Shown here: positions 1-64,000 of the stretch, one piece after another
How the letters are laid out: the number at the start of each line of letters is the position of its first letter
How positions within the stretch are numbered: position 1 is the stretch's first letter
Assembly: GCA_016934535.1 (NCBI GenBank)
Contig: JAFGSQ010000010.1
Coordinates: forward strand, 16,564-80,563
Direction: 5' to 3'
Length of the DNA: 64,000 nt
From: a candidate division WOR-3 bacterium
GTDB taxonomy: Bacteria > SDB-A
Notes under the pieces: generated by a model
Database searches by the model: none
What the model was told of the DNA's origin: nothing
The model's input: only the letters and a program-made list of their open reading frames with translations
Made by a program: the position numbers and the translations under genes

Positions 1-2157
1 TTTAAAAATTCTTCCTTCAACAGGCATTTGTTCCACGACCATATATCTATCATCAAAAATGTTTTTCACTGAAAAAACAAAAGTCCATTCAGAGTGCATA
101 ATACTCCTTGAACAAGATACAAATACGTCAAAAACTCTGTATGGATTGAGGGACGTATTTGAAATTCCGAGAGGATCCGTGTTCGCCTCTCTCGTATATC
201 TTCTGGCAACAGCCCTGTACAATACTTCCGCCGAAAAAACCCCTCTTTTATATCCCGTTTCCGAAGAGAATCTATAAACCGGGCGATAAGTTATGTAATT
301 TCCGTAATTGATGTCTCCGCCAGTCCTGTTCTTTACGTCCTGAAGGGAAAGCCCAAGCTTAAAATAAAAACCGGCGGGTATATCCGCACTTAAATAAAAA
401 TCACAGCCCAGCCCTTTGGCCTTTCCAAGGTTGAAGGGTTGATACTGCCCTTTGAAATTTCTTCTCCACACGATCATGTCTTCGAGAATTCCGTAGAAAC
501 CTGAAACCGAAAACGACCAGCCCGGCAAGCTTGATCCTGTCATATTAAAATTCAAGCCGAGTGTGTTGGAAATTTCCGGCTTTAAATCGGGATTGCCCGA
601 AGAATAAACCGTTTCAACCGTGTGCGTGTTAGAAAAATCCGGATAATGTATGTTGCGTGAAAAACCGACACCGCCCGAGGACACTGACGTGGAAGAGTGA
701 GAAGAGATATTCAGTCCGGCCGAATACGACCAGAATACTTTGCTTTTGCCGTTTGCGCGGCAGATTGACGGAGCAAGTTCAAAATCAAGTCTTCCTTTGC
801 AGACCCCAAGGGATTTAGTCAGAATAGTTGCCAGGGAAAGAATTATTTCGCTTCTCCTTGCTCTGATTTCGGGTAAAAAATCCCTCAGACCGTCCCTGAA
901 AAAATAATTCTGATTGTTCCAGCGGCAATCTATTATCAGTTCCGCCCAGGAACTTACCGAAGGTGTGAAATTTAACGACATATCCGTCCGGGTTGAGACG
1001 GTTTCTGAACTTTCCGGGAAAAAATAAGCGCTGTCGTTTTGACCGGGGATGGGTTGTCTTTCAGGGCAGAAATAGAAATTACTCGTCAAACCGTGCGAAA
1101 CCGACAAGGCACAAGGAACTCCGAAAAACGATACGGGCAGTTTTGCCCATGCCGTAAAGTTACAATCGTTCATCCTTGACAAAGTCATAAGCGTACCGTC
1201 CGCTTGACCAGGTATTCCTTTCTCACGAGCGCTTCCGGCGACGGACAATTCAATTTTCCTTATAAAATAAGAAAAAATTCTCATTACACCCCTCAGGGAT
1301 TTCGAATCGCTGTTTGAGATAACTCCGCCGGGGTAACCTTCGGCCGGGTATCCTCCGGAATAACCGTCGAAAGAAACGTCGAGAGATATTTTCTCCTTTT
1401 CCGTCAAAGGAAATCCCGAACCGAAGCCTAATCTTGCGGCGATCAATCCGTAAGAACCCGACAATACAGATATCTCGTTTTCTTCTCTTTCCTGACCTTT
1501 GAGGAATATCATAATTCGGCCTCCGGGCTCCGAACCGGCTCCCGGATTATTTACTACGACGATTCTTTTTACCGAAGTGATAGGTATCGAAGAGAGATCA
1601 AAAGCGCCGGTAACGGCGCTGTTCACTTTTACACCGTCGACATATATGCCTACTCTCCCTGCTGACGGGCCGCTCAGCGAAACGCTTGACACATCACCCG
1701 CGTTTTGCCTGCTTATCGTAACTCCGGCTATTCCTTCCAGAACGTCAGGCAAGTCGAAGCACCCTGAACCCTCAATGTTTTCCGAATCAATGATGATAAT
1801 ATTGCCTTCGGTCCTTTTCTCTCCCCAGACGGTTATCCCCTCTGCTTCTATAGACTGGGACTCCAAGAAAACAAACATTTGCCTTGTTTCAGTCTGTTCA
1901 ATCTCCAGGAAGAACACACGTTTCTCATAGCCGATCCTCCGTACAGACAACATGTGTTGACCCCACGGAATGCTCTGTACATGGAATTCACCGCCGGGTC
2001 CGGTAATACATACAAGCCTTTCATCGACGAATATGGATGCGGCTTCTATGGGAGATAAATCGGCGGCGTCTTTCACCACACCGTATAGGGCGGCGCTTTC
2101 AAGCGTCAAACGGAATAATGATATAAAAACGAACCCAGAAATAAAAAACCCCTCCAT
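1..2157 (-). CDS. TonB-dependent outer-membrane receptor, probably for vitamin B12 (3' end off window)
   Basis: The minus-strand frame stays open from ATG 2157 to the left edge (719 codons). After a signal peptide (about residues 1-22) comes a carboxypeptidase-regulatory-like beta domain (about 25-110), then a TonB plug (about 115-240; DLPDVLEGIAGVTISRQ, GIYVDGVKVN), then a beta-barrel rich in alternating aromatic and polar residues. The last residues in the window (RYMVVEQMPVEGRIFK) resemble the final barrel strands of the family, so only a few residues are missing. The codon before ATG 2157 is TGA and no later ATG/GTG/TTG precedes the signal peptide, so this start is well constrained. The upstream cobalamin riboswitch makes a BtuB-like corrinoid uptake role likely. 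The substrate is inferred from the riboswitch, not from the protein. Confidence 0.88.
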   Translation of the reverse strand, partial: MEGFFISGFVFISLFRLTLESAALYGVVKDAADLSPIEAASIFVDERLVCITGPGGEFHVQSIPWGQHMLSVRRIGYEKRVFFLEIEQTETRQMFVFLESQSIEAEGITVWGEKRTEGNIIIIDSENIEGSGCFDLPDVLEGIAGVTISRQNAGDVSSVSLSGPSAGRVGIYVDGVKVNSAVTGAFDLSSIPITSVKRIVVVNNPGAGSEPGGRIMIFLKGQEREENEISVLSGSYGLIAARLGFGSGFPLTEKEKISLDVSFDGYSGGYPAEGYPGGVISNSDSKSLRGVMRIFSYFIRKIELSVAGSAREKGIPGQADGTLMTLSRMNDCNFTAWAKLPVSFFGVPCALSVSHGLTSNFYFCPERQPIPGQNDSAYFFPESSETVSTRTDMSLNFTPSVSSWAELIIDCRWNNQNYFFRDGLRDFLPEIRARRSEIILSLATILTKSLGVCKGRLDFELAPSICRANGKSKVFWSYSAGLNISSHSSTSVSSGGVGFSRNIHYPDFSNTHTVETVYSSGNPDLKPEISNTLGLNFNMTGSSLPGWSFSVSGFYGILEDMIVWRRNFKGQYQPFNLGKAKGLGCDFYLSADIPAGFYFKLGLSLQDVKNRTGGDINYGNYITYRPVYRFSSETGYKRGVFSAEVLYRAVARRYTREANTDPLGISNTSLNPYRVFDVFVSCSRSIMHSEWTFVFSVKNIFDDRYMVVEQMPVEGRIFK

Positions 2158-2169
2158 TCAATGGAGAGG
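2145..2169 (-). terminator. Intrinsic-terminator-like hairpin in the riboswitch expression platform
   Basis: Read on the minus strand, CCTCTCCA, loop TTGAA and TGGAGGGG are followed directly by six Ts. This gives a roughly 7-bp stem with one bulged U, then a U-tract. It lies after the cobalamin riboswitch core and contains the start codon of the TonB receptor in its loop and 3' arm. It could act as a transcriptional terminator, or sequester the start, or both. Confidence 0.6.
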
Positions 2170-2371
2170 TCATGCACAAGCTTTTCGCCCGCACACGAAC
2201 CCCCCGTCGTGCGTAACTAAATCCTTCAGCGTCAGGTCTTCTGACTCTCGCTTCATCCTCAGGCGAGCCTTCCCGGATTTTCCAGTGGCACGTTTCGCCT
2301 TCGTCAGCGATCACAGCGGCGGGGACCGTCTCCGTTCATCGGAACTTCCCTTGTCGCCGAAGAATTTTTAA
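2170..2371 (-). promoter_or_regulatory. Cobalamin (AdoCbl) riboswitch
   Basis: On the minus strand the leader contains the conserved core GACGGTCCCCGCCGCTGTGA, preceded by GGGAAGTTCCGATGAACGG. About 75 nt further on is a B12 box, AGTCAGAAGACCTGACG, near 2233-2249. Order and spacing match the cobalamin riboswitch family. It sits between a good promoter and the TonB receptor gene, the classical arrangement for B12 uptake control. Confidence 0.88.
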
Positions 2372-2377
2372 GGCAAA

Positions 2378-2406
2378 ATTAAATCATTTATGATAATAAA
2401 TGTCAA
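2378..2406 (-). promoter_or_regulatory. Sigma70-type promoter of the riboswitch/TonB receptor transcript
   Basis: On the minus strand a perfect -35 TTGACA (2401-2406) is followed after 17 nt by the -10 TTTAAT (2378-2383). Transcription would begin near 2371, just ahead of the riboswitch. The element lies within the short gap to the divergent parA gene. Confidence 0.65.
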
Positions 2407-2425
2407 CATATAAAGGCGGATTCAA

Positions 2426-3214
2426 TTGGCAAAAATTATATCTATTACCAATCAAAAAGGCGGCGTCGCCAAAACGACAACCGCTGTCAATCTCGGAGCG
2501 TCCCTCGCGGCTGCTGAAAAAAAAATACTCATTGTAGACGCCGACCCTCAAGCCAACGCGACTATAGGCCTCGGGGTTGATGCCGCAAATATAAAAACTC
2601 TCTACGATGTTTTCTCGGGAAACTGCATGGCTCTCGACGCGATTATCAAATTTGACTACCTTCCGTTTTTTCATCTCATACCGGCCTCTCAGCATCTGTC
2701 TGGAATGGAAGTTGAGTTAGCCGGAGAAAAGGACAGAAACGAATTCCTCAAAGATTCTTTAAAAGAATTAGGGAATCATTACGATTACATAATTCTCGAC
2801 ACGCCTCCTACCCTGGGGATTCTCACGGTCAACGCCCTTGCAGCTGCAGACGGGATACTCATAACAATGCAGCCTGAATTCTACGCTCTTGACGGATTGA
2901 GCAAACTGATGAGAACATACGAATTGGTCAGTCGGGAACTTAATCCTTCCCTCGATATAGAGGGAATAGTTTTCACTCTCGTCGACCCGCGTTTGAAATT
3001 AGTTAAGGAAATAATGGACGAGGTCAGGGGGTTTTTCCCCCAGCACGTCTTTTCGACATACGTGGCGAGAAACATAAGACTTGCCGAAGCTCCGAGTTTC
3101 GGGAAACCGATACTTCTCTACGATGCGGAATCCATCGGCGCCAAGAACTATGTGTCTCTCGCCGTGGAGTTTTTAAAAAGAGAAAGGCTTAAAAATGAAA
3201 AAAAGACTGGGTAA
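2426..3214 (+). CDS. parA: Chromosome-partitioning ATPase ParA/Soj
   Basis: A 262-residue ParA-family ATPase that acts with ParB in origin segregation. The deviant Walker A is KGGVAKTT at residues 11-18 (Ala where most family members have Gly). DADPQ follows at about 38-42 and a Walker B-like IILDTPP at about 121-127. The start is a TTG preceded at 5 nt by AAGGCGGA. It overlaps parB by 20 bp, as usual for the pair. The assignment is secure from family motifs and context. Confidence 0.95.
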   Translation: MAKIISITNQKGGVAKTTTAVNLGASLAAAEKKILIVDADPQANATIGLGVDAANIKTLYDVFSGNCMALDAIIKFDYLPFFHLIPASQHLSGMEVELAGEKDRNEFLKDSLKELGNHYDYIILDTPPTLGILTVNALAAADGILITMQPEFYALDGLSKLMRTYELVSRELNPSLDIEGIVFTLVDPRLKLVKEIMDEVRGFFPQHVFSTYVARNIRLAEAPSFGKPILLYDAESIGAKNYVSLAVEFLKRERLKNEKKTG

Positions 3215-4058
3215 AGGTTTTGACGCACTGATAGGCGCGGCGTCCTCTCTCAAAACGTCAGACGACGCCCTCGTCGAACTCGATATAGAACTTCTTAAAA
3301 AAGGTAAATTTCAGCCCCGGACGTATTTCGACGATGAAACTCTAGCTGAACTGTCTCAGTCGATAAAACAGGACGGCATAATTGAACCCTTGATAATCCG
3401 TCCGTCTTCCGACGGCCGATACGAAATAATCTGCGGTGAGAGAAGATTTGAAGCCGCTAAAAAGGTGGGTCTGAAAACGGTTCCTGTAATAATCAAAGAC
3501 GTCCCCGACTTGAAGGCTCTCGAAATTTCAATGATAGAAAACCTGCAGAGAGAAAACCTGAACCCGATCGAGGAAGCCGAAGGATACAGCATAATGTCTT
3601 CAAAATTTCATCTGAGCCAGCAGGACATTTCGGACAGAGTGGGAAAAAGCAGGTCGACGGTCGCCAACTCTCTTCGCCTTCTGGACCTTCCGGATGAAGT
3701 CAAACTGCTCGTCAGAAAAGCCAGCATTTCAGCCGGTCACGCCAGAGCCATACTATCGCTGAAGGAAAAAAGGCTTATGATGATCGCCGCTCAGAGAATC
3801 ATAGACAAAAACCTCTCCGTACGCGAGACTGAAAATTATGTCGAAGACATTAAAAAAACCCACAAACCTGAAAAAAGACGGAAGCCCATCCACGGAAACC
3901 CGGAAATTTCCGCGATCGAAAGCAGGCTGTCAGAAAAAATCGGTAATCCGGTAAAAATCAAGATGGCCGGAAAAAAAGGCCGTCTTGTCATCGAATTCTT
4001 TTCTTACGACGAACTGAACCAAATAATGAAGCGATTCGGTTTAACCGAGCTTCAGTAA
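3195..4058 (+). CDS. parB: Chromosome-partitioning protein ParB (CTPase/DNA clamp)
   Basis: A 287-residue ParB/Spo0J protein that binds parS and loads onto DNA near the origin. The N-terminal domain carries GERRFEAAK and the ENLQRENLNPIEEAEGY box (about 116-132). A central helix-turn-helix has LSQQDISDRVGKSRSTVAN, and a short C-terminal dimerisation region follows. It lies inside the parAB operon and overlaps parA. A parS site was not recognised in the window. Confidence 0.95.
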   Translation: MKKRLGKGFDALIGAASSLKTSDDALVELDIELLKKGKFQPRTYFDDETLAELSQSIKQDGIIEPLIIRPSSDGRYEIICGERRFEAAKKVGLKTVPVIIKDVPDLKALEISMIENLQRENLNPIEEAEGYSIMSSKFHLSQQDISDRVGKSRSTVANSLRLLDLPDEVKLLVRKASISAGHARAILSLKEKRLMMIAAQRIIDKNLSVRETENYVEDIKKTHKPEKRRKPIHGNPEISAIESRLSEKIGNPVKIKMAGKKGRLVIEFFSYDELNQIMKRFGLTELQ

Positions 4059-4077
4059 TCCTTCATCGGGAGGGCAG

Positions 4078-5151
4078 ATGAAATCAACAAACGAACGCCT
4101 GAGAACATTTTGTGAAATACCCGGTTTAACGGGCATGGAAGCCGCCGTGGCAAAAAAATTCATCGAAGAGGCGAAACCCTTTTCTGACGAAACATACATA
4201 GATCATGTCGGAAACGCCGTAGCAGTAAAAAGAGGCTCGGGCAAAAGAAAAATACTCGCCGCCGCTCACATGGACGAGATCGGACTGATAATTACCAAAA
4301 TTCTGAAGGGCGGATATCTCAGAGTTTATCAGGTCGGAGGAGTCGACCGATCTATTCTCCTGGGCCAGGAAGTCGTAGTGCATACTTCGAAGGGCGAAAT
4401 CGAAGGAGTCGTCGGATCCAAACCTCCGCATCTCATGGCGCCGGAAGAACAGAAGAAACCCCTTGGCTGGGACGGTATTTTCATCGACACTAGCCTTGAT
4501 GAAAAAGAAGTCGTCTCAAAAATTGCCGTGGGCGATTTCATATCTTTCAAGGCCAACAGCGTCGAACTTCTCGACAAAAGTTTTTCATCAAAATCCATAG
4601 ACGACAGATTCGGCCTCGCTGTACTTGTTATGACGCTCGAAAGACTGCACAATATCAATACTGACTGGAATTTTTACGCCGTCGGCACAGTTCAGGAAGA
4701 ATGGACCGGATTAGGCGCAAAAAGCTCCGCCTACGCTATTAATCCTGACGTCGCCGTGGCACTCGATGTCACTCACGGCAACATGCCCGGTTTAAAAGAA
4801 TCGGAAACTTTTAAACTCGGCAAAGGAATAACCCTGTCGGTAGGACCCAACATACACAGAGGAATCCTTTCCAAAGCGAAAAAAATATGCGAATACGAAG
4901 AGATACCTTACGCCAATGAAATAGCACCTTACGGGACAGGCACCGACGCTTACACAATCCAGCTGATCAGGAACGGAATCCCGTGCATTGTGATATCCGC
5001 TCCGGTCAGATCCATGCATTCTCCGGTTGAGACGATTTCACACAAGGACGTTGAAAGATCTGCCCGTTTGTTATCTTCCCTGGTCACAGAACTGGATGAT
5101 GATGATCTCGACATCGACAAACCGGAAATAAAAGAAGACGAAAAGGAGTAG
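4078..5151 (+). CDS. M42 family metallo-aminopeptidase (first of three)
   Basis: A 357-residue cytosolic dinuclear-metal peptidase of the M42 (glutamyl/deblocking aminopeptidase, FrvX-like) family. Visible elements are AAHMDEIG (H64, D66), SIDDRFG, the catalytic VQEEW, ALDVTHG and C-terminal MHSPVE. The EEW segment departs from the EEVGLRGA of the next two paralogues. This copy also has an acidic C-terminal tail (about 340-357). The start ATG follows GGGAGGG. Family members trim N-termini of peptides in protein turnover. Substrate preference cannot be read from the sequence. Confidence 0.88.
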   Translation: MKSTNERLRTFCEIPGLTGMEAAVAKKFIEEAKPFSDETYIDHVGNAVAVKRGSGKRKILAAAHMDEIGLIITKILKGGYLRVYQVGGVDRSILLGQEVVVHTSKGEIEGVVGSKPPHLMAPEEQKKPLGWDGIFIDTSLDEKEVVSKIAVGDFISFKANSVELLDKSFSSKSIDDRFGLAVLVMTLERLHNINTDWNFYAVGTVQEEWTGLGAKSSAYAINPDVAVALDVTHGNMPGLKESETFKLGKGITLSVGPNIHRGILSKAKKICEYEEIPYANEIAPYGTGTDAYTIQLIRNGIPCIVISAPVRSMHSPVETISHKDVERSARLLSSLVTELDDDDLDIDKPEIKEDEKE

Positions 5152-5154
5152 CCG

Positions 5155-6186
5155 ATGTATCTTGAAAAACTGTCTAATTTATGCGGCGTTGCCGGCTACG
5201 AGCACAATGTCAGGAAATTCATAAAAGAGAACGTCTCAAAATATGTGACTTCCGTGGAGACGGATTCTTTGGGAAATCTTATATGCTATAAGAAAGGAAC
5301 TGAGAAATCCTCAAAAATTCTGCTTGCTGCTCACATGGACGAGGTCGGTTTTATCGTTGAAAGCGTCAGCAAAGAAGGATTCATACACTTCACTCCGTCA
5401 GGAGGGATAGATCCGAGAGTACTGCCTGCCAAGAGAGTGCTCATAGGTGATAAAGCCGTTCCGGGGATAATATGCTGGCCGCCTCCCCATCTAAATAAAA
5501 AACCCGCTTCTTCGGTACCTGAAGTCTCCGGACTTATTGTTGACATCGGCGCTGAAAATGACAAATCCGCACTTAAAAAAATAGCTGTCGGTGATTTCAT
5601 CACTTTTGACACTAAATTCGGACATTTGACCAAAGACAGAGTAAAGGGCAAAGCTTTCGACGACAGAATAGGATGCTCTCTTCTCATGGAGATACTCAAA
5701 AAACATGAAGGTTATCCTTTCGACATTTTCGGAGTTTTCACAGTGCAGGAAGAAGTCGGTCTGAGAGGCGCAGGCGTAATAGGAGAAAGAATAGACCCAA
5801 AAGCAGCCATTGTGCTTGAAGGGACAGGAGCGGCTGACTTTCCTCCCGACGACGAGGAACTCGATCTTCCTTCATATCCGTCTTTAGGGAAAGGCGCTGT
5901 GGTCACTTTGACAGACCGTTCCATTTCGGTCGGGAAAAAAATGATCGACATCATCGAAAAAACCGCCAAGGAAAACAGGATAAAATATCAGTTCAAACAG
6001 CCTCAGATCGGAGGAACAGACGCCGGAAGAATTCACGTTTCCAGGAAAGGAATTCCCTGCGCTATATTCAGCGTTCCATCACGGTACATACACTCGCCGG
6101 TCTCAATTGCTTCGCTTTCTGATTACAGGGAAACACTGAATATGGCCTACGCCTGCCTGCCTGAATTTGCCAAAACATTTTCATGA
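5155..6186 (+). CDS. M42 family metallo-aminopeptidase (second of three)
   Basis: A 343-residue paralogue of the preceding gene, starting 3 nt after its stop with AAGGAG in the preceding tail. Metal and catalytic motifs are intact: AAHMDEVG, FDDRIG, TVQEEVGLRGAG, GGTDAGRIHVSR and RYIHSPV. Compared with its neighbours it has an insert rich in Asp, Glu and Pro after the LEGTGAADF segment. It is probably co-translated with the other two, so the three may assemble or divide peptide substrates (inference; M42 enzymes form tetrahedral 12-mers). Confidence 0.9.
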   Translation: MYLEKLSNLCGVAGYEHNVRKFIKENVSKYVTSVETDSLGNLICYKKGTEKSSKILLAAHMDEVGFIVESVSKEGFIHFTPSGGIDPRVLPAKRVLIGDKAVPGIICWPPPHLNKKPASSVPEVSGLIVDIGAENDKSALKKIAVGDFITFDTKFGHLTKDRVKGKAFDDRIGCSLLMEILKKHEGYPFDIFGVFTVQEEVGLRGAGVIGERIDPKAAIVLEGTGAADFPPDDEELDLPSYPSLGKGAVVTLTDRSISVGKKMIDIIEKTAKENRIKYQFKQPQIGGTDAGRIHVSRKGIPCAIFSVPSRYIHSPVSIASLSDYRETLNMAYACLPEFAKTFS

Positions 6187-6199
6187 CAAGGAGTTAAAA

Positions 6200-7204
6200 A
6201 TGAGAAATATAGCCGAAAAATTTACGCAAGTTTACGGTCCTTCGGGAAACGAAAACAAGATAAGAAAAACCATAGAATCCGAGATCAAATCTTTCGTCGA
6301 CGAGATTCACACGGACAACCTGGGAAATCTCATAGCGAGAAAAAAGGGTCCAGGCAAAAAAATCCTATTTGCCGCCCACATGGACGAAATCGGAGTCATA
6401 GTCAATTACGCCGACGAAAAAGGATTTTTGCGCTTTGCGCCTCTGGGAGGAGTTTATCCGATGATAGCCGCCGGCCAGAGAGTCGTTTTTGAAGACGGCA
6501 CACAGGGCGTCGTAGGCTGTGAATCCAGAGACATTACTCCCGGAACCATCCCCCCTCTCTCAAAAATGTACATAGACATAGGAGCAAAAGACAGGAAAGA
6601 AGCCCTCGCAAAAATCAGGATTGGCGACAAAGCGGGATTCTCAAACGGTTTTTCGGTAAACGGCCAGAGATGGATTTCAAAGGCTATGGACGACAGGATA
6701 GGTTGCGCGGTCATAGCGGACGCCATAAAGAAGATAAAGAAACCCGTAAACGACCTGTATTTCGTTTTCACGGTTCAGGAGGAGGTAGGTCTCAGAGGAG
6801 CCAAAACATCGGCTTACGCAATCGATCCCGCGCTTGCCGTCGCTGTTGACGTAACGGGAACGGGCGACACTCCAAAAGGATTCACGATGTCTGTCGAGAT
6901 GGGAAAAGGTCCGGGGCTTAAAATTATGGACGCTTCCATTGTCGTCACAGAAAAAATGAAAAGTTATATGAGAGAAACCGCTGAAAAAAGAGACATTCCT
7001 TATCAAAACGAAATATTGGTTTTCGGCGGAACAGACGCCGGAGCGTTTAGCATGACCAGATCCGGCATTCATTCCGGATGCATTTCAGTTCCTTCAAGAT
7101 ATATCCATTCTCCCAGCGAAATGGTAGATTCATCCGACGTCGAAAACGCATCCAAGTGGATAGTATCAATGTGCGAAACGGACGCCGCCGCCGCCGGGTT
7201 TTAA
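6200..7204 (+). CDS. M42 family metallo-aminopeptidase (third of three)
   Basis: A 334-residue M42 peptidase with AAHMDEIG, MDDRIG, TVQEEVGLRGAK, AVDVTGTGD, GGTDAGAFS and RYIHSP. An ATG 33 nt upstream in frame is open, but ATG 6200 has AAGGAG seven nt ahead and gives the usual family N-terminus, so I chose it. It is the third consecutive gene of this family and the operon continues into RNase PH. The three differ enough in sequence that this is an old duplication rather than a recent tandem repeat. Confidence 0.9.
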   Translation: MRNIAEKFTQVYGPSGNENKIRKTIESEIKSFVDEIHTDNLGNLIARKKGPGKKILFAAHMDEIGVIVNYADEKGFLRFAPLGGVYPMIAAGQRVVFEDGTQGVVGCESRDITPGTIPPLSKMYIDIGAKDRKEALAKIRIGDKAGFSNGFSVNGQRWISKAMDDRIGCAVIADAIKKIKKPVNDLYFVFTVQEEVGLRGAKTSAYAIDPALAVAVDVTGTGDTPKGFTMSVEMGKGPGLKIMDASIVVTEKMKSYMRETAEKRDIPYQNEILVFGGTDAGAFSMTRSGIHSGCISVPSRYIHSPSEMVDSSDVENASKWIVSMCETDAAAAGF

Positions 7205-7207
7205 AAA

Positions 7208-7942
7208 ATGATGAGAACCGACGGCAGAATCGGCGAAGCTTCTCGGCAGATTAATATAATTGCGCCCTATCAGAAAAACGTGCCCGGTTCCTGTCTTTGC
7301 CAGTATGGTGAAACCTGGGTCTGTTGTTCGGTTTCCATAACCGACGGAGTGCCGGTCTGGCTGAAAGGCAAAGGCCACGGATGGCTTACCGCAGAATACG
7401 GCATGCTGCCCGGGTCTTCCTCTCAAAGAGTGAAAAGGGAAAGAATATACGCGAATTCCAGGTCTCTAGAGATCGGCAGACTCATTGGCAGGTCCCTTCG
7501 TTCTTCGGTGGACGTCAAAGCTCTTCCTCAAATGACCATTACAGTTGACTGCGATGTAATTCAAGCCGACGGCGGAACGAGAACAGCCTCAATAACCGGC
7601 TCGTGGGTCTCTTTGGTTATGGGTTTGAACCGGCTTCGTTCTCAGGGAACCTTGAAAAGCGACCCTATTATAAGGCAGATAGCCGCCATGAGTGCCGGAT
7701 TCTGCCAAAATCGAGCACTGGTCGATCTCAACTATGAAGAAGACAGTTCCGCAGATTTCGACGCTAATTTTGTTTTCACCAAAGATCTCGACATCGTCGA
7801 AATACAATCCTCCGCAGAAGGCTATCCGATCACCAAAAAACAGTTTGTTACTCTTTTCGAATCGGTTTTAAAAGTCATGCCTTCCGTTTTTTCAGCCCAG
7901 GACAAAGTTTTGGATTCTCTCGGTCTCGCACTTAAATGCTGA
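7208..7942 (+). CDS. rph: Ribonuclease PH
   Basis: A 244-residue phosphorolytic 3'-5' exoribonuclease that trims tRNA 3' ends. It carries the family hallmarks MRTDGR at the N-terminus, GHGWLTAEYGMLPGSS, the RSLEIGRLIGRSLR phosphate-site region and DCDVIQADGGTRTASITG. Length fits the usual 235-260. It starts 3 nt after the third M42 gene and overlaps the next gene by 7 bp, so it is part of the same operon. Confidence 0.93.
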   Translation: MMRTDGRIGEASRQINIIAPYQKNVPGSCLCQYGETWVCCSVSITDGVPVWLKGKGHGWLTAEYGMLPGSSSQRVKRERIYANSRSLEIGRLIGRSLRSSVDVKALPQMTITVDCDVIQADGGTRTASITGSWVSLVMGLNRLRSQGTLKSDPIIRQIAAMSAGFCQNRALVDLNYEEDSSADFDANFVFTKDLDIVEIQSSAEGYPITKKQFVTLFESVLKVMPSVFSAQDKVLDSLGLALKC

Positions 7943-8931
7943 ACGGAAATCTGTTTACAAAAAAGGTCGATTCTCATCAAAGCAGAATCCGATTGGATTC
8001 ATTTCTTTCTTCTTCCGGAGCTCCGACAAGCCGATCCAGGCTGAAAAAACTCATTGAGGACGGATTTGTTTCCGTAAACGGAGAAACCGTCCGCGTGCCC
8101 CATCATTATGTCAAACGAGGAGACGTGCTGATCGTTGCTTTCCCTAAAGAACCCGTCATGTCACTTGAGCCTGAAAACATAGACATCAAGATAGCCTACG
8201 AGGACGATGAAATTATAGTCGTGGACAAGCGTGCGGGATTAGTTGTTCATCCGGCTAAAGGGAACAGGGAAGGAACTCTCGTCAACGCACTCTTGTTTCA
8301 TTCGAGTCTTTCCGAAAGCGGCTCACTCGAACATCGCCCCGGCATTGTCCACAGACTCGACAAGGACACTTCCGGACTGATGGTAACTGTGAAGACCGAG
8401 ACGGCATACAGAAACCTTCAGAATCAGATATCTTCGAGAAAAATGAAAAGGGAGTACCTCGCACTGGTATGGGGGCAACCTGATAAAAACGGAACAATAG
8501 AAGCGCCTATTGGCAGGAGCACAGTCAACAGAAAAAAAATGGCGGTGACTTCATACAGGTCCAAAGATGCGAGAACTCATTTCAGAACACTAGTAAACTT
8601 CGGCGCGGCGACTCTGGTTCTTTGCAGTCTCGACACAGGAAGAACTCACCAGATAAGAGTTCACATGAAACACATAGGGCATCCAGTCATCGGAGACAGA
8701 GAATACGGCGGAGCAACCTCTTATCCTCAGGGTGTTTCGGGCAAATGGTCTTTTCAGGTAGAAAAGATCAGAAAACTCGTCCCCCGCCAATTCCTTCACG
8801 CCGCGAGGCTTTCGTTCGAGCATCCCCGCGACGGCAAAGGATTGAAATTTTACTCTCCTTTGCCCGAAGAACTCCGTCCCGTTCTTTTATTTCTATCAGA
8901 ACAAAGATCTATTTATTTGTGCTCTGTGTAG
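7936..8931 (+). CDS. RluA/RluD-family 23S rRNA pseudouridine synthase
   Basis: A 331-residue RNA pseudouridine synthase. An S4 RNA-binding domain (about residues 18-75) precedes the catalytic domain with HRLDKDTSGLMV, which holds the catalytic Asp. GRTHQIRVHMKHIGHPVIGD follows. The S4 domain and length favour the RluD-like subgroup, but the exact target uridines are not deducible. The 3' end overlaps the convergent lipoprotein gene by 19 bp. Confidence 0.9.
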   Translation: MLNGNLFTKKVDSHQSRIRLDSFLSSSGAPTSRSRLKKLIEDGFVSVNGETVRVPHHYVKRGDVLIVAFPKEPVMSLEPENIDIKIAYEDDEIIVVDKRAGLVVHPAKGNREGTLVNALLFHSSLSESGSLEHRPGIVHRLDKDTSGLMVTVKTETAYRNLQNQISSRKMKREYLALVWGQPDKNGTIEAPIGRSTVNRKKMAVTSYRSKDARTHFRTLVNFGAATLVLCSLDTGRTHQIRVHMKHIGHPVIGDREYGGATSYPQGVSGKWSFQVEKIRKLVPRQFLHAARLSFEHPRDGKGLKFYSPLPEELRPVLLFLSEQRSIYLCSV

Positions 8932-9440
8932 ATAACCGTGACTAAAGTGTTGTCACCGTCGCTGTTTTTTGAGGTGCTCACTGTAGCTTCCGAATTATCT
9001 TTCTTTATCTGAACCATGTATCCTTCAGGATGAGATGTTTCCATGACAATATCCCATCCCGTCAAGTTTTTGTAATAGTTAATTGCGTCTCCCGGGCTGT
9101 CATCTGTTTCAAAAACGACAGAATAATTATCGAATTCGTCTTCTTCGACAAACATTACGCTTTTTGCCCTGGCACCGGGATATACGATGTCTTCGTCAAG
9201 GTCGTAGTCGTCGAGATCGACGTCATCGGAATATTGATAAGACCCTGTTGAATCTTTTATGGTGATTGAGCCGTCTGAAATATCGACATCGCCGCCAGTA
9301 ATTCCTTCTGTTATCTGTTCACCGATTTCTTCGCCGACTTTTTCAGATATTTTATCACCGAGGTTGCATGCGCCGCAGCAACCCTGCATCAGCGTTATCA
9401 AGGCAACGCATGACAACAAAATAATAATAAACCTCGTCAT
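8913..9440 (-). CDS. Putative lipoprotein with acidic linker
   Basis: A 175-residue protein with an N-terminal export signal and lipobox-like MQGC at about 18-21, so probably lipid-anchored. After the anchor comes a region with repeated short Asp/Gly/Ser segments and a strongly acidic stretch (YSDDVDLDDYDLDED). The C-terminal part (about 90-170) has a compact alpha/beta pattern (VSVVFETDDSPGDAINYYKN-like) reminiscent of small periplasmic domains. The family was not recognised. It lies downstream of the small membrane protein gene and shares its strand. Confidence 0.7.
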   Translation of the reverse strand: MTRFIIILLSCVALITLMQGCCGACNLGDKISEKVGEEIGEQITEGITGGDVDISDGSITIKDSTGSYQYSDDVDLDDYDLDEDIVYPGARAKSVMFVEEDEFDNYSVVFETDDSPGDAINYYKNLTGWDIVMETSHPEGYMVQIKKDNSEATVSTSKNSDGDNTLVTVIYTEHK

Positions 9441-9452
9441 GATCCCTCCGTT

Positions 9453-9671
9453 TCAGATTTGAACATCTTCTTTTTTCTTCGTTTCCCGCGAGCGTCGCCG
9501 GATCAATCCGACCAAAGTTACAACGAATAGGTCGGCACCCACTACAACCAGGGCTATCGGCCAGTCTCTTTTTACACTCAAATAACCCGCGTTTGACAAC
9601 CATAGAAGTGCTCCGACAACGATCAAAAGTATACTTAAGTTCATTGCAAATTTCACTTTTCCCCCTTTCAC
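9453..9671 (-). CDS. Small two-helix membrane protein (LiaI/DUF5668-like)
   Basis: Up to 72 residues, with two hydrophobic segments (about 11-30 and 37-57) separated by a short basic turn with RDWP, then a basic C-terminal tail. The NAGYLSVKRDWPIALVVVG pattern is typical of LiaI/DUF5668-type membrane proteins, often envelope-stress linked. The start is uncertain: GTG 9671, or GTG 9656 which has AGGGGGA four nt upstream and gives 67 residues. Probably co-transcribed with the following lipoprotein gene. Confidence 0.65.
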   Translation of the reverse strand: MKGGKVKFAMNLSILLIVVGALLWLSNAGYLSVKRDWPIALVVVGADLFVVTLVGLIRRRSRETKKKEDVQI

Positions 9672-9776
9672 TTTAATTACTTATACCATAAAGACCTCAT
9701 CTTTAAAAGCCTGTGCCTGGCGCTTGCGCTGGAACGCCGTTGCTCGTAAACTAAATAAAAAAATGAAAGGATAAAA

Positions 9777-11336
9777 ATGCCGACAAAATATAAAATCATC
9801 TGGATAGACGACGAAGTAGAGCTTTTTGAACCTCACATAAAACTCCTTAACAAACAGAACTACGAAGTCAAAACTGCGAACAACGGCTACGACGCAGTCT
9901 CCATGATAGAAAGAGAATCGTTCGATCTGGTATTTCTCGACGTGATGATGCCCGGAAAAGACGGCATAAGCGTTCTCGATGATATAAAAAGCCTGAAACC
10001 TTCTCTTCCTGTCGTAATGATCACAAAAAGCGAAGATGAAATAACTGTCGACGAAAGCATCGCCCTGAAAGCGGACGATTATGTCGTCAAACCGGTACAT
10101 CCGAGTCAGCTGATCGCCGTGTGCAAAAAATTCCTCGAAAGAGAAAGGCTCATAGACACGAGAATACCTCCGAGATACACGGAAGAGCTGAAATCCCTGA
10201 AAACTCAGTTCGAAAGCGAAAATCCTTTCACCTGGATTGACCTTGCCAAAAAGATAAACACATGGACTTTGAGACTTCTTGACAGCTCTGATTCTCTTCT
10301 CAGGGAAATTCACTCCGACATAAGAAAAGAAGCCGACCTGGCTTTGTCTTCATTTTTTCAGAAGTTCTACCCCGATATAATCAACGACAAAAATGCTCCG
10401 GTTTTATCGCACACTTTCCTTGAACGGATTTTAATACCTCTTTACGAAGAAAAACCTCCCCTTCTTTTCGTTATAATCGACTGCATGAGGTCCGACCAAT
10501 GGACTGAGATATCCAAATTTCTCGAAAAGTATTTTTCCATAAGTTCGTCCTATTATTTTTCCATTCTACCTTCGGCGACTCCATATTCGAGAAATTCAAT
10601 TTTTTCCGGCATGACTCCATCGGCTACGGTCACAAAATTCCCTGAATTTTTGAACATTCTCGAACAGCCCCATCAGAACAAATTCGAAAAAGATTTTCTC
10701 CTATCCTTTTTCAGAAACGTCAAAGGGGCAAAAGACTCGGACATATTGTATAAAAAAATACTAAATAAAACCGCAGAGACAAACTTTTTATCCGAAATAC
10801 AAGCCGTATCCAAAACCAAGTTTTCAGCCGTCGTAGTCGACTTCGTCGATATTCTCTCTCATTCAATTTCGCGCAATCCGATCCTCGAAGAGATGATACA
10901 CGATGAAAGAGCTCTCAAAAGCGCCACTATAACGTGGTTTGAAAATTCACCTTTGATGAACGCCATAATCAAAGCAGGGGAACTTGGCGTGACTGTTGTC
11001 ATAACGACGGATCACGGTTCAATACAGGTCAAGACACCCTCAATTCTCAAAAACGCCCAGGGTGAAGTATCGTCGAACCTGAGATATAAATACGGTGAAA
11101 AACTCGGCGTGATAGATAAACACAGGGAGAGGGCCGTTGTGATAAGCGATCCACAACCGTGGGGACTGCCTTCGCACGGACACAATTTTAATTACGTCAT
11201 TTCCACGCACGATTCTTTTCTGGTCTATCCGACAAATCCGGAACAATACACCAGAGAATACATGAACACTTTTCAGCACGGAGGAATTTCCCTTGATGAA
11301 ATTGTAATTCCTTACGCAGTTTTGAGACCCCGTTAA
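9777..11336 (+). CDS. PorX-like response regulator with PglZ (alkaline-phosphatase-fold) domain
   Basis: 519 residues. An N-terminal receiver domain (about 5-125) has acidic D11/D12, phospho-acceptor D55 in LVFLDVMMPG, and KP in DDYVVKPVHP. The C-terminal half (about 205-515) is a PglZ domain with metal-ligand-like segments IDCMRSDQW, TTDHGS, SHGHNF and a terminal QHGGISLDEIVIP. This architecture is that of PorX, which with PorY controls type IX secretion in Bacteroidetes and whose PglZ domain hydrolyses oligonucleotides. SD GAAAGGA precedes the ATG. The T9SS link is supported by secreted proteins elsewhere in the window with T9SS-like C-terminal domains. No PorY-like kinase is adjacent. Confidence 0.85.
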   Translation: MPTKYKIIWIDDEVELFEPHIKLLNKQNYEVKTANNGYDAVSMIERESFDLVFLDVMMPGKDGISVLDDIKSLKPSLPVVMITKSEDEITVDESIALKADDYVVKPVHPSQLIAVCKKFLERERLIDTRIPPRYTEELKSLKTQFESENPFTWIDLAKKINTWTLRLLDSSDSLLREIHSDIRKEADLALSSFFQKFYPDIINDKNAPVLSHTFLERILIPLYEEKPPLLFVIIDCMRSDQWTEISKFLEKYFSISSSYYFSILPSATPYSRNSIFSGMTPSATVTKFPEFLNILEQPHQNKFEKDFLLSFFRNVKGAKDSDILYKKILNKTAETNFLSEIQAVSKTKFSAVVVDFVDILSHSISRNPILEEMIHDERALKSATITWFENSPLMNAIIKAGELGVTVVITTDHGSIQVKTPSILKNAQGEVSSNLRYKYGEKLGVIDKHRERAVVISDPQPWGLPSHGHNFNYVISTHDSFLVYPTNPEQYTREYMNTFQHGGISLDEIVIPYAVLRPR

Positions 11337-11340
11337 CCGT

Positions 11341-11607
11341 TTATTTGCTCTGTGTTACTTTCAGGATCAAACCTTCTTCGTCGATTGTCACCCTTGTTAT
11401 TTTCTCGGCAACGCTTTCTCCGTATGTTACGTTTCTCCTGAAAGTGAACACTCTCATCTTTTTTCCCGGTTTTTTAGGAAAACTCACACCGAGCTTTTTA
11501 CCGAGTTTTCGATCCGGGGTTGCTTCTACAGTTTTCACGTCATGGTCTACCCCCGAAAGCTCGGGAAGTTTTTCGAGTATCTTATTAAGCAATTCGTCGT
11601 TCCGCAT
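11341..11607 (-). CDS. Small conserved-looking protein of unknown function
   Basis: 88 residues, not recognised. The N-terminal part is acidic and helical (NDELLNKILEKLPEL). The middle is very basic (DRKLGKKLGVSFPKKPGKKMR) and the C-terminal half looks like an alternating beta-hairpin (RVFTFRRNVTYGESVAEKITRVTIDEEGLILKV). No signal peptide or membrane segment. It starts 14 nt after the stop of the C25-like peptidase on the same strand, so it may be its partner or inhibitor (speculative). Confidence 0.6.
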   Translation of the reverse strand: MRNDELLNKILEKLPELSGVDHDVKTVEATPDRKLGKKLGVSFPKKPGKKMRVFTFRRNVTYGESVAEKITRVTIDEEGLILKVTQSK

Positions 11608-11621
11608 AAACTCTCCGTTTT

Positions 11622-12632
11622 TTACTTTATAACCATTCTTGCGCCTGCCATTCCGTAAGACACGAACTGCATAAGCGTTTTTTTGTCGTCCTCGTCAAGA
11701 TATCCCTGTTGTCTTATCATTTTCCTCGAAAAATCGACTTTCGCGTTTTTGAGCGCTTGTGCGACAGGCAAACCCTTCAGGGCGTATTGAAGAAAATATT
11801 TCACGACGAGATCAGCCTCTTGGCTCGGGGGTTCGGCAGGACCATATGAAACAGTAGTCGAACCTACAAGTACATGAGCTCCTTTTTTAAAAAAAGCCAT
11901 TGCCATGCTTTCTTCACGCCCCCTTCTTTCCAAAAGGGCACCGTAGCAGGATTCCGTTACAATCACCGATTTTTCGGCGCTTTCTATGTCCGAAGATGAA
12001 ATTATAACCGGGAATTCATGCGCTCCCTGACCATACCAGCATCCGGTGTTTTTATCACCGTGGACGTTAAAATACAAAATGCTCTCCCGTGAAGATACTA
12101 TTCCTTTGTCGAGATCGCCCCTTCTCGCTGGAGGAGTAAGAATCAAAGGGCTTGCGGGTGACAGCACGATATAAACAGCAGAAGAAGCTTTTTCCCAAAC
12201 TTCGGCGGAAACTCCTCTTTTTTCCCCGAGGGGAATTTCTTCAAGATTATTTTTAATGAAATCCGGCAAAAATTCAGGACAATGCCTGCAGGATGGTATC
12301 CTCGACACGGGAAATTCGGGAACGAGGTATTCGTCTTCCGGACAGCCCCAAGGATTGTCGGAAAGAACAAATTTATCCGAATCTGAAGCCGGATTGTCCA
12401 GTCTGAAAAAAGGAAGAGCTTCGTCGTCGCCTATCAAAGTTATGCTGTCGCACTTCGGCATAACTTTTCCAATAATCTCTTCGCGGAGTTCTTCGTTTGT
12501 AAAATCGCTTCTCCCGGTCAGCTCTTCTGCGGTAAAAATCTGCCCAATAGGAGAAAGAGTTTTTACCACCGTGTCAGTATCTATTTTCTGTTTCCTTAGA
12601 TTTTCAAGGGGGATTATAAAAGAGCTCTTCAC
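11622..12632 (-). CDS. C25-like (gingipain/caspase-fold) cysteine peptidase without export signals
   Basis: 336 residues. The layout fits clan CD, family C25: a LIGDDEALPF strand, EFPVSRIP, catalytic-type His in YFNVHGD (H191), and Cys in VIVTESCYGA (C229) followed by the MAFFKKGAHVLVGSTTVSYG segment. No signal peptide and no T9SS C-terminal domain are present, unlike secreted gingipains, so it should be cytoplasmic. The start is GTG 12632, with an in-frame TAA three codons upstream, so no hidden N-terminal extension exists. It lies next to a small unknown gene and convergent to the PorX-like gene. Confidence 0.72.
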   Translation of the reverse strand: MKSSFIIPLENLRKQKIDTDTVVKTLSPIGQIFTAEELTGRSDFTNEELREEIIGKVMPKCDSITLIGDDEALPFFRLDNPASDSDKFVLSDNPWGCPEDEYLVPEFPVSRIPSCRHCPEFLPDFIKNNLEEIPLGEKRGVSAEVWEKASSAVYIVLSPASPLILTPPARRGDLDKGIVSSRESILYFNVHGDKNTGCWYGQGAHEFPVIISSSDIESAEKSVIVTESCYGALLERRGREESMAMAFFKKGAHVLVGSTTVSYGPAEPPSQEADLVVKYFLQYALKGLPVAQALKNAKVDFSRKMIRQQGYLDEDDKKTLMQFVSYGMAGARMVIK

Positions 12633-12726
12633 TTTATTTTATGCCTTGGCGCGGTTATAATAAATGTTACAATGTTCTGAAAAACGAGTAAACGTCTAAA
12701 TATAATTTAACTATAAAGGAGCATAC

Positions 12727-13494
12727 GTGATTAGAAGGATTTTACCGATTGCGGTTATGTGGCTTATATCTTTTTCAGGAAGATCCATACCTTTGCCGGA
12801 CGGAGCAGAAAACATTGAAAGAAAATATTTCGACAAAACCTTCTCGTCCATCTTTCTTCACACCGAAACAGGAAATATTCACATCGTTAGCGACGACACG
12901 CTATTCGTCGAAACTGTAAAAACCGTCAGAAACATAACTCCAGAATCGGCTCTCGTGCTTTTAGATTATGTCCAGACCGAGATAGATTCATCCGACGGTC
13001 AGCTGAAGGTAATCTTTGAAAGTCCGATGGAAGGCTTCCCGGACGACGTCAGCTGCCAGGTTAGTTTTATATGCCACGTACCGCCTTATTTGGAAATAAA
13101 CGCTTATTCGGGCGCCGGCAATGTTGACGTTCACGAGATTTTTTCAAAAGTTGTCTGCTCGGTCGGCACCGGCAATATAAACATGGCTGGCGGCAACGGT
13201 ACCGTCGAAATCGAAATAGGAACCGGCAACGTGAATTTGAGATGGAGCATGAGAAGCACCGACGCACTCCTCATCGACTCCGAAGCCGGCAACATTACCG
13301 CTCTTCTCCCGTTGTCTTTGTCCGCCGATTTGTCTGTAAGACTTGATGCAGGCAATTTTTCAATTTCGGGATTCGAGGAAGTCCTCGTCAACGCATCTTC
13401 CGAACAAGGTTTGTACATTTACACCCTGAAGGACGGAGGAACAAAAGTTGACATAACCAACATAACCGGAAACGTAACAATACTGGGATATTGA
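12727..13494 (+). CDS. Exported adhesin-like protein (DUF4097-type beta repeats)
   Basis: 255 residues. An N-terminal signal peptide (about 1-18) is followed by short recurring beta-strand units (ETGNIHIVSDD, GAGNVDVHEI, GTGNINMAGG, GTGNVNLRW, EAGNITALLP, DAGNFSISGF). The G-N-I/V pattern is typical of DUF4097/DUF2807 putative adhesin beta-helices. The start is GTG 12727 with AAAGGAG 6 nt ahead. It is the first gene of a plus-strand run and probably faces the periplasm or surface. Function unknown beyond the fold. Confidence 0.75.
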   Translation: MIRRILPIAVMWLISFSGRSIPLPDGAENIERKYFDKTFSSIFLHTETGNIHIVSDDTLFVETVKTVRNITPESALVLLDYVQTEIDSSDGQLKVIFESPMEGFPDDVSCQVSFICHVPPYLEINAYSGAGNVDVHEIFSKVVCSVGTGNINMAGGNGTVEIEIGTGNVNLRWSMRSTDALLIDSEAGNITALLPLSLSADLSVRLDAGNFSISGFEEVLVNASSEQGLYIYTLKDGGTKVDITNITGNVTILGY

Positions 13495-13495
13495 T

Positions 13496-14488
13496 TTGAA
13501 ATTCCCCAAAGGCAATTTAATAATAGAAAACACCAAACTCAGTTTCGTCGATTTTGACAAAGTTCTGAACGCTTCCAAGCAGGAGAGGGCTTACAAGATT
13601 TCGGGCTACATTTCCATTATTTACCCTGAATCGATAGACCTCCTTCTCGTCAAGAACGGAGAACCTTACAACGCAATTACATATACTCATGATAAAAAAA
13701 TGGTGATAGGCATATCTGAAGTCATCGATCGAGCAAAAAAATCAGTAATGGGAATTGTAAATTTTTACGAAGTTCCGGAAGAACTTTTACTTTTCATTCT
13801 GATTTCAGCGACGAGAAAACCTGTGTTCAGCGCTGTTGGATGGGAAAAGATAGAAAAAATAGTAAGCAACAAAGAAACTCTGATTTCCAAATTTTACTCC
13901 ATAAATTTCACGGGATTTCTCGAATTCTCATGCGACATAGACCATAATTACCTTAAAATACTTAACGGAGAAATAGTGAAGGGTTATTACGCGTCAAAAT
14001 TGACAAATCAGGCGAGCTGGCCTGAATTCATAATGCTTCTGGAAGAGTACTTCAAACTGAGGAAGGGCAACATTCTTATAGAGGGATACCTCTGCAAAAC
14101 CGACGACAAGGAAGTTCAGGCTTCACCCGCACAAATAGCATTGTTTTACAACGCGATAAACAGCACTTTCGCAAAATTTTCTGAAATTCTGGGCAAAACG
14201 ATAGTAGAAAACACTGCGGCGACAAGTTACAACAGGATAAAAGAGCAGTTCAGCTTTATGGAAAACTCCTCTTTCGAAAACCTGATAATAGAAGGGTCTA
14301 TAGTCACGACGCCGCAGGAACTTGTCCGCTCGTTCGCTGTGTGGTTCGATCTTATAAAGACTTCGTTTTCGTCAATAATCGGAGACGTCGAAGCAGAGAA
14401 CTTCATACACCAGGCCGTTCACGAATACAGATTCGCTCTGAAATCCATCGGCTTCTTCGAAAAAAGCAGCCTCACTTTCAAAGAATGA
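13496..14488 (+). CDS. Protein of unknown function
   Basis: 330 residues, not recognised. It starts at TTG 13496 one nt after the previous stop and overlaps rsmI by 4 bp, so it is translationally coupled. No signal peptide. The N-terminal 180 residues contain two similar-looking units (KISGYISIIYPES...NGEPYNAITY and NFTGFLEFSCDID...NGEIVKGYY). Both resemble the GxLxI...LYFxxGxLxxA style of DUF4388-like sensor modules. The C-terminal third is helical. A cytoplasmic sensory or scaffolding role is a guess. Confidence 0.6.
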   Translation: MKFPKGNLIIENTKLSFVDFDKVLNASKQERAYKISGYISIIYPESIDLLLVKNGEPYNAITYTHDKKMVIGISEVIDRAKKSVMGIVNFYEVPEELLLFILISATRKPVFSAVGWEKIEKIVSNKETLISKFYSINFTGFLEFSCDIDHNYLKILNGEIVKGYYASKLTNQASWPEFIMLLEEYFKLRKGNILIEGYLCKTDDKEVQASPAQIALFYNAINSTFAKFSEILGKTIVENTAATSYNRIKEQFSFMENSSFENLIIEGSIVTTPQELVRSFAVWFDLIKTSFSSIIGDVEAENFIHQAVHEYRFALKSIGFFEKSSLTFKE

Positions 14489-15165
14489 ATCCCGGCTGCC
14501 TTTACGTAGTATCGACACCCATAGGTAACCTGGAAGACATTACGTACAGAGCGGTAAGAGTGCTTTCCGAAGTGGATCTAATCGCGTGCGAGGACACGAG
14601 AAGGACGTACATCCTTCTTCAGCACTTCGGAATCCGGAAAAAAACGATCTCTTTCAACGAAGAAAATAAAAACTACAGAACAGACAAAATCATTTCTTTT
14701 CTGACGGAATCCATGTCCGTCGCTCTCGTAAGCGACGCCGGAACTCCGGTTGTTTCAGACCCTGGCCAATCCCTCGTGGAAAAGTGCATCGAAAAAGGCA
14801 TTAAAATAATCCCGGTTCCGGGTCCCTCGAGCGTTTTGTGCGCACTCTCCGTTTCGGGGTTCAGAGCCGAAGAATTCATTTTTTTCGGTTTTCTTCCGAG
14901 AAAAAAATCAAAAAGAACTAAAAAACTCCGTTTCATCTCCGAAACCGACATGCCTTCCGTTATATTCGAGTCGCCACAAAGAATGACAAAAACTATTAAT
15001 GAAATTTCCGAACACTGCCCCCGCAGAAAACTCGTTGTCGCCAGGGAGATGACAAAAATAAACGAAGAGTTCTCTTTCGGAAAACCTTCAGAACTCGCCG
15101 AGAGATTTGCCGGCAGAAAAGTTAAAGGAGAAATTGTGATAATAGTAGGAGGCGAAAAATCTTGA
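14485..15165 (+). CDS. rsmI: 16S rRNA (cytidine-2'-O-) methyltransferase RsmI
   Basis: 226 residues from ATG 14485. The tetrapyrrole-methylase-fold enzyme shows the N-terminal LYVVSTPIGNLEDITYRA signature, CEDTRRT, LVSDAGTPVVSDPG and PGPSS. It methylates the 2'-hydroxyl of C1402 in 16S rRNA using SAM. The frame is open 144 nt upstream, but the signature motif begins right at this ATG, which overlaps the preceding stop by ATGA. Length is slightly short, with a compact C-terminus. Confidence 0.93.
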   Translation: MNPGCLYVVSTPIGNLEDITYRAVRVLSEVDLIACEDTRRTYILLQHFGIRKKTISFNEENKNYRTDKIISFLTESMSVALVSDAGTPVVSDPGQSLVEKCIEKGIKIIPVPGPSSVLCALSVSGFRAEEFIFFGFLPRKKSKRTKKLRFISETDMPSVIFESPQRMTKTINEISEHCPRRKLVVAREMTKINEEFSFGKPSELAERFAGRKVKGEIVIIVGGEKS

Positions 15166-15791
15166 TACCTTCCAAAACAGCGAACTCATTCAGGAAAATT
15201 GTCGGTCCCTTGGTTGCTCTTTTGTTAAAATTGCGCGTTTCTCCCGACGCTCTGACGCTTTTCGGCTTTTTACTGACCCTTGTTTCTTCTTACTTTATTG
15301 CGGTCGGCAATTTTTTAGCCGGAGGTCTCATGCTGCTTTTCTCCGGACTTTTCGACACCCTGGATGGTGAGCTCGCGAGAGCCGCTTCCAGAGTATCCAT
15401 GAGAGGTGCTTTTCTTGACTCTTCCATTGACAGACTCAGCGAATTCGCGACCTTGGGTGCTTTTGCATATTGGGCTTTATACAAAGAACCCGGTTATTTC
15501 ACCGCACTCTGGACCGATAAAAATTCTTTTATTTTAATGTTATTTATAGTATTATTTGGCTCATTACTGACAAGTTACCTGAGAGCGCGTGCAGAAGGTC
15601 TCGGAAACGGGACGAGGGAAGGTTTTTTTGCCAGACCGGAGAGAGTAATTTCTACGGCAATTATTGCGATCTTGGGAAAAAACTTTGTTTTTTGGGGCAT
15701 GGCTGTTCTCATGTTGCTGGTCAGTTTTACATGTATTCAAAGGTTTTTTATTATCTGGAAGAATTTTTCAGGAGGTAAAGATGGCGGATAA
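15162..15791 (+). CDS. CDP-alcohol phosphatidyltransferase, probably inositol-phosphate lipid synthase
   Basis: 209-residue integral membrane enzyme with the complete CDP-alcohol motif: D65, D68-G69, A72-R73, G82, D86 and D90 in exact family spacing. About five to six hydrophobic segments are seen. Start TTG 15162 overlaps the rsmI stop by 4 bp, with AGGAGG upstream. Directly downstream is myo-inositol-1-phosphate synthase, so the acceptor is probably inositol phosphate, giving a phosphatidylinositol-phosphate-type lipid (inference). PgsA-like glycerophosphate transfer is the alternative. Confidence 0.85.
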
Positions 15792-16908
15792 GAAAGTCAG
15801 AGTTGGAATCATCGGAGTGGGCAACTGCGCCTCCTCTCTCGTTCAGGGTGTTTATTACTACAGGAATGCCCGTGAAAAAGACTCCATTCCCGGGATTATG
15901 CATGTAAATCTCGGCGGTTATCATATACGCGATGTTGAATTTTCCTGCGCGTTCGACGTTGTCGAAGGAAAAGTAGGCAAAGACCTTTCCCAGGCGATTT
16001 TCGCTTTTCCGAACAATACTTATAAATTCACAGACGTACCAAACCTCGGCATCAAAGTTCACAGAGGCATGACTCACGACGGGATAGGCAAGTATCTTAA
16101 GGACTTGGTAAAAAAAGCACCCGGTCCATCAGACGACGTCCAGAAGATAATAAAAGACACAGGAACCGACGTCGTAATTAATTACCTCCCGGTGGGTTCC
16201 GAGGAAGCGACAAAATGGTACGTCGAACAGATATTGGCCGCCGGAGCAGGCATGGTCAACGCGATTCCGGTTTTCATAGCGACATCCGAATACTGGGCAA
16301 AGAGATTCGTCGAAGCCGGCCAACCGATAATCGGCGACGACATAAAAAGCCAGGTCGGCGCGACTATAACGCACAGAGTCCTCACTCAACTGTTTCTGGA
16401 CAGGGCCGTCAAACTCGAAAAGACATACCAGCTCAACGTCGGAGGAAACACTGATTTTCTCAACATGCTCGAAAGGGAAAGGCTCGAGTCCAAAAAAATA
16501 TCAAAAACACAGGCTGTAACTTCCCTGCTTCCTTTCAAAATGAATGAAGAAGACATTCACATTGGCCCTTCCGATTACATTCCGTGGCTCAAAGACAGAA
16601 AATGGTGTTACATAAGAATGGAGGGACAAACCTTCGGAGACGTACCTCTCAACCTGGAAATGAAACTTGAGGTTTGGGATTCTCCAAATTCAGCCGGTGT
16701 AGTGATCGATGCTGTGAGGTGTATAAAATTAGCGAAAGACAACAACATCTCCGGTCCTTTGACAGAACCCGCTTCCTATTTCATGAAATCTCCTCCGAAA
16801 CAATATCCTGACAGCATATGCAGGGACAAGACCGAGGATTTCATAAAAAAACTTTCATCGAAAATGATAAAAGAAAAAAAACCGGAAAAACACACGGGTA
16901 AGAAATAG
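15781..16908 (+). CDS. myo-Inositol-1-phosphate synthase
   Basis: 375 residues from ATG 15781, preceded by AGGAGGT at 5 nt. The longer open frame begins inside the previous gene and lacks an SD. The N-terminal Rossmann motif [12 protein letters not shown] binds [18 protein letters not shown] and [12 protein letters not shown] are the conserved active-site segments of the bacterial/archaeal Ino1 class. It converts glucose-6-phosphate to inositol-3-phosphate. It overlaps the CDP-alcohol transferase by 11 bp, which ties inositol production to lipid headgroup transfer. Confidence 0.92.
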
Positions 16909-16917
16909 ACGGGCTTT

Positions 16918-17532
16918 ATGCCTCTTTTCATATCGTTCGAAGGCGTCGAAGGAAGCGGCAAGACGACACAAATAGAGATGCTGGGATCTTTTCTGTCGAA
17001 AAAAGACCGCGCTTTTATCGTCACAAGAGAGCCGGGCGGAACCGAAGTCGGGAATAAGATAAGGGAATTGCTCCTTCAAAACAAATTCGACATTTCAGCC
17101 TACACCGAACTTTTTTTATATCTCGCCAGCCGGGTAGAAAACACCGAAGAAGTGATAATTCCCTCCCTCGAAGCCAATATAATTGTAATTACAGACAGAT
17201 ACGCTGACTCGACAGTAGCTTATCAGGTTTTCGGAAGAGGGCTTCCTGAAACCCTTGTAAACGAACTCAACATGATCGCAACCAGGGGAATTAATCCGAA
17301 CATCACCTTTCTACTCGACTTTGAACCCGAATGCGGCCTGGAAAGAAAAGGACTGAAAAAAGACAGGATCGAGAAAGAAAACATTGATTTTCACGTCAGA
17401 GTTCGCGGCGGTTACAGAACTCTCGCCAGAAAACACCCCGACAGAATTGTCGTAATTGACGCAAAACTTCCCGCCGACGAGATCCATTTGATGATAACCG
17501 GAAAAATCCAACAGCATCTCCAAAGTATTTAA
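16918..17532 (+). CDS. tmk: Thymidylate kinase
   Basis: 204 residues. P-loop EGVEGSGKTTQ (about 7-17), REPGGTEVG, TDRYADSTVAYQ with the DR(Y) motif, and a C-terminal lid region are all present. It phosphorylates dTMP to dTDP. The start ATG lies 9 nt after the inositol-phosphate synthase stop. It complements the ThyX-like gene further on, though the two are not linked. Confidence 0.93.
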   Translation: MPLFISFEGVEGSGKTTQIEMLGSFLSKKDRAFIVTREPGGTEVGNKIRELLLQNKFDISAYTELFLYLASRVENTEEVIIPSLEANIIVITDRYADSTVAYQVFGRGLPETLVNELNMIATRGINPNITFLLDFEPECGLERKGLKKDRIEKENIDFHVRVRGGYRTLARKHPDRIVVIDAKLPADEIHLMITGKIQQHLQSI

Positions 17533-17565
17533 ATGAAAAATACAGGAAATTCAAGGGGGGTAACC

Positions 17566-19197
17566 ATGTCAAGAAAACAGCTGTTCTTGATAATTTTCGC
17601 CAGTTCATTTCTCAGCTCCGTTGTGGGAGCGTCGTTATGTCTTGTAGCCAAAAACACAAACTCTTCGGAGAGGACTTTGCGCGAAGAACTGGAGTTTTTC
17701 TCTCAGTCGCTCGATATAATCATGTCGAATTACGTCACCGACATTGAAACAGGCGAACTGATTGAATCTTCGGTCAAAGGAATGCTCGACAGACTCGATC
17801 CGTACAGCGTTTATTTCGACTCTGTTGAATTTGCCCGAATGCAGGAAAACACTTCGGGTAACTTTGGAGGTCTCGGGATAGAAATTGGAATCAGAGGCAG
17901 CGTTCTCACTGTCATAGCGCCCATGGACAATACGCCGGCGGAAAGGGCGGGGCTTATGGCCGGGGATCAAATCCTTGAAATAGATGATGAAAGCACTCAG
18001 GGAATAACCACCGAAGAAGCCGTCAACAAATTGAGAGGAGTACCCGGCACTCAGGTTAAAATCAGGATTCTACATCCTGGGCAGACCGAACCGCTCGACA
18101 TTGCCATAACGAGGGAAATCATACACCTAAAATCCGTACCTTACGCTGAAATAATTGACGGCACCGAAATCGGTTATATCCGTCTTTCAAACTTTTACAA
18201 TGACGCTGGAATGGAAGTATCTGACGCGGTCAGAACTCTCGCCGAAAGCGGAGCAAATAAATTCATCCTGGATCTGAGAGGCAATCCGGGCGGACTTCTG
18301 AGAGAAGCGATAGATATTTCAAACGTATTTCTTCCAAAAGGCTCGACTGTAGTATCGACAAACGGCAGAGTCGGCAGAAACAGATTTTTTTCAGAAAATG
18401 AACCGATTTCCCCCGCCAGCCCTCTGATAGTTCTCGTCAATTTCAGCAGTGCTTCCGCTTCTGAAATCGTCGGAGGCGCCATACAAGACCACGACAGAGG
18501 CCTCATAATGGGGTCGAGAACTTACGGAAAAGGCTCTGTCCAGAGTATCTTCCCTCTTTACAGCGGAACGAGAGGCGCCATTAAACTGACGACAAGCCGC
18601 TACTATACGCCTTCCGGTAGACTCATAGACGCAGGCCATTCGAGAACAAAAAGCCAGATTGAAAACGGCGTCTCTTTGGCAGATTCCGGACCTTACGTCA
18701 CTGTCGGCCCTTTGAAAAGAAACGTTTTCGGAGGTGGAGGCATTTATCCGGATTTCCTTTATTATTCTTCTTTGCTGACTGACGAAGAAATAGATCTTTC
18801 CACCAAAGGCATCTATTTCACATACGCTATGGAATACTCCCTAAAACACCCTTCAATTCCGTTGGATTTCGTTATCTCTGACGCTGACATGGAAAATTTC
18901 TACCGTCTCGCAGCCGATTCCGGCATCTACATAGGCGAGACTACGCCCGAAGAAGTAAGAAAAAACATAATATCCCAATTGAGAATTACAATTGCCACGA
19001 CAATGTTCGGTGCAGACGGCAGATACTACGAATCTTTGAAATCGGACGAAGCTGTGGAGATAGCGGTCAGGCTGTTGCGCGAGACTTCATCCATGAGGGA
19101 CATATTCGGCGTCGCTGAAAATCATCTCCACTGGCAGGTGATTGACGAAAGAGCTCTGGCCTACGAAGACAGCATCAGAGCAATAATTGATGAATGA
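17566..19197 (+). CDS. S41 family carboxy-terminal processing protease
   Basis: 543 residues from ATG 17566, which has AAGGGGGG 5 nt upstream. An earlier in-frame ATG at 17533 would add 11 residues before the membrane anchor. The N-terminal hydrophobic segment (about 5-25) is a signal or anchor. A PDZ domain (about 90-170) with GLGIEIG follows, and the S41 core has the SSASASEIV catalytic Ser and TYGKGSVQ catalytic Lys. Such Ctp/Prc proteases act in the periplasm on unfolded or tagged substrates. The C-terminal 170 residues are a family-typical helical extension. It overlaps the next gene. Confidence 0.92.
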   Translation: MSRKQLFLIIFASSFLSSVVGASLCLVAKNTNSSERTLREELEFFSQSLDIIMSNYVTDIETGELIESSVKGMLDRLDPYSVYFDSVEFARMQENTSGNFGGLGIEIGIRGSVLTVIAPMDNTPAERAGLMAGDQILEIDDESTQGITTEEAVNKLRGVPGTQVKIRILHPGQTEPLDIAITREIIHLKSVPYAEIIDGTEIGYIRLSNFYNDAGMEVSDAVRTLAESGANKFILDLRGNPGGLLREAIDISNVFLPKGSTVVSTNGRVGRNRFFSENEPISPASPLIVLVNFSSASASEIVGGAIQDHDRGLIMGSRTYGKGSVQSIFPLYSGTRGAIKLTTSRYYTPSGRLIDAGHSRTKSQIENGVSLADSGPYVTVGPLKRNVFGGGGIYPDFLYYSSLLTDEEIDLSTKGIYFTYAMEYSLKHPSIPLDFVISDADMENFYRLAADSGIYIGETTPEEVRKNIISQLRITIATTMFGADGRYYESLKSDEAVEIAVRLLRETSSMRDIFGVAENHLHWQVIDERALAYEDSIRAIIDE

Positions 19198-20101
19198 AAT
19201 CCTGGCCGTAGGATCAGTCGCTCTTGACACAATAGAAAACGACAGAGGCAGGGTTGAAAACATACCAGGCGGATCGCTTTCTTATTTTGTCAGCGCCGCC
19301 GCTTTGTACAAAAAAGTCATTCCGGTCGGCGTCGTCGGTTTCGACTTTCCAGCCTTGACAGAAGCGTGGGGAGAAGGAAGGAAAATAGACACTTCGAATT
19401 TTATAATTGAAGACGGAAAGACTTTCCGTTGGGGCGGGAAATACGCCGAAGACCTGGACTTCAGGCAAACGCTCTTCACCGAGCTTGGCGTTTTCGGAGA
19501 CTTCAAACCAAAATTGTCAGGATCGGCGAAAAAGGCAAAATACGTTTTTCTCGGAAATATTTCACCGGAGTTACAGTTGTCCGTAATAGACCAGGCCGAC
19601 GATAGATCCTTCAAGGCTTTGGACACAATGAACTACTGGATTGACGGATTTTACGAAATCCTGATTGAAGCGGTTTCAAAAATCGACCTTTTATTCATAA
19701 ACGATCAGGAACTCTTTCATCTCGCGGGTAAAAATTCTGAAACAAGTTCCCTTCTCGAACTTTTCGGACTCGGATTGAAATACCTGGTTCTCAAGAAAGG
19801 GAAAAACGGCGCTTTCATTTTTTCAAGGAGCAAATACGGATATTCCGGAATATATAAAACGGCGATAGCCGTCGACACAACCGGCGCCGGAGATTCTTTC
19901 GCCGGCGGATTCATGGGGCACCTGGCTTCTTCGACGGACTCTACAGACATAAACACAGCCGCTGGCTGGAAGAATTTGAAGTCGTCTCTCGCCCACGGAG
20001 CCGCCGCCGCGTCTTTTGCAATTGAGGATTTCGGCTTGGCGAGTTTGATTGGAGCCGGAAAAAGAGATCTCGAAAAAAGGGCTCGAGAGATACAAGCATG
20101 A
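19190..20101 (+). CDS. PfkB-family carbohydrate/nucleoside kinase
   Basis: About 303 residues with the ribokinase fold. N-terminal GSVALDTIE and PGGSLSYFVSAAA are substrate-binding glycines. The C-terminal signature DTTGAGDSFAGGF includes the catalytic Asp. ATG 19190 is preferred over the TTG three nt earlier. It overlaps the S41 gene by 8 bp. Substrate cannot be determined. The WIDG-containing middle resembles sugar-kinase members often annotated as adenosine- or ribokinase-like. Confidence 0.85.
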   Translation: MNEILAVGSVALDTIENDRGRVENIPGGSLSYFVSAAALYKKVIPVGVVGFDFPALTEAWGEGRKIDTSNFIIEDGKTFRWGGKYAEDLDFRQTLFTELGVFGDFKPKLSGSAKKAKYVFLGNISPELQLSVIDQADDRSFKALDTMNYWIDGFYEILIEAVSKIDLLFINDQELFHLAGKNSETSSLLELFGLGLKYLVLKKGKNGAFIFSRSKYGYSGIYKTAIAVDTTGAGDSFAGGFMGHLASSTDSTDINTAAGWKNLKSSLAHGAAAASFAIEDFGLASLIGAGKRDLEKRAREIQA

Positions 20102-20511
20102 AATACCCCAGAGTGTTCTCGCTTGTCCTCAAGCTGGCTGGAATTGTTTTTCTTGTTTTTTTTCTGACGTCCGGCGTGTTCGACACGACTTTGGCTTTCA
20201 AAAACCGGATATTCAGAACAGGAGCTCTCGTCTTTTCAGTGATAGCCTGGCGTTATTTCGAGGAACTAAAGAAAATTGAAAATCATTTTTTTCCTCTCAT
20301 TTTTTTTTCGTTTCTGTTTCTTGGGATTTTCAACGCGTTTTTTCGTGTAGTGAAAATCACTCCTTTCTCGGCTTCGGTTTTTTTACTGCTTTTTGTCGCA
20401 ACGGCTCTGATAAAGGTTCTGTTGACCTTTAAAAACGTTAAATACACAAAGTCGGACCCGGTGGTTTATTCTGTACTCGGCTTTTTTTCTTTTATGTCGC
20501 TGGCGGGCTGA
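20098..20511 (+). CDS. Small integral membrane protein of unknown function
   Basis: 137 residues with four predicted hydrophobic segments (about 9-28, 40-54, 63-82, 85-105) and a fifth weaker one at the C-terminus. It is rich in Phe and Leu with basic loops. It overlaps the kinase stop by 4 bp and precedes rpe by 1 nt, so it is operonic. No family recognised. Confidence 0.6.
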   Translation: MKYPRVFSLVLKLAGIVFLVFFLTSGVFDTTLAFKNRIFRTGALVFSVIAWRYFEELKKIENHFFPLIFFSFLFLGIFNAFFRVVKITPFSASVFLLLFVATALIKVLLTFKNVKYTKSDPVVYSVLGFFSFMSLAG

Positions 20512-20512
20512 A

Positions 20513-21145
20513 ATGACGAAAATAGGTGCTTCTCTCATATCTTCGGATCTTCTCAATCTCGGTGAAGTGATAAGAAATCTTGAAAAAGCCGGAGTCGATT
20601 TCATTCATTTCGATGTCATGGATGGACATTTCGTCCCAAACCTCACTTTCGGGCCGGAACTCGCCCGTGCTGTAAAAAAATTCACTGATCTCCCTCTGGA
20701 CGTCCATCTAATGACAGACAATCCCGAAAAAACAGTCAATTGGTTTTTAGACTGCAAGCCTGAATACATTTCGTGGCACGTAGAAATTGACGCCGATCAT
20801 GAGGCCATATCATCTTTGCTCAGAGAAAAATCAATAAAACCTGGCTTGGCCATAAACCCCTCTACAGATACAGAAAAACTCTTTCCTCATCTCAGATACA
20901 TTGATTTTGTCCTTCTGATGAGTGTAAATCCGGGTTTCGGCGGGCAAAAGTTCATGCCTGATGTGCCGGGAAAAGCGGCCGAAATATTAAAACGCAGCGC
21001 TATGGATTTATTCATAGACGGCGGCATCAACGCCGACACTGCTCCATATGCTGTCCGCGCCGGAATAAAAAATCTTGTTTCAGGTTCTTACTTAGTTAGA
21101 TCTGCCGATTATTCAAAAACTGTCAGAATACTGAAAGACAGCTGA
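20513..21145 (+). CDS. rpe: Ribulose-phosphate 3-epimerase
   Basis: 210-residue TIM barrel that interconverts ribulose-5-phosphate and xylulose-5-phosphate. Conserved segments include IGASLISSD, HFDVMDGHFVPNLTFG (metal His and catalytic Asp), DVHLM, the MSVNPGFGGQKF loop, and the second catalytic Asp in FIDGGIN. Length is slightly short of the usual 215-225. It is the last gene of the run before a 146-nt gap. Confidence 0.94.
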   Translation: MTKIGASLISSDLLNLGEVIRNLEKAGVDFIHFDVMDGHFVPNLTFGPELARAVKKFTDLPLDVHLMTDNPEKTVNWFLDCKPEYISWHVEIDADHEAISSLLREKSIKPGLAINPSTDTEKLFPHLRYIDFVLLMSVNPGFGGQKFMPDVPGKAAEILKRSAMDLFIDGGINADTAPYAVRAGIKNLVSGSYLVRSADYSKTVRILKDS

Positions 21146-21291
21146 TTTTTTTTTGATGTATTCGCACTGTTTTTGTGCGGATTACTTCATATGGTATCTT
21201 CTGATTTTTTCTATTTCACGCATTATCAAGCCATAAAGTAACCGCCATAATGATGGCATAATAAATGCTTTATATTTTGTGGAGGTTTAAA

Positions 21292-22056
21292 ATGAATAAA
21301 CGAACAATGATTATCAGCACCGCCGTGTTTCTTGCTCTTTTCGGATGCTGCCGAAGACCTGATATGGTAAGAAACGCCGTAACTGTCACAGGAGACAGAG
21401 TGGTAAAAATTTTCTGGGATAAAAATGACGAATCAAACATTGACTTCTACAGAGTATACAGATGTTACACTGCATCAGGTTATTATGAACTAATAGCTGA
21501 AACTCATTTTGAATATTTTTACGATTATGCCGTAACAAACGGAATAACTTATTATTATGCTCTGTCAGCCGTAAACGGATGCGGAGATGAAGGCACTTTG
21601 ACGGATTATCTGATATACGACACACCTCGCCCCCAGGGTTATTTCGCCGGCATCTGCGATATTACGGTGAATCCGGAGCTTGCGGGATGGGACTTTTCAT
21701 CATATTCGCACTGTGATGCGCAGTCGCCTCTTTGTGACATATATTATGAAGTTTATAACGGAACCGGCTACATTGTCTGCGCGGACCTCAGCACTGATAT
21801 TCAGGACATGGGCTGGGCTTATTCTTTCGACGATGTTTCTTACGCTCCGACAAGCGGATGGTCGACAACCGGCGATGCAATAGCCGTTCCGAATCACATA
21901 TACGTAGTGTGGACGAGAACGAACAACTACGCGAAAATATACGTGCGTTCTGTTTCACCCCTGGAAATAGTCTTCGATTGGGCATATCAGCTCGAACCAG
22001 GCAACAGGGAATTGAGTGTCGGAATCAGGCAAAATAAATCCATCGAGACAAGATGA
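21292..22056 (+). CDS. Putative lipoprotein with fibronectin-III-like domain
   Basis: 254 residues from ATG 21292, preceded by GGAGG at 6 nt. An N-terminal signal ends in the lipobox LFGC at about residue 16-19. Residues about 25-105 look like a fibronectin type III fold (VKIFWDKNDESNIDFYRVYR, YYYALSAVNGCGDEG). The remainder is an aromatic-rich beta region without recognised family. Probably surface or periplasmic. Coupled by a 4-bp overlap to the next small secreted protein. Confidence 0.72.
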   Translation: MNKRTMIISTAVFLALFGCCRRPDMVRNAVTVTGDRVVKIFWDKNDESNIDFYRVYRCYTASGYYELIAETHFEYFYDYAVTNGITYYYALSAVNGCGDEGTLTDYLIYDTPRPQGYFAGICDITVNPELAGWDFSSYSHCDAQSPLCDIYYEVYNGTGYIVCADLSTDIQDMGWAYSFDDVSYAPTSGWSTTGDAIAVPNHIYVVWTRTNNYAKIYVRSVSPLEIVFDWAYQLEPGNRELSVGIRQNKSIETR

Positions 22057-22382
22057 AAAAATTTTTCTTTCTTTTTTCGCTGTTCGTGTCTTTCCTTCCT
22101 CCTCGCCCGTCCCCTTGTGCTGTCCGGGGGACGGGCACTTATGGGAACGGACCTTCGCCGGTCTCGCTTCCGACCCAAATGAACAATCCCGGACCTTTTA
22201 AAAGCGGTAAAAACCCGACGCCAGACTTGCCGCCTTCTGTGATGCTTTCTCTGTTTTCCAGATTTGATTTCTTCTGGGATGAAAACAACGACGGCAGTTC
22301 TTACAGGCCTGTGTTGAGGATTGAACCTGAACGTTTTTTCCTTAAGTATTCAAAAAACAAATCTCTGAACACCGGCTTCTGA
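22053..22382 (+). CDS. Small exported protein of unknown function
   Basis: 109 residues: a strongly hydrophobic signal peptide (about 1-22, Phe-rich) followed by a Pro/Gly/Asn-rich linker and a short C-terminal stretch with DFFWDENNDGSSYRP. The ATG overlaps the lipoprotein stop by 4 bp. No family recognised. It may be a decayed or minor secreted protein. Confidence 0.5.
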   Translation: MKKFFFLFSLFVSFLPPRPSPCAVRGTGTYGNGPSPVSLPTQMNNPGPFKSGKNPTPDLPPSVMLSLFSRFDFFWDENNDGSSYRPVLRIEPERFFLKYSKNKSLNTGF

Positions 22383-22441
22383 ATTTACTTTCGGCCAATC
22401 TCCCTCTTGTAAGATGAGCGCGTATTTGCGATAATGTACCC

Positions 22442-23527
22442 GTGTCAAAATACAAAGATGTCATATTCATGAAAAAAGCACTCAAACTTGCCCGGGGAAG
22501 AGAGAGAAAAACCATGCCCAATCCTTCCGTGGCTTGCATAGTTGTCAAAAAAGACAAGATTGTTGCAAAGTCCGTTCACAAAGGATCCGGTCACCCTCAC
22601 GCCGAAAGAAGAGCTCTTGAAAAAGCTGGCAGAGACGCAGCAGGATCGACTTTATACGTCAACCTTGAACCATGCTGTCATTGGGGAAGAACTCCTCCCT
22701 GCACAGAAAAAATTATTGAATCGAAAGTGAAAAGGGTCGTCTACGCAATTCGCGACCCCAACATTCTTGTGTGCGGCAAAGGCAGATCTGAACTTGAAAA
22801 AGCGGGTATCGAGGTGTCCTCTGGTGTTTGCGCGGAAGAGGGTTTTGAAATAAATGAACATTTTTTTGTCAGTTGCCTTTTTGAAAGACCTTTTGTTTCC
22901 TTGAAATTCGCGACTTCAGCCGACGGATTTGTAAGAGATAAAAACGGCTCTTCAAAGTGGATAACAGGCGATAAAGCGAGATTTTACGGAAGAAAACTCC
23001 GTGCGCTTCACGTTGCCGTAACAGCCGGGACAAACACGGTTCTGGCAGACAATCCTTTCCTTACAGCGAGGCTTCCGATGCAAATTGACCCCCTCAGAGT
23101 GATTATAGACAAAGAAGGAAAAATTCCCGAAAACAGCAACGTTTTCCTGGACGAAAATTATATAGTATTTACTACAAATGAAAATTATCCACTTAAAGCT
23201 GAACACATAGAGAAGGACCGGTTCAGTATTTCCGCCGTCCTCGAAATTCTCTACAAAAAATACAACGTGAAGTCATTACTTGTCGAAGGAGGTCCGGCTT
23301 TCACCGCATCTTTTGTCAAAAACTCCCTATACGACTGCGTCTATCACTTCGTCGCCCCCATTTTCCTCGGCGAAGGACTCGGTATGATGCCCCTCGGTTT
23401 TTCACTAGAAGAGCATCCCCGCCTGTTGCGAAAAAACGCACTGTACTTCGGGGAAGACCTTCTGGTCGTCTATAAAAACCCGCTCAACAAAATCAAAATC
23501 GGGGAAGACGGTTGTTTACAGGTCTGA
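22442..23527 (+). CDS. ribD: Bifunctional riboflavin biosynthesis deaminase/reductase RibD
   Basis: 361 residues. The N-terminal deaminase has Zn ligands and catalytic Glu in HPHAERRAL and NLEPCCHWGRTPPC. The C-terminal reductase has LKFATSADGF, TAGTNTVLADNP and VEGGPAF. The two steps convert the GTP cyclohydrolase II product to the ribitylamino-pyrimidine. GTG 22442 is the longest start. ATG at the MKKALKLA segment (9 codons later) is possible. It opens the rib operon. No FMN riboswitch sequence is visible in the 59-nt gap upstream. Confidence 0.94.
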   Translation: MSKYKDVIFMKKALKLARGRERKTMPNPSVACIVVKKDKIVAKSVHKGSGHPHAERRALEKAGRDAAGSTLYVNLEPCCHWGRTPPCTEKIIESKVKRVVYAIRDPNILVCGKGRSELEKAGIEVSSGVCAEEGFEINEHFFVSCLFERPFVSLKFATSADGFVRDKNGSSKWITGDKARFYGRKLRALHVAVTAGTNTVLADNPFLTARLPMQIDPLRVIIDKEGKIPENSNVFLDENYIVFTTNENYPLKAEHIEKDRFSISAVLEILYKKYNVKSLLVEGGPAFTASFVKNSLYDCVYHFVAPIFLGEGLGMMPLGFSLEEHPRLLRKNALYFGEDLLVVYKNPLNKIKIGEDGCLQV

Positions 23528-24090
23528 TTGAAGAAACGGGAATTTTAAAAAAAATTGACAGGCGCGGACAATTCTGGGAAATCACGGTTTCATGCTGTAA
23601 AATACTCGAGGATCTTAAAACTGGAGATTCGGTTTGCACCGACGGAATGTGTCTGACTGCTATTGAAACCGGCAAAAATTTTTTCAAGGCTCAAATGTCG
23701 CGTTCAACTGTGAATTCAACCAAATCTAAACACTACCGATCCGGTGACACAGTCAATCTCGAAAGAGCGATGAAAGCAGACGGCAGGATAGGAGGACACT
23801 TCGTCCAGGGCCATGTAGAAACTACAGGAAAAGTATTGAGATTTCTGCGATCGAAAGGAAATTCCAAATTGGAAATCCTGGTTCCGAGCGAATTTTCTGA
23901 AGGAGTCTCTTTAAAAGGATACATAGCTGTAGACGGCATAAGCCTCACCATAAACGCTAAAAAAGGCTGTGCGATTGAAATGACAGTAATCGAAGAAACG
24001 TACAAAAAGACAAATCTCAGATTCGTGCGTCAGGGACTACAGGTGAACATAGAAAGGGATTTCATGTCACCGATAATACGGAGGGCATAA
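23512..24090 (+). CDS. ribE: Riboflavin synthase alpha chain
   Basis: 192 residues comprising two similar lumazine-binding barrels. The MFTGLIEETG N-terminus is repeated in spirit by HFVQGHVETTG in the second half. It dismutates two 6,7-dimethyl-8-ribityllumazine molecules to riboflavin. Start TTG 23512 encodes the exact family N-terminus and overlaps ribD by 16 bp. Confidence 0.94.
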   Translation: MFTGLIEETGILKKIDRRGQFWEITVSCCKILEDLKTGDSVCTDGMCLTAIETGKNFFKAQMSRSTVNSTKSKHYRSGDTVNLERAMKADGRIGGHFVQGHVETTGKVLRFLRSKGNSKLEILVPSEFSEGVSLKGYIAVDGISLTINAKKGCAIEMTVIEETYKKTNLRFVRQGLQVNIERDFMSPIIRRA

Positions 24091-25290
24091 ATGATATCAG
24101 AAATTGAAGAAGCTCTGGAAGACATAAAATCCGGCAAGATAGTCATCGTCGTCGACGATGAAGACAGAGAAAATGAAGGCGACATGATAATAGCCGCCGA
24201 AAAAGCCACTTGCGACGACATAAATTTCATCACTAAATACGCGCGGGGATTGCTTTGCGTATCAATGCCGGAAGAAAAAATGGATAAGCTGGGGATTCCG
24301 ATGATGACTCAGAAAAACACCGCTCCCTATCAAACCGCATTCGGCGTATCCATAGACGCGTCTGAAGGTATAACGACAGGCATCAGCACTCACGACAGAG
24401 CGAGAACTGTCAACCTTCTCGCATCCGAAAAATCAGTACCGTCTGATTTCGTAATGCCCGGACATATATTCCCTCTCAAAGCAAAAAGCGGGGGGGTTCT
24501 GCGCAGAGCCGGCCATACCGAAGCTGTCGTAGACCTGATGAAGATTTCCGGCCTGAATCCCGTCGGAGTGCTGTGCGAGATACTCGCTGAAGACGGTACG
24601 ATGGCGAGAATGCCTCAGTTGGAGCTCATTTCCCGGGAACTGGACCTTAAAATAATCACTATTAAGGACCTCATCTCATACAGAACAAAAAAAGAGAAAC
24701 TCGTCCGCCGCGCAGCCGTATCTTCACTTCCAACCAAATGGGGTGAATTCAGGTTATATCTTTACGAGACAGACATCAACGCCGACGTCCACGCCGCGCT
24801 CGTCAAAGGCGACATTAACTCCAAAGACAGCATTCTCGTTCGGGTTCATTCCGAATGTTTCACAGGCGACCTCTTCGGATCCATGAAATGCGACTGCGGG
24901 GAACAGCTTCATACAGCCCTCAAAATGATAAGCGATGAAGGGACGGGCGTCCTCCTATATATGCGCCAGGAGGGAAGAGGGATTGGTCTCGTGAATAAGA
25001 TACGGGCTTATTCCCTTCAGGAAAAAGGATACGACACCGTTGACGCGAACCTGTGTCTTGGTTTCAAGCCTGACGAAAGAGACTACGGTCTGGGCGCTCA
25101 AATTCTGTCGGATCTCGGCTTGTCGAAAATCAGAGTCATGACAAACAATCCCAAAAAATTGATCGGGTTATCAAGCTTCGGGCTGACAATCGCCGAAAGA
25201 GTACCTCTGGAGACGCATCCGCACGATAAGAACATCGAATATTTAAAAACAAAAAAAGAGAAACTCGGTCACATGTTAAAGGAGGTTTAA
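24091..25290 (+). CDS. ribBA: Bifunctional DHBP synthase / GTP cyclohydrolase II RibBA
   Basis: 399 residues. The N-terminal 3,4-dihydroxy-2-butanone-4-phosphate synthase domain (about 1-205) has [25 protein letters not shown] and HTEAVVDL. The C-terminal GTP cyclohydrolase II domain has Zn ligands in [15 protein letters not shown], the catalytic RQEGRGIGL and NNPKK. Both domains look catalytically complete. ATG immediately follows the ribE stop, with GGAGGG across the junction. Confidence 0.95.
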
Positions 25291-25758
25291 ATGCCTGTTG
25301 TAAAAGAAGGCAAATATTCAGGAAAAGGAAAAAAAATTGCTCTCATAGCATCGCGCTTCAATTCGACGATTACTGCGCGACTAATAGACGGCGCTTTGGA
25401 CGCGTTGCGCAGACATGAAGTGCTGGATCAGGATATTTTCGTCGTGTGGGTTCCCGGCGCTTTCGAAATTCCTCCCGTCGCAAAATTATCCGCCGAATCG
25501 GGAAAATATGACGCGGTTATCTGCCTGGGTTCTGTCATCAGGGGAGACACGCCTCATTTCGATTACGTCGCCGCTGAAGTTTCAAAGGGAATCGCGTCCG
25601 TAGGCATTTCTTCAAGGACACCTGTTATATACGGCATTATCACCGCAGACTCTCAGGAACAGGCTCTCGACAGGTCGGGAATCAAGTCCGGGAACAAAGG
25701 TTTTGACGGGGCGATGACGGCTCTTGAGATGGCGAATTTGTATTCCGAACTGGAATGA
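25291..25758 (+). CDS. ribH: 6,7-Dimethyl-8-ribityllumazine synthase
   Basis: 155 residues, standard length. Key features are ALIASRFNSTIT (aromatic stacking position), VPGAFEIP, LGSVIRGDTPHFDYV (phosphate/His catalytic region) and DRSG near the C-terminus. It assembles into icosahedral or pentameric particles. AAAGGAGG precedes the ATG. Confidence 0.95.
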   Translation: MPVVKEGKYSGKGKKIALIASRFNSTITARLIDGALDALRRHEVLDQDIFVVWVPGAFEIPPVAKLSAESGKYDAVICLGSVIRGDTPHFDYVAAEVSKGIASVGISSRTPVIYGIITADSQEQALDRSGIKSGNKGFDGAMTALEMANLYSELE

Positions 25759-25761
25759 TTA

Positions 25762-26163
25762 TTGCAAAGCCTACACAATCTTAGAAAACTCATAATAAAA
25801 AAACTTTACCGGGAAGAATTTTGTGAAGAAGACGGAAATATTTTTTTTGAATTCTACGGCAAAGATCTGGCTCGCGAAGACACGGACTGGATTGATGGAA
25901 AGATCGACACCATCAGCAAAAACCTTCAGGAAATCGACGAACTTATAAAAAAGAGTTTAATGAACTGGGACATCGAAAGGGTCGGAATTGTAGAAAGGCA
26001 GATACTTCGACTCTCCATAGCCGAAATCCTTTTTTATCCGGAGGTTCCGATTCCTGTCGCTATGGACGAAGCAATCAGACTTGGAAAAGAATTCTGCGGC
26101 TTGAAAGCGTCCTCTTTCATAAACGGAATTCTCGAAGCCGTTGCGAGGAAACCATCAAAATAG
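25762..26163 (+). CDS. nusB: Transcription antitermination factor NusB
   Basis: 133 residues, all helical. The C-terminal half matches NusB (NWDIERVGIVERQILRLSIAEI, VPIPVAMDEAIRLGKEFCG, FINGILEAVAR). The N-terminal half is more divergent. It starts at TTG 25762, 3 nt after the ribH stop. A ribH-nusB order is common in bacteria. Confidence 0.9.
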   Translation: MQSLHNLRKLIIKKLYREEFCEEDGNIFFEFYGKDLAREDTDWIDGKIDTISKNLQEIDELIKKSLMNWDIERVGIVERQILRLSIAEILFYPEVPIPVAMDEAIRLGKEFCGLKASSFINGILEAVARKPSK

Positions 26164-26912
26164 CAGTCTTTTCGGATATTCACGGTAATTTACACGCCTT
26201 CGAAGAACTGAAAAAGAAAATGTCCGCTCTTTCTCCCGATCTGACTGTTTTCATAGGTGATGCACTGGATTACTGTGCTTTTCCCAATGAATGCGTCAAA
26301 GGAGTTGAAGATATCTCCGACGTAAAGCTTCTCGGAAATCACGAAGCGTGCGTTCTTGAAAAAATAACGGATGAAAATTTCAATCCGGTCGCCAGGGAAT
26401 CCCTCAAATGGACCAGAGGTGTTCTATCGAAACCAAACATGAAAATCATTTCTTCCTGGGACTTGACATACTCCGGTGTTTTTGGTTTTTGGAACACGTT
26501 TTTCGCCCACTGCACTTATTCTTCTCCGGATTCGTGGAATTACCTCTTCGGACTCAAAGAAGCAAAAACAGAGATGAAAAAAATCGGGAGCGACGGAGTC
26601 GATCTTGTTTTCATAGGCCATACCCATTTCCCGGCGGTATACATTACAGACAAAGACGAAAACACAAATTCGACAGATCTGAACCTTCACCCGGAAATTG
26701 ACCTCGAGCGCGGCATGAGATACATTTTTAACGTGGGAAGCTCCGGTCAACCGCGTGACGGAAATTACATGCCTTCTTATGTGGTTTTTGATACGCTCAA
26801 AAACCTGGTTGTTTACAAACGTTTTGACTATGATGTCGAGTCTGCTTACAAGGAAATACTCAAGAGCGGACTGCCAAAAAATCTGGCTTCGAGAATTATT
26901 TTAGGAACATGA
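26154..26912 (+). CDS. Metallophosphoesterase, apparently starting at ATC
   Basis: Calcineurin-like phosphoesterase of 252 residues when read from ATC 26154. The residues KIAVFSDIHGNLHAFEEL then form the family's first metal motif (DxHGN). Later motifs are VFIGDALD, LLGNHE and FIGHTHFP. The first ATG in frame (26220) lies after the D-x-H motif and would remove essential metal ligands. No ATG/GTG/TTG exists in frame between it and well inside nusB. GAGG lies about 5 nt ahead of ATC 26154. Substrate unknown (Ap4A-hydrolase/protein-phosphatase-like). Confidence 0.82.
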   Translation: MKIAVFSDIHGNLHAFEELKKKMSALSPDLTVFIGDALDYCAFPNECVKGVEDISDVKLLGNHEACVLEKITDENFNPVARESLKWTRGVLSKPNMKIISSWDLTYSGVFGFWNTFFAHCTYSSPDSWNYLFGLKEAKTEMKKIGSDGVDLVFIGHTHFPAVYITDKDENTNSTDLNLHPEIDLERGMRYIFNVGSSGQPRDGNYMPSYVVFDTLKNLVVYKRFDYDVESAYKEILKSGLPKNLASRIILGT

Positions 26913-28153
26913 GAAAATTATACATAACAATTTTTGTTCTGGCTTTGCTGTCTTGCAGAGAAACCAAAAGACGCGAAATCACTTTAATGGACGACTCTCT
27001 GCCTTTCCAACCTCAACCTGTTTCAGAAACTCTAACCGGCGTTTTAGACTCCGGAGAATATCTGTCATCGCTTATTACGCGCGTTGCCGCATCAAGAATG
27101 AAAACCGGTGAGATATCCCTGATATTCGGACGGCTGTTCAAAACAGAACAATGCAGACCCGGCGAAAGTTTGTTTGTTTTCGTTGAAAAGGATTCTGTTG
27201 TGTGTTTTCTTTTCAAACGCAAAGAAGACCAGATGTACAGAGTTTTCAGAACAGATTCAGGCTGGAGAGGGGAAACGGTTGAAGTTGATGTTTCCTTCGT
27301 GCCCTTCGTCATTAAAGGCAAGCTGGACGCTCAAAATCCCTCTCTATGGCAGAGCATAATCAATGCCGGAGGCAACGACGACGTTGCAGCCGCGTTCTGC
27401 AACCTGCTCGAGTATCAGGCGGATTTCACATTCAGTTCTCGGGAAGGGGATTCTTTCGAGATACTGATATTCAAAAAATATTCCGGAGGATCCTGCATTG
27501 GCAGAACTTCAATAATTTCAGGAAACTACTGGGGAAGCAGAACTTCCGGAGAGGCTTATCTTTATCCTTATTCCCGTTTTTCTCATTTCAGCCTCGACGG
27601 GCAAAGTTCCCAGAGAAGATTTCTCAGTTCCCCTGTCTCATACTCGCGGATTTCTTCGGGTTTTTCACCGGCCAGATTTCATCCCATTCTTCAATATACA
27701 AGGGCGCACAGAGGTGTAGATTACTCTGCTCCCACCGGAACCCCTGTTTCCGCGATTGCGGCGGGCACTGTCGTCTTGTCAGGATGGTCCGGAGAAGCCG
27801 GCATCGCCGTCAGAATAAAACATTCGGGGGGCGTAGAAAGCGAATACTATCATTTGAGCAAAATAGCCGACGGAATTTCGATGGGAAAAAGAATCGAACA
27901 AGGTCAGTTAGTTGGTTTCGTTGGTTCGACCGGTTTATCAACCGGTCCTCATTTGCATTTCGGCATAAAAATCAACGGCACTCATGTGGATCCGCTCCCG
28001 GTTCTTGCAAGAGCTTCCGGAGAACCTCTCCCGGAAAATGAAATGTATGTTTTTGAAAAAGCAGTCAGATATTACGATATAATAAGCACGGTTGTTTCAG
28101 ACCTCAGTTTTATTGAGATGGAGAAAACGGCGGCGGGATTTCCCGGATTCTGA
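26909..28153 (+). CDS. M23-family peptidoglycan endopeptidase, lipoprotein
   Basis: 414 residues. A signal peptide ends at a lipobox-like LLSC near residue 16. Residues about 30-230 form an OapA/LysM-like N-terminal region of unknown detail. The LytM domain (about 255-370) has HRGVDYSAPTGTPV (Zn His and Asp), EYYHLSK and the HLHFG motif. Metal ligands are intact, so it should cleave peptidoglycan cross-bridges. It overlaps the phosphoesterase gene by 4 bp. Confidence 0.9.
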   Translation: MRKLYITIFVLALLSCRETKRREITLMDDSLPFQPQPVSETLTGVLDSGEYLSSLITRVAASRMKTGEISLIFGRLFKTEQCRPGESLFVFVEKDSVVCFLFKRKEDQMYRVFRTDSGWRGETVEVDVSFVPFVIKGKLDAQNPSLWQSIINAGGNDDVAAAFCNLLEYQADFTFSSREGDSFEILIFKKYSGGSCIGRTSIISGNYWGSRTSGEAYLYPYSRFSHFSLDGQSSQRRFLSSPVSYSRISSGFSPARFHPILQYTRAHRGVDYSAPTGTPVSAIAAGTVVLSGWSGEAGIAVRIKHSGGVESEYYHLSKIADGISMGKRIEQGQLVGFVGSTGLSTGPHLHFGIKINGTHVDPLPVLARASGEPLPENEMYVFEKAVRYYDIISTVVSDLSFIEMEKTAAGFPGF

Positions 28154-28155
28154 AT

Positions 28156-29067
28156 ATGAATGCAGTTGAGATAAACGAACTTAAAAAAACATACAAAACG
28201 GGATTCTTCCCCAAAAAGATAAAAGCTCTTGACGGTCTTTCTTTCTTCGTCGGAAGAGGTAAAATCTACGGCCTTTTGGGTCCTAACGGAGCCGGAAAAT
28301 CAACTACAATGAAAATACTGAGCGGATTGATCAATAAAGACGGCGGATCTGCAAAAATTTTTTCAGAGTCGGCTGGAACAATGAAATCAAAAAGCATAAT
28401 CGGATTTCTTCCTGAAAACCCTGTCTTTTACTCTCATTTGACGGGAAAAGAATTTTTGTCTCTTTCATTCGCTCTGCTCGGAAAAACTCAAAACAAGCAT
28501 ACACTCGAAGTTTTACTCGAATCAGTCGGAATATCAAAATCATCGGAAAACCACATAAAAACTTATTCCAAAGGTATGCTTCAAAGACTGGGCATCGCTC
28601 AGGCTTTGGCAGGCGACCCGGAAGTCCTCATACTCGACGAGCCTCTTTCAGGCGTCGATCCTGTCGGAAGGGCGGAAATAAAAGAGATAATCAGAAAATT
28701 AAAATACGACGGAAAAACCGTCATCATATCAACGCACACGCTTCCGGACATCGAAGAGCTGGCCGACGACATCGGCATAATAGACAAGGGAAAACTTGTA
28801 ATGCAGGATTCTTTGCTCAACATAACGTCAAAATACAGAAACGCTTTCACTCTGGTTGTCGAGTCCGGCAAAAACGACATCAAAAAGACAGTAACTTCAG
28901 CAGTTCCGCAGAACTGCGGCGAAAACCTTTGGAAGATAGAAGGAAACAGGGAAACGCTTGAGAAAGTTATGAAGACATGCCAGACGGAAAATGTAAAAAT
29001 CATTCAATACGGCCCTTCTCTATCTCCCCTTGAACAGACTTTCGTGGATTTGATGGGCGCAAAATGA
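28156..29067 (+). CDS. ABC transporter ATP-binding protein
   Basis: 303 residues. Walker A GPNGAGKSTT, a signature-like YSKGMLQRLGIAQA in place of LSGGQ, Walker B VLILDEPLSGVDP and a downstream His switch in ISTHT. It has a C-terminal extension typical of CcmA/drug- and copper-exporter type ATPases. It overlaps the permease gene by 4 bp, so the two form an exporter-type ABC-2 system. Confidence 0.92.
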   Translation: MNAVEINELKKTYKTGFFPKKIKALDGLSFFVGRGKIYGLLGPNGAGKSTTMKILSGLINKDGGSAKIFSESAGTMKSKSIIGFLPENPVFYSHLTGKEFLSLSFALLGKTQNKHTLEVLLESVGISKSSENHIKTYSKGMLQRLGIAQALAGDPEVLILDEPLSGVDPVGRAEIKEIIRKLKYDGKTVIISTHTLPDIEELADDIGIIDKGKLVMQDSLLNITSKYRNAFTLVVESGKNDIKKTVTSAVPQNCGENLWKIEGNRETLEKVMKTCQTENVKIIQYGPSLSPLEQTFVDLMGAK

Positions 29068-29837
29068 AAAAGGTGTTTGTTCTCGCTGAAGTCACATTCA
29101 AAGTTCTTCTCAGAGAAAGGTCTCTTTATTTCATTTCTGTTTTTCCTGTTTTAATGAGCTTGATGCCAGTGCTTATTAAACCACTCGTCCTCGGAGAATA
29201 CGAAAAAATTCTTTATGATTTTTCCAACGCCACTTTTCTTTTGACCGGAATTCTCGTAGCTGTTGTCACGGGGACAACAGTTATACAGACTGAATTCAAG
29301 CAAAGGACGATATATCTTATCCTTTCCAAACCTGTCAGAAGAGATCATTATCTGATAGCCAAATTCCTGGGCATGTACTGGAGTATATTTATTCTGGAAA
29401 TATTCATTGCTCTTCTTTTTGCCGTTGTTTTTATAATGACCAAGGTGCCTTTACGTCTCGAATTCTGCCTAAATTTTATCTTTATCCAGCTTCAGCTTTT
29501 AATAGTCTGCGCTTTGAGTGTTTTTTTCTCTTCTTTCGCGACTCCGATTACCGGCGCCGTGTTCACTTTTCTTACAGTGCTTTCCGGGTTCTATCTTTCT
29601 TCAGCCTTGAATTTCAGCGACATAAGTCATAAATTGAACCCTCTGACAAAGTTTGTTGTCTCCTTATTAGCATACATTTTACCGGCTTTTTCGGAAATTG
29701 ACATTAACATCCTCGCGTACAAAAGGATCCCCCTGGGATATGATTTCGCTCTTTCCGCTGTTTCATATTCTCTGTTTTACGTTATTTCATGCCTGGCTTT
29801 GTCAATCATCTTTTTCGAAAGGAAGGAATTTTTCTGA
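29064..29837 (+). CDS. ABC-2 type transporter permease
   Basis: 257 residues with about six membrane segments. The TGTTVIQTEFKQRTIYLILSKPVRRDHYLIAKFLG region is typical of the cytoplasmic coupling loop in ABC-2 (NosY-like) permeases. It pairs with the overlapping ATPase gene. Substrate unknown. Confidence 0.88.
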   Translation: MKKVFVLAEVTFKVLLRERSLYFISVFPVLMSLMPVLIKPLVLGEYEKILYDFSNATFLLTGILVAVVTGTTVIQTEFKQRTIYLILSKPVRRDHYLIAKFLGMYWSIFILEIFIALLFAVVFIMTKVPLRLEFCLNFIFIQLQLLIVCALSVFFSSFATPITGAVFTFLTVLSGFYLSSALNFSDISHKLNPLTKFVVSLLAYILPAFSEIDINILAYKRIPLGYDFALSAVSYSLFYVISCLALSIIFFERKEFF

Positions 29838-30658
29838 GCTTTCTTGAAGCACTTAGAAGCTACCCTTCTGTTCTGCTTGGAACGTACTGGTTTTTTCTCG
29901 GAACATGTCTCGGTTCATTTTCAAACGTCTGCATATACAGAATGCCGAGAAAAATTTCCGTTGTGAAATCCCGGTCTTTTTGCCCGGAATGCGGAAAAAA
30001 AATACATTTTTACCTGAACATTCCCGTTGTTTCCTATTTGCTGCTCCAGGGAAAATGCCGTTACTGCAAAAAAGCTATCTCTCCGCGTTATCCCCTCGTC
30101 GAATTATCGGTCGGAATACTGTTCTTGTATTCTTTTGTTTTTTTCGGAACGACTCTCGACGCCGTCAGAATATCCGCTCTGCTTTTTTTTCTTTTCACGG
30201 TTTCTGCAACTGACACCGACAGATATATCGTGCCTGTAAAACTGACTTCGGCTGGAATTGTTTTCGGCCTCTTGACTTCGTTTATCAAAAACGGTTTTGT
30301 CACCCCCCTCGAAAGCCTTGCGGGGACAGCAATAGCAATTGGTACAGTCGTCTTGTTCAATGATTTGTTTTCAGCCTTATTTTCTAAAAACGGACTCGGT
30401 GACGGGGACGCGAGCGTTGCCGGATTGATAGGAGCTTACACCGGCTGGAAGGCTTCGTTTTTTTCCTTGTTTTTCGGCTCTGTTTTTGGGCTCATTTTTT
30501 CGCTGGCTCTTATGGTTTTTTTTAGAAAAAACGTCGAAAAAGACTGGCGGGATCCTGAACCGAGATGGAAAAAAATACCTTTTGTTCCTTTTATTTCAGC
30601 GGGTTTTCTGATTTGGACCGTATTGTCTAAATATTTGACGATTGATTTTTCTTTTTGA
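29834..30658 (+). CDS. Prepilin peptidase (type IV pilus/type II secretion)
   Basis: About 274 residues. GSFSNVCIYRMPR is followed by a tetracysteine Zn site (CPECG and CRYC). The two catalytic-type aspartates are in ATDTDRY and GLGDGDA. Eight or so membrane segments follow the family pattern. The frame is open to ATG 29789, but that lies inside the permease without an SD. CTG 29834, overlapping the permease stop, has AAGGAAGGA about 6 nt ahead and gives the usual N-terminus. It processes and methylates type IV prepilins. Confidence 0.88.
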   Translation: MSFLEALRSYPSVLLGTYWFFLGTCLGSFSNVCIYRMPRKISVVKSRSFCPECGKKIHFYLNIPVVSYLLLQGKCRYCKKAISPRYPLVELSVGILFLYSFVFFGTTLDAVRISALLFFLFTVSATDTDRYIVPVKLTSAGIVFGLLTSFIKNGFVTPLESLAGTAIAIGTVVLFNDLFSALFSKNGLGDGDASVAGLIGAYTGWKASFFSLFFGSVFGLIFSLALMVFFRKNVEKDWRDPEPRWKKIPFVPFISAGFLIWTVLSKYLTIDFSF

Positions 30659-33256
30659 TCACTTTTTAACTGAAATCTCAAGTTGTCCGTTTCTTTCTTC
30701 AATGTTTATTGTGTCTCCGGGATTTATGTCTCCCTTGATTATCTTTTCAGCCAGCACGTTTTCAACGTTTCTTTGAAGATATCTTTTTATCGGCCTCGCG
30801 CCGTATATAGGATCGTAAGCCTCCGACGCTATCATTTTTTTGGCATTTTCAGATATAGCAATGTTGTTTTTATTTTCTTTCAGCCTTTCTCTTATTTTTT
30901 CAATCTGTAAATCAACTATCTTTTCGACCTGTTCGACTGTCAAGGGCATGAACATGACGACTTCATCAACTCTGTTGAGGAATTCAGGCTTGAAATGGTT
31001 TCTCAGTGCGTCGAGAACGTCCTTTTTGCGTTCGTCGAACATATATCCGTCTTTTCCCATGCCTTCTACGAGCAGAGCGCTGCCTATATTGGAAGTCATA
31101 ATCAGTATCGTGTTTTTGAAGTCCACTGTCCTTCCTTTATTGTCCGTGAGTCTTCCGTCGTCCATAATCTGCAAGAGCGCGTTGAATATATCCGGATGAG
31201 CTTTTTCAATTTCATCGAAAAGTATTACGCTGTAAGGCTTTCTTCTGACGGCTTCCGTCAACTGCCCCCCCTCGTCGTATCCGACATACCCCGGAGGAGC
31301 GCCTATGAGTTTGGAAACCGTGTGCTTTTCCATGTACTCCGTCATGTCAATTCTTATGAGGTTTTCTTCCGTGTCAAAAAGCACTTCAGTCAAAGCTTTC
31401 GCAAGTTCGGTCTTTCCCACCCCGGTAGGACCGAGAAAAATGAAATTACCTATCGGTTTCGAAGGATCTTTGAGGCCGGCTCTCGCTCTCAATACCGATT
31501 TTGAAAGAGCGGAAACCGCCGGGTCCTGTCCAATTACTCTTTCGTGCAGGAGTTCTTCAAGCTTCATCAGCTTTTCTCTTTCGCCTTCGATAAGCTTATT
31601 GACTGGGATACCAGTCCAAAGAGAGACAACTCCGGCGATCTCTTCCTCCGAAACTTCTTCTCTCAAAAGCCTGCCTTCCCCTTTATCTGATCCGGCCTCG
31701 AGCGAAGCGAGTTCTTTTTCAAGATTCAGAAGTTTACCGTATCTAAGCTCAGCGGCTTTGTTCAGGTCGTATTCCCTTTCGGCTTTATCCGACTCAGTGC
31801 GGACCCTTTCAATTTCTTCCCTGACCTTGCCTATCCGGATTATTTGTTCTTTTTCCTGAGACCATTTTTTCCGCAGCTTTGAATATTTGTCTTTGTTTTT
31901 TTCAATGTCTGTTTCGATTTCGGCAAGTCTCGCTTTGCTCGCTTTATCTTTTTCTTTTTTCAAGGCTTCTCTTTCTATCTCTAGTCGGGTGATTCTCCTG
32001 TTCAGGTCGTCTATCACAGACGGCATACTGTCAATTTCAGATCTGATTTTTGCTGCGGCTTCGTCTATCAGGTCGATGGCTTTGTCAGGGAGAAACCTGT
32101 CAGATATGTATCTGTGACTCAAGACAGCCGAAGCAACAATTGCGCTGTCGAGGATTTTTATTCCGTGATGAATCTCAAACTTTTCTTTTAGGCCTCTCAA
32201 GATCGATATCGTATCTTCTACTGAAGGTTCGTCTACCAGGACCGGTTGAAAACGCCTTTCGAAAGCGGCGTCTTTTTCAATGTGTTTTCTGTATTCGTCT
32301 ATTGTTGTGGCTCCGATACAATGTATTTCACCTCTTGCAAGAAGAGGTTTTAGCATGTTACCGGCGTCGATTGATCCTTCGGCTTTTCCAGCGCCCACGA
32401 CTATGTGAAGTTCATCGATGAACATGAGAATTTTGCCTTCCGATTTCTGAACTTCATTTAAAACGGCTTTAAGTCTTTCTTCAAATTCCCCCCTGAATTT
32501 CGCTCCGGCTATTAGCGATCCCATGTCTAGGGCAAAAATCTTTTTGTCTTTCAAGCCCTCGGGAACATCGCCTCTTTCTATTCTTTGAGCGAGGCCTTCA
32601 ACTATCGCAGTCTTGCCGACTCCGGGGTCGCCTATTAGGACAGGATTGTTCTTTGTCCTTCTCAAAAGGATCCTCACGACTCTTCTTATCTCTTCGTCTC
32701 TGCCGATAACCGGATCCAGTTTGTTGGACCGTGCGAGTTCTACAAGTTCGCGCCCGTATTTCTTCAAAACGTCGTAAGTCGCTTCAGGTTCAGCGCTGGT
32801 CACTCGCTGACTTCCTCTCATTTCCATGAGCACTTTCAAGAATTTTTCTCTGTCAATTCCGAATTCGTTAAGTATCTTTCTCGTCCTCTTGCTTGCGTCA
32901 GATGTCATCGCCAGAAAAATATGCTCCACGCTGACGAATTCATCTTTCATTTTCTGTGCTTCTTCAAACGAATCTGCAAGTATCAGATTAAGATCCGATC
33001 CGATTCCCGGAGACAAGGCACCGCTTTGACCGGTCACGGAAGGATATTTCATTATTTCTTTCTCGGTTTTTTCAGCCAGACCTTGAACGTCCGTGTTCAT
33101 CCTCATTAATATCTGAGGTATGAAACCGTTTTCCTGCTGAATCAAAGCCAGAAGAAGATGCTCGGGTTCTATTATCTGATTCGCTCTTCGTGAAGCTTCA
33201 ATCTGGGAAGAGTGAACGGCCTCCTGTGCCTTTGTTGTCAATTTATTAAAATCCAT
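30659..33256 (-). CDS. clpB: ClpB-type disaggregase
   Basis: 865 residues from ATG 33256 (AAGGGGA upstream). A longer open frame to 33430 adds 58 residues with no SD. An N-terminal Clp repeat domain is followed by two AAA+ modules: Walker A GDPGVGKT and GPTGVGKT, Walker [10 protein letters not shown] and [10 protein letters not shown]. The coiled-coil M domain (about 405-520) distinguishes ClpB from ClpA/C. With DnaK it resolubilises aggregated proteins. No CIRCE element or clear sigma32 promoter is visible upstream. Confidence 0.95.
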
Positions 33257-33316
33257 TTTTTCCCCTTTTATTTTAAAAAATACACGCTTTTGCATGTTAC
33301 GCAACCCTCTTTTGTC

Positions 33317-33345
33317 TTGAAAACGCTTGTCACGAAGAATATAAT
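33317..33345 (+). promoter_or_regulatory. Sigma70-type promoter of the ThyX-like gene
   Basis: TTGAAA (33317-33322), 17-nt spacer, TATAAT (33340-33345). Transcription would begin about 11 nt before ATG 33363, with no recognisable SD, so translation would start from a very short leader. Confidence 0.6.
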
Positions 33346-33362
33346 AATCTATATTTCGTGCT

Positions 33363-34727
33363 ATGCAGGTAAAATTGTCGGGTATAACATCGTTTGCGGA
33401 CTCCGAAAAAGCCAAACAAGCGGAAGCCATGGCGACGTCTTTTGCCAGGTGCAGCAGGTCCTCCCTTTCTCTTTTGGAATTACGTAATCAAGCGCTGGCC
33501 GACGTCGAAAGCGCGAGAAAATCAAACGAAAAAATCATTTTTGAAATGGGGCACAAATCCATCGCCGAACACGTCTGCCTCAATTTCGATTTATCCGGAA
33601 TTACCAGATTCGCCGCCGAATTCATTGAACATCACAGGTTGGCGTCGTTCACCGAAAGATCTCAGCGCTACATGAACATATTTGAAAAACCGGTTGTACC
33701 TTATGAATTTCAGGAGCCCGAAAAAAAGAAAGATTTTTTGGACATCTCGGAAAAATCAACTGCGCTTTACGAAGAACTTTCTGAAAATCTTGAGAAAAAA
33801 AACCCTTCCAGGGGTGATCCTTCGAAAGAAGACTCACGATACGCACTTACTTTGTCAGCTCCGACTCAATTGGGGATGACGGTCAACGCAAGATCTCTCG
33901 AGCATATAATTGTCACGCTCAGAAACTCCGGCCTCGCTGAAACAGAAAACATCGCCGGCCTGCTCGAGTCCGAAGCAAAAGAACACATCCCGTCTCTCAT
34001 AAGGCACACTGCAGGAGCAACGGCACAATTGGCAGTAAGACCGATTTCCTCATCAAACGTGAATTCAGAGGCCGTAAAACTCGTCTCGTTCACTGAAAAT
34101 GCCGATTCAAAAATCGCTTCGGGTTTGATTTTTGAGTCAGAAGGCGTTTTCCAGGAACCTGAAAAACTGTCCGAGCAGAGAAAAAAAGAAGTGATTTTAA
34201 ATATTTATAAAAACCTGAACGTTCACGATCCGCTTCCCCGTTCTTTTGAACTCGCCGACTTCACTTTTTCTATAAATCTTTCTTCCTGCGCTTTCGCTCA
34301 GCTTAAGAGACACAGAATGATGACTTTATTAAACAGCTTACCTGATCCCGCCCTCGGATTCGTCATCCCGGAATCAGTAATTACAGCCGGTTATGAAAGC
34401 AAATTCCGCGAGCTGTCACTTCAATCGGAAGAAGCTTGGAAAAAAGACGGAATGAAAATATCATCTTCGTATCTTCTCGCAAATTCATTTAAAAGAACAG
34501 TACTCGTAAGGATGAATGCACGGGAACTTTGCCATTTTTCAAGATTGAGGATGGACAGTCACTCTCAATGGGAAATAAGAAAATTGGCCGACGATATAAT
34601 CGGTCTGGTTTTTGAAAAAGCGCCCTTGTCTTCATTGTTGTGTTGCGGCAAAGACTCTTTTGAAAAAGTCAAAACTTCTCTCACCTCATCTCAATTTAAC
34701 CGGTTTTCAAAGCGTCATTCTAAATAG
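33363..34727 (+). CDS. Two-domain ThyX-like (FAD-dependent thymidylate synthase) protein
   Basis: 454 residues, about twice the usual ThyX length, apparently two fused ThyX-like domains. The first (about 1-215) has [15 protein letters not shown] at 90-104, matching the ThyX motif except that the first Arg is His. The second (about 225-454) has [11 protein letters not shown] at about 315, keeping RHR but lacking the ERSxRY half. The active site may thus be split between domains. ThyX makes dTMP using folate and FAD. The assignment to the family is good, but catalytic competence is unproven. Confidence 0.78.
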
Positions 34728-34747
34728 ATTTTTTTGCGGAGCTAAGA

Positions 34748-37700
34748 ATGTCAGAAAATGAACAAAAAGCAGCCGAAATCCTGAACAAAAAACTCACCCT
34801 GGAGGGGAGAGAGCGTGAAATCTCCATGCTTGTTGCAAAACTGCAGTACACTCTTTCAGGTGAAGGGATATTCGCTCTTGTTACGGGTGCAGACGGAATA
34901 GGAAAAACCCGTTTTCTCGAAGAATTCCGATCGAAAATCCTCTGCCCTCCTTTCATAGTTCTTCACGGTAAAGCTTCGGGAAAAGTTACCTTCATGTCCG
35001 TGTTTTCCTTTTTGATAAGCTCTTTTCTGAATTCTCAAAAAGGAAAATCCAAACTAATCGCTTCGCTGATCCCTGCCGACACCGCAAGGATCATATCCGC
35101 TTATTGCCCTTTGATTTCCGAACATTATCCGTATTCCGTTCTAAAAGTACCCCCGGCCGGAAAAGAAGCCGTTTTTGATTCTTTTTTAAAAATCATAAAG
35201 AAAATATCCTCATTGTGGCCCCTGGTAATAGTTATTGACGATGCGGATTATATGGACTCAGGTTCAATCGAATTTCTCGAATATCTGGGATCCAACATCT
35301 ATGACTGTTCCATCTTTGTGATTGCCGGCGCACTAAACACAGGATTTCTCTCTTCAGCCAGATTTTCTTCCGAACTAATCGTATTGAAACCTTTGGATGT
35401 GAAAATGGTGGAGGATTCACTACGTTGTTTTTTTCAAAAACATATTAACCGTGAATTCGTAGAATGGGTTCACTTCCAAACAAAAGGAATTCCTTTTTTC
35501 ATTGACGAAATTATAAAAACTCTCTTGCGGTCAAACATAATATATTACAAAGACGGGACATGGAAAGTTGACGATTTCTATGAGGACGTAAAACTTCCGG
35601 AAAACGTCGCTGTTTTTTTGAAAGAGAAATTTGAAAAACTTTCAAAAGAAGAATATGCTTTGCTTTCTTCGGTTTCAGTCCTGGAAAGCGCTTTCCCGGA
35701 ACAGGCCGCCGTATTTATTTCAGAAAACATTGTTTCCGACCCGATTAAGACGATTTCGTCACTCGTGAATAAAAATTTTCTTGTCAAGGACGAAAACTCT
35801 CTGACCGATTTTCAAAATCCGCTGATTCGAAAAGCGATTTTCGAAATCACAAAAGAAAGTGACAAAAAACGATCCCACAGAAAAGCAGCCAGGTTTTTCT
35901 CGAAAGGTAAATTTCAGGACCCGCTTTTAGAAACCTACCATCTCACGAGGTTTTTGACGTCTGATGAATATAATATTCCACTCGCAAAGAAAATTGAAGC
36001 GGCCGCCGATCATTACAAAAAAATTCAGAATTGGGAAAGTGTTGCGGAATACATGAAAATGCTGGTTCAATTGATGAAAGAAATTCCAGAATTCAGTGAT
36101 ACCGACGTTCTTGAAGTCCAATCAAAGCTGCTTATAATTTTCTCTAACCTTAAATCTGAAGCCTTTAATGAAAAGCAATACACGGATTTAATAACCCGGC
36201 TTTTTTCGGCGGGTCTTATTCAAGACGCTGTCTCTTTGTCAAACTTCCTTTCGAGGAATTATCTCGAAAGATTCGAGTATAAAAAAGCCAGGAAACTGAT
36301 GGACGAGACAATCTCCCTTATACCGGAGAGAATGAAAGAAGAAAAGTGGAAACTGAAATACAACAACTGCCTTTTACTCACAAAACAGGGACATTACACA
36401 AAAGCCTCTTCTGAATGCGAAATCCTGATAAAAGAGATCGATTCAAAAATAAGCCCGTCAGGAAAATGGTACCCGATGAATCTTTTAGGTTCGATATTTT
36501 TTCTCACGGGTAAACTACAAAAAGCGCGTAACATATATGAGCTTTCTGTTGAAATAGCCGACAAAGCCGGTGATAAAAACAGCAAAAGCGTCTCTTTCGG
36601 AAATCTTGGTCTGGTTCTTCGCGAAATCGGGGAAATCGACCTCGCTCTGAAATTCACGAGAGAGAGCTTTGAATTATTCCATGAAACAGGAAATACAATG
36701 AAAATCGCCAAAACTCACGATTTTCTGTCGAGCTTTGCTCTCATAAAACAAGATTTAGCCCTTTCAAAAATGCATTCTTTTACTTGCAGGGAACTTGCCG
36801 AAAAAAAGGGGATGAGTGCACTCGTTCTTGAATCCAGAATCAAACTCTGCCGGATACTGCTGGAAGAGATGGATTTCAGCGGAGCCGAAAAAGAATTTTT
36901 GGACATCTCGCGTGAGCATTTCGGAGAATTGGAAAGTTCGTTGAAAACCGAGCTCTCTCTTACAGGTTCGTATATACAGCAGGAAAAACGCCAATTTAAT
37001 GAAGCCATGAACTCACTTGAACAGACGCTTGAACTGTGTAAAAAAAACAAGATGAAAATCCTCGAGGCAGTCGTTCTTTCGAGAAAAGCTCAAATTCGGG
37101 CTCTTCTCCGCAACCCCAAAAAAGCGGTCGATGAATTCATTTTGGCTGAAAACATACTTAAAAAATCAGGAGCGGTTTTCTCTCTCGCAAGGCAGAAAGC
37201 CGAATTCGGTCTGTGTTTAAAAGGTGAAAAAGGGAACAAGTATCTTCTTGAGGCGTTTGATCTTTTCGAAAAGATGCGTTTGCCTGAACAGACGGAATAT
37301 TTCGCCGCCAGATCCGGTTTGAAAACGCCTTTTCCAAACCTTTCTTTGACCGGAGTTAAAAAAAAATCAAAGAGTAAAAAACTTAAAATAACCACCTTCG
37401 GCGGTTTGACGGTGGAAGACACTGAATTGAAAAGAGTTTTTTCAGACAGGGAATGGGGATCGAGAAAAGCGAAGGAACTTCTCGCCCTCCTGCTGGTTTT
37501 TTCCGGTAGTAAAGGCGCGACTAGAGAAATGCTTGAAAATCAGCTCTGGCCTGACAAAGGACCCAAAGAATCCCAAAACAATTTTCACGTTACCCTGACG
37601 CATTTAAGAAAGACAATCGGCGCAGAAGCAGTTATCTGCGAAGAACCTTTTTACAGGCTCGACAACAGTAAATTCACCGTAGATTGCTACGAATTCGATA

Positions 37701-38122
37701 AAATACACGCTTTTTTCGAACAGGAAAAAAACAGAGCTAAATCTCATTCTGCCGAACGATACGCGAGAGAAGCCGTCAGTCTTTACAAAGGGGATTTTCT
37801 TCCGGAGATGTACGCTCTTGCAATTGACGACGAGCAATTGATTTACAGAGAAAAAATCAAAGAAGCCTTATTGTGGCTCGCTCAGATAGCCGCGGACAGA
37901 AGCGACATCAACGAACTTAGAAATTTTTCTCATACTCTTCTCTCCACGGATCCTTTCGACGAGAGAGCACACAGATTTTTGATGGAATCCTACATTCTCG
38001 CGGGCGACAGGAACAGCGTTTTGAACCAATACAAAAGACTTTGCAGGCTTCTGGATGCCGAACTCGGCGTTACACCGGAACAAAAAACCCGCGATCTTGT
38101 AAAAGGCATCGAAGCCACTTAA
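34748..38122 (+). CDS. STAND-type ATPase/TPR protein with SARP-like DNA-binding C-terminus
   Basis: 1124 residues. An N-terminal AAA-type NTPase domain (about 15-330) has GADGIGKTR as Walker A and VIVIDDADYM as Walker B. A long TPR-like helical repeat region (about 390-870) follows. The C-terminus has an OmpR-like winged helix (KITTFGGLTVEDTELKRV, LLALLLVFSGSKGATREMLENQLWP) and a BTAD domain (VDCYEFDKI, YKGDFLPEMYA, DPFDERAHRFLM). This is the layout of large SARP/MalT-like transcriptional activators, though here the DNA-binding part is at the C-terminus. Signal and targets unknown. Confidence 0.85.
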   Translation: MSENEQKAAEILNKKLTLEGREREISMLVAKLQYTLSGEGIFALVTGADGIGKTRFLEEFRSKILCPPFIVLHGKASGKVTFMSVFSFLISSFLNSQKGKSKLIASLIPADTARIISAYCPLISEHYPYSVLKVPPAGKEAVFDSFLKIIKKISSLWPLVIVIDDADYMDSGSIEFLEYLGSNIYDCSIFVIAGALNTGFLSSARFSSELIVLKPLDVKMVEDSLRCFFQKHINREFVEWVHFQTKGIPFFIDEIIKTLLRSNIIYYKDGTWKVDDFYEDVKLPENVAVFLKEKFEKLSKEEYALLSSVSVLESAFPEQAAVFISENIVSDPIKTISSLVNKNFLVKDENSLTDFQNPLIRKAIFEITKESDKKRSHRKAARFFSKGKFQDPLLETYHLTRFLTSDEYNIPLAKKIEAAADHYKKIQNWESVAEYMKMLVQLMKEIPEFSDTDVLEVQSKLLIIFSNLKSEAFNEKQYTDLITRLFSAGLIQDAVSLSNFLSRNYLERFEYKKARKLMDETISLIPERMKEEKWKLKYNNCLLLTKQGHYTKASSECEILIKEIDSKISPSGKWYPMNLLGSIFFLTGKLQKARNIYELSVEIADKAGDKNSKSVSFGNLGLVLREIGEIDLALKFTRESFELFHETGNTMKIAKTHDFLSSFALIKQDLALSKMHSFTCRELAEKKGMSALVLESRIKLCRILLEEMDFSGAEKEFLDISREHFGELESSLKTELSLTGSYIQQEKRQFNEAMNSLEQTLELCKKNKMKILEAVVLSRKAQIRALLRNPKKAVDEFILAENILKKSGAVFSLARQKAEFGLCLKGEKGNKYLLEAFDLFEKMRLPEQTEYFAARSGLKTPFPNLSLTGVKKKSKSKKLKITTFGGLTVEDTELKRVFSDREWGSRKAKELLALLLVFSGSKGATREMLENQLWPDKGPKESQNNFHVTLTHLRKTIGAEAVICEEPFYRLDNSKFTVDCYEFDKIHAFFEQEKNRAKSHSAERYAREAVSLYKGDFLPEMYALAIDDEQLIYREKIKEALLWLAQIAADRSDINELRNFSHTLLSTDPFDERAHRFLMESYILAGDRNSVLNQYKRLCRLLDAELGVTPEQKTRDLVKGIEAT

Positions 38123-38167
38123 GCTTTTAATTAAATTTTAATACCCTTTCCTTATAATATTTTTGTA

Positions 38168-38386
38168 ATGAAGAACAGTTTGATAATGTGTCCCCGCTGT
38201 CATTATTTGGGAAGAAATAATGAATCGGCATGCCCTTACTGCGGCGATAACATGATATCCTGTTGCCCGCATTGCGGAACCCCCGTGAGGTCTCCTTTTG
38301 CAAAATACTGTTTTATCTGCGGAAAAACGCTTTTTTGCATGAATAGCGAAAACACTCAGGAACCAGGAGGAAAAAGAGATGCTTAA
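38168..38386 (+). CDS. Small double zinc-ribbon protein
   Basis: 72 residues with eight cysteines in CxxC pairs (CPRC, CPYC, CPHC, CFIC), so two zinc ribbons, and a short polar tail. No SD is visible. A TATAAT lies ten nt before the ATG, so the message may be leaderless. It overlaps the next gene by 8 bp. Role unknown. Confidence 0.7.
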   Translation: MKNSLIMCPRCHYLGRNNESACPYCGDNMISCCPHCGTPVRSPFAKYCFICGKTLFCMNSENTQEPGGKRDA

Positions 38387-40232
38387 AATTATGGTCTCGC
38401 TGTTTTCAGCGGCGATCCTCCCAAGCATTTTGCATTCGGCCGTTTTTTACGTCAACGACGAATCCTCTTTTCAGAACGCTCTTATTATTTCGGCTTCGAA
38501 CGGACAAAACGACACGATTATAGCTGCCGCAGGAAATTATGATTTGACATCCGCATTGTTGTATAACTCTGCTGAAAGTTACGGTGTTTTTATTGCCGGA
38601 GCTGGTTCAGACTCTACTGTCCTTACCGGCGACGGTACATTCAGACTGCTGAGCGTTGTTTCAGTTTACTCGACCGAAGACATCGCAATTAACGGAGTGG
38701 GTTTCTCTCACGGCGGTAACGCATCTAACGGAGGAGGCGTTCTTGTCGAAACATCATCAAGCCGAATATTCATGTCGAATTGTATGTTCGAACAATGCCA
38801 GGCTCAGGAAATTGGCGGCGGAGCCGCTCTGATAACCAATTCCGGAGACATCTTTGTTACCGACTGTCATTTTGACGACAACACGTGCGCCAATGACGGA
38901 GGGGGCCTTAACGCAGGATCAACCTCCGGGTCTATAGCATTGACGAACAGCACTTTTAACGGCAACAGGGCAAACGGTGACGACGCCGGGGGAGCATTGC
39001 TGTATTGCGAGAACGGATCGGCATCAGCAACCGGAAACAGTTTCTCTGGAAATTACGCTCAAGACGGCGGAGGCGGTTTGTTTACTTATTTTTTAGGCGC
39101 CAACAGCTCTCTTTTTGCTCAAAACAACACTTTCACGGCAAACCATGCGGTTCTCGACGGAGCCGGATTTTTTGTCAGAGTGAATGACAGCGGATCTGTC
39201 TGCATCAGTTCAAACAATTTCATCGGCAACACGACGACGAACTGGAACGGCGGAGGAATATCTCTTCACCTCAATTCCGGTACTCTCAACTTTTCACAAA
39301 ATCAATTTAATTCAAATTACTCGGGCGAAGACGGAGGAGGAGCCTGGATATGGATAGGAACCGGAACGTCTTCCATACAGGATAATATTTTCAGCGCAAA
39401 CACGGCGCAGGACAATGGAGGAGGAATCTCTTTTACGTCGGATTTTGCCGTGTCGGTATTGGCGGGGAACATTTTTTTCAGGGATTCTGCGGGGAATGTA
39501 GGAGGAGGACTCTCGGCGGCTTCCGCGTCGGGGTCGATTTTACTCGACCGTTCGACCTTTTTCGCCAACAGAGCTTTGGAAGGCGGCGGTATCTATTATT
39601 ATTCCGAACAATCAACTTCAGTTTTTGTCTGCAGAAACATAATCTCGTGGAGCGATTTACCCAACGCTTTTTCATATTCCTCTCCCAACTCTGTCTCCGT
39701 CATATATTCCGATTTACAGGGTGGAACGGGAAACCAGTGGTTCGGAACAGGCTGCATAGAGCAATACCCCATATTTGCCGACACAGAGTCCGCGAATCTT
39801 CAAATTACATGGGCAAATTTCCCTTTGCACGACAGCACGAGATCTCCTTGCATAGACGCCGGCGACCCTTCTTCTTCACCTGATTTGGACGGAACGAGAG
39901 CAGACCAGGGCGCATTGTACTACAATCAGCTCACTTACGTCGAAGAAATCAATCGTGACTCTTATTTCAGCTGCGACCCTTTTTATTTTCTCAGCGACGG
40001 CCGAGGGAATGTCTTTATCCGCTTTTCAGAATATTCAGGTGAATTCATAGAAGTGTTTGTTCTTGATGTTTCAGGGAGAAACGCAGGCTTTTATTACAGA
40101 GGCGTTCTTCAAAATGATTCACCCGAAATTTCCTTCTCTGCGGCAGATCTTTGTCCGGGTGTTTATTTCGTATCAGTTCAAAAAGAAGGAACATGTTTTT
40201 TTCGCAAAATGTCAAAAATAAACCCTCTGTAA
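38379..40232 (+). CDS. Secreted right-handed beta-helix surface protein with T9SS-like C-terminus
   Basis: 617 residues. A signal peptide (about 1-21) precedes repeated parallel-beta-helix units of the polymorphic outer-membrane type (SNCMFEQCQAQEIGGGAAL, DCHFDDNTCANDGGGLN, NSTFNGNRANGDDAGGAL and so on, about 80-450). The C-terminal 80 residues (EVFVLDVSGRNAG, LCPGVYFVSVQKEG) match the type A T9SS sorting-domain pattern. AGGAGG precedes the ATG. Probably exported and attached to the cell surface. Confidence 0.85.
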   Translation: MLKIMVSLFSAAILPSILHSAVFYVNDESSFQNALIISASNGQNDTIIAAAGNYDLTSALLYNSAESYGVFIAGAGSDSTVLTGDGTFRLLSVVSVYSTEDIAINGVGFSHGGNASNGGGVLVETSSSRIFMSNCMFEQCQAQEIGGGAALITNSGDIFVTDCHFDDNTCANDGGGLNAGSTSGSIALTNSTFNGNRANGDDAGGALLYCENGSASATGNSFSGNYAQDGGGGLFTYFLGANSSLFAQNNTFTANHAVLDGAGFFVRVNDSGSVCISSNNFIGNTTTNWNGGGISLHLNSGTLNFSQNQFNSNYSGEDGGGAWIWIGTGTSSIQDNIFSANTAQDNGGGISFTSDFAVSVLAGNIFFRDSAGNVGGGLSAASASGSILLDRSTFFANRALEGGGIYYYSEQSTSVFVCRNIISWSDLPNAFSYSSPNSVSVIYSDLQGGTGNQWFGTGCIEQYPIFADTESANLQITWANFPLHDSTRSPCIDAGDPSSSPDLDGTRADQGALYYNQLTYVEEINRDSYFSCDPFYFLSDGRGNVFIRFSEYSGEFIEVFVLDVSGRNAGFYYRGVLQNDSPEISFSAADLCPGVYFVSVQKEGTCFFRKMSKINPL

Positions 40233-40339
40233 CCCCTTTTCACATCTGATTGTCACAGCGGAAAATCACTGTAAAAATTTTCGTGTTCAATATTGTGCCG
40301 TACGTTATATAATCAATTTTAAATACCTGAAGATATTCT

Positions 40340-41536
40340 GTGAATTTAATCAAACTTAGAAAAAATGCCGAAAAAAAAGCGGTACGCGGTTATCCCTGGA
40401 TATGGGGCAATGAAATTGACCTGGTCTCCTCTTCTCTCACGCCCGGTTCCATCGCCGACGTGTATGATTCGGAAAATAAATTTCTCGGAAAAGGATATTA
40501 CAATCCCTCATCTTCAATCACCGTTCGTTTTCTAACGAGACGCGACGAGCCTATCGATCTCGCTTTTATCAAGAGAACTATAAATAAAGCGTGGCATCAG
40601 AGAAAGCTGATATACCCGCTGGAAAATTGCCTTCGGGTCTTTTTTTCTGAAGCAGACGGTATTCCCGGCCTTGTTATTGACAAATACGAAGACGCCGTGG
40701 TTTTTCAGCTGTCAACCCTCGGCGCTGACAAGATGAGAGATCTCATTCTGGAGTCCGTCATCGAAATTTTTAATCCGTCTTTTGTCGTCGAAAGATCTGA
40801 CTCTCCAATCAGGATCAAGGAAGGGCTCGAACAATTCAAAGGTTGCGTTTACGGCAAAATTGACAGGAAAAAACCGGTGAAAATCAACGGAGTTTTATTT
40901 TCTGTTGACCTTCTAGAAGCTCAGAAAACAGGATTCTTTCTCGATCAAAGAGAGAACTACACTCTGCTTTCCGGTTTTTCCAATTCAAAAAGAGTTCTCG
41001 ATGCTTTCTGCAACAATGGAGCCTTCGGAATCCATGCTGCCTTTTACGGTGCAAAAGAAGTCGTTTTCCTCGATTGTTCAAAAAAATCCCTCGAAACAGC
41101 TGAAGAAAATTTTTCTCTGGGCTCATTTAGCGCATCGGCTTACTTCGTGAAGGCCGACGCTGTTTCGTATTTAAAAAAAATGGAAAAGACCGGAGAAAAG
41201 TTCGACGTAATCATTTTAGATCCTCCGGCTTTCATTAAAGACAGAAAAAAAATCAAACAGGGTGTTAAAGGATACAAAGAAATCAACATGCGTGCCATGG
41301 ACATGCTTTCAGATGAAGGATTTCTCGTCAGCTGTTCCTGCTCACAGCATCTGGACGTTTCGTCTTTCATCGGCATGCTCAAATCCGCATCGGCCGACCG
41401 TAGAACAAGTTTCGACCTTCTGTCCCTGACATTTCAGCCGAAAGATCACCCGGCTCTCTTGCCCATGGAAGATTTTTGGTATCTGAAATGCGCTGTTTTA
41501 AGAAAAACGGGATTCAATAACCGTATTTTTCCCTGA
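40340..41536 (+). CDS. RlmI-like 23S rRNA m5C methyltransferase
   Basis: 398 residues. An N-terminal PUA domain (about 1-75; GYPWIWGNEI, GSIADVYDSENKFLGKGYYN) precedes a class I SAM methyltransferase with LDQRENY, VLDAFCNNGAFGIHA (SAM loop) and DVIILDPPAF, followed by a SCSCSQH catalytic Cys region. This matches the RlmI/YccW family. Start GTG 40340 encodes the family N-terminus. The 3' end overlaps the convergent cyclase gene by 23 bp. Confidence 0.9.
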   Translation: MNLIKLRKNAEKKAVRGYPWIWGNEIDLVSSSLTPGSIADVYDSENKFLGKGYYNPSSSITVRFLTRRDEPIDLAFIKRTINKAWHQRKLIYPLENCLRVFFSEADGIPGLVIDKYEDAVVFQLSTLGADKMRDLILESVIEIFNPSFVVERSDSPIRIKEGLEQFKGCVYGKIDRKKPVKINGVLFSVDLLEAQKTGFFLDQRENYTLLSGFSNSKRVLDAFCNNGAFGIHAAFYGAKEVVFLDCSKKSLETAEENFSLGSFSASAYFVKADAVSYLKKMEKTGEKFDVIILDPPAFIKDRKKIKQGVKGYKEINMRAMDMLSDEGFLVSCSCSQHLDVSSFIGMLKSASADRRTSFDLLSLTFQPKDHPALLPMEDFWYLKCAVLRKTGFNNRIFP

Positions 41537-44500
41537 AAGCCTTTATTTTGCCCTCTTTATCCCCGAGATTTTTAACGACGTCGAGATATTCACCCGCTTT
41601 TTTGAAGGAGTTGCAATCCGCAAAAAGGCAGGCGATATTATAGGCTATCTCGCTTCTCAGGGATGGATTTCCCAATTTTTCGGATCTTTCGAAAGCCTTG
41701 TCGAGATAATCGTGGCTTTTTGAAAAATCGTTTATTCTCCTGTAAAGCTTTGCTATTTCGAAAAGAATTTCGGTCTCGATTTCCAAATCGTTCCGTATTT
41801 CGCAGAGTTTTAATGCCTCGTTGTAATATCTGACAGCTTCCTCGGCCTCCGACATCCTGTATTTCAAATCTCCAGTCTGGCAAAGTGCTTTTATTTCCCA
41901 GCCAATGTTCCCTGTCTCTTTGGCCAATTCGAGATATTCTCTGCTGTACTTCCACGCCTCGTCAAATTTGTCTTCGTGTTTTTTCATTTCGCTGATATTG
42001 AGAAGACTGTAAGCTTCGCCTTCTTTTATTCCCGCTTCCCTGAATATCTTCATGGCTTCAGTAAAATGTTTTTCGGCATCGACTATTTTTCCCTTGATGG
42101 CTTCCAGGTTGCCGAGATTTATCTGCGCTCCGGCTTTCTCTTCGTTAAATTCGTTCTTCAGGGCGATTTCGTAGCTTTTGTCGAAACATCTTTCGGCTTC
42201 TTCGTATTTTTTCTGCTGCGCCAAAATTGCCCCTATGTTCGACAGGGCCAAAGCTTCAAATTTCTTGTCACCGATGTCTATCGCTATATTTTTGGCTTTT
42301 TCGTAGCTTTCGAGGGCTTCTTTGAAATCTTTCTTTGTCGCATGAAGGACGCCCATGTTGCCGAGTGTTCTGCTCTCCATGCTTTTTTCACCCGCTTTTT
42401 TCGCGTATTCGAGCGCTTTTTCAAAGCAAAGCAACGCGTTGTCAAATTCCCTTTCTCCGAGATATACCGTCCCGAGTTCGTTGTTTGCGTCGGCAAGAGA
42501 ATTGTCACCGCCTGATTTTTCAAAAATCTCAATGACGTTCGAAATCCTGTCCCGTGCCTCTTTTAATCTGCCTGTCTTTTTGAGTATCCTGCCCTCGGTC
42601 AACTCGGCTTCAGCCATTTTCTGGTCATTTCCTTCTTTTTTGTGATGTTCCGCGAGTTTTCTGCATATCCGCAATAATTCGTGATTGGCATTTTTTTTGA
42701 GCATTATCTTCATATATTCGTGTGCGTATTCCGCCCATTTTCTCCATTCTTCGGCTTTCTCCGACTGTTCGACAAGAAGCTTCGTGTGCATTTCAAGCCC
42801 TCTGGAAAGTTTCGTTTCAGCGACTTCGAAAATCTCTTTGTGAAGTTTTTTTCTTTCCGAAGGCAAAAACAATTGGTAGGCCGCTTCTCTCAGCATGGCA
42901 TGCCTAAACATGTATATATCTTCGTAATTGAGTTCTCTGGCAATGATCTGCCCCTGCTCTCCCTTGTCGAGGAAAAATTCTAATTCTTCCTTTATTCCTT
43001 CGTCTATAATGGACCTCAGGATGTCTACGAGAAATCTTTCTCCTATGACAGCGGCTTTCTTTATTATTTCGCGCAGTTCGTAGTCCATCGAGTCGAGTCT
43101 CGCCGTCAGAAGATCGCAGAGAGAATCAGGAAGTCTTTCAATTTTCCCCGATATTTCCATAGGGGAGCCCTTGAGCATGTCCTGTTCTTTTAAAAATACG
43201 ATAGTTTGTTCGAGGAAAAAAGGATTTCCCTGCGTGTTGTCGAAAAGATAATTTTTTGCCGCTTCAGACGGTTCTCCGCCTGCAATCTGTTCGAACATTT
43301 TTACAATAAGGTCCTGCGTTTCAAACGCACGAAGATCTATTTCCGTCTCTTTTACTCTTCTGTCGAGATTTATTCTCGGTTTGCCTCCTTTTTCGTCAAA
43401 TCGTGAAGTGCATATGACGGCAAAAGGGTAATCGGGCACGTTTCTTGTTGCGGCTGAAAGCCAATCGATCGTCAATTCGTCGACATTCTGCAAATCATCC
43501 ACGAATACAATCAAAGGCGTTTTCCTCGACAGAGCTTTTATGAATTCTTTCAGCGCAAAAATCTGGTTTTCTTTTTTTCTTTCTTCGCCTTGCATTTCGT
43601 AGATTTCATCGGCGGGAGGCATTCCGATTATATCTGCAATGGCCGGGGTTTTCTTCGAAGACCATTGTATGCCGGTTTTTTCAATTTCATCCATGAGTTT
43701 ATCAGCCGACAAATAATTTTTGTCGAGATTGAAAAAATCTATAAGCCATTGCGACACGGGAAACCATGGATACCTGGACGTGTCTTCGCATTGGAGATGC
43801 ATCACCGTAATCGCTGTTCCTTCTCTTTTGTATTGTTCTATAAGCTCCCACACAAGCCTGCTTTTTCCAATGCCTGCGTCACCGTATATGTAGCAAACTC
43901 CCGCGTTTGTTTTTTGACCGACAATACACGAAGTAAAATCGGTTAATCTTCTCAATTCATTATCCCTGCCCACCATTTTGTATTTGAAGACAATGCCCCT
44001 GCTTTCCTTAAGATTTTCTATTTCAAATATTTTCTCGGGGGTTGACCTGCCCTTAAAGAGCATTTCCTTGTAAGGCTTGAAACACGCGTCTTTATCGGTT
44101 CTCGATTTAACTCTTTCTGACGCTAAAATTTCTCTCTCTCCGCAGGCGCTCATTATTCTCGCCGAAGTATTGACAACATTTCCGAGGCAAGTCCATTCGA
44201 ATCGTTCGGATCCGCCCGTTCTTCCGGCATAAACAAGTCCGCTGTCAATACCCGCCCTCAGGTTGAATCCGAGGCTCTTGATCTTCAGTGAAAATTTAAC
44301 GGCGAGGTCTTCGGGATTTTCCTTGGCATCGGGCGCTCCGAACAAAACCATAGCCACCGTCCCTTTGTCTCCGTAATCCACTTTGTTGAGGAAACCGCCG
44401 TATTTAATTGCCGTTTCATAAATGTTCCTTATGACCTCGTCCTGTTTTGCCGTTTCAGTTTCGTCTATCTTTATGAAAACGGGGGTAGCGTGCCGGAGTT

Positions 44501-45125
44501 CTCCTCTTTCACCGGCTTTCATTACTGACTCAGACACAAATTTTGCGACTATTTCGTCAGGAACGGACAATTTCACTTCTTCGTTCTGCGGCATGACTGT
44601 TTTCAAGCTTCCTTTCCAGCCGATTTTTCCCGCCGTGACATTCTCTGCTTCCCTTACTGCCTCCGATATGGCATGGCCGGTGAAAAGATACGAGTTTAAA
44701 GTCCCGTCTAATGCGATGACCCTCCAGTCTATACCTCCGGCTCCCACGCCGCATTTGCAGGTGAAATTGAGTTCACCAAGTTCCGTCTCCCGCCTGCCTT
44801 CCCTTTCGAAAAAATAAGTCAATATAACGGCAGCGGAATATGCTTTTTTCCCGTCGTCCCCGGGGAAAATCGCTGTAAAGGCGTCTCCGGCAAACGTAGT
44901 TATGTGGCCTCCGTATTTATGGACAGTTTTGACAGGCAAATCAAAAACCCACAGAATCTGTCTTGAGATTTCTTCGGCGCCAGCGTCTCCTTTTTTGAAG
45001 AACATCTCTGTCATTTTTGTAAAACCGCCAAGATCAGTGAAAAGAGCTGAGCCCTGCGTAACTCCAGAAAGCTCACCCCTGGAAAATTTATCTGAAAGAA
45101 AAAACGGCAAACAGCTGTTCATCAT
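41514..45125 (-). CDS. Soluble-adenylyl-cyclase-like protein (two cyclase domains, NTPase, TPRs)
   Basis: 1203 residues. Class III cyclase domain C1 (about 20-165) has both metal aspartates (FTDLGGFT, D31; TFAGDAF, D81) but no clear transition-state Asn/Arg pair. C2 (about 212-345) has DKGTVAMVLFGAP and TCLGNVVNTSARI (N317, R323). A STAND/AAA NTPase (about 385-700; GDAGIGKS) and a TPR array (about 800-1190) follow. This matches animal soluble adenylyl cyclase (ADCY10), whose single active site takes metal ligands from C1 and transition-state residues from C2. No membrane segment. The gene overlaps the upstream antiporter gene by 4 bp. cAMP product is likely, not proven. Confidence 0.85.
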   Translation of the reverse strand: MMNSCLPFFLSDKFSRGELSGVTQGSALFTDLGGFTKMTEMFFKKGDAGAEEISRQILWVFDLPVKTVHKYGGHITTFAGDAFTAIFPGDDGKKAYSAAVILTYFFEREGRRETELGELNFTCKCGVGAGGIDWRVIALDGTLNSYLFTGHAISEAVREAENVTAGKIGWKGSLKTVMPQNEEVKLSVPDEIVAKFVSESVMKAGERGELRHATPVFIKIDETETAKQDEVIRNIYETAIKYGGFLNKVDYGDKGTVAMVLFGAPDAKENPEDLAVKFSLKIKSLGFNLRAGIDSGLVYAGRTGGSERFEWTCLGNVVNTSARIMSACGEREILASERVKSRTDKDACFKPYKEMLFKGRSTPEKIFEIENLKESRGIVFKYKMVGRDNELRRLTDFTSCIVGQKTNAGVCYIYGDAGIGKSRLVWELIEQYKREGTAITVMHLQCEDTSRYPWFPVSQWLIDFFNLDKNYLSADKLMDEIEKTGIQWSSKKTPAIADIIGMPPADEIYEMQGEERKKENQIFALKEFIKALSRKTPLIVFVDDLQNVDELTIDWLSAATRNVPDYPFAVICTSRFDEKGGKPRINLDRRVKETEIDLRAFETQDLIVKMFEQIAGGEPSEAAKNYLFDNTQGNPFFLEQTIVFLKEQDMLKGSPMEISGKIERLPDSLCDLLTARLDSMDYELREIIKKAAVIGERFLVDILRSIIDEGIKEELEFFLDKGEQGQIIARELNYEDIYMFRHAMLREAAYQLFLPSERKKLHKEIFEVAETKLSRGLEMHTKLLVEQSEKAEEWRKWAEYAHEYMKIMLKKNANHELLRICRKLAEHHKKEGNDQKMAEAELTEGRILKKTGRLKEARDRISNVIEIFEKSGGDNSLADANNELGTVYLGEREFDNALLCFEKALEYAKKAGEKSMESRTLGNMGVLHATKKDFKEALESYEKAKNIAIDIGDKKFEALALSNIGAILAQQKKYEEAERCFDKSYEIALKNEFNEEKAGAQINLGNLEAIKGKIVDAEKHFTEAMKIFREAGIKEGEAYSLLNISEMKKHEDKFDEAWKYSREYLELAKETGNIGWEIKALCQTGDLKYRMSEAEEAVRYYNEALKLCEIRNDLEIETEILFEIAKLYRRINDFSKSHDYLDKAFERSEKLGNPSLRSEIAYNIACLFADCNSFKKAGEYLDVVKNLGDKEGKIKAFREKYGY

Positions 45126-46882
45126 GTGGCCGCCTGCAATGAAATCAGTGTGTTTCGGATTTCTTCACCGCTTAAATTTTTAAAGCTGTCAGAGTTTTTG
45201 CACGCGTGCGCTATATACGACAAAGCGCCGAGGTGCATTTCCGGAGAAAGCGTCGGGGAAACGAGAAGGATAATTACATTTACTTTTTTCGCCTTTTTCC
45301 CCCACGATATTCCTTCTTCTGAAATTGCTATGACAATTTTCGGCTTTTTCATTATTCGCAGTCTGCAATGAGGAAGCACGACTCCATCCGAGAGGATTGT
45401 CTCCTGCAGATTTTCTCTGACATTCGAAGCGTCTATCACAGCCATTCGGTCGGGGAAAAATCCCTTTTTCTCGCCCTCTCGCGCCAGTGCGTCTATGGTC
45501 ATTTTCCTGTCATAAATTCCGTCGAGGCGGATGCAGGAGATGTCATCTTTACTGAAACGATGGCGTTTCGGCAAAACTCTCGGACTCTTTACCATATCTT
45601 CTTCACCGATTACCCATGTCTGCCATTTTTTTATGTATCTTTCAGTGACAAAAACCCCGAACACTGAAAATAATACAAGGGAGGGAATGACTATGTCCGC
45701 GACAGTCTGCCCTTTTTCACCGAGAATGCTGACGAGAAAAGCCGATTCCACCGCCGCGACGCCGTCCTGAGGAACCATGAGCGGAGGTACGCAATTTACT
45801 ATTTTCGGTTCATTTTTCATAAGTTTCAAAACGAATTTTACACTGACGTACTGAGAAACGCCTCTGCTTATTATGTAAATTAAAATCGGCGAAAGAATTG
45901 GCGTGCTGAACTTTGCAAAATCAATCTCCGCTCCGATAAGAGCGAAGAACAGCAGGTTGAAAGCGGGCATAATGTTCTCGATTTTCATAGAGTCAAAGGC
46001 CATCGATCCCGAAAAATTTGATATCAGCGCTCCTGCGACCAGAACCGCTATGAGAAAAGGCAGGTGGAGAAGTATTGATAATCCTGTAATGACGGTTACA
46101 ATCCCCGCTACAGTCAAAAACATCTCCATGGAAGGAGCCGGGTGCTCGGAAAGAAGCCTGACCATAAAAAAATCCATGCGCCTCTTTTTATCGCTATTTC
46201 CGATCCCGTGAATCAGGATCCAGAGAAATACGAACGCCCCTATGCCTATCAATACAGCCACACCGATGTCTTTGGTGGTTTGCGTAAAGGATAGTTCCCC
46301 GCCTGTCTGTGTTTTTATCTGAATTAAAACGGAAAAAATGAGTATTGCGAAAAGGTCGACTATGGCCATGATGTTTCCTATTATATTTCTTATGTCTCCT
46401 TCGATTTCATATCTGTTCATTATCGCAAAAATAATTGCCGGAGACTGAGCTATTGCTATAGACGCTATGAGAAGGGATATAAACAAATCTATTCCGGATT
46501 CTTCAAACATCTTCCCGTAAAAATAAAATGAGAAAAAAACCACAGTAAATGTCATTGCGACGTTGGCGATCGAAACCCAAAAAACTTTTTTCAGGATTTT
46601 TCTCATTCTTGTGAAATGAAGTTCTTCCCCTATGCCGAAAGCGATCAGCGAAAGGAAAGCAAATATAATAAATTGAAAAGAAACAAATTCTTTCGAATAT
46701 ACTTCGGCAACTTTGTCGGAAATGTTTCTCATAACGAGGATAGTGAGAGGACCTATAACGATTCCGCCCAGTATCTGTCCGATTATCTCGCTGATTCTCA
46801 TCCTTCTTGCCACTCTTCCGCCGAGGTTTCCCGCAAGAATCAGCAATCCGATTGTCAGTATGTGAAGACCGTAGCTATTCAT
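45122..46882 (-). CDS. CPA2-family Na+(K+)/H+ antiporter with C-terminal PTS EIIA-type domain
   Basis: 586 residues. The first 400 are a CPA2-type antiporter with about 12 membrane helices (NLGGRVARRMRISEIIGQILGGIVIGPL at the start; GAEIDFAKF near helix 9-10). After a linker, residues about 435-586 resemble a PTS EIIA type 2 (fructose/PtsN) domain: DGVVLPHCRL, with the phospho-acceptor-like His, and VNVIILLVSPTLSPEMHLGALSYIAHACKN. Such a domain could set transport by PTS phosphorylation. It overlaps the downstream cyclase by 4 bp. Transported ion is not certain. Confidence 0.85.
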   Translation of the reverse strand: MNSYGLHILTIGLLILAGNLGGRVARRMRISEIIGQILGGIVIGPLTILVMRNISDKVAEVYSKEFVSFQFIIFAFLSLIAFGIGEELHFTRMRKILKKVFWVSIANVAMTFTVVFFSFYFYGKMFEESGIDLFISLLIASIAIAQSPAIIFAIMNRYEIEGDIRNIIGNIMAIVDLFAILIFSVLIQIKTQTGGELSFTQTTKDIGVAVLIGIGAFVFLWILIHGIGNSDKKRRMDFFMVRLLSEHPAPSMEMFLTVAGIVTVITGLSILLHLPFLIAVLVAGALISNFSGSMAFDSMKIENIMPAFNLLFFALIGAEIDFAKFSTPILSPILIYIISRGVSQYVSVKFVLKLMKNEPKIVNCVPPLMVPQDGVAAVESAFLVSILGEKGQTVADIVIPSLVLFSVFGVFVTERYIKKWQTWVIGEEDMVKSPRVLPKRHRFSKDDISCIRLDGIYDRKMTIDALAREGEKKGFFPDRMAVIDASNVRENLQETILSDGVVLPHCRLRIMKKPKIVIAISEEGISWGKKAKKVNVIILLVSPTLSPEMHLGALSYIAHACKNSDSFKNLSGEEIRNTLISLQAAT

Positions 46883-47612
46883 TGTACAGTATGTACTCGA
46901 TGGAATCCGCTTTGTAATACAGTGTCTTGGCTCTGACCGTATCTCCTCCCTTTTCCAGAAGTCTTGCGTAAGCTCTCCAAAGCTCAGGATCTTCAGGTCT
47001 CTTTTCGGACAACAGCCTGAAAAGCCTTTCAGCTTTCACAAGATCTGCCTGCTCTTCGTTTACTGCGGCGAGAGAATATAGAAAACGGATGTTATCCGGT
47101 TCGATTTGCACCAAGCGTTCAAGAATGCCCTCGGCATCGGCAAGTTTTCTTCTCTGTTGTAATAAAAGAGCGAGTGAATACCGGGCGTAAACGTCTGAGG
47201 AATCCGAAAGGACAGCTTTTGAATAAAAATACTCCGCTTTTTCAAGGTCCCCGATCTTCCTGTAAATGTTTCCCATGGCCAGATTCCCATGAAAGTTCAG
47301 TGAGTCAGCGACAATAGATATTTCGGCCGCCTCGTGAGCTTTCTCTGTTTCTCCGCATGCAAACAGAGCCCTGGCGTACAATCCGTTCGCCGTTGGAGAT
47401 TCCGGGTTTATTTCAACCGCTTTTTTACTCTCAGAAAGAGCCTTTTTAAGAAGCTCCCGTACTTCATCGGTATCTTCATACTCTGTTTTCAGTCTGTTTA
47501 TCTGTTCCAGATGGAAGGCGGCTGAATCTATGAGTTCGTCGAAGTTCGCTCTTTTCGAACAGTTCAGCAATATGCCTGACAGTAAAAACCCGGCAAACAA
47601 TTTATATTTCAC
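46875..47612 (-). CDS. TPR-repeat lipoprotein
   Basis: 245 residues from GTG 47612, preceded by GGGGG at 6 nt. A longer frame to 47672 lies inside dapF. A signal ends at lipobox-like LLNC (about 16-19), then about five tetratricopeptide repeats (ESPTANGLYARALFACGET, LNFHGNLAMGNIYRKIGDLEKAEYF, PEDPELWRAYARLLEKGGDT). Probably a periplasmic protein-protein interaction lipoprotein. It overlaps dapF by 11 bp and the antiporter by 8 bp. Confidence 0.82.
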   Translation of the reverse strand: MKYKLFAGFLLSGILLNCSKRANFDELIDSAAFHLEQINRLKTEYEDTDEVRELLKKALSESKKAVEINPESPTANGLYARALFACGETEKAHEAAEISIVADSLNFHGNLAMGNIYRKIGDLEKAEYFYSKAVLSDSSDVYARYSLALLLQQRRKLADAEGILERLVQIEPDNIRFLYSLAAVNEEQADLVKAERLFRLLSEKRPEDPELWRAYARLLEKGGDTVRAKTLYYKADSIEYILYNE

Positions 47613-48420
47613 CTGTTTCCCCCTTAAAAACTTCTTCGGCTTTGCCCGAAATGAAAACGACGCCGTCGTCATTTTGAGAGATCGTTATATTCCCTCCTCT
47701 CTGTTCCGCCACTGCTTCTTTTTCAATTCTATTAATTCTCCTGAGAACTGAAAAAGCAGCGGCGGCTCCGGTTCCGCAGGAAAGTGTTTCTCCCGCGCCC
47801 CTCTCGTATACTCTTTGAGAAAAACGGTTCCTGTCGACGATTTTTACCGCCGAAACATTGACGCCGCCTGGAAATACGCCTGATGAAGAGACACAGTCAA
47901 AAAGCGATTTCAAATCAGTTTGAAAAACATCTTCGACAAAAACCACCGCGTGAGGGTTGCCGATTGAAACGCAGAAAAACTCTCCCGTAGATCCGCAATT
48001 GAGCTTTGCGGGAAATGCGTTTCCTGGCTTTAAAGATTCAAAATCAGGCTTTCCGATTGAGGTTTTGATTAAAGCTTTGTTTTTTCCGTCGTAATCAAGT
48101 ATCTCACAAATTTTTTCTCCTGAATCCGTGTATACTCTGAAGTCGATTTTTCTCAAAACATTCATGTAAAAATACAAAACAGCAGACCTAAGTCCATTTC
48201 CGCACATTTCAGCAGGCGAGCCGTCACTGTTGAATATTTTCAATTTGAAATCGCATGTTTCATGGTTGCTAAGCAGTAAAAGGCCGTCGGCGCCTATTTT
48301 CATCCTTCTGTCGCAGAGTATTTTCGAGAGTTCTCCCGGGGGAATCCCCATAAGTTCTTTGTTGAAGAGGTCTATAATGATGTAATCATTCCCTGCGGCC
48401 TGATATTTATAAAAAACCAT
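47602..48420 (-). CDS. dapF: Diaminopimelate epimerase
   Basis: 272 residues from ATG 48420 (GAGGAG upstream; a start 18 nt earlier lacks the family fit). The cofactor-free racemase has both catalytic cysteines: EMCGNGLR in the first half and SCGTGAAAAF in the second, plus the N-terminal QAAGNDYIIID. It makes meso-diaminopimelate for lysine and peptidoglycan. It is the first gene of the dapF-TPR-antiporter-cyclase run. Confidence 0.94.
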   Translation of the reverse strand: MVFYKYQAAGNDYIIIDLFNKELMGIPPGELSKILCDRRMKIGADGLLLLSNHETCDFKLKIFNSDGSPAEMCGNGLRSAVLYFYMNVLRKIDFRVYTDSGEKICEILDYDGKNKALIKTSIGKPDFESLKPGNAFPAKLNCGSTGEFFCVSIGNPHAVVFVEDVFQTDLKSLFDCVSSSGVFPGGVNVSAVKIVDRNRFSQRVYERGAGETLSCGTGAAAAFSVLRRINRIEKEAVAEQRGGNITISQNDDGVVFISGKAEEVFKGETGEI

Positions 48421-48635
48421 TGACAGGCTCCTCTTCATTAATTTTAAAACCGGTAAAATCCGGTTTAATTTTGACTGTTTTCTTTATTCTGCACGAATTC
48501 CATAACAAATTCAAGTTCATAGTTTGAAAAAATAAAACTGTTTTTATGTTAGAAAGAATTGTTGACTATCAATAAAAAATAATACCTGCGTATTGAATCA
48601 TTTTTTGTTTTAATATAATATTAATCGGAGGGCCA

Positions 48636-50840
48636 TTGGGAAAAAAAACTGTTCTGATTGTTGAAGACGAAAACTTAATTTCTCTGAGAATAAAGCTTGT
48701 TCTGGAACAAAACTCATTTGAAGTTATTGACGTAGTAGATTCAGCTGAAAAAGCTTTAAAAGTTCTCGAAAATTCAAAACCGGACATTATCTTGCTCGAC
48801 ATTCTTCTGTCTGGCGAGATGGACGGAATTACTGCTTCTTCCATTATTAAAGAAAAACATGACATACCCGTCATTTTTCTCACGGCAATAAAAGACAGCG
48901 AGCAGCTCGAAAGGCTTGCAAAATGCGACCATTACGGCGTAATTTACAAGCCTATTGAAGACAACGAAATAACGGCGACCATAGAAAAAGTTTTATCTTG
49001 CGGAAAAAAAGGATCTTCCGGCAATTCTGAAGATCGAACCACCGAAAACCCGGAATTATTTATTGAAAATATACTGAATGAAAAATCATTAAATCTCATC
49101 AACTCTATAACTCTGTTCCTGGACAGCAACGGTTACCTGCTCAAGATCAACTCCAGAGCCGAAGAAGTTTTCAAAATTAAATCAGATGAAATCACCGGTA
49201 AGAAACTTGATTCCGTTTTTGACATAAAAAGCGTAAAAAGCTGGAAACAACCGGCCAAGATATTGAAAGATCTCCTCGACAACGGGGACATCGAAATGTT
49301 TTCGACTTTCGTTGAACTGAACTTTAATGACATTGTTTTAGGTGTTTCAAAAATGAGCTCTGCTGTAAAAGATCCCGGTGGAAAAATCTCATTTTTCATT
49401 ATCATACTCGAAGACAAACATTTCGAGGAAATCATGGACAATTTTTACAGAATTAGCTCTGAAAGAATCAAGGCTATAATTAACAACATCGGCGAAGGAA
49501 TAGGAGTTGTCAACGGCGATGAAGTTTTTGTCTTTTCAAATCCAACAGCGGACAGAATTTTCGGAGTTTATCCACAAAGCCTTATTGGAAAAAATTTGAA
49601 GAGTTTTCTTTCTCGCGACCACTATCAGCTCGTTCTTTCCGAAACCGAAAAAAGAAAATTACTAAAAAAAACCACATATTTTATCGAAATTTCCCGTCCG
49701 GACGGAGAAAAGAGAATTTTAAGCGTCACCGCTACACCCGAGACCGATAAAAACGGCACTTTCGTCAGTTCCATTGGTATTTTTACTGATATTACCGAGA
49801 AGATCAAACAGGAAAAAACCATGAAAGAAGAACAGGAAAAACTCAGGCATCTCATCAACGGCAGCAGAGATATACTCTACTCAACAGACATCGACGGGAA
49901 CATTGTTTTCATTGGACCTCAAACCAAAACTTACAATCTCGCTCCAGACGACGTAGTAGGTAGAAACATTCTCGAATTCATCCATCCCGACGACAGAGAA
50001 AGAGCTATGCGGGAATACGAACAAGTCATGAAAACGGGAAAATCATTTCCCTCGGAGGTCAGATTGTTGGACAGGGAAGGCGCTGTTCATTGGTTTGAGG
50101 ACTACGGAAACCCTGTTTTCGACGGTAAAGGAAATGTCAAGGGCCAGGTAGGCATGCTCAGGGACATAACCGAGAGAAAAAGAATTGAAAATGAATTGAC
50201 TAGCGCTGTTAAAGAAAAGGAAATTCTGCTTCACGAAATACATCACAGGGTCAGAAATAATCTCGAAGTCATATCGAGCCTTCTTCAACTTCAGGCTTCC
50301 ACAGTCGGTGACGAAAAACTCGCTGTTTTACTAAAGGAAACCCAGAGCAGGGTTTTAAGCATTGGACACGTTCACGGTCTTTTGTATCATTCCCAGAATT
50401 ACTCGACAATAGAGTTCTCTAATTTCATAGACATATTGACGGAGGAAAACTCCCTGACTTTCAGAAAAATGGTCAATCAGCTCGAAATAATCAAAGATTT
50501 GAAAAAGCTTTCAATAAGTATAGACAAAGCAATACCGGCGGGTTTGATAGTTAATGAAATAATGATGAACTGTATGCGTCATGCTTTCGTCGGAATGGAA
50601 AATGGAACTCTCTGGATTTCTCTCGGTTCCCGAACCGAGAACCTTGAAGAAGGGAAAACAGTTGATTTCGCTGAAGTAAAGATAAAGGACAACGGTTTGG
50701 GAATTCCGGAAGAAACTGACATCAACAGAGCAAAAACGCTCGGAATGACAATTATTAAACTTCTGACAAAACAGCTCAACGGTGAAATATCATTGAAAAA
50801 AGAAAACGGAACTGAAATCTGTCTGAAATTTCCTCTTTAA
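48636..50840 (+). CDS. Hybrid response regulator-PAS-histidine kinase (HisKA_2 type)
   Basis: 734 residues. A receiver domain (about 4-120; VLIVEDENLISLRI, phospho-acceptor in ILLDILLSGEMDG) is followed by three PAS-like regions (about 145-260, 275-390, 395-515), then LLHEIHHRVRNNLEVISSLLQLQA, the phospho-His box of HisKA_2/HWE kinases. The terminal HATPase has NEIMMNCMRHAF and DNGLGIPEE. Start TTG 48636 has GGAGGG 3-4 nt upstream. No transmembrane segment, so a cytoplasmic sensor. Signal unknown. Confidence 0.9.
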   Translation: MGKKTVLIVEDENLISLRIKLVLEQNSFEVIDVVDSAEKALKVLENSKPDIILLDILLSGEMDGITASSIIKEKHDIPVIFLTAIKDSEQLERLAKCDHYGVIYKPIEDNEITATIEKVLSCGKKGSSGNSEDRTTENPELFIENILNEKSLNLINSITLFLDSNGYLLKINSRAEEVFKIKSDEITGKKLDSVFDIKSVKSWKQPAKILKDLLDNGDIEMFSTFVELNFNDIVLGVSKMSSAVKDPGGKISFFIIILEDKHFEEIMDNFYRISSERIKAIINNIGEGIGVVNGDEVFVFSNPTADRIFGVYPQSLIGKNLKSFLSRDHYQLVLSETEKRKLLKKTTYFIEISRPDGEKRILSVTATPETDKNGTFVSSIGIFTDITEKIKQEKTMKEEQEKLRHLINGSRDILYSTDIDGNIVFIGPQTKTYNLAPDDVVGRNILEFIHPDDRERAMREYEQVMKTGKSFPSEVRLLDREGAVHWFEDYGNPVFDGKGNVKGQVGMLRDITERKRIENELTSAVKEKEILLHEIHHRVRNNLEVISSLLQLQASTVGDEKLAVLLKETQSRVLSIGHVHGLLYHSQNYSTIEFSNFIDILTEENSLTFRKMVNQLEIIKDLKKLSISIDKAIPAGLIVNEIMMNCMRHAFVGMENGTLWISLGSRTENLEEGKTVDFAEVKIKDNGLGIPEETDINRAKTLGMTIIKLLTKQLNGEISLKKENGTEICLKFPL

Positions 50841-50871
50841 TTCCGCAGTTTAAATTAACTTGCTGTTCAGG

Positions 50872-51375
50872 TTATCTTTTAATTCCGTGAATTCTGTCCG
50901 CTTCCTTTTGTATAATTTCACTGAATTTTTTTGATTCTTCCTGATTGTAAAGAGGGCTCTGGGGATCTGAAACTCTCGGTGTCCAATAGCTTTCCATTTC
51001 GAGCCATTTTGAGTGGCTGTAGCCGTGATTGTTCAAAACTGCCATGAAATCAATTTTTTTTTCGGGATCCTGCGGATCTTTTAAATAAGCCATTTCTGCA
51101 TGAATGACCGAGTAATCCTCGAGTGATCCCGGAGCGCCTCCCCCTCTTTTCTTTTCAAGTGCGGCCCGGTATAACGGCATAAATGCCATAGCAGTCTTGC
51201 CCATGTCTTTTGGATCGCTCATCGTGGCCGTGTATCCTTGTTTGGCTTTCTTCCAATCTTCGACAGAAACGCCTTTAGATTGGGCAATTTCCGCTTCTTT
51301 ATTCTCGTCTCCGGCTGTTTCAGACATTAATGCGCAAAGTTCAGCGTATTTTTCGAGAGAGATCAAATCACTCAA
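50872..51375 (-). CDS. Protein of unknown function
   Basis: 167 residues, soluble, charged and mostly helical. It contains two similar segments (DNKEAEIAQSKGVSVEDWKKAKQGYTATMSDP and NNHGYSHSKWLEMESYWTPRVSDP), each with a Trp and ending in SDP. This suggests an internal duplication. Start TTG 51375 has AAAGGAGG at 4 nt. No family recognised. Convergent to the histidine kinase gene. Confidence 0.65.
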   Translation of the reverse strand: MSDLISLEKYAELCALMSETAGDENKEAEIAQSKGVSVEDWKKAKQGYTATMSDPKDMGKTAMAFMPLYRAALEKKRGGGAPGSLEDYSVIHAEMAYLKDPQDPEKKIDFMAVLNNHGYSHSKWLEMESYWTPRVSDPQSPLYNQEESKKFSEIIQKEADRIHGIKR

Positions 51376-51444
51376 ATTGCCTCCTTTATAGTTTATCCTA
51401 ATATAACAGAAACCGCCCCATCAGTCCATTTTCAGCGAAAAGGA

Positions 51445-53064
51445 TTAAGACATCATTTCAACATCCTTTTTCGCTTCGGTTATGCCTTTTAAAGCAAATT
51501 TCTCAGACAGAATATTTACCGTTTCACGCGAAACAAAAGCCGGCAGTGTCGGTCCCAAAATAATATTTTTAAATCCCAGATCAAGAAGAGCGAGAAGGAC
51601 GGCGACGGCTTTCTGTTCGTACCACGCAATGTCGAAAGCTATAGGCAGTTCGTTTACGTCTTTTAGTCCAAAAATTTCTTTAAGCTTGAGTGCAGTGAGT
51701 GCCAAAGAGTATGAATCGTTGCATTGACCTGCGTCCAAAACCCGGGGAATTCCGTTAATTTCACCAAGCCCCAGCTTGTTGTACCTGTACTTCGCGCATC
51801 CTGCAGTCAAAATAATGGCATCTTTTGGCAAAAGCTCGGCGACTTCCGTGTAATATTTCCTCGACGGATGCCTCCCGTCACAACCTGCCATGACCACGAA
51901 TTTCTTTACGGCGCCTGTTTTAACGGCTTCCGCTATTTTCTCTGCCAGCGCTTCCACCTGATTGTGGGCGAATCCGCCTGTTATCTTTCCTTTTTCTATT
52001 TCTTTTGGAGGAGAACATTTTTTGGCGAGCTCTATGATGGTTGAAAAATCTTTTTGTCCGCCTTCTTTTCTGTCTTCAATATGTTTGACACCCGGATAAC
52101 CGGCCATACCTGTTGTAAAAATTCTGTCTCTGTAAGAATCTTTTACCGGAATAATGCAGTTTGTAGTCATCAGGATCGGACCGTTGAATGTTTCGAACTC
52201 CTTGTCCTGTTTCCACCAGGACCCGCCGTAATTTCCTTTGAAGTGTGAATATTTTTTAAACGCCGGATAATAGTTGGCCGGAAGCATTTCTCCGTGTGTA
52301 TATACATCGACACCGGTCCCCTGGGTCTGTTTCAAAAGTTCGTCCATGTCCTTAAGGTCGTGTCCGGAAATGAGAATTCCGGGGTTGTCGCCTGCGCCAA
52401 TGTCCACAGCGGTCGCTTCCGGATGACCGTAGACAGAAGTGTTGGCCCTGTCGAGAAGAGCCATCGCCTTTACGGCTGTTTCGCCTGTCTTCATTACTAA
52501 TGTCAGTAATTCTTCCGCCGTGTGATTTTTCCTAAGCGAAGCGAGAGCTTCAAACATGAATTTAAAAATGTCATCGTCAAAATAATCTAAAACAGCAGCG
52601 TGTTCGGTATACGCGGCGATTCCCTTCAATCCGTAGAGTATGACGGATTTTAACGACCTTATGTTTTCGTCATCGCTCAGACTGAGAATTCCGACGCTCT
52701 TTGCTTTGTCATCAAATTCGTCATCCGAGTTTCCTTCCCATTGAGCGCAGTCAAATGTTTCGTCCAATTTTCCCGCTTTTTTTCCCAATTCATCTCTTGT
52801 TTTTATGGCCTGTCTTATCAAATCTCTAATTTTATCGTCGTCAAAATTTGCGTTCGTTATTGCCGAAAAAAGAGCCTTGCAGACAAAAACTCCCGCTTTT
52901 CTTTCAACGGGAACAATTTTTTCGGCGTAACAACCAATACCCTGAAGAACGAAAATCAAAAGATCCTGAAGATTTGAAGTTTTTTCCTGCTTCCCGCAAA
53001 TTCCTCTGGCGGTACAAGCCGTGTTTTTTGCCGTTTCCTGGCACTGGTAGCAGAACATTGACAT
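51445..53064 (-). CDS. hcp: Hydroxylamine reductase / hybrid cluster protein, class I
   Basis: 539 residues. N-terminal cysteines C5, C8, C17 and C23 have the CX2CX8CX5C spacing of class I (strict-anaerobe type) hybrid cluster proteins, which hold a [4Fe-4S]. Ligands for the hybrid cluster occur in GHDLKD, HGEMLPA, TTNCI and AGCAKYRYN. It reduces hydroxylamine and, in physiological settings, nitric oxide. AAGGAGG precedes the ATG. It lies downstream of an Rrf2 regulator and ferredoxin fragment, indicating nitrosative-stress control. Confidence 0.93.
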
Positions 53065-53115
53065 AAAAACCTCCTTATATTATTTCGCCTTCCAATGACA
53101 CCGCATATTCTTTTA

Positions 53116-53229
53116 TCAACATTGTTTTGCCCGCTTTTTTACCTGAAGTGCTCCCTCCGGGCAATTCGGTATGCATTGTCCGCAGCCGTCGCACAATTCT
53201 TCATCAATTTTAATTATTTTTCTCTTCAT
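53116..53229 (-). CDS. Truncated ferredoxin-like [4Fe-4S] ORF
   Basis: 37 residues. From ATG 53229 (AGGGGA upstream) it reads KIIKIDEELCDGCGQC then IPNCPEGALQV before an early stop. This is the N-terminus of the ferredoxin usually encoded beside hcp, with one CxxCxxC...CP cluster motif. The family members normally continue with a second cluster motif (CDGLGAC...CP), which is missing. After QV the frame runs through a six-A tract and stops within about 8 codons. Shifting frame there gives an unrelated sequence. It is either a working mini-ferredoxin or a remnant. Confidence 0.68.
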   Translation of the reverse strand: MKRKIIKIDEELCDGCGQCIPNCPEGALQVKKRAKQC

Positions 53230-53641
53230 TCTTTTCCCCTGTTGAGTAAGCAGTCAAGTCAAATAGCGTCAAAGCGTCAAATTCTTTGACGACATTCTTT
53301 TCAATCTTCTTTATCTCACGCCTTATGGGACAGTGCGCCCTGTTTTCGCATATCTTTTTTCTGAAAAGACAATCTGTGAGTTCTATTTTACCCTGAAAGA
53401 CTTCAATGATTTTAGAAATATTGATTTTCGAAGGATTTTCTATAAGCCTGAAACCGCCCGATTTTCCTTCTTTTGTTTCAATCCACCCTGTCTTTACTAT
53501 CTCTTGTAAAATCTTTCTCAGGTACTGATAAGGGATTTTCTGTTTTTGTGCGATATGCCTTGATGAAACAAAATCTTTGGATTTTGCCAGCTCTAAAAGC
53601 GCCCTGACGGCGTAATCTGTGTTTTTTGTCAAAAGCTTCAT
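53210..53641 (-). CDS. Rrf2-family transcriptional regulator
   Basis: 143 residues. An N-terminal winged helix (LTKNTDYAVRALLELA, IPYQYLRKILQEIVKTGWIETKEGKSGGFRL) precedes three cysteines in DCLFRKKICENRAHC, suited to an Fe-S cluster as in NsrR/IscR/RsrR. Position upstream of the ferredoxin fragment and hcp suggests an NO/redox-responsive repressor of this operon. It overlaps the ferredoxin fragment by 20 bp. Promoter and operator lie just upstream. Confidence 0.9.
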   Translation of the reverse strand: MKLLTKNTDYAVRALLELAKSKDFVSSRHIAQKQKIPYQYLRKILQEIVKTGWIETKEGKSGGFRLIENPSKINISKIIEVFQGKIELTDCLFRKKICENRAHCPIRREIKKIEKNVVKEFDALTLFDLTAYSTGEKNEEKNN

Positions 53642-53654
53642 TTATTTACCTTAT

Positions 53655-53675
53655 CTGATACTATATTAGTATCAG
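53655..53675. promoter_or_regulatory. Perfect 21-bp palindrome, probable Rrf2 operator
   Basis: Nine-bp arms CTGATACTA and TAGTATCAG flank a TAT centre. The palindrome covers the -10 box of the rrf2-ferredoxin-hcp promoter, so binding should block transcription. Probably autoregulation by the adjacent Rrf2 protein. Confidence 0.75.
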
Positions 53676-53691
53676 TAATAAACATTGTCAA
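53663..53691 (-). promoter_or_regulatory. Sigma70-type promoter of the rrf2-hcp operon
   Basis: On the minus strand a perfect TTGACA (53686-53691), 17-nt spacer and TAATAT (53663-53668). AAGG lies ahead of ATG 53641. The -10 box sits inside the palindrome described separately. Confidence 0.75.
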
Positions 53692-53846
53692 GCTCTTTTT
53701 CACTTCAGAATCCCGGATCCGGTAGAATTTAACTTAAAAAAGTCAAAAATCGAGACTATTGCCTATATAAACGGAAAAAATCTATGAAGTGAAGAGTTCG
53801 CAAATAAATTACAGAAAATCAATAAAAGAAATTTGGATGATTTTTA

Positions 53847-55496
53847 TCAATTTTCCTTTTTTTCTTTTCTTTTTTTATTGTCGTCCTTTTCAGAATTTTC
53901 GCTCCTGTACAAAAGCTTTCCCTCGGAAGAGATTATCCTCATTTTCCCGTCGTAACCGAGCAGAACAAAATTTCCGTCTTCGGACATCGCAATCACTTCT
54001 TCACGTCCCAACACGCCGTTTTTTAAAACTGAAAGCAGATGATGGCCGGCCTTTTTGCCGTCAGGTGAAATTTTTATTACAGAATATACATCGTTCTGGT
54101 CCGATCCCAGAACATACGCGTTCCCCTCTTTATCGGCGTACGCCCTGGAATAAGTATACCTGAAATCGAGATTTATTAAATATATCTTTTTTCCCCCTCT
54201 GGAGTATTTCATTAGTTTTTCGTAGTTAAGAATATAATAATTGCCGTCATAACCGACAGAAAGAACAATTTCTCTGTCCCTGAAATAAACCGGCTTGTCC
54301 TCAAGATCTTCCAAATATCCGGCAATTATTGAACTGTTTTCTTTCTCCGAAGTCTCTTTATCTTCTTTCCATGTTTTGACGGCGTTTCCGTCAAAATCGA
54401 ATCTTTTCAGTTCATAATAATCGTTATTTTCGGAATCTCTTTTTTCTCTGTTTAAGAGAACCAAAAATGTGTCGTCCGTATCCGCGCAGAGAGTCCACGC
54501 GTTTTTCATTGAAAAAAAATCTTTTTTTTCCGAGGGTTGTCTCCCTTTGTTTCCACCCAATTTATCCTCCGTTTCTCCCGTCTTTTGAGAGAGAAACAAA
54601 AGAGCATGCTTTTCTCTGCTCCAAATCATGAGCCTGTTTTTGCTGTCAATTGCCAGTTTAGGATTTCCTTCGGACGAATCCGGATTATATTGCAGATCTG
54701 ACAAAACCCATTTTGTCGAAAGGTTTTTATCCAGCGCCGCCAAAGTCAGATTCGAGTCTTCGTTTTCCGAAGCGATGTAAATGTCGCCTTTTCTGTCGAC
54801 GACGGAGTCCCATATTTCCCCTTTCCATTCGAAAGGTTTCGCTTTTTCGTCGAAGATTATATACCATCTCGAAATAGTCTCGACGGGGTGTATTCTTCTC
54901 CAAAGGTCGTCGGGAAGATATACCGAAGCTTTGCAGAAAGAGCATTTTATCATTCTCTCTTTTCCATCTACATCGAGAAATCCTCCGCATTTCGGACATG
55001 CAAAAGCAACCGGTTCAGGCGCGTTGATCACGGTTTCATCCTCGGCTTTTTTCCCCGAAGTAATAAGTCCGAAATCTTCGAAAACAAGGTAAAGAATCCC
55101 CGGAAAAGCTTTTTTATATTTATCCGGCGCTATTCTGAAAGAATATTTTTTCCCGGTATCCGGATTGACGGCAAAACCTTTTTCGGCGAATTCACTCAGT
55201 CTTTCAAGATTGAGCGGTTTTTTATCGTCAGGGAATTTTGGCTTTTGCTTTCCGTACATGATCTGGAAATTATAACCGCCGAAAATTGAAGCGTTATTCC
55301 CCTCCCCTTCCTTGAACCCCGGGACTTCATTGATAGCGTCTCCAATAATGCTTTTCCAGTCGGAAACGCTGAAACACGTCTTTTCACCGCATGACTGGCA
55401 GACAATTTCGTCAGTCAAAGCGTTTAAGTGAAGGGTGTCGTCGCATTTTCTGCATTTGGTTTTAGCCTCGATAGCGATGCTCAATAATCCTGTCAT
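53847..55496 (-). CDS. Zinc-ribbon protein with propeller-like repeats, paralogue A
   Basis: 549 residues, not recognised. Two zinc ribbons: C-x2-C...C-x2-C near residues 15-40 (CRKC, CQSC) and FACPKCGG...KCSFC at about 165-195. From about 210 to 530, beta-rich units with repeating patterns (DRKGDIYIASEN, DSKNRLMIWS, DKEGNAYVLGSD, SEDGNFVLLGYDGKMRI) suggest a six- to seven-bladed propeller. A charged Lys-rich tail ends the protein. No signal peptide, so cytoplasmic. Second of two tandem paralogues, 62 nt downstream of the other. Confidence 0.72.
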   Translation of the reverse strand: MTGLLSIAIEAKTKCRKCDDTLHLNALTDEIVCQSCGEKTCFSVSDWKSIIGDAINEVPGFKEGEGNNASIFGGYNFQIMYGKQKPKFPDDKKPLNLERLSEFAEKGFAVNPDTGKKYSFRIAPDKYKKAFPGILYLVFEDFGLITSGKKAEDETVINAPEPVAFACPKCGGFLDVDGKERMIKCSFCKASVYLPDDLWRRIHPVETISRWYIIFDEKAKPFEWKGEIWDSVVDRKGDIYIASENEDSNLTLAALDKNLSTKWVLSDLQYNPDSSEGNPKLAIDSKNRLMIWSREKHALLFLSQKTGETEDKLGGNKGRQPSEKKDFFSMKNAWTLCADTDDTFLVLLNREKRDSENNDYYELKRFDFDGNAVKTWKEDKETSEKENSSIIAGYLEDLEDKPVYFRDREIVLSVGYDGNYYILNYEKLMKYSRGGKKIYLINLDFRYTYSRAYADKEGNAYVLGSDQNDVYSVIKISPDGKKAGHHLLSVLKNGVLGREEVIAMSEDGNFVLLGYDGKMRIISSEGKLLYRSENSEKDDNKKRKEKKEN

Positions 55497-55558
55497 GTCT
55501 CACCCCTCTTGAATATTTTTGATTATTACATCAGCATCAGGTCGTAATAACGACTCTT

Positions 55559-57235
55559 TCAATCCTCTTTTCTTCTTTTTTCTTCAAGCGTTCTTTCTTC
55601 GTCTTCTTTGGCCTCTTCGCTCCTGTAGACTTGTTTTCCGTTGTTCGCAACAATTCTCATTCTTCCTGAATATCCGGCAAGGTAAAATGTCCCGTCTTCG
55701 GAAAGGGCGAGAATTTCTTCACTGCAGACGACGCCATCGTCTAAAACAGAAAGAAGATGACGCGTCATCTGTTTTCCGTCGGGAGAAATTTTTAGCACGT
55801 ACCTTTTGTCATTCCCGTCAGAACAAAGCACGTAAGCGTTGCCGTCCTTGTCTCCGTAAGCCCTCGAATACGTATAACTGCAGTCGAGCTTGACAAAATA
55901 CTGTTTTTTTCCCTCCCTGGAATATTTGATTAATTTTTCATGGCATAAAAAGTAATAAACACAGTCGTAACCGAGTGATATTTTAATATCCCTGTCCCTG
56001 AATCTCTTGGGCTTGTCTTTAAGACTTTCAAAATACTGAGCCCCTCTTGTTCCGGAGAAAAAACTTTTTATTTTCCCAAAAATATTTTTTTCCGTCTCGC
56101 CTTTTCTCCAAACATCCACTGCATTCCCGTCGTAGTCGTATCTCATAAGTTCGTAATAACAATTTTCGTCCGTGTCTTTTTTATCTCTGTCGAGCAGGAC
56201 GACAAATGTATCATCGTTATCGGCAAAGAGGCATATTGCGTTTTTCATTGAAAAGCGTTCATTTCCTTTCCCGGGCTGTTTCCCCTTGCGGCCGCCCAAC
56301 ATATCTTCGGTTTCGCCTGTCAGGGTTGAAAGAAACAGCAGTGTGTTTTTATCTCCGCTCCACAGCATGAGCCTGCCGCGGCCGTCTATAGCGAGTCTGG
56401 TGTCGCCGTTTGAAGTCTCCGGATAATATTCGAGATCCTTCCTTGTCCATCTTCTTGTACGGTCTTTGTCAAGTGAAACCAACTCCATTTTTGAACGGTC
56501 CGTTTCCACGGCCAAATAAATATTGTTTTCTCCGTCGAGGACCATGTCCCATGCGTCTGAATCCCAGGTAAAAGGTCTTTCTCTTTCGTTCATTATTATA
56601 AACCATCTCGTTACTGTCTCGACTGGATGAATTCTCTTCCAGAGATCGTCTGGAAGATAGACAGAAGCATTGCAAAAAGAACATTTGATCATCCTGTCCT
56701 TACCGTCTACATCGAGAAAACCTCCGCATTTAGGACAGGCAAAAGCCACCGGATCATGAGCTTTTACGGCCGATTCTTGCGAGGATTCTTTATCGCCTGA
56801 AATCAGGCCGAAATCTTCCATCGCCAGATACAAAGCGCCGGGAAAGTCTTTTTCATATATTACTGGTACTTTTCTGAAAGAATATTTCTTTCCTGTGTCA
56901 GGGTCTTCGACAAAACCTTTCTCAGAATATTCTTCGCTTTTCAGGATGTCTATATTCTTTTTGCTGTCGGGAAATCTCGGGATCTGTTTTCCGTACATAA
57001 TTTGATAATTAATACCGCCCATCACTGTCGAATTTGTTCCCTCTCCTTCTTCATAATTCGGGGCTTCTTTTATAGGATCTTCCAAAATGTCATTCCACAG
57101 TTGTAAATTCAGGTTTAACTCTTCACCGCACGACGGGCAGAGAATTTTCTCAGTCAAAGCGTTAATGTGGATTGTTCCATCACATTTCTGGCAATTTGTC
57201 TTCAGTTCGATAGCAACACTTATTAATTCCGGCAT
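55559..57235 (-). CDS. Zinc-ribbon protein with propeller-like repeats, paralogue B
   Basis: 558 residues and collinear with the downstream paralogue throughout. It has the N-terminal ribbon (CQKC, CPSC), an intervening acidic region with MYGKQIPRFPD, the second ribbon (FACPKCGG, KCSFC), and the repeat region (DGENNIYLAVET, DGRGRLMLWSGD, DKDGNAYVLCSD, SEDGTFYLAGYSGRMRI). The Lys/Glu-rich tail is shared. ATG has GAGGAG upstream. Similarity over the whole length shows an in-situ duplication followed by substantial divergence. Function unknown; the propeller reads like a sensor or scaffold. Confidence 0.72.
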   Translation of the reverse strand: MPELISVAIELKTNCQKCDGTIHINALTEKILCPSCGEELNLNLQLWNDILEDPIKEAPNYEEGEGTNSTVMGGINYQIMYGKQIPRFPDSKKNIDILKSEEYSEKGFVEDPDTGKKYSFRKVPVIYEKDFPGALYLAMEDFGLISGDKESSQESAVKAHDPVAFACPKCGGFLDVDGKDRMIKCSFCNASVYLPDDLWKRIHPVETVTRWFIIMNERERPFTWDSDAWDMVLDGENNIYLAVETDRSKMELVSLDKDRTRRWTRKDLEYYPETSNGDTRLAIDGRGRLMLWSGDKNTLLFLSTLTGETEDMLGGRKGKQPGKGNERFSMKNAICLFADNDDTFVVLLDRDKKDTDENCYYELMRYDYDGNAVDVWRKGETEKNIFGKIKSFFSGTRGAQYFESLKDKPKRFRDRDIKISLGYDCVYYFLCHEKLIKYSREGKKQYFVKLDCSYTYSRAYGDKDGNAYVLCSDGNDKRYVLKISPDGKQMTRHLLSVLDDGVVCSEEILALSEDGTFYLAGYSGRMRIVANNGKQVYRSEEAKEDEERTLEEKRRKED

Positions 57236-57318
57236 TTATATCTCCTCATGATTTTCTTTGCCTATTATTTTACTCCTCGGCATTAAACATACATTAAATT
57301 TTTTTCTTCAATTACAGT

Positions 57319-57346
57319 TTGACAAAATATTTCAGCCGAATAATAT
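57319..57346 (+). promoter_or_regulatory. Sigma70-type promoter of the sirtuin gene
   Basis: TTGACA (57319-57324), 16-nt spacer, TAATAT (57341-57346). The predicted transcription start coincides with the GTG start codons at 57351/57354, and no SD lies between, so the message may be leaderless. Confidence 0.55.
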
Positions 57347-57353
57347 TTTTGTG

Positions 57354-58058
57354 GTGAAAATAAGGACAGAGGATTTTAAAAGAATAGTGTTTTTCACTGG
57401 AGCCGGAATGTCTGCCGAAAGCGGCGTCCCCACATACAGGGGAAAAGGCGGCATCTGGGAAAATTACAAATGGGAAGAATATGCCTGCCAGGAAGCTTTC
57501 GACAATGATCCTGAAAAAGTCCTGAAATTTCACGAAATGAGAAGAAGCGCGGTTTTGGACTGTACTCCTCACAAGGGTCATTTTTGGCTTTCCGGACTTC
57601 AGAAGAAAAGGCCGGGGGTCGAAATAATCACTCAGAACATTGACGGCATGCACCAGAGAGCCGGTTCCGATAACGTGACAGAACTTCACGGATCGCTGTG
57701 GAGAGCCAGATGCCTCTGCGGAATTAAGGAAATGATAGGTGAAGCTTATCCCTCTTACAGATGCTTTAAATGCGGAAAGTGGCTGAGACCCGACATAATA
57801 TGGTTCGGCGATTCACTGGATTCATTCACGGTTGAAAAGGCGATCATGTCAATCTCCGGATGCGATCTTTTCGTCAGCGTCGGAACTTCTTCCGTCGTTT
57901 GGCCCGCCGCGGGATTTCCTTTGCACGCTAAAAATAACGGAGCTTTTCTCGTCGAAATAAATCCCGAGCCCTCGGAGATATCGGATGTTTATGACATTGT
58001 AGTAAGAGAAACCGCTTCAAAAGCCCTGTCGGATGATTGCGGGATATTTATCGAGTGA
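57354..58058 (+). CDS. Sir2-family NAD-dependent protein deacylase
   Basis: About 234 residues from GTG 57354 (GTG 57351 is equally possible; an ATG at 57258 is open but lies upstream of the promoter). NAD-binding FTGAGMSAESGVPTYRG, QNIDGMHQRAG and LHGSLW (catalytic His) are intact. A four-Cys zinc site (CLC, CFKC) and GTSSVVWPAAG are also present. Sirtuins remove acyl groups from lysines, using NAD+. It faces away from the zinc-ribbon paralogues. Acyl specificity is not obvious. Confidence 0.9.
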   Translation: MKIRTEDFKRIVFFTGAGMSAESGVPTYRGKGGIWENYKWEEYACQEAFDNDPEKVLKFHEMRRSAVLDCTPHKGHFWLSGLQKKRPGVEIITQNIDGMHQRAGSDNVTELHGSLWRARCLCGIKEMIGEAYPSYRCFKCGKWLRPDIIWFGDSLDSFTVEKAIMSISGCDLFVSVGTSSVVWPAAGFPLHAKNNGAFLVEINPEPSEISDVYDIVVRETASKALSDDCGIFIE

Positions 58059-58147
58059 AAAAAATACCGTCGAAAGGATACAAGAAACATTGTTTTTTAT
58101 CCAGTCATAAACTATTGGCCCGTTTTTTTTCGAGTCGAATGAAATAA

Positions 58148-59440
58148 TCAGTATTTCAATATCAGTTTATTCCGACCTCCGACCTCAACGAAATACTGAC
58201 CTCTTGCAACTTTTACTCCGCTGAAATCATTTCCGGACCATCGCACAACGGTTGGAACTTCAGTGTATTTGATTGTATTTATTGTTCTTCCGGTCACGTC
58301 GTATATCATCAATTCTCCGGGTACTTCAATATAGCCGGACAACACTATATCGACATAATCGAGAAATGGATTCGGATAAACCTGAAAAACGTTCGGGTCA
58401 GGTCCTATAGAAGGAGTTTCCTCGACTGCGCCGGCGTTAACTCCGAAATAAGTCATCACATTCTGAAGATACTGTCTTTTCGTAGATATTCCGGTTCCGT
58501 CCACCAGGCTTCCGATTTCGAACACTGCACCGATCGTCTTGTACGTTCCGGCGTCGTAAGCGACGCATATATTGTCTCCATAGGTTCCTTCTTTGAAGAG
58601 AACCTGTGCCGCTCCGAGAGAATTTACAATATCTCCAGCGTAATCTCCCAGACTCTGCACGAAATTCATACCCGCCATCATGGTTCCGTTCTGACCCAAA
58701 ACCGTATGAATTATAGATCCGTAATCCGGATTTATGCCGAAAACCGGGCTGAAATCGTAGGCGTGATACATGTAAGGACCTGAACACCACGGGCTGTTTC
58801 CTTCCAAGTAAACTCGCCCTCCCTGGTTTATGTAGTTCAGAATCCTGGTTTTTTCAAGGCAGAATGAATCGATAAAAAACGTGTAGGGTCTGAATCCTGT
58901 GCATACAAAAAGAGACCTGTAGTATTCCAGACCAATTCCCGGCATTTCAATGCCGTAATGGCCCAAGTAGCCCAAATCCGAGAGAATGGAGTCCATTAGC
59001 TGGCCGGATTCCGGAGTAGAATCCGGATTCCAGACCAGATAATCGTATTGACCGGTGATGACTGAAAACGAAAGAGTCTCGGAATATCCGGCGTGATCGC
59101 TGATCTCCATCGAAAGGTCTGAAACATGCCCCTGTGGAGTCGAAGGACTTGCCTGAACCCGAAAGACATCGCTTGAATTGCATACTGTCGCGTCGACGGG
59201 AAACGGGCCGAAGTCGAACGTTCCGTCTGTTACAAGCAGATATGGATCGATTGTGAAAAGAGTAGCCCAGATATGTAAAACACCGGCTCCGCCGATATTT
59301 TTCAAAAATACAGTTATTTCCGCCGGTTCTCCGGGATCCATTCTTCCGTTGTTGTTTCCCGCCGGATCTCCAATTTGAACTCTTTGAAGTGCGGTAAAAA
59401 TATCAGAACCGTTGTAGTTTATTGTAATGTTGTCAGCCAA
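58148..59440 (-). CDS. Secreted protein, 3' part after an in-frame TGA (T9SS-like C-terminus)
   Basis: 430 residues if started at TTG 59440, but no signal peptide is present and no SD is seen. The frame is continuous with the upstream ORF through a single TGA (59465-59467), eight sense codons before this TTG. It contains a CARDB-like beta domain (about 20-130; DPAGNNNGRMDPGEPAEITVFLKNIG), an unrecognised alpha/beta region, and a C-terminal T9SS type A domain (VYPNPFLDYV, MIYDVTGR, VARGQYFVEV). The sorting domain without an export signal argues that this is the second part of one protein. Confidence 0.75.
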   Translation of the reverse strand: MADNITINYNGSDIFTALQRVQIGDPAGNNNGRMDPGEPAEITVFLKNIGGAGVLHIWATLFTIDPYLLVTDGTFDFGPFPVDATVCNSSDVFRVQASPSTPQGHVSDLSMEISDHAGYSETLSFSVITGQYDYLVWNPDSTPESGQLMDSILSDLGYLGHYGIEMPGIGLEYYRSLFVCTGFRPYTFFIDSFCLEKTRILNYINQGGRVYLEGNSPWCSGPYMYHAYDFSPVFGINPDYGSIIHTVLGQNGTMMAGMNFVQSLGDYAGDIVNSLGAAQVLFKEGTYGDNICVAYDAGTYKTIGAVFEIGSLVDGTGISTKRQYLQNVMTYFGVNAGAVEETPSIGPDPNVFQVYPNPFLDYVDIVLSGYIEVPGELMIYDVTGRTINTIKYTEVPTVVRWSGNDFSGVKVARGQYFVEVGGRNKLILKY

Positions 59441-59450
59441 GACCTTGGCT
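59435..59450 (-). promoter_or_regulatory. SECIS-like hairpin 14 nt after the in-frame TGA
   Basis: On the minus strand AGCCA, loop AGGTCT, TGGCT form a 5-bp stem with a six-nt loop. Loop AGGTCT is the same hexamer as in the apical loop of the E. coli fdhF SECIS (recalled, not checked). Nineteen nt separate the TGA from the loop, comparable with the known bacterial spacing. A chance match within coding sequence is possible. Confidence 0.35.
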
Positions 59451-59464
59451 GTGACGGGTGATCC

Positions 59465-60082
59465 TCAACAATATCTGACAGTGTCCAGTAATACCAGCTT
59501 GATTTTGTCGACGGCGACAGGATTCACAGATGGAACGTTTATCAGCTCACTGTCAATACTAAAGGAAAAACTGTGCCAGTCTCCGTCCTGCACTTCAATG
59601 ACATCCATGTATGTGGTGTCTACCCATCTGCATCTTTCTGTCTTCCGGCATATTCTGGTCCTGCCGAGGAATGAATCGTACCGGTCCAGGTATTCAATGT
59701 CGAGGGCGGCTCCGGTCCACGCGCTGTATGATGCAAAAACGTCGAATTTAACGTCGGCGCTGAACGTCAGGTCAGTAGTTCTTATCGGGACGGTTTGATA
59801 AAGCATTGAATATCCGGACGAGGAATCCTTGACGACCTTGACCTCGTAGTCGGGATCCGGATCAAGTGCGGTTTCCCTCGTGAAATTCTGAAATCCTCCG
59901 CTTGCCGTCTGAATCCATCCCTGCTCCAAACCAGCTTCGAAGTCTCCGTTTTGGACAAGGTGCGCCGTCCCGTCGTCGTCACCTTTTTCAGTGTAGAATC
60001 CGGCATATGCCAAACGGTTTGAGAAAGACAACGTCGAGAGCAAAAGCAGGACAATTACATTCATCTTCTTCGATAAAATCAT
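59465..60082 (-). CDS. Secreted protein, 5' part ending at an in-frame TGA
   Basis: 205 residues before TGA. A signal peptide (about 7-27) is followed by a carbohydrate-binding-module-like jelly roll (NGDFEAGLEQGW, RTTDLTFSADVKFD, WHSFSFSIDSELI, VDKIKLVLLDTVRYC). The jelly roll is cut just before its last strand. That strand is found immediately after the TGA in the same frame (VTAKVLADNITIN). AAAGGAGGG precedes ATG 60082. It should be considered one gene with 58148-59440, either nonsense-mutated or recoded. Confidence 0.78.
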   Translation of the reverse strand: MILSKKMNVIVLLLLSTLSFSNRLAYAGFYTEKGDDDGTAHLVQNGDFEAGLEQGWIQTASGGFQNFTRETALDPDPDYEVKVVKDSSSGYSMLYQTVPIRTTDLTFSADVKFDVFASYSAWTGAALDIEYLDRYDSFLGRTRICRKTERCRWVDTTYMDVIEVQDGDWHSFSFSIDSELINVPSVNPVAVDKIKLVLLDTVRYC

Positions 60083-60372
60083 TTTTTCGCCCTCCTTTGA
60101 TTAATTTTTCAAAATCGTCACTCGTTGTTTCAAAAAGTGTCGTCAAATAATTCCTGACTCAGAAAAATCAAAATCGTTTGAATTCATTTTTTCGATCTTC
60201 TCATTATAGTTGGTTGGCTGTTTGCTTATTGAATTTGACAATCAAATATCACGATCTGTCAACACCGATTATAAAGATAAATGAACGGTCAATAATTCTG
60301 ATCTCTTTGTTTTCATAAATATTTTATTTTTTTTCAAATGTGTATAAAATAAATGTAAAACAGGGGGTTTAC
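60083..60372. other. Intergenic region between divergent genes
   Basis: 290 AT-rich bases between the secreted-protein gene (minus) and the ChlI-like gene (plus). Inverted TTGACA and TGTCAA elements at about 60235-60265 could serve as -35 boxes for each side or as an operator. No convincing matched -10 was found. No ORF, RNA gene or repeat seen. Confidence 0.4.
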
Positions 60373-61530
60373 ATGGAAGGGATAACAAGGTTTCCAATAA
60401 CAGCCATAGTAGGAATGGATTTTTTAAAAACCGCTTATCTTGCCAACATAATAAATCCAAAAATCGGAGGACTTCTCATCTCCGGACCCAAGGGAACCGG
60501 CAAAAGCACTTTTGTCCATTCAGTTGAAGACCTGTTGCCGGAACACGCGGTTGTCAAGGACTGTGTTTTCGGCTGTGACCCGGAAAAATCCGATTTTTTC
60601 TGCACATTCTGCAAGGGTAAACCTCAGAAAGAAACCTCTCTGGTTAAAGGCCGGATAATTGACCTGCCCCTGAGCTGTACGGAAGACAGGCTCCTCGGCA
60701 GTATAGACATTGAAAAAATCCTGAAAGAGGGAGTAAAAAGCATACTGCCGGGTCTTCTCGCAATGGCACACAGAAACATTTTATACATAGACGAAGTCAA
60801 TCTACTGCCCGACCATCTCGTCGACGACATTCTCGACGTATCCGCCCTCCATTGGAACGTTATAGAAAGAGAGGGTTTTTCCGTTAAACACAGGTCCGAC
60901 TTCATCCTCGTAGGAACAATGAATCCGGAAGAGGGAGAACTGAGACCTCAGATACTCGACAGGTTCCCTCTCTGCGTCAGGGCTGAATCTCCGCAAAAGC
61001 CTGAGGAGAGGGCAGAGATAGTCAAAAGAACTCTTTCTTTCGAAAATGATCCGGATTCATTTTTCAATTCATTTAAAAACCCTCAGAGCATGTTAAAGAA
61101 TTCATTACAGCGTTCAAAAGAACTTCTAAAAGAAGTTCAAATAGACGAAGACCTTCTTTGGGTCGTAACAAAATCCTGTTCTGAACTCAAAGTAGACGGT
61201 CAAAGACCGGACATAATAATTACTAAAACCGCGATGACGATATCGGCGCTTCACGAAAGAAAAGAAACGCAATTTGACGACATCCTGGACGCCGCGCTGA
61301 TGACTTTATGCCACAGGACAAGAGACAGCGGTCTTCTCGAACCTCCTTCGTCGGAAGAAGTCGTCAAAGTATTCAGGGACAATCATTCAAATTTGACAAG
61401 GGAAAAGCCGTCAAAAAAAAGCGAAAAATTTTCCTTTAACAACGCTAATCTATCAGGACAAACACCAGAAAAACAGGAAAATACACCTCAGACATCACAA
61501 CAAAAAGGGGAAGACTCCTCAAAAAAATAA
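60373..61530 (+). CDS. ChlI/BchI-like AAA+ ATPase (MoxR-type chelatase subunit I)
   Basis: 385 residues from ATG 60373, which has CAGGGGG 5-6 nt upstream. Walker A GPKGTGKST, Walker B LYIDEVNLLPDHLVDDIL, sensor-1 LVGTMNPEEGELRPQILDRF and arginine-finger-type residues match magnesium-chelatase subunit I. A cysteine cluster (CVFGCDPEKSDFFCTFC) sits between the Walker motifs. The C-terminal 70 residues are a low-complexity Ser/Gln/Lys tail. Paired with the VWA gene 5 nt downstream. Whether it works on a tetrapyrrole or another metal centre is unknown. Confidence 0.88.
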   Translation: MEGITRFPITAIVGMDFLKTAYLANIINPKIGGLLISGPKGTGKSTFVHSVEDLLPEHAVVKDCVFGCDPEKSDFFCTFCKGKPQKETSLVKGRIIDLPLSCTEDRLLGSIDIEKILKEGVKSILPGLLAMAHRNILYIDEVNLLPDHLVDDILDVSALHWNVIEREGFSVKHRSDFILVGTMNPEEGELRPQILDRFPLCVRAESPQKPEERAEIVKRTLSFENDPDSFFNSFKNPQSMLKNSLQRSKELLKEVQIDEDLLWVVTKSCSELKVDGQRPDIIITKTAMTISALHERKETQFDDILDAALMTLCHRTRDSGLLEPPSSEEVVKVFRDNHSNLTREKPSKKSEKFSFNNANLSGQTPEKQENTPQTSQQKGEDSSKK

Positions 61531-61560
61531 TTACGGTGGGCATTCATAAACCCACCGTAA
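61531..61560. repeat. Perfect 10-bp inverted repeat (hairpin) containing the VWA start codon
   Basis: TTACGGTGGG and CCCACCGTAA flank a 10-nt loop. It begins right after the ChlI-like stop codon and contains GTG 61536. On the opposite strand the same stem is followed by TTATTTTTTT, resembling an intrinsic terminator. Confidence 0.75.
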
Positions 61561-62675
61561 AAAGAAAAATAAAAAATATTTTAAGGAATGCCGCCGCATT
61601 TCTCCGATTCAAAAGAAAAAAATCCGTTAAATTCGTTTCCAGAGACAATTCATTTAAAAAACTCGGCGGCAAAGAAAAATCATTAAAAACTGATTACAGT
61701 TACGAAACGCCTCTTTTCGAGTCGGAAAAAAGCTTCTTTAAAACCGTGGACATTAAATTCAAAAGATTTTTGAAGAGGATAAGAAAAACCCAGAATTTCA
61801 GAACAAGGAAATTCACGAGAAGAGCCATGGTAAAAAACACAGTGACGGGCAGAAATTTTCTTTTGACCAAATACAAAGAAGGAGAGAATTCACCGGCTTT
61901 TTATCCGACACTCTTGAACCGGCTATTAGTAAATGAATTCAGGGAAGGGAAAAAAGCGATAACTAAAAAAGACCTTCTCGGGTGGCAAAAGTCATCCCAT
62001 CAGAGCCTGAATATGATCCTGGTCGTTGACGTCAGTTCTTCAGTCATAAACTTCGTCAAAGCTTTTTCGAGAATAATAAATTCGCTCACCGTCTATTTCA
62101 ACAAAAACAAAGACAGAATCGGAGTTATTTCTCTCCAGGGTCACCAGGCAAAAATATTGAATCATCCGACACACAACTACAAGGTGGTCTCTAAAAGCCT
62201 TCTCTCTCTCAAGGTCCATGGAAGAACCCCTCTTTCAGACGGTCTTTTGAAATCATTGGACATGGCAAGGCTGGAAAAATTCAGGAACAAGGGTTCGTTG
62301 AGTTTAGTTGTCTTGCTTAGCGACTGTTATCCCGAACCTCTGACGGGAAAATTCCGGAATATTTTCGACGAACCCGCTTACAGAAACTCTTTGTCCGCGG
62401 CAAAACTGTTCAGAAAGGCAAAGATTGGCCTGCTTCTTATTAATCCGAATTTCAAACACACTGAAACGCAAAAAGAAAAATACTTTCCCGGAGAAAAACT
62501 GTCGGAATTTATAGTAGAAAACGCCGGGGGGAAACTCGTCAAACTTATGAGTTCCGCCATATCTTCAAAGACAGTTTACACGGAAAAAGACAGGTACGAA
62601 GTCTCCCCCAAAGACATAGAAAGAATAATCAGCGGAGTCGCTTCTGCCGCCGGATCCTCAAAAAGCGGCTTGTAA
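61536..62675 (+). CDS. VWA-domain partner protein (ChlD/BchD-like)
   Basis: 379 residues. The N-terminal 100-120 are very basic (Lys/Arg-rich, RNA- or nucleic-acid-like composition). A von Willebrand A domain (about 155-330) has the MIDAS segments VVDVSSSV, VHGRTPLSDGL and LSDCYPEPLTG. It corresponds to the C-terminal half of magnesium chelatase subunit D and pairs with the preceding AAA+ ATPase. GTG 61536 lies inside a 10-bp-stem hairpin, so translation may depend on ribosomes finishing the upstream gene 5 nt earlier. Confidence 0.85.
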   Translation: MGIHKPTVKRKIKNILRNAAAFLRFKRKKSVKFVSRDNSFKKLGGKEKSLKTDYSYETPLFESEKSFFKTVDIKFKRFLKRIRKTQNFRTRKFTRRAMVKNTVTGRNFLLTKYKEGENSPAFYPTLLNRLLVNEFREGKKAITKKDLLGWQKSSHQSLNMILVVDVSSSVINFVKAFSRIINSLTVYFNKNKDRIGVISLQGHQAKILNHPTHNYKVVSKSLLSLKVHGRTPLSDGLLKSLDMARLEKFRNKGSLSLVVLLSDCYPEPLTGKFRNIFDEPAYRNSLSAAKLFRKAKIGLLLINPNFKHTETQKEKYFPGEKLSEFIVENAGGKLVKLMSSAISSKTVYTEKDRYEVSPKDIERIISGVASAAGSSKSGL

Positions 62676-62770
62676 AAAAATCACCTTGGAGTTACAATAC
62701 TTTTTTGACCTTTGAAAATAGTTTTTCGGGCAGATTCAGCAGGTTATCCCAACAACAAAAAGGAGGAACG

Positions 62771-64000
62771 ATGAAAATGACGTCCATAGTGTTATTAGGT
62801 TTGATGATCTTTTGCCTCTCTATTCAGGCTCAGGTCAGCCAGGCCAATTTCAAACAGGCAGTGGTCATAGACCAGGGCATTGACGAGGAAGCTCTTTCTG
62901 GAGACCTGAACCAAACCGCATATTACAGTGAATTACCTCAATCAATTGAAGAGATTTCCGGTAATCTGGGTTCTTCCCAACCGCCTTCTGCCTACGCACC
63001 CTTATGGGGTGACGATCTTTTGGTGACAAACGAGTGCCCTGTTCAGACAAATGTGACCCGATTAGCTTTCGACTACGATGTCAATGGCCATATCTATGTA
63101 GCCCTTCTGTCAAATCACGCGTCAACGGACACAATATGGATATACAGGTCAACTGACATGGGCTACACATGGGAAAAAAGCTGGGAGATGTGGTTCCAGA
63201 GCACCGGCGTCAACGTGTTGAGCTACGACATGAGAGTTCAGGCTCAGACTGCTAATCCCTACATATACACAACTGCAGTTTATGTCTACGGAAGCGACAC
63301 ACTGCTTTCCTTCCGCAGATTGAGAGTTGACCACTCGGCTTACGACTGGTATCACTTTTCTTCCACGACTTACAACGACATAAATTGGGTCGAAATGGAC
63401 ATAACAGACGAGACCGATCCTCACATATACGTTGTGTTTTCAGTTCCATCTACTCCCTGGCAATTATACAGGTGCGCTTCTGCAGATGGTGGAGCGACAT
63501 GGTCTTCAGCCACTCTTACATACAACCAAGTGACACCCAAAGATTTTGACGTATGTGCAGGTCCCGCCGACTATGCCTACATTATGAATTTTTTTGATCC
63601 TAATACAATCAGGGTATCGAGATATGACAGCTATTTCGGACACTGGATAAACCACGTCACGTTGGGAACTGATGCTAATTTGCAAAAACCTGTCGTCGCT
63701 TCAGCCCGTCAAAACGCTTACCCCACGAATTACATTCATCTGGTTTATCAACAGGGCGCTACCGATCCGACAACGACAAGATCCATTGAATACGTTTCCT
63801 CTGACGGAGGAGCGACCTGGACAGGCCCGGGATTTTTCTTGCTCGGCGACGTCCACACGGTTTGCCCGTTCGTCGCTTGCGAGAAAAACAGTTCTTCCGA
63901 TCGTTTTGTCGGCATAGCGACTCAATACTGGACAGACGCCGATTCGACCGCGATAGGCTACAAATCGAACCAGACAGTGGCCTGGAACAACCTCGGTTTC
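62771..64000 (+). CDS. Secreted BNR/Asp-box repeat protein (3' end off window)
   Basis: 410 codons to the right edge with no stop. AGGAGG 4 nt ahead of ATG 62771. A signal peptide (about 1-21) is followed by a beta-propeller-like region with Asp-box motifs S-x-D-x-G-x-T-W (STDMGYTWEKSW, SADGGATWSS, SSDGGATWTGP). Such repeats occur in sialidases and many T9SS-exported proteins. The missing C-terminus would show whether a T9SS domain is present. Enzyme activity cannot be inferred. Confidence 0.8.
   Translation, partial: MKMTSIVLLGLMIFCLSIQAQVSQANFKQAVVIDQGIDEEALSGDLNQTAYYSELPQSIEEISGNLGSSQPPSAYAPLWGDDLLVTNECPVQTNVTRLAFDYDVNGHIYVALLSNHASTDTIWIYRSTDMGYTWEKSWEMWFQSTGVNVLSYDMRVQAQTANPYIYTTAVYVYGSDTLLSFRRLRVDHSAYDWYHFSSTTYNDINWVEMDITDETDPHIYVVFSVPSTPWQLYRCASADGGATWSSATLTYNQVTPKDFDVCAGPADYAYIMNFFDPNTIRVSRYDSYFGHWINHVTLGTDANLQKPVVASARQNAYPTNYIHLVYQQGATDPTTTRSIEYVSSDGGATWTGPGFFLLGDVHTVCPFVACEKNSSSDRFVGIATQYWTDADSTAIGYKSNQTVAWNNLGF

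Follow-up and report, generated by a model that had tools for sequence, protein, structure and literature searches.

Does an in-frame TGA mark a selenocysteine codon, a lesion in an ordinary gene or the boundary between two genes? This question is raised by the reverse strand of the stretch of DNA analysed here (the window, 64,000 nucleotides from a candidate division WOR-3 bacterium), where a frame running from the ATG at 60082 to the TGA at 58148-58150 is open but for one further TGA at codon 206 (59467-59465). The original prediction described two ORFs (59465-60082 and 58148-59440) lying in one frame and separated only by this TGA and eight codons, up to a TTG at 59440, and these coordinates are correct. 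With the TGA read as U, the whole gene (58148..60082, reverse strand like all of its features below) encodes 644 residues with selenocysteine (Sec) at position 206, in the order signal peptide, Sec-containing jelly roll, Ig-like domain, ThuA/GATase-like domain and type IX secretion (T9SS) sorting domain. A Shine-Dalgarno-like AAAGGAGGG can be read directly off the sequence at 60090..60098, 7 nt 5' of the ATG.

Homologous genes and the conserved TGA

Homologues are 32-50% identical over the Sec domain. The full-length relatives found by a protein search each have exactly one internal TGA; they comprise two tandem paralogues on contig C11 of the window's own genome and single genes from a genus mate and a family mate. 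When conserved stretches outside the Sec site were scanned against 84,980 species genomes, 33 loci emerged, mostly from WOR-3/Stahlbacteria, with metagenome-assembled genomes (MAGs) that carry the labels Cloacimonadota, Latescibacterota, Eisenbacteria and Thermoanaerobaculales among the rest. Five more loci came from profile searches, which covered 386 and 385 genomes. Where the member genomes are named, they are MAGs. Three genes (L081, L084 and that of G002) end at contig ends before the site. Forty homologous genes span it, and 39 of them, in about 31 genomes, have TGA at the position aligned with 59465..59467 (motif RYC-U-GSP in the window). None of the 40 has Cys, Trp or Ser at this position, so far as the collections and search patterns reach, and for the 39 the choice between Trp, Cys and Sec that the original prediction had wished to see made by alignment falls on Sec. 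SelA scored above its cut-off in 27 of the 28 member genomes; the remaining one is a small MAG, in which the locus is cut before the site.

From the window alone, a TGG-to-TGA nonsense mutation or an assembly or sequencing error in an ordinary secreted protein could not be excluded, and RYCW had been considered plausible at this place. Because the same TGA recurs in so many genes and genomes from different assemblies, and Trp never does, neither mutation nor assembly error can explain it; the conserved hairpin and the Sec genes described below also speak against both. This explanation is ruled out by the homologues, and we leave it practically no weight. The same applies to a split gene, in which two proteins would be made, the second from the TTG at 59440. 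Two mechanical ORFs do exist, and a standard gene caller displays members of the family as split or truncated ORFs. However, the alignment with full-length homologues runs through the TGA in one frame and covers the entire gene, no start codon is conserved at the position of 59440, and the division would cut a domain ahead of its last strand. As had been proposed, this last jelly-roll strand (residues 210-223 in the model) falls 3' of the TGA. The homologues thus dispose of the split-gene reading as well, and its chance is negligible. We are highly confident that the Sec-containing protein family is genuine.

The sole exception among the 40 genes is a distant homologue (L083:1493-4513, same species as G162), which has neither Sec nor Cys at the site, though SelA is present in its genome. 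The otherwise invariant Trp122 is lost there too, and this gene may have lost the function of Sec secondarily. Another locus, L053 (LKUE01000393.1), comes from a MAG deposited as 'Desulfuromonas sp. SDB', which matches G003; since G003 is placed in one family with the genome of the window, this genus name is apparently mistaken.

The hairpin and the selenocysteine machinery

The original prediction had noticed AGCCA-AGGTCT-TGGCT beginning 14 nt 3' of the TGA, and this position was confirmed. The SECIS hairpin CAGCCAA-GGTC-TTGGCTG (59434..59451) has a 7 bp stem and a GGTC loop (59441-59444) located 20 nt 3' of the UGA, with a folding energy of -10.7 kcal/mol. It satisfies the bSECIS model, which requires a 3-9 nt loop with G in the first two loop positions, a 4-16 bp stem, a loop 16-37 nt 3' of the UGA and a minimum free energy of -7.5 kcal/mol or lower (PMC13188914). 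The window contains 2,483 TGA trinucleotides, counting both strands, and a GGTC loop closed by a stem of at least 6 bp lies 16-37 nt 3' of only one of them, that at 59467-59465. The combination of TGA and hairpin in the window is not chance. On the other hand, the loose DNA pattern TGA-N9-22-AGGTCT was uninformative in four whole genomes, three of which gave about 1.5-2 times the reversed control and the fourth fewer than the control.

Common to the family is a 6-bp stem closing the GGTC loop. Over 27 distinct gap-free sites, all six pairs are 100% paired and four of them vary on both sides (e.g. GC, AU, CG and UA at one pair); double-sided changes fill 21 cells against 3.9 in shuffles, and slid versions of the structure are paired at 60% or less. 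Since the hairpin site is coding, synonymous codons were also redrawn as a control, with each gene's own usage in 2,000 draws. The five inner pairs were formed in 170 of 170 cases over 34 homologous sites, compared with 140 +/- 4 after redrawing (maximum 155). In the loop, Val is encoded by GTC at 33 of the 34 sites, against a background of 33%, and the amino acids track the stem: Lys-Val-Leu/Phe (AAG GTC TTN), Glu-Val-Ser (GAG GTC TCC) or Arg-Val-Leu (AGG GTC CTC). As far as such comparisons of sequences can tell, the hairpin is under selection as RNA and is a real SECIS.

The original prediction called for a search of the genome (2.23 Mb in 76 contigs) for selA, selB, selC and selD, and all of their products were found. 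SelA scored 421.7 bits, SelB 308.7 bits (cut-off 242), SelD 361 bits and the tRNA-Sec, with anticodon UCA and directly 5' of selA on contig C53, 49.7 bits (gathering score 47). The tRNA-Sec gene was missed by ARAGORN; it is split over the end of contig C71, which holds its 5' bases, and the start of C53, and these contig ends overlap by about 79 nt. The SelD gene has an in-frame TGA of its own, in the motif GUAAKIG, and SelD is a known selenoprotein family (PMC13188914, Table 1).

With the hairpin 14-30 nt 3' of it as the signal, the UGA of codon 206 would be read as selenocysteine by SelB and the Sec-tRNA. The proposal of Sec insertion thus gained support from the machinery in the genome, from homologues with TGA rather than Trp, and from the compensatory changes in the hairpin. 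The TGA of the window is almost certainly read as selenocysteine, on the strength of sequences and without protein-level evidence; the insertion is well supported in this way and has not been shown biochemically.

The selenocysteine domain and its surroundings

A signal peptide had been placed in the first ORF and a T9SS-like domain in the second, and both placements held. The N-terminus (about residues 1-27, 60002..60082) is inferred to be signal peptide-like from a hydrophobic stretch, modelled as a low-confidence helix. The T9SS type A sorting domain (residues 566-643, 58154..58387) matches TIGR04183 only marginally in the window protein (23.3 bits, cut-off 23), and two homologues reach 32.7 and 25.0 bits. 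The SprA translocon is present in the genome (427.8 bits, with its neighbours in frame). The protein in this respect resembles T9SS type A cargoes, none of which, to our knowledge, has been described as a selenoprotein.

AlphaFold2 modelled the whole protein with a mean pLDDT of 82, and residues 35-227 alone with a pLDDT of 93.4 and a pTM of 0.89. Judging from this model and from VIA-align, the Sec domain (residues 38-226, 59405..59971) is a CBM-like jelly-roll beta-sandwich, for which there are no binding data. It superimposes on a porphyran CBM (8xmz) with Z 13.8 and 2.5 A over 134 residues and on a CBM16 (2zey) with Z 12.9 and 3.0 A over 139 residues. CBM16, CBM4 and porphyran-binding CBMs (2zey, 2y6j, 8xmz) share its fold at Z 11-14; however, they are only 14-18% identical to it, lack the Sec/CU motif and give no family match above cut-off. 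In Pfam and NCBIfam, the domain exceeded the curated cut-off of no model, the commonest weak match being CBM_4_9 (best E 0.003, in five of 29 members, below cut-off), and a sequence profile of it found nothing significant in the PDB (best E 0.22). It is followed by an Ig-like beta domain (residues 230-343, 59054..59395), inferred from the secondary structure of the model, and by a ThuA or class-I-GATase-like alpha/beta domain (residues 345-552, 58427..59050), which is similar to GH42 domains, ThuA-like proteins and GATases (VIA-align Z 13-18). In other members, such as L054 and L057, the parts 3' of the Sec domain differ, so this domain appears to be modular.

In the model, the loop joining the last two strands holds Sec206, at one end of the beta-sandwich. 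The antiparallel strand order brings loops 117-122, 147-159 and 203-210 to one end, and the invariant Trp122 and the conserved Cys151-x-Trp153 are inferred to be near Sec, from strand order only and without distances. The Cys-Sec pair of the original prediction stands in part: Cys205 (59468..59470) lies immediately 5' of Sec, and a Cys at this place (CUG motif) is common to most members, but it is not universal. Of the eight members without it (alignment A3), a Cys precedes Trp122 in six, and L079 has one at U-3 and L062 one at U+4. This distribution hints that Sec may need a Cys partner; it is only suggestive, since the sequences are related. None of the Cys residues is found in every member, so the family lacks a fixed resolving Cys. 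Animal thioredoxin reductase ends in GCUG, with adjacent Cys and Sec followed by Gly, like the CUG motif here, a resemblance that is no more than a lead. However, no homology of this enzyme to the window protein was seen, and the fold and the position of the motif differ.

The UGA itself might be the functional element, a regulatory switch yielding a 205-residue product at low selenium and the full-length surface protein only with selenium. Stopping at UGA under low selenium follows from the general working of Sec recoding, and the sequence 3' of the UGA encodes the sorting domain as well as the final strand of the jelly roll. Nevertheless, a truncated jelly roll should not fold, and two observations suggest that the side chain of Sec is important as such: its surroundings (Trp122, Cys151) are conserved, and L083 has lost Sec and Trp122 together. 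We therefore regard a switch as improbable.

A probable surface selenoprotein family and its possible role

We conclude that these genes form a family of secreted selenoproteins that has not been described so far, with a fold not previously listed for selenoproteins. The most complete catalogue that we found contains 119 prokaryotic selenoprotein families in its Table 1, and the jelly-roll CUG family is absent from it (PMC13188914). The catalogued families share with ours the in-frame UGA, the bSECIS and SelA/B/C/D, and the CU motif occurs in SaoL, HgcA and KCU-star, but neither a T9SS sorting domain nor a CBM-like jelly roll is described for any of them. Literature searches on selenoproteins with WOR-3, Stahlbacteria, Omp28, T9SS or CBM turned up no account of the family. 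Moreover, according to PMC12013277 a homologue with Cys seems to exist for every known selenoprotein, although this is usual for selenoproteins and does not define them, and the present family, as judged from its sequences and within what was searched, is an exception to this rule. Homology filters demanding Cys partners would systematically miss such families. The selenoproteome gains a widespread family with a fold and an inferred cell location not listed for Sec before, and a natural case for asking what selenium does beyond sulfur.

Other selenoproteins are encoded near the gene in several loci. UxxC thioredoxin-like lipoproteins (e.g. FFTDDMUPFCASAEQ) occur in seven of them, being downstream of the CUG gene at L060:7855-8691, L061:7998-8723, L062:6857-7573, L064:8011-8856 and L074:8016-8753, and also found at L063 and L069. 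Omp28-family (PF11551) proteins with UxxC likewise accompany it in seven loci, as secreted proteins with SECIS-like hairpins in five of these (L060:4680-5774, L062:3665-4735, L063:8038-9126, L064:1749-3276 and L074:1740-3276) and also in L073 and L081, some genomes having several such paralogues. These Omp28-like neighbours were considered as new selenoproteins, and this was rejected: NCBIfam has a related model, NF045500, and they are therefore variants of the known Omp28-related selenoprotein, though their score against it (55.9 bits) is under the cut-off of 200. The Omp28-related selenoprotein (NF045500, 'GOS_C') and Omp28 itself are extracytoplasmic and occur in the same organisms, but they carry UxxC in another domain and leave the jelly-roll Sec domain unmatched; the window protein, with its CUG in the jelly roll, does not match NF045500. 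The window gene has no UxxC neighbour, and none was seen in ten of the 16 loci with long flanks. Three Omp28-like genes with one in-frame TGA each are located elsewhere in the window's own genome (C32:3113-4039 (L115), C38:9639-10628 and C49:37239-38246), so the extracytoplasmic selenoproteome of this genome may number at least six.

By inference, the product is exported via its signal peptide, and the sorting domain and SprA suggest that the type IX system probably then carries it to the cell surface. There Sec would most likely pair with a Cys close by (usually Cys205, in other members the Cys before Trp122) and act as a redox or nucleophilic centre, and it may exchange electrons with the nearby extracytoplasmic Omp28-like and thioredoxin-like UxxC selenoproteins of several genomes. 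The occurrence of the latter in several loci is support, and no proof, for a redox role at the surface. On the other hand, CBM-like folds are usually binders and not oxidoreductases. A surface redox function, which is inferred only, is quite possible, and we hold it tentatively, a little short of belief.

Alternatively, the inserted Sec may serve in a binding protein as a metal or metalloid ligand or as a selective nucleophile, outside thiol/disulfide redox chemistry. The CBM-type fold would suit such a role, as would the invariant Trp122 beside the site (by strand order), the lack of an invariant Cys partner and the failure to find a Cys version, which suggests a task impossible for sulfur. 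Yet the neighbouring thioredoxin-like UxxC selenoproteins point to redox, and CU is present in most members. We consider this alternative possible and doubt it somewhat more than the surface redox function. The boldest form of the redox proposal is a Sec-only family in which a surface jelly roll of the sugar-binding type was turned into a selenium-dependent catalyst and which, with the Omp28-like UxxC proteins, forms an extracellular selenium electron chain in WOR-3 and its relatives; this is rather unlikely, and we offer it as speculation.

Adjoining the selenoprotein gene in the window are two paralogous genes (53847-57235, reverse strand), whose products of 549 and 558 residues have zinc-ribbon-like CxxC pairs. 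At L050/L053, too, the homologue adjoins a gene whose product carries a similar CxxC ribbon at its N-terminus.
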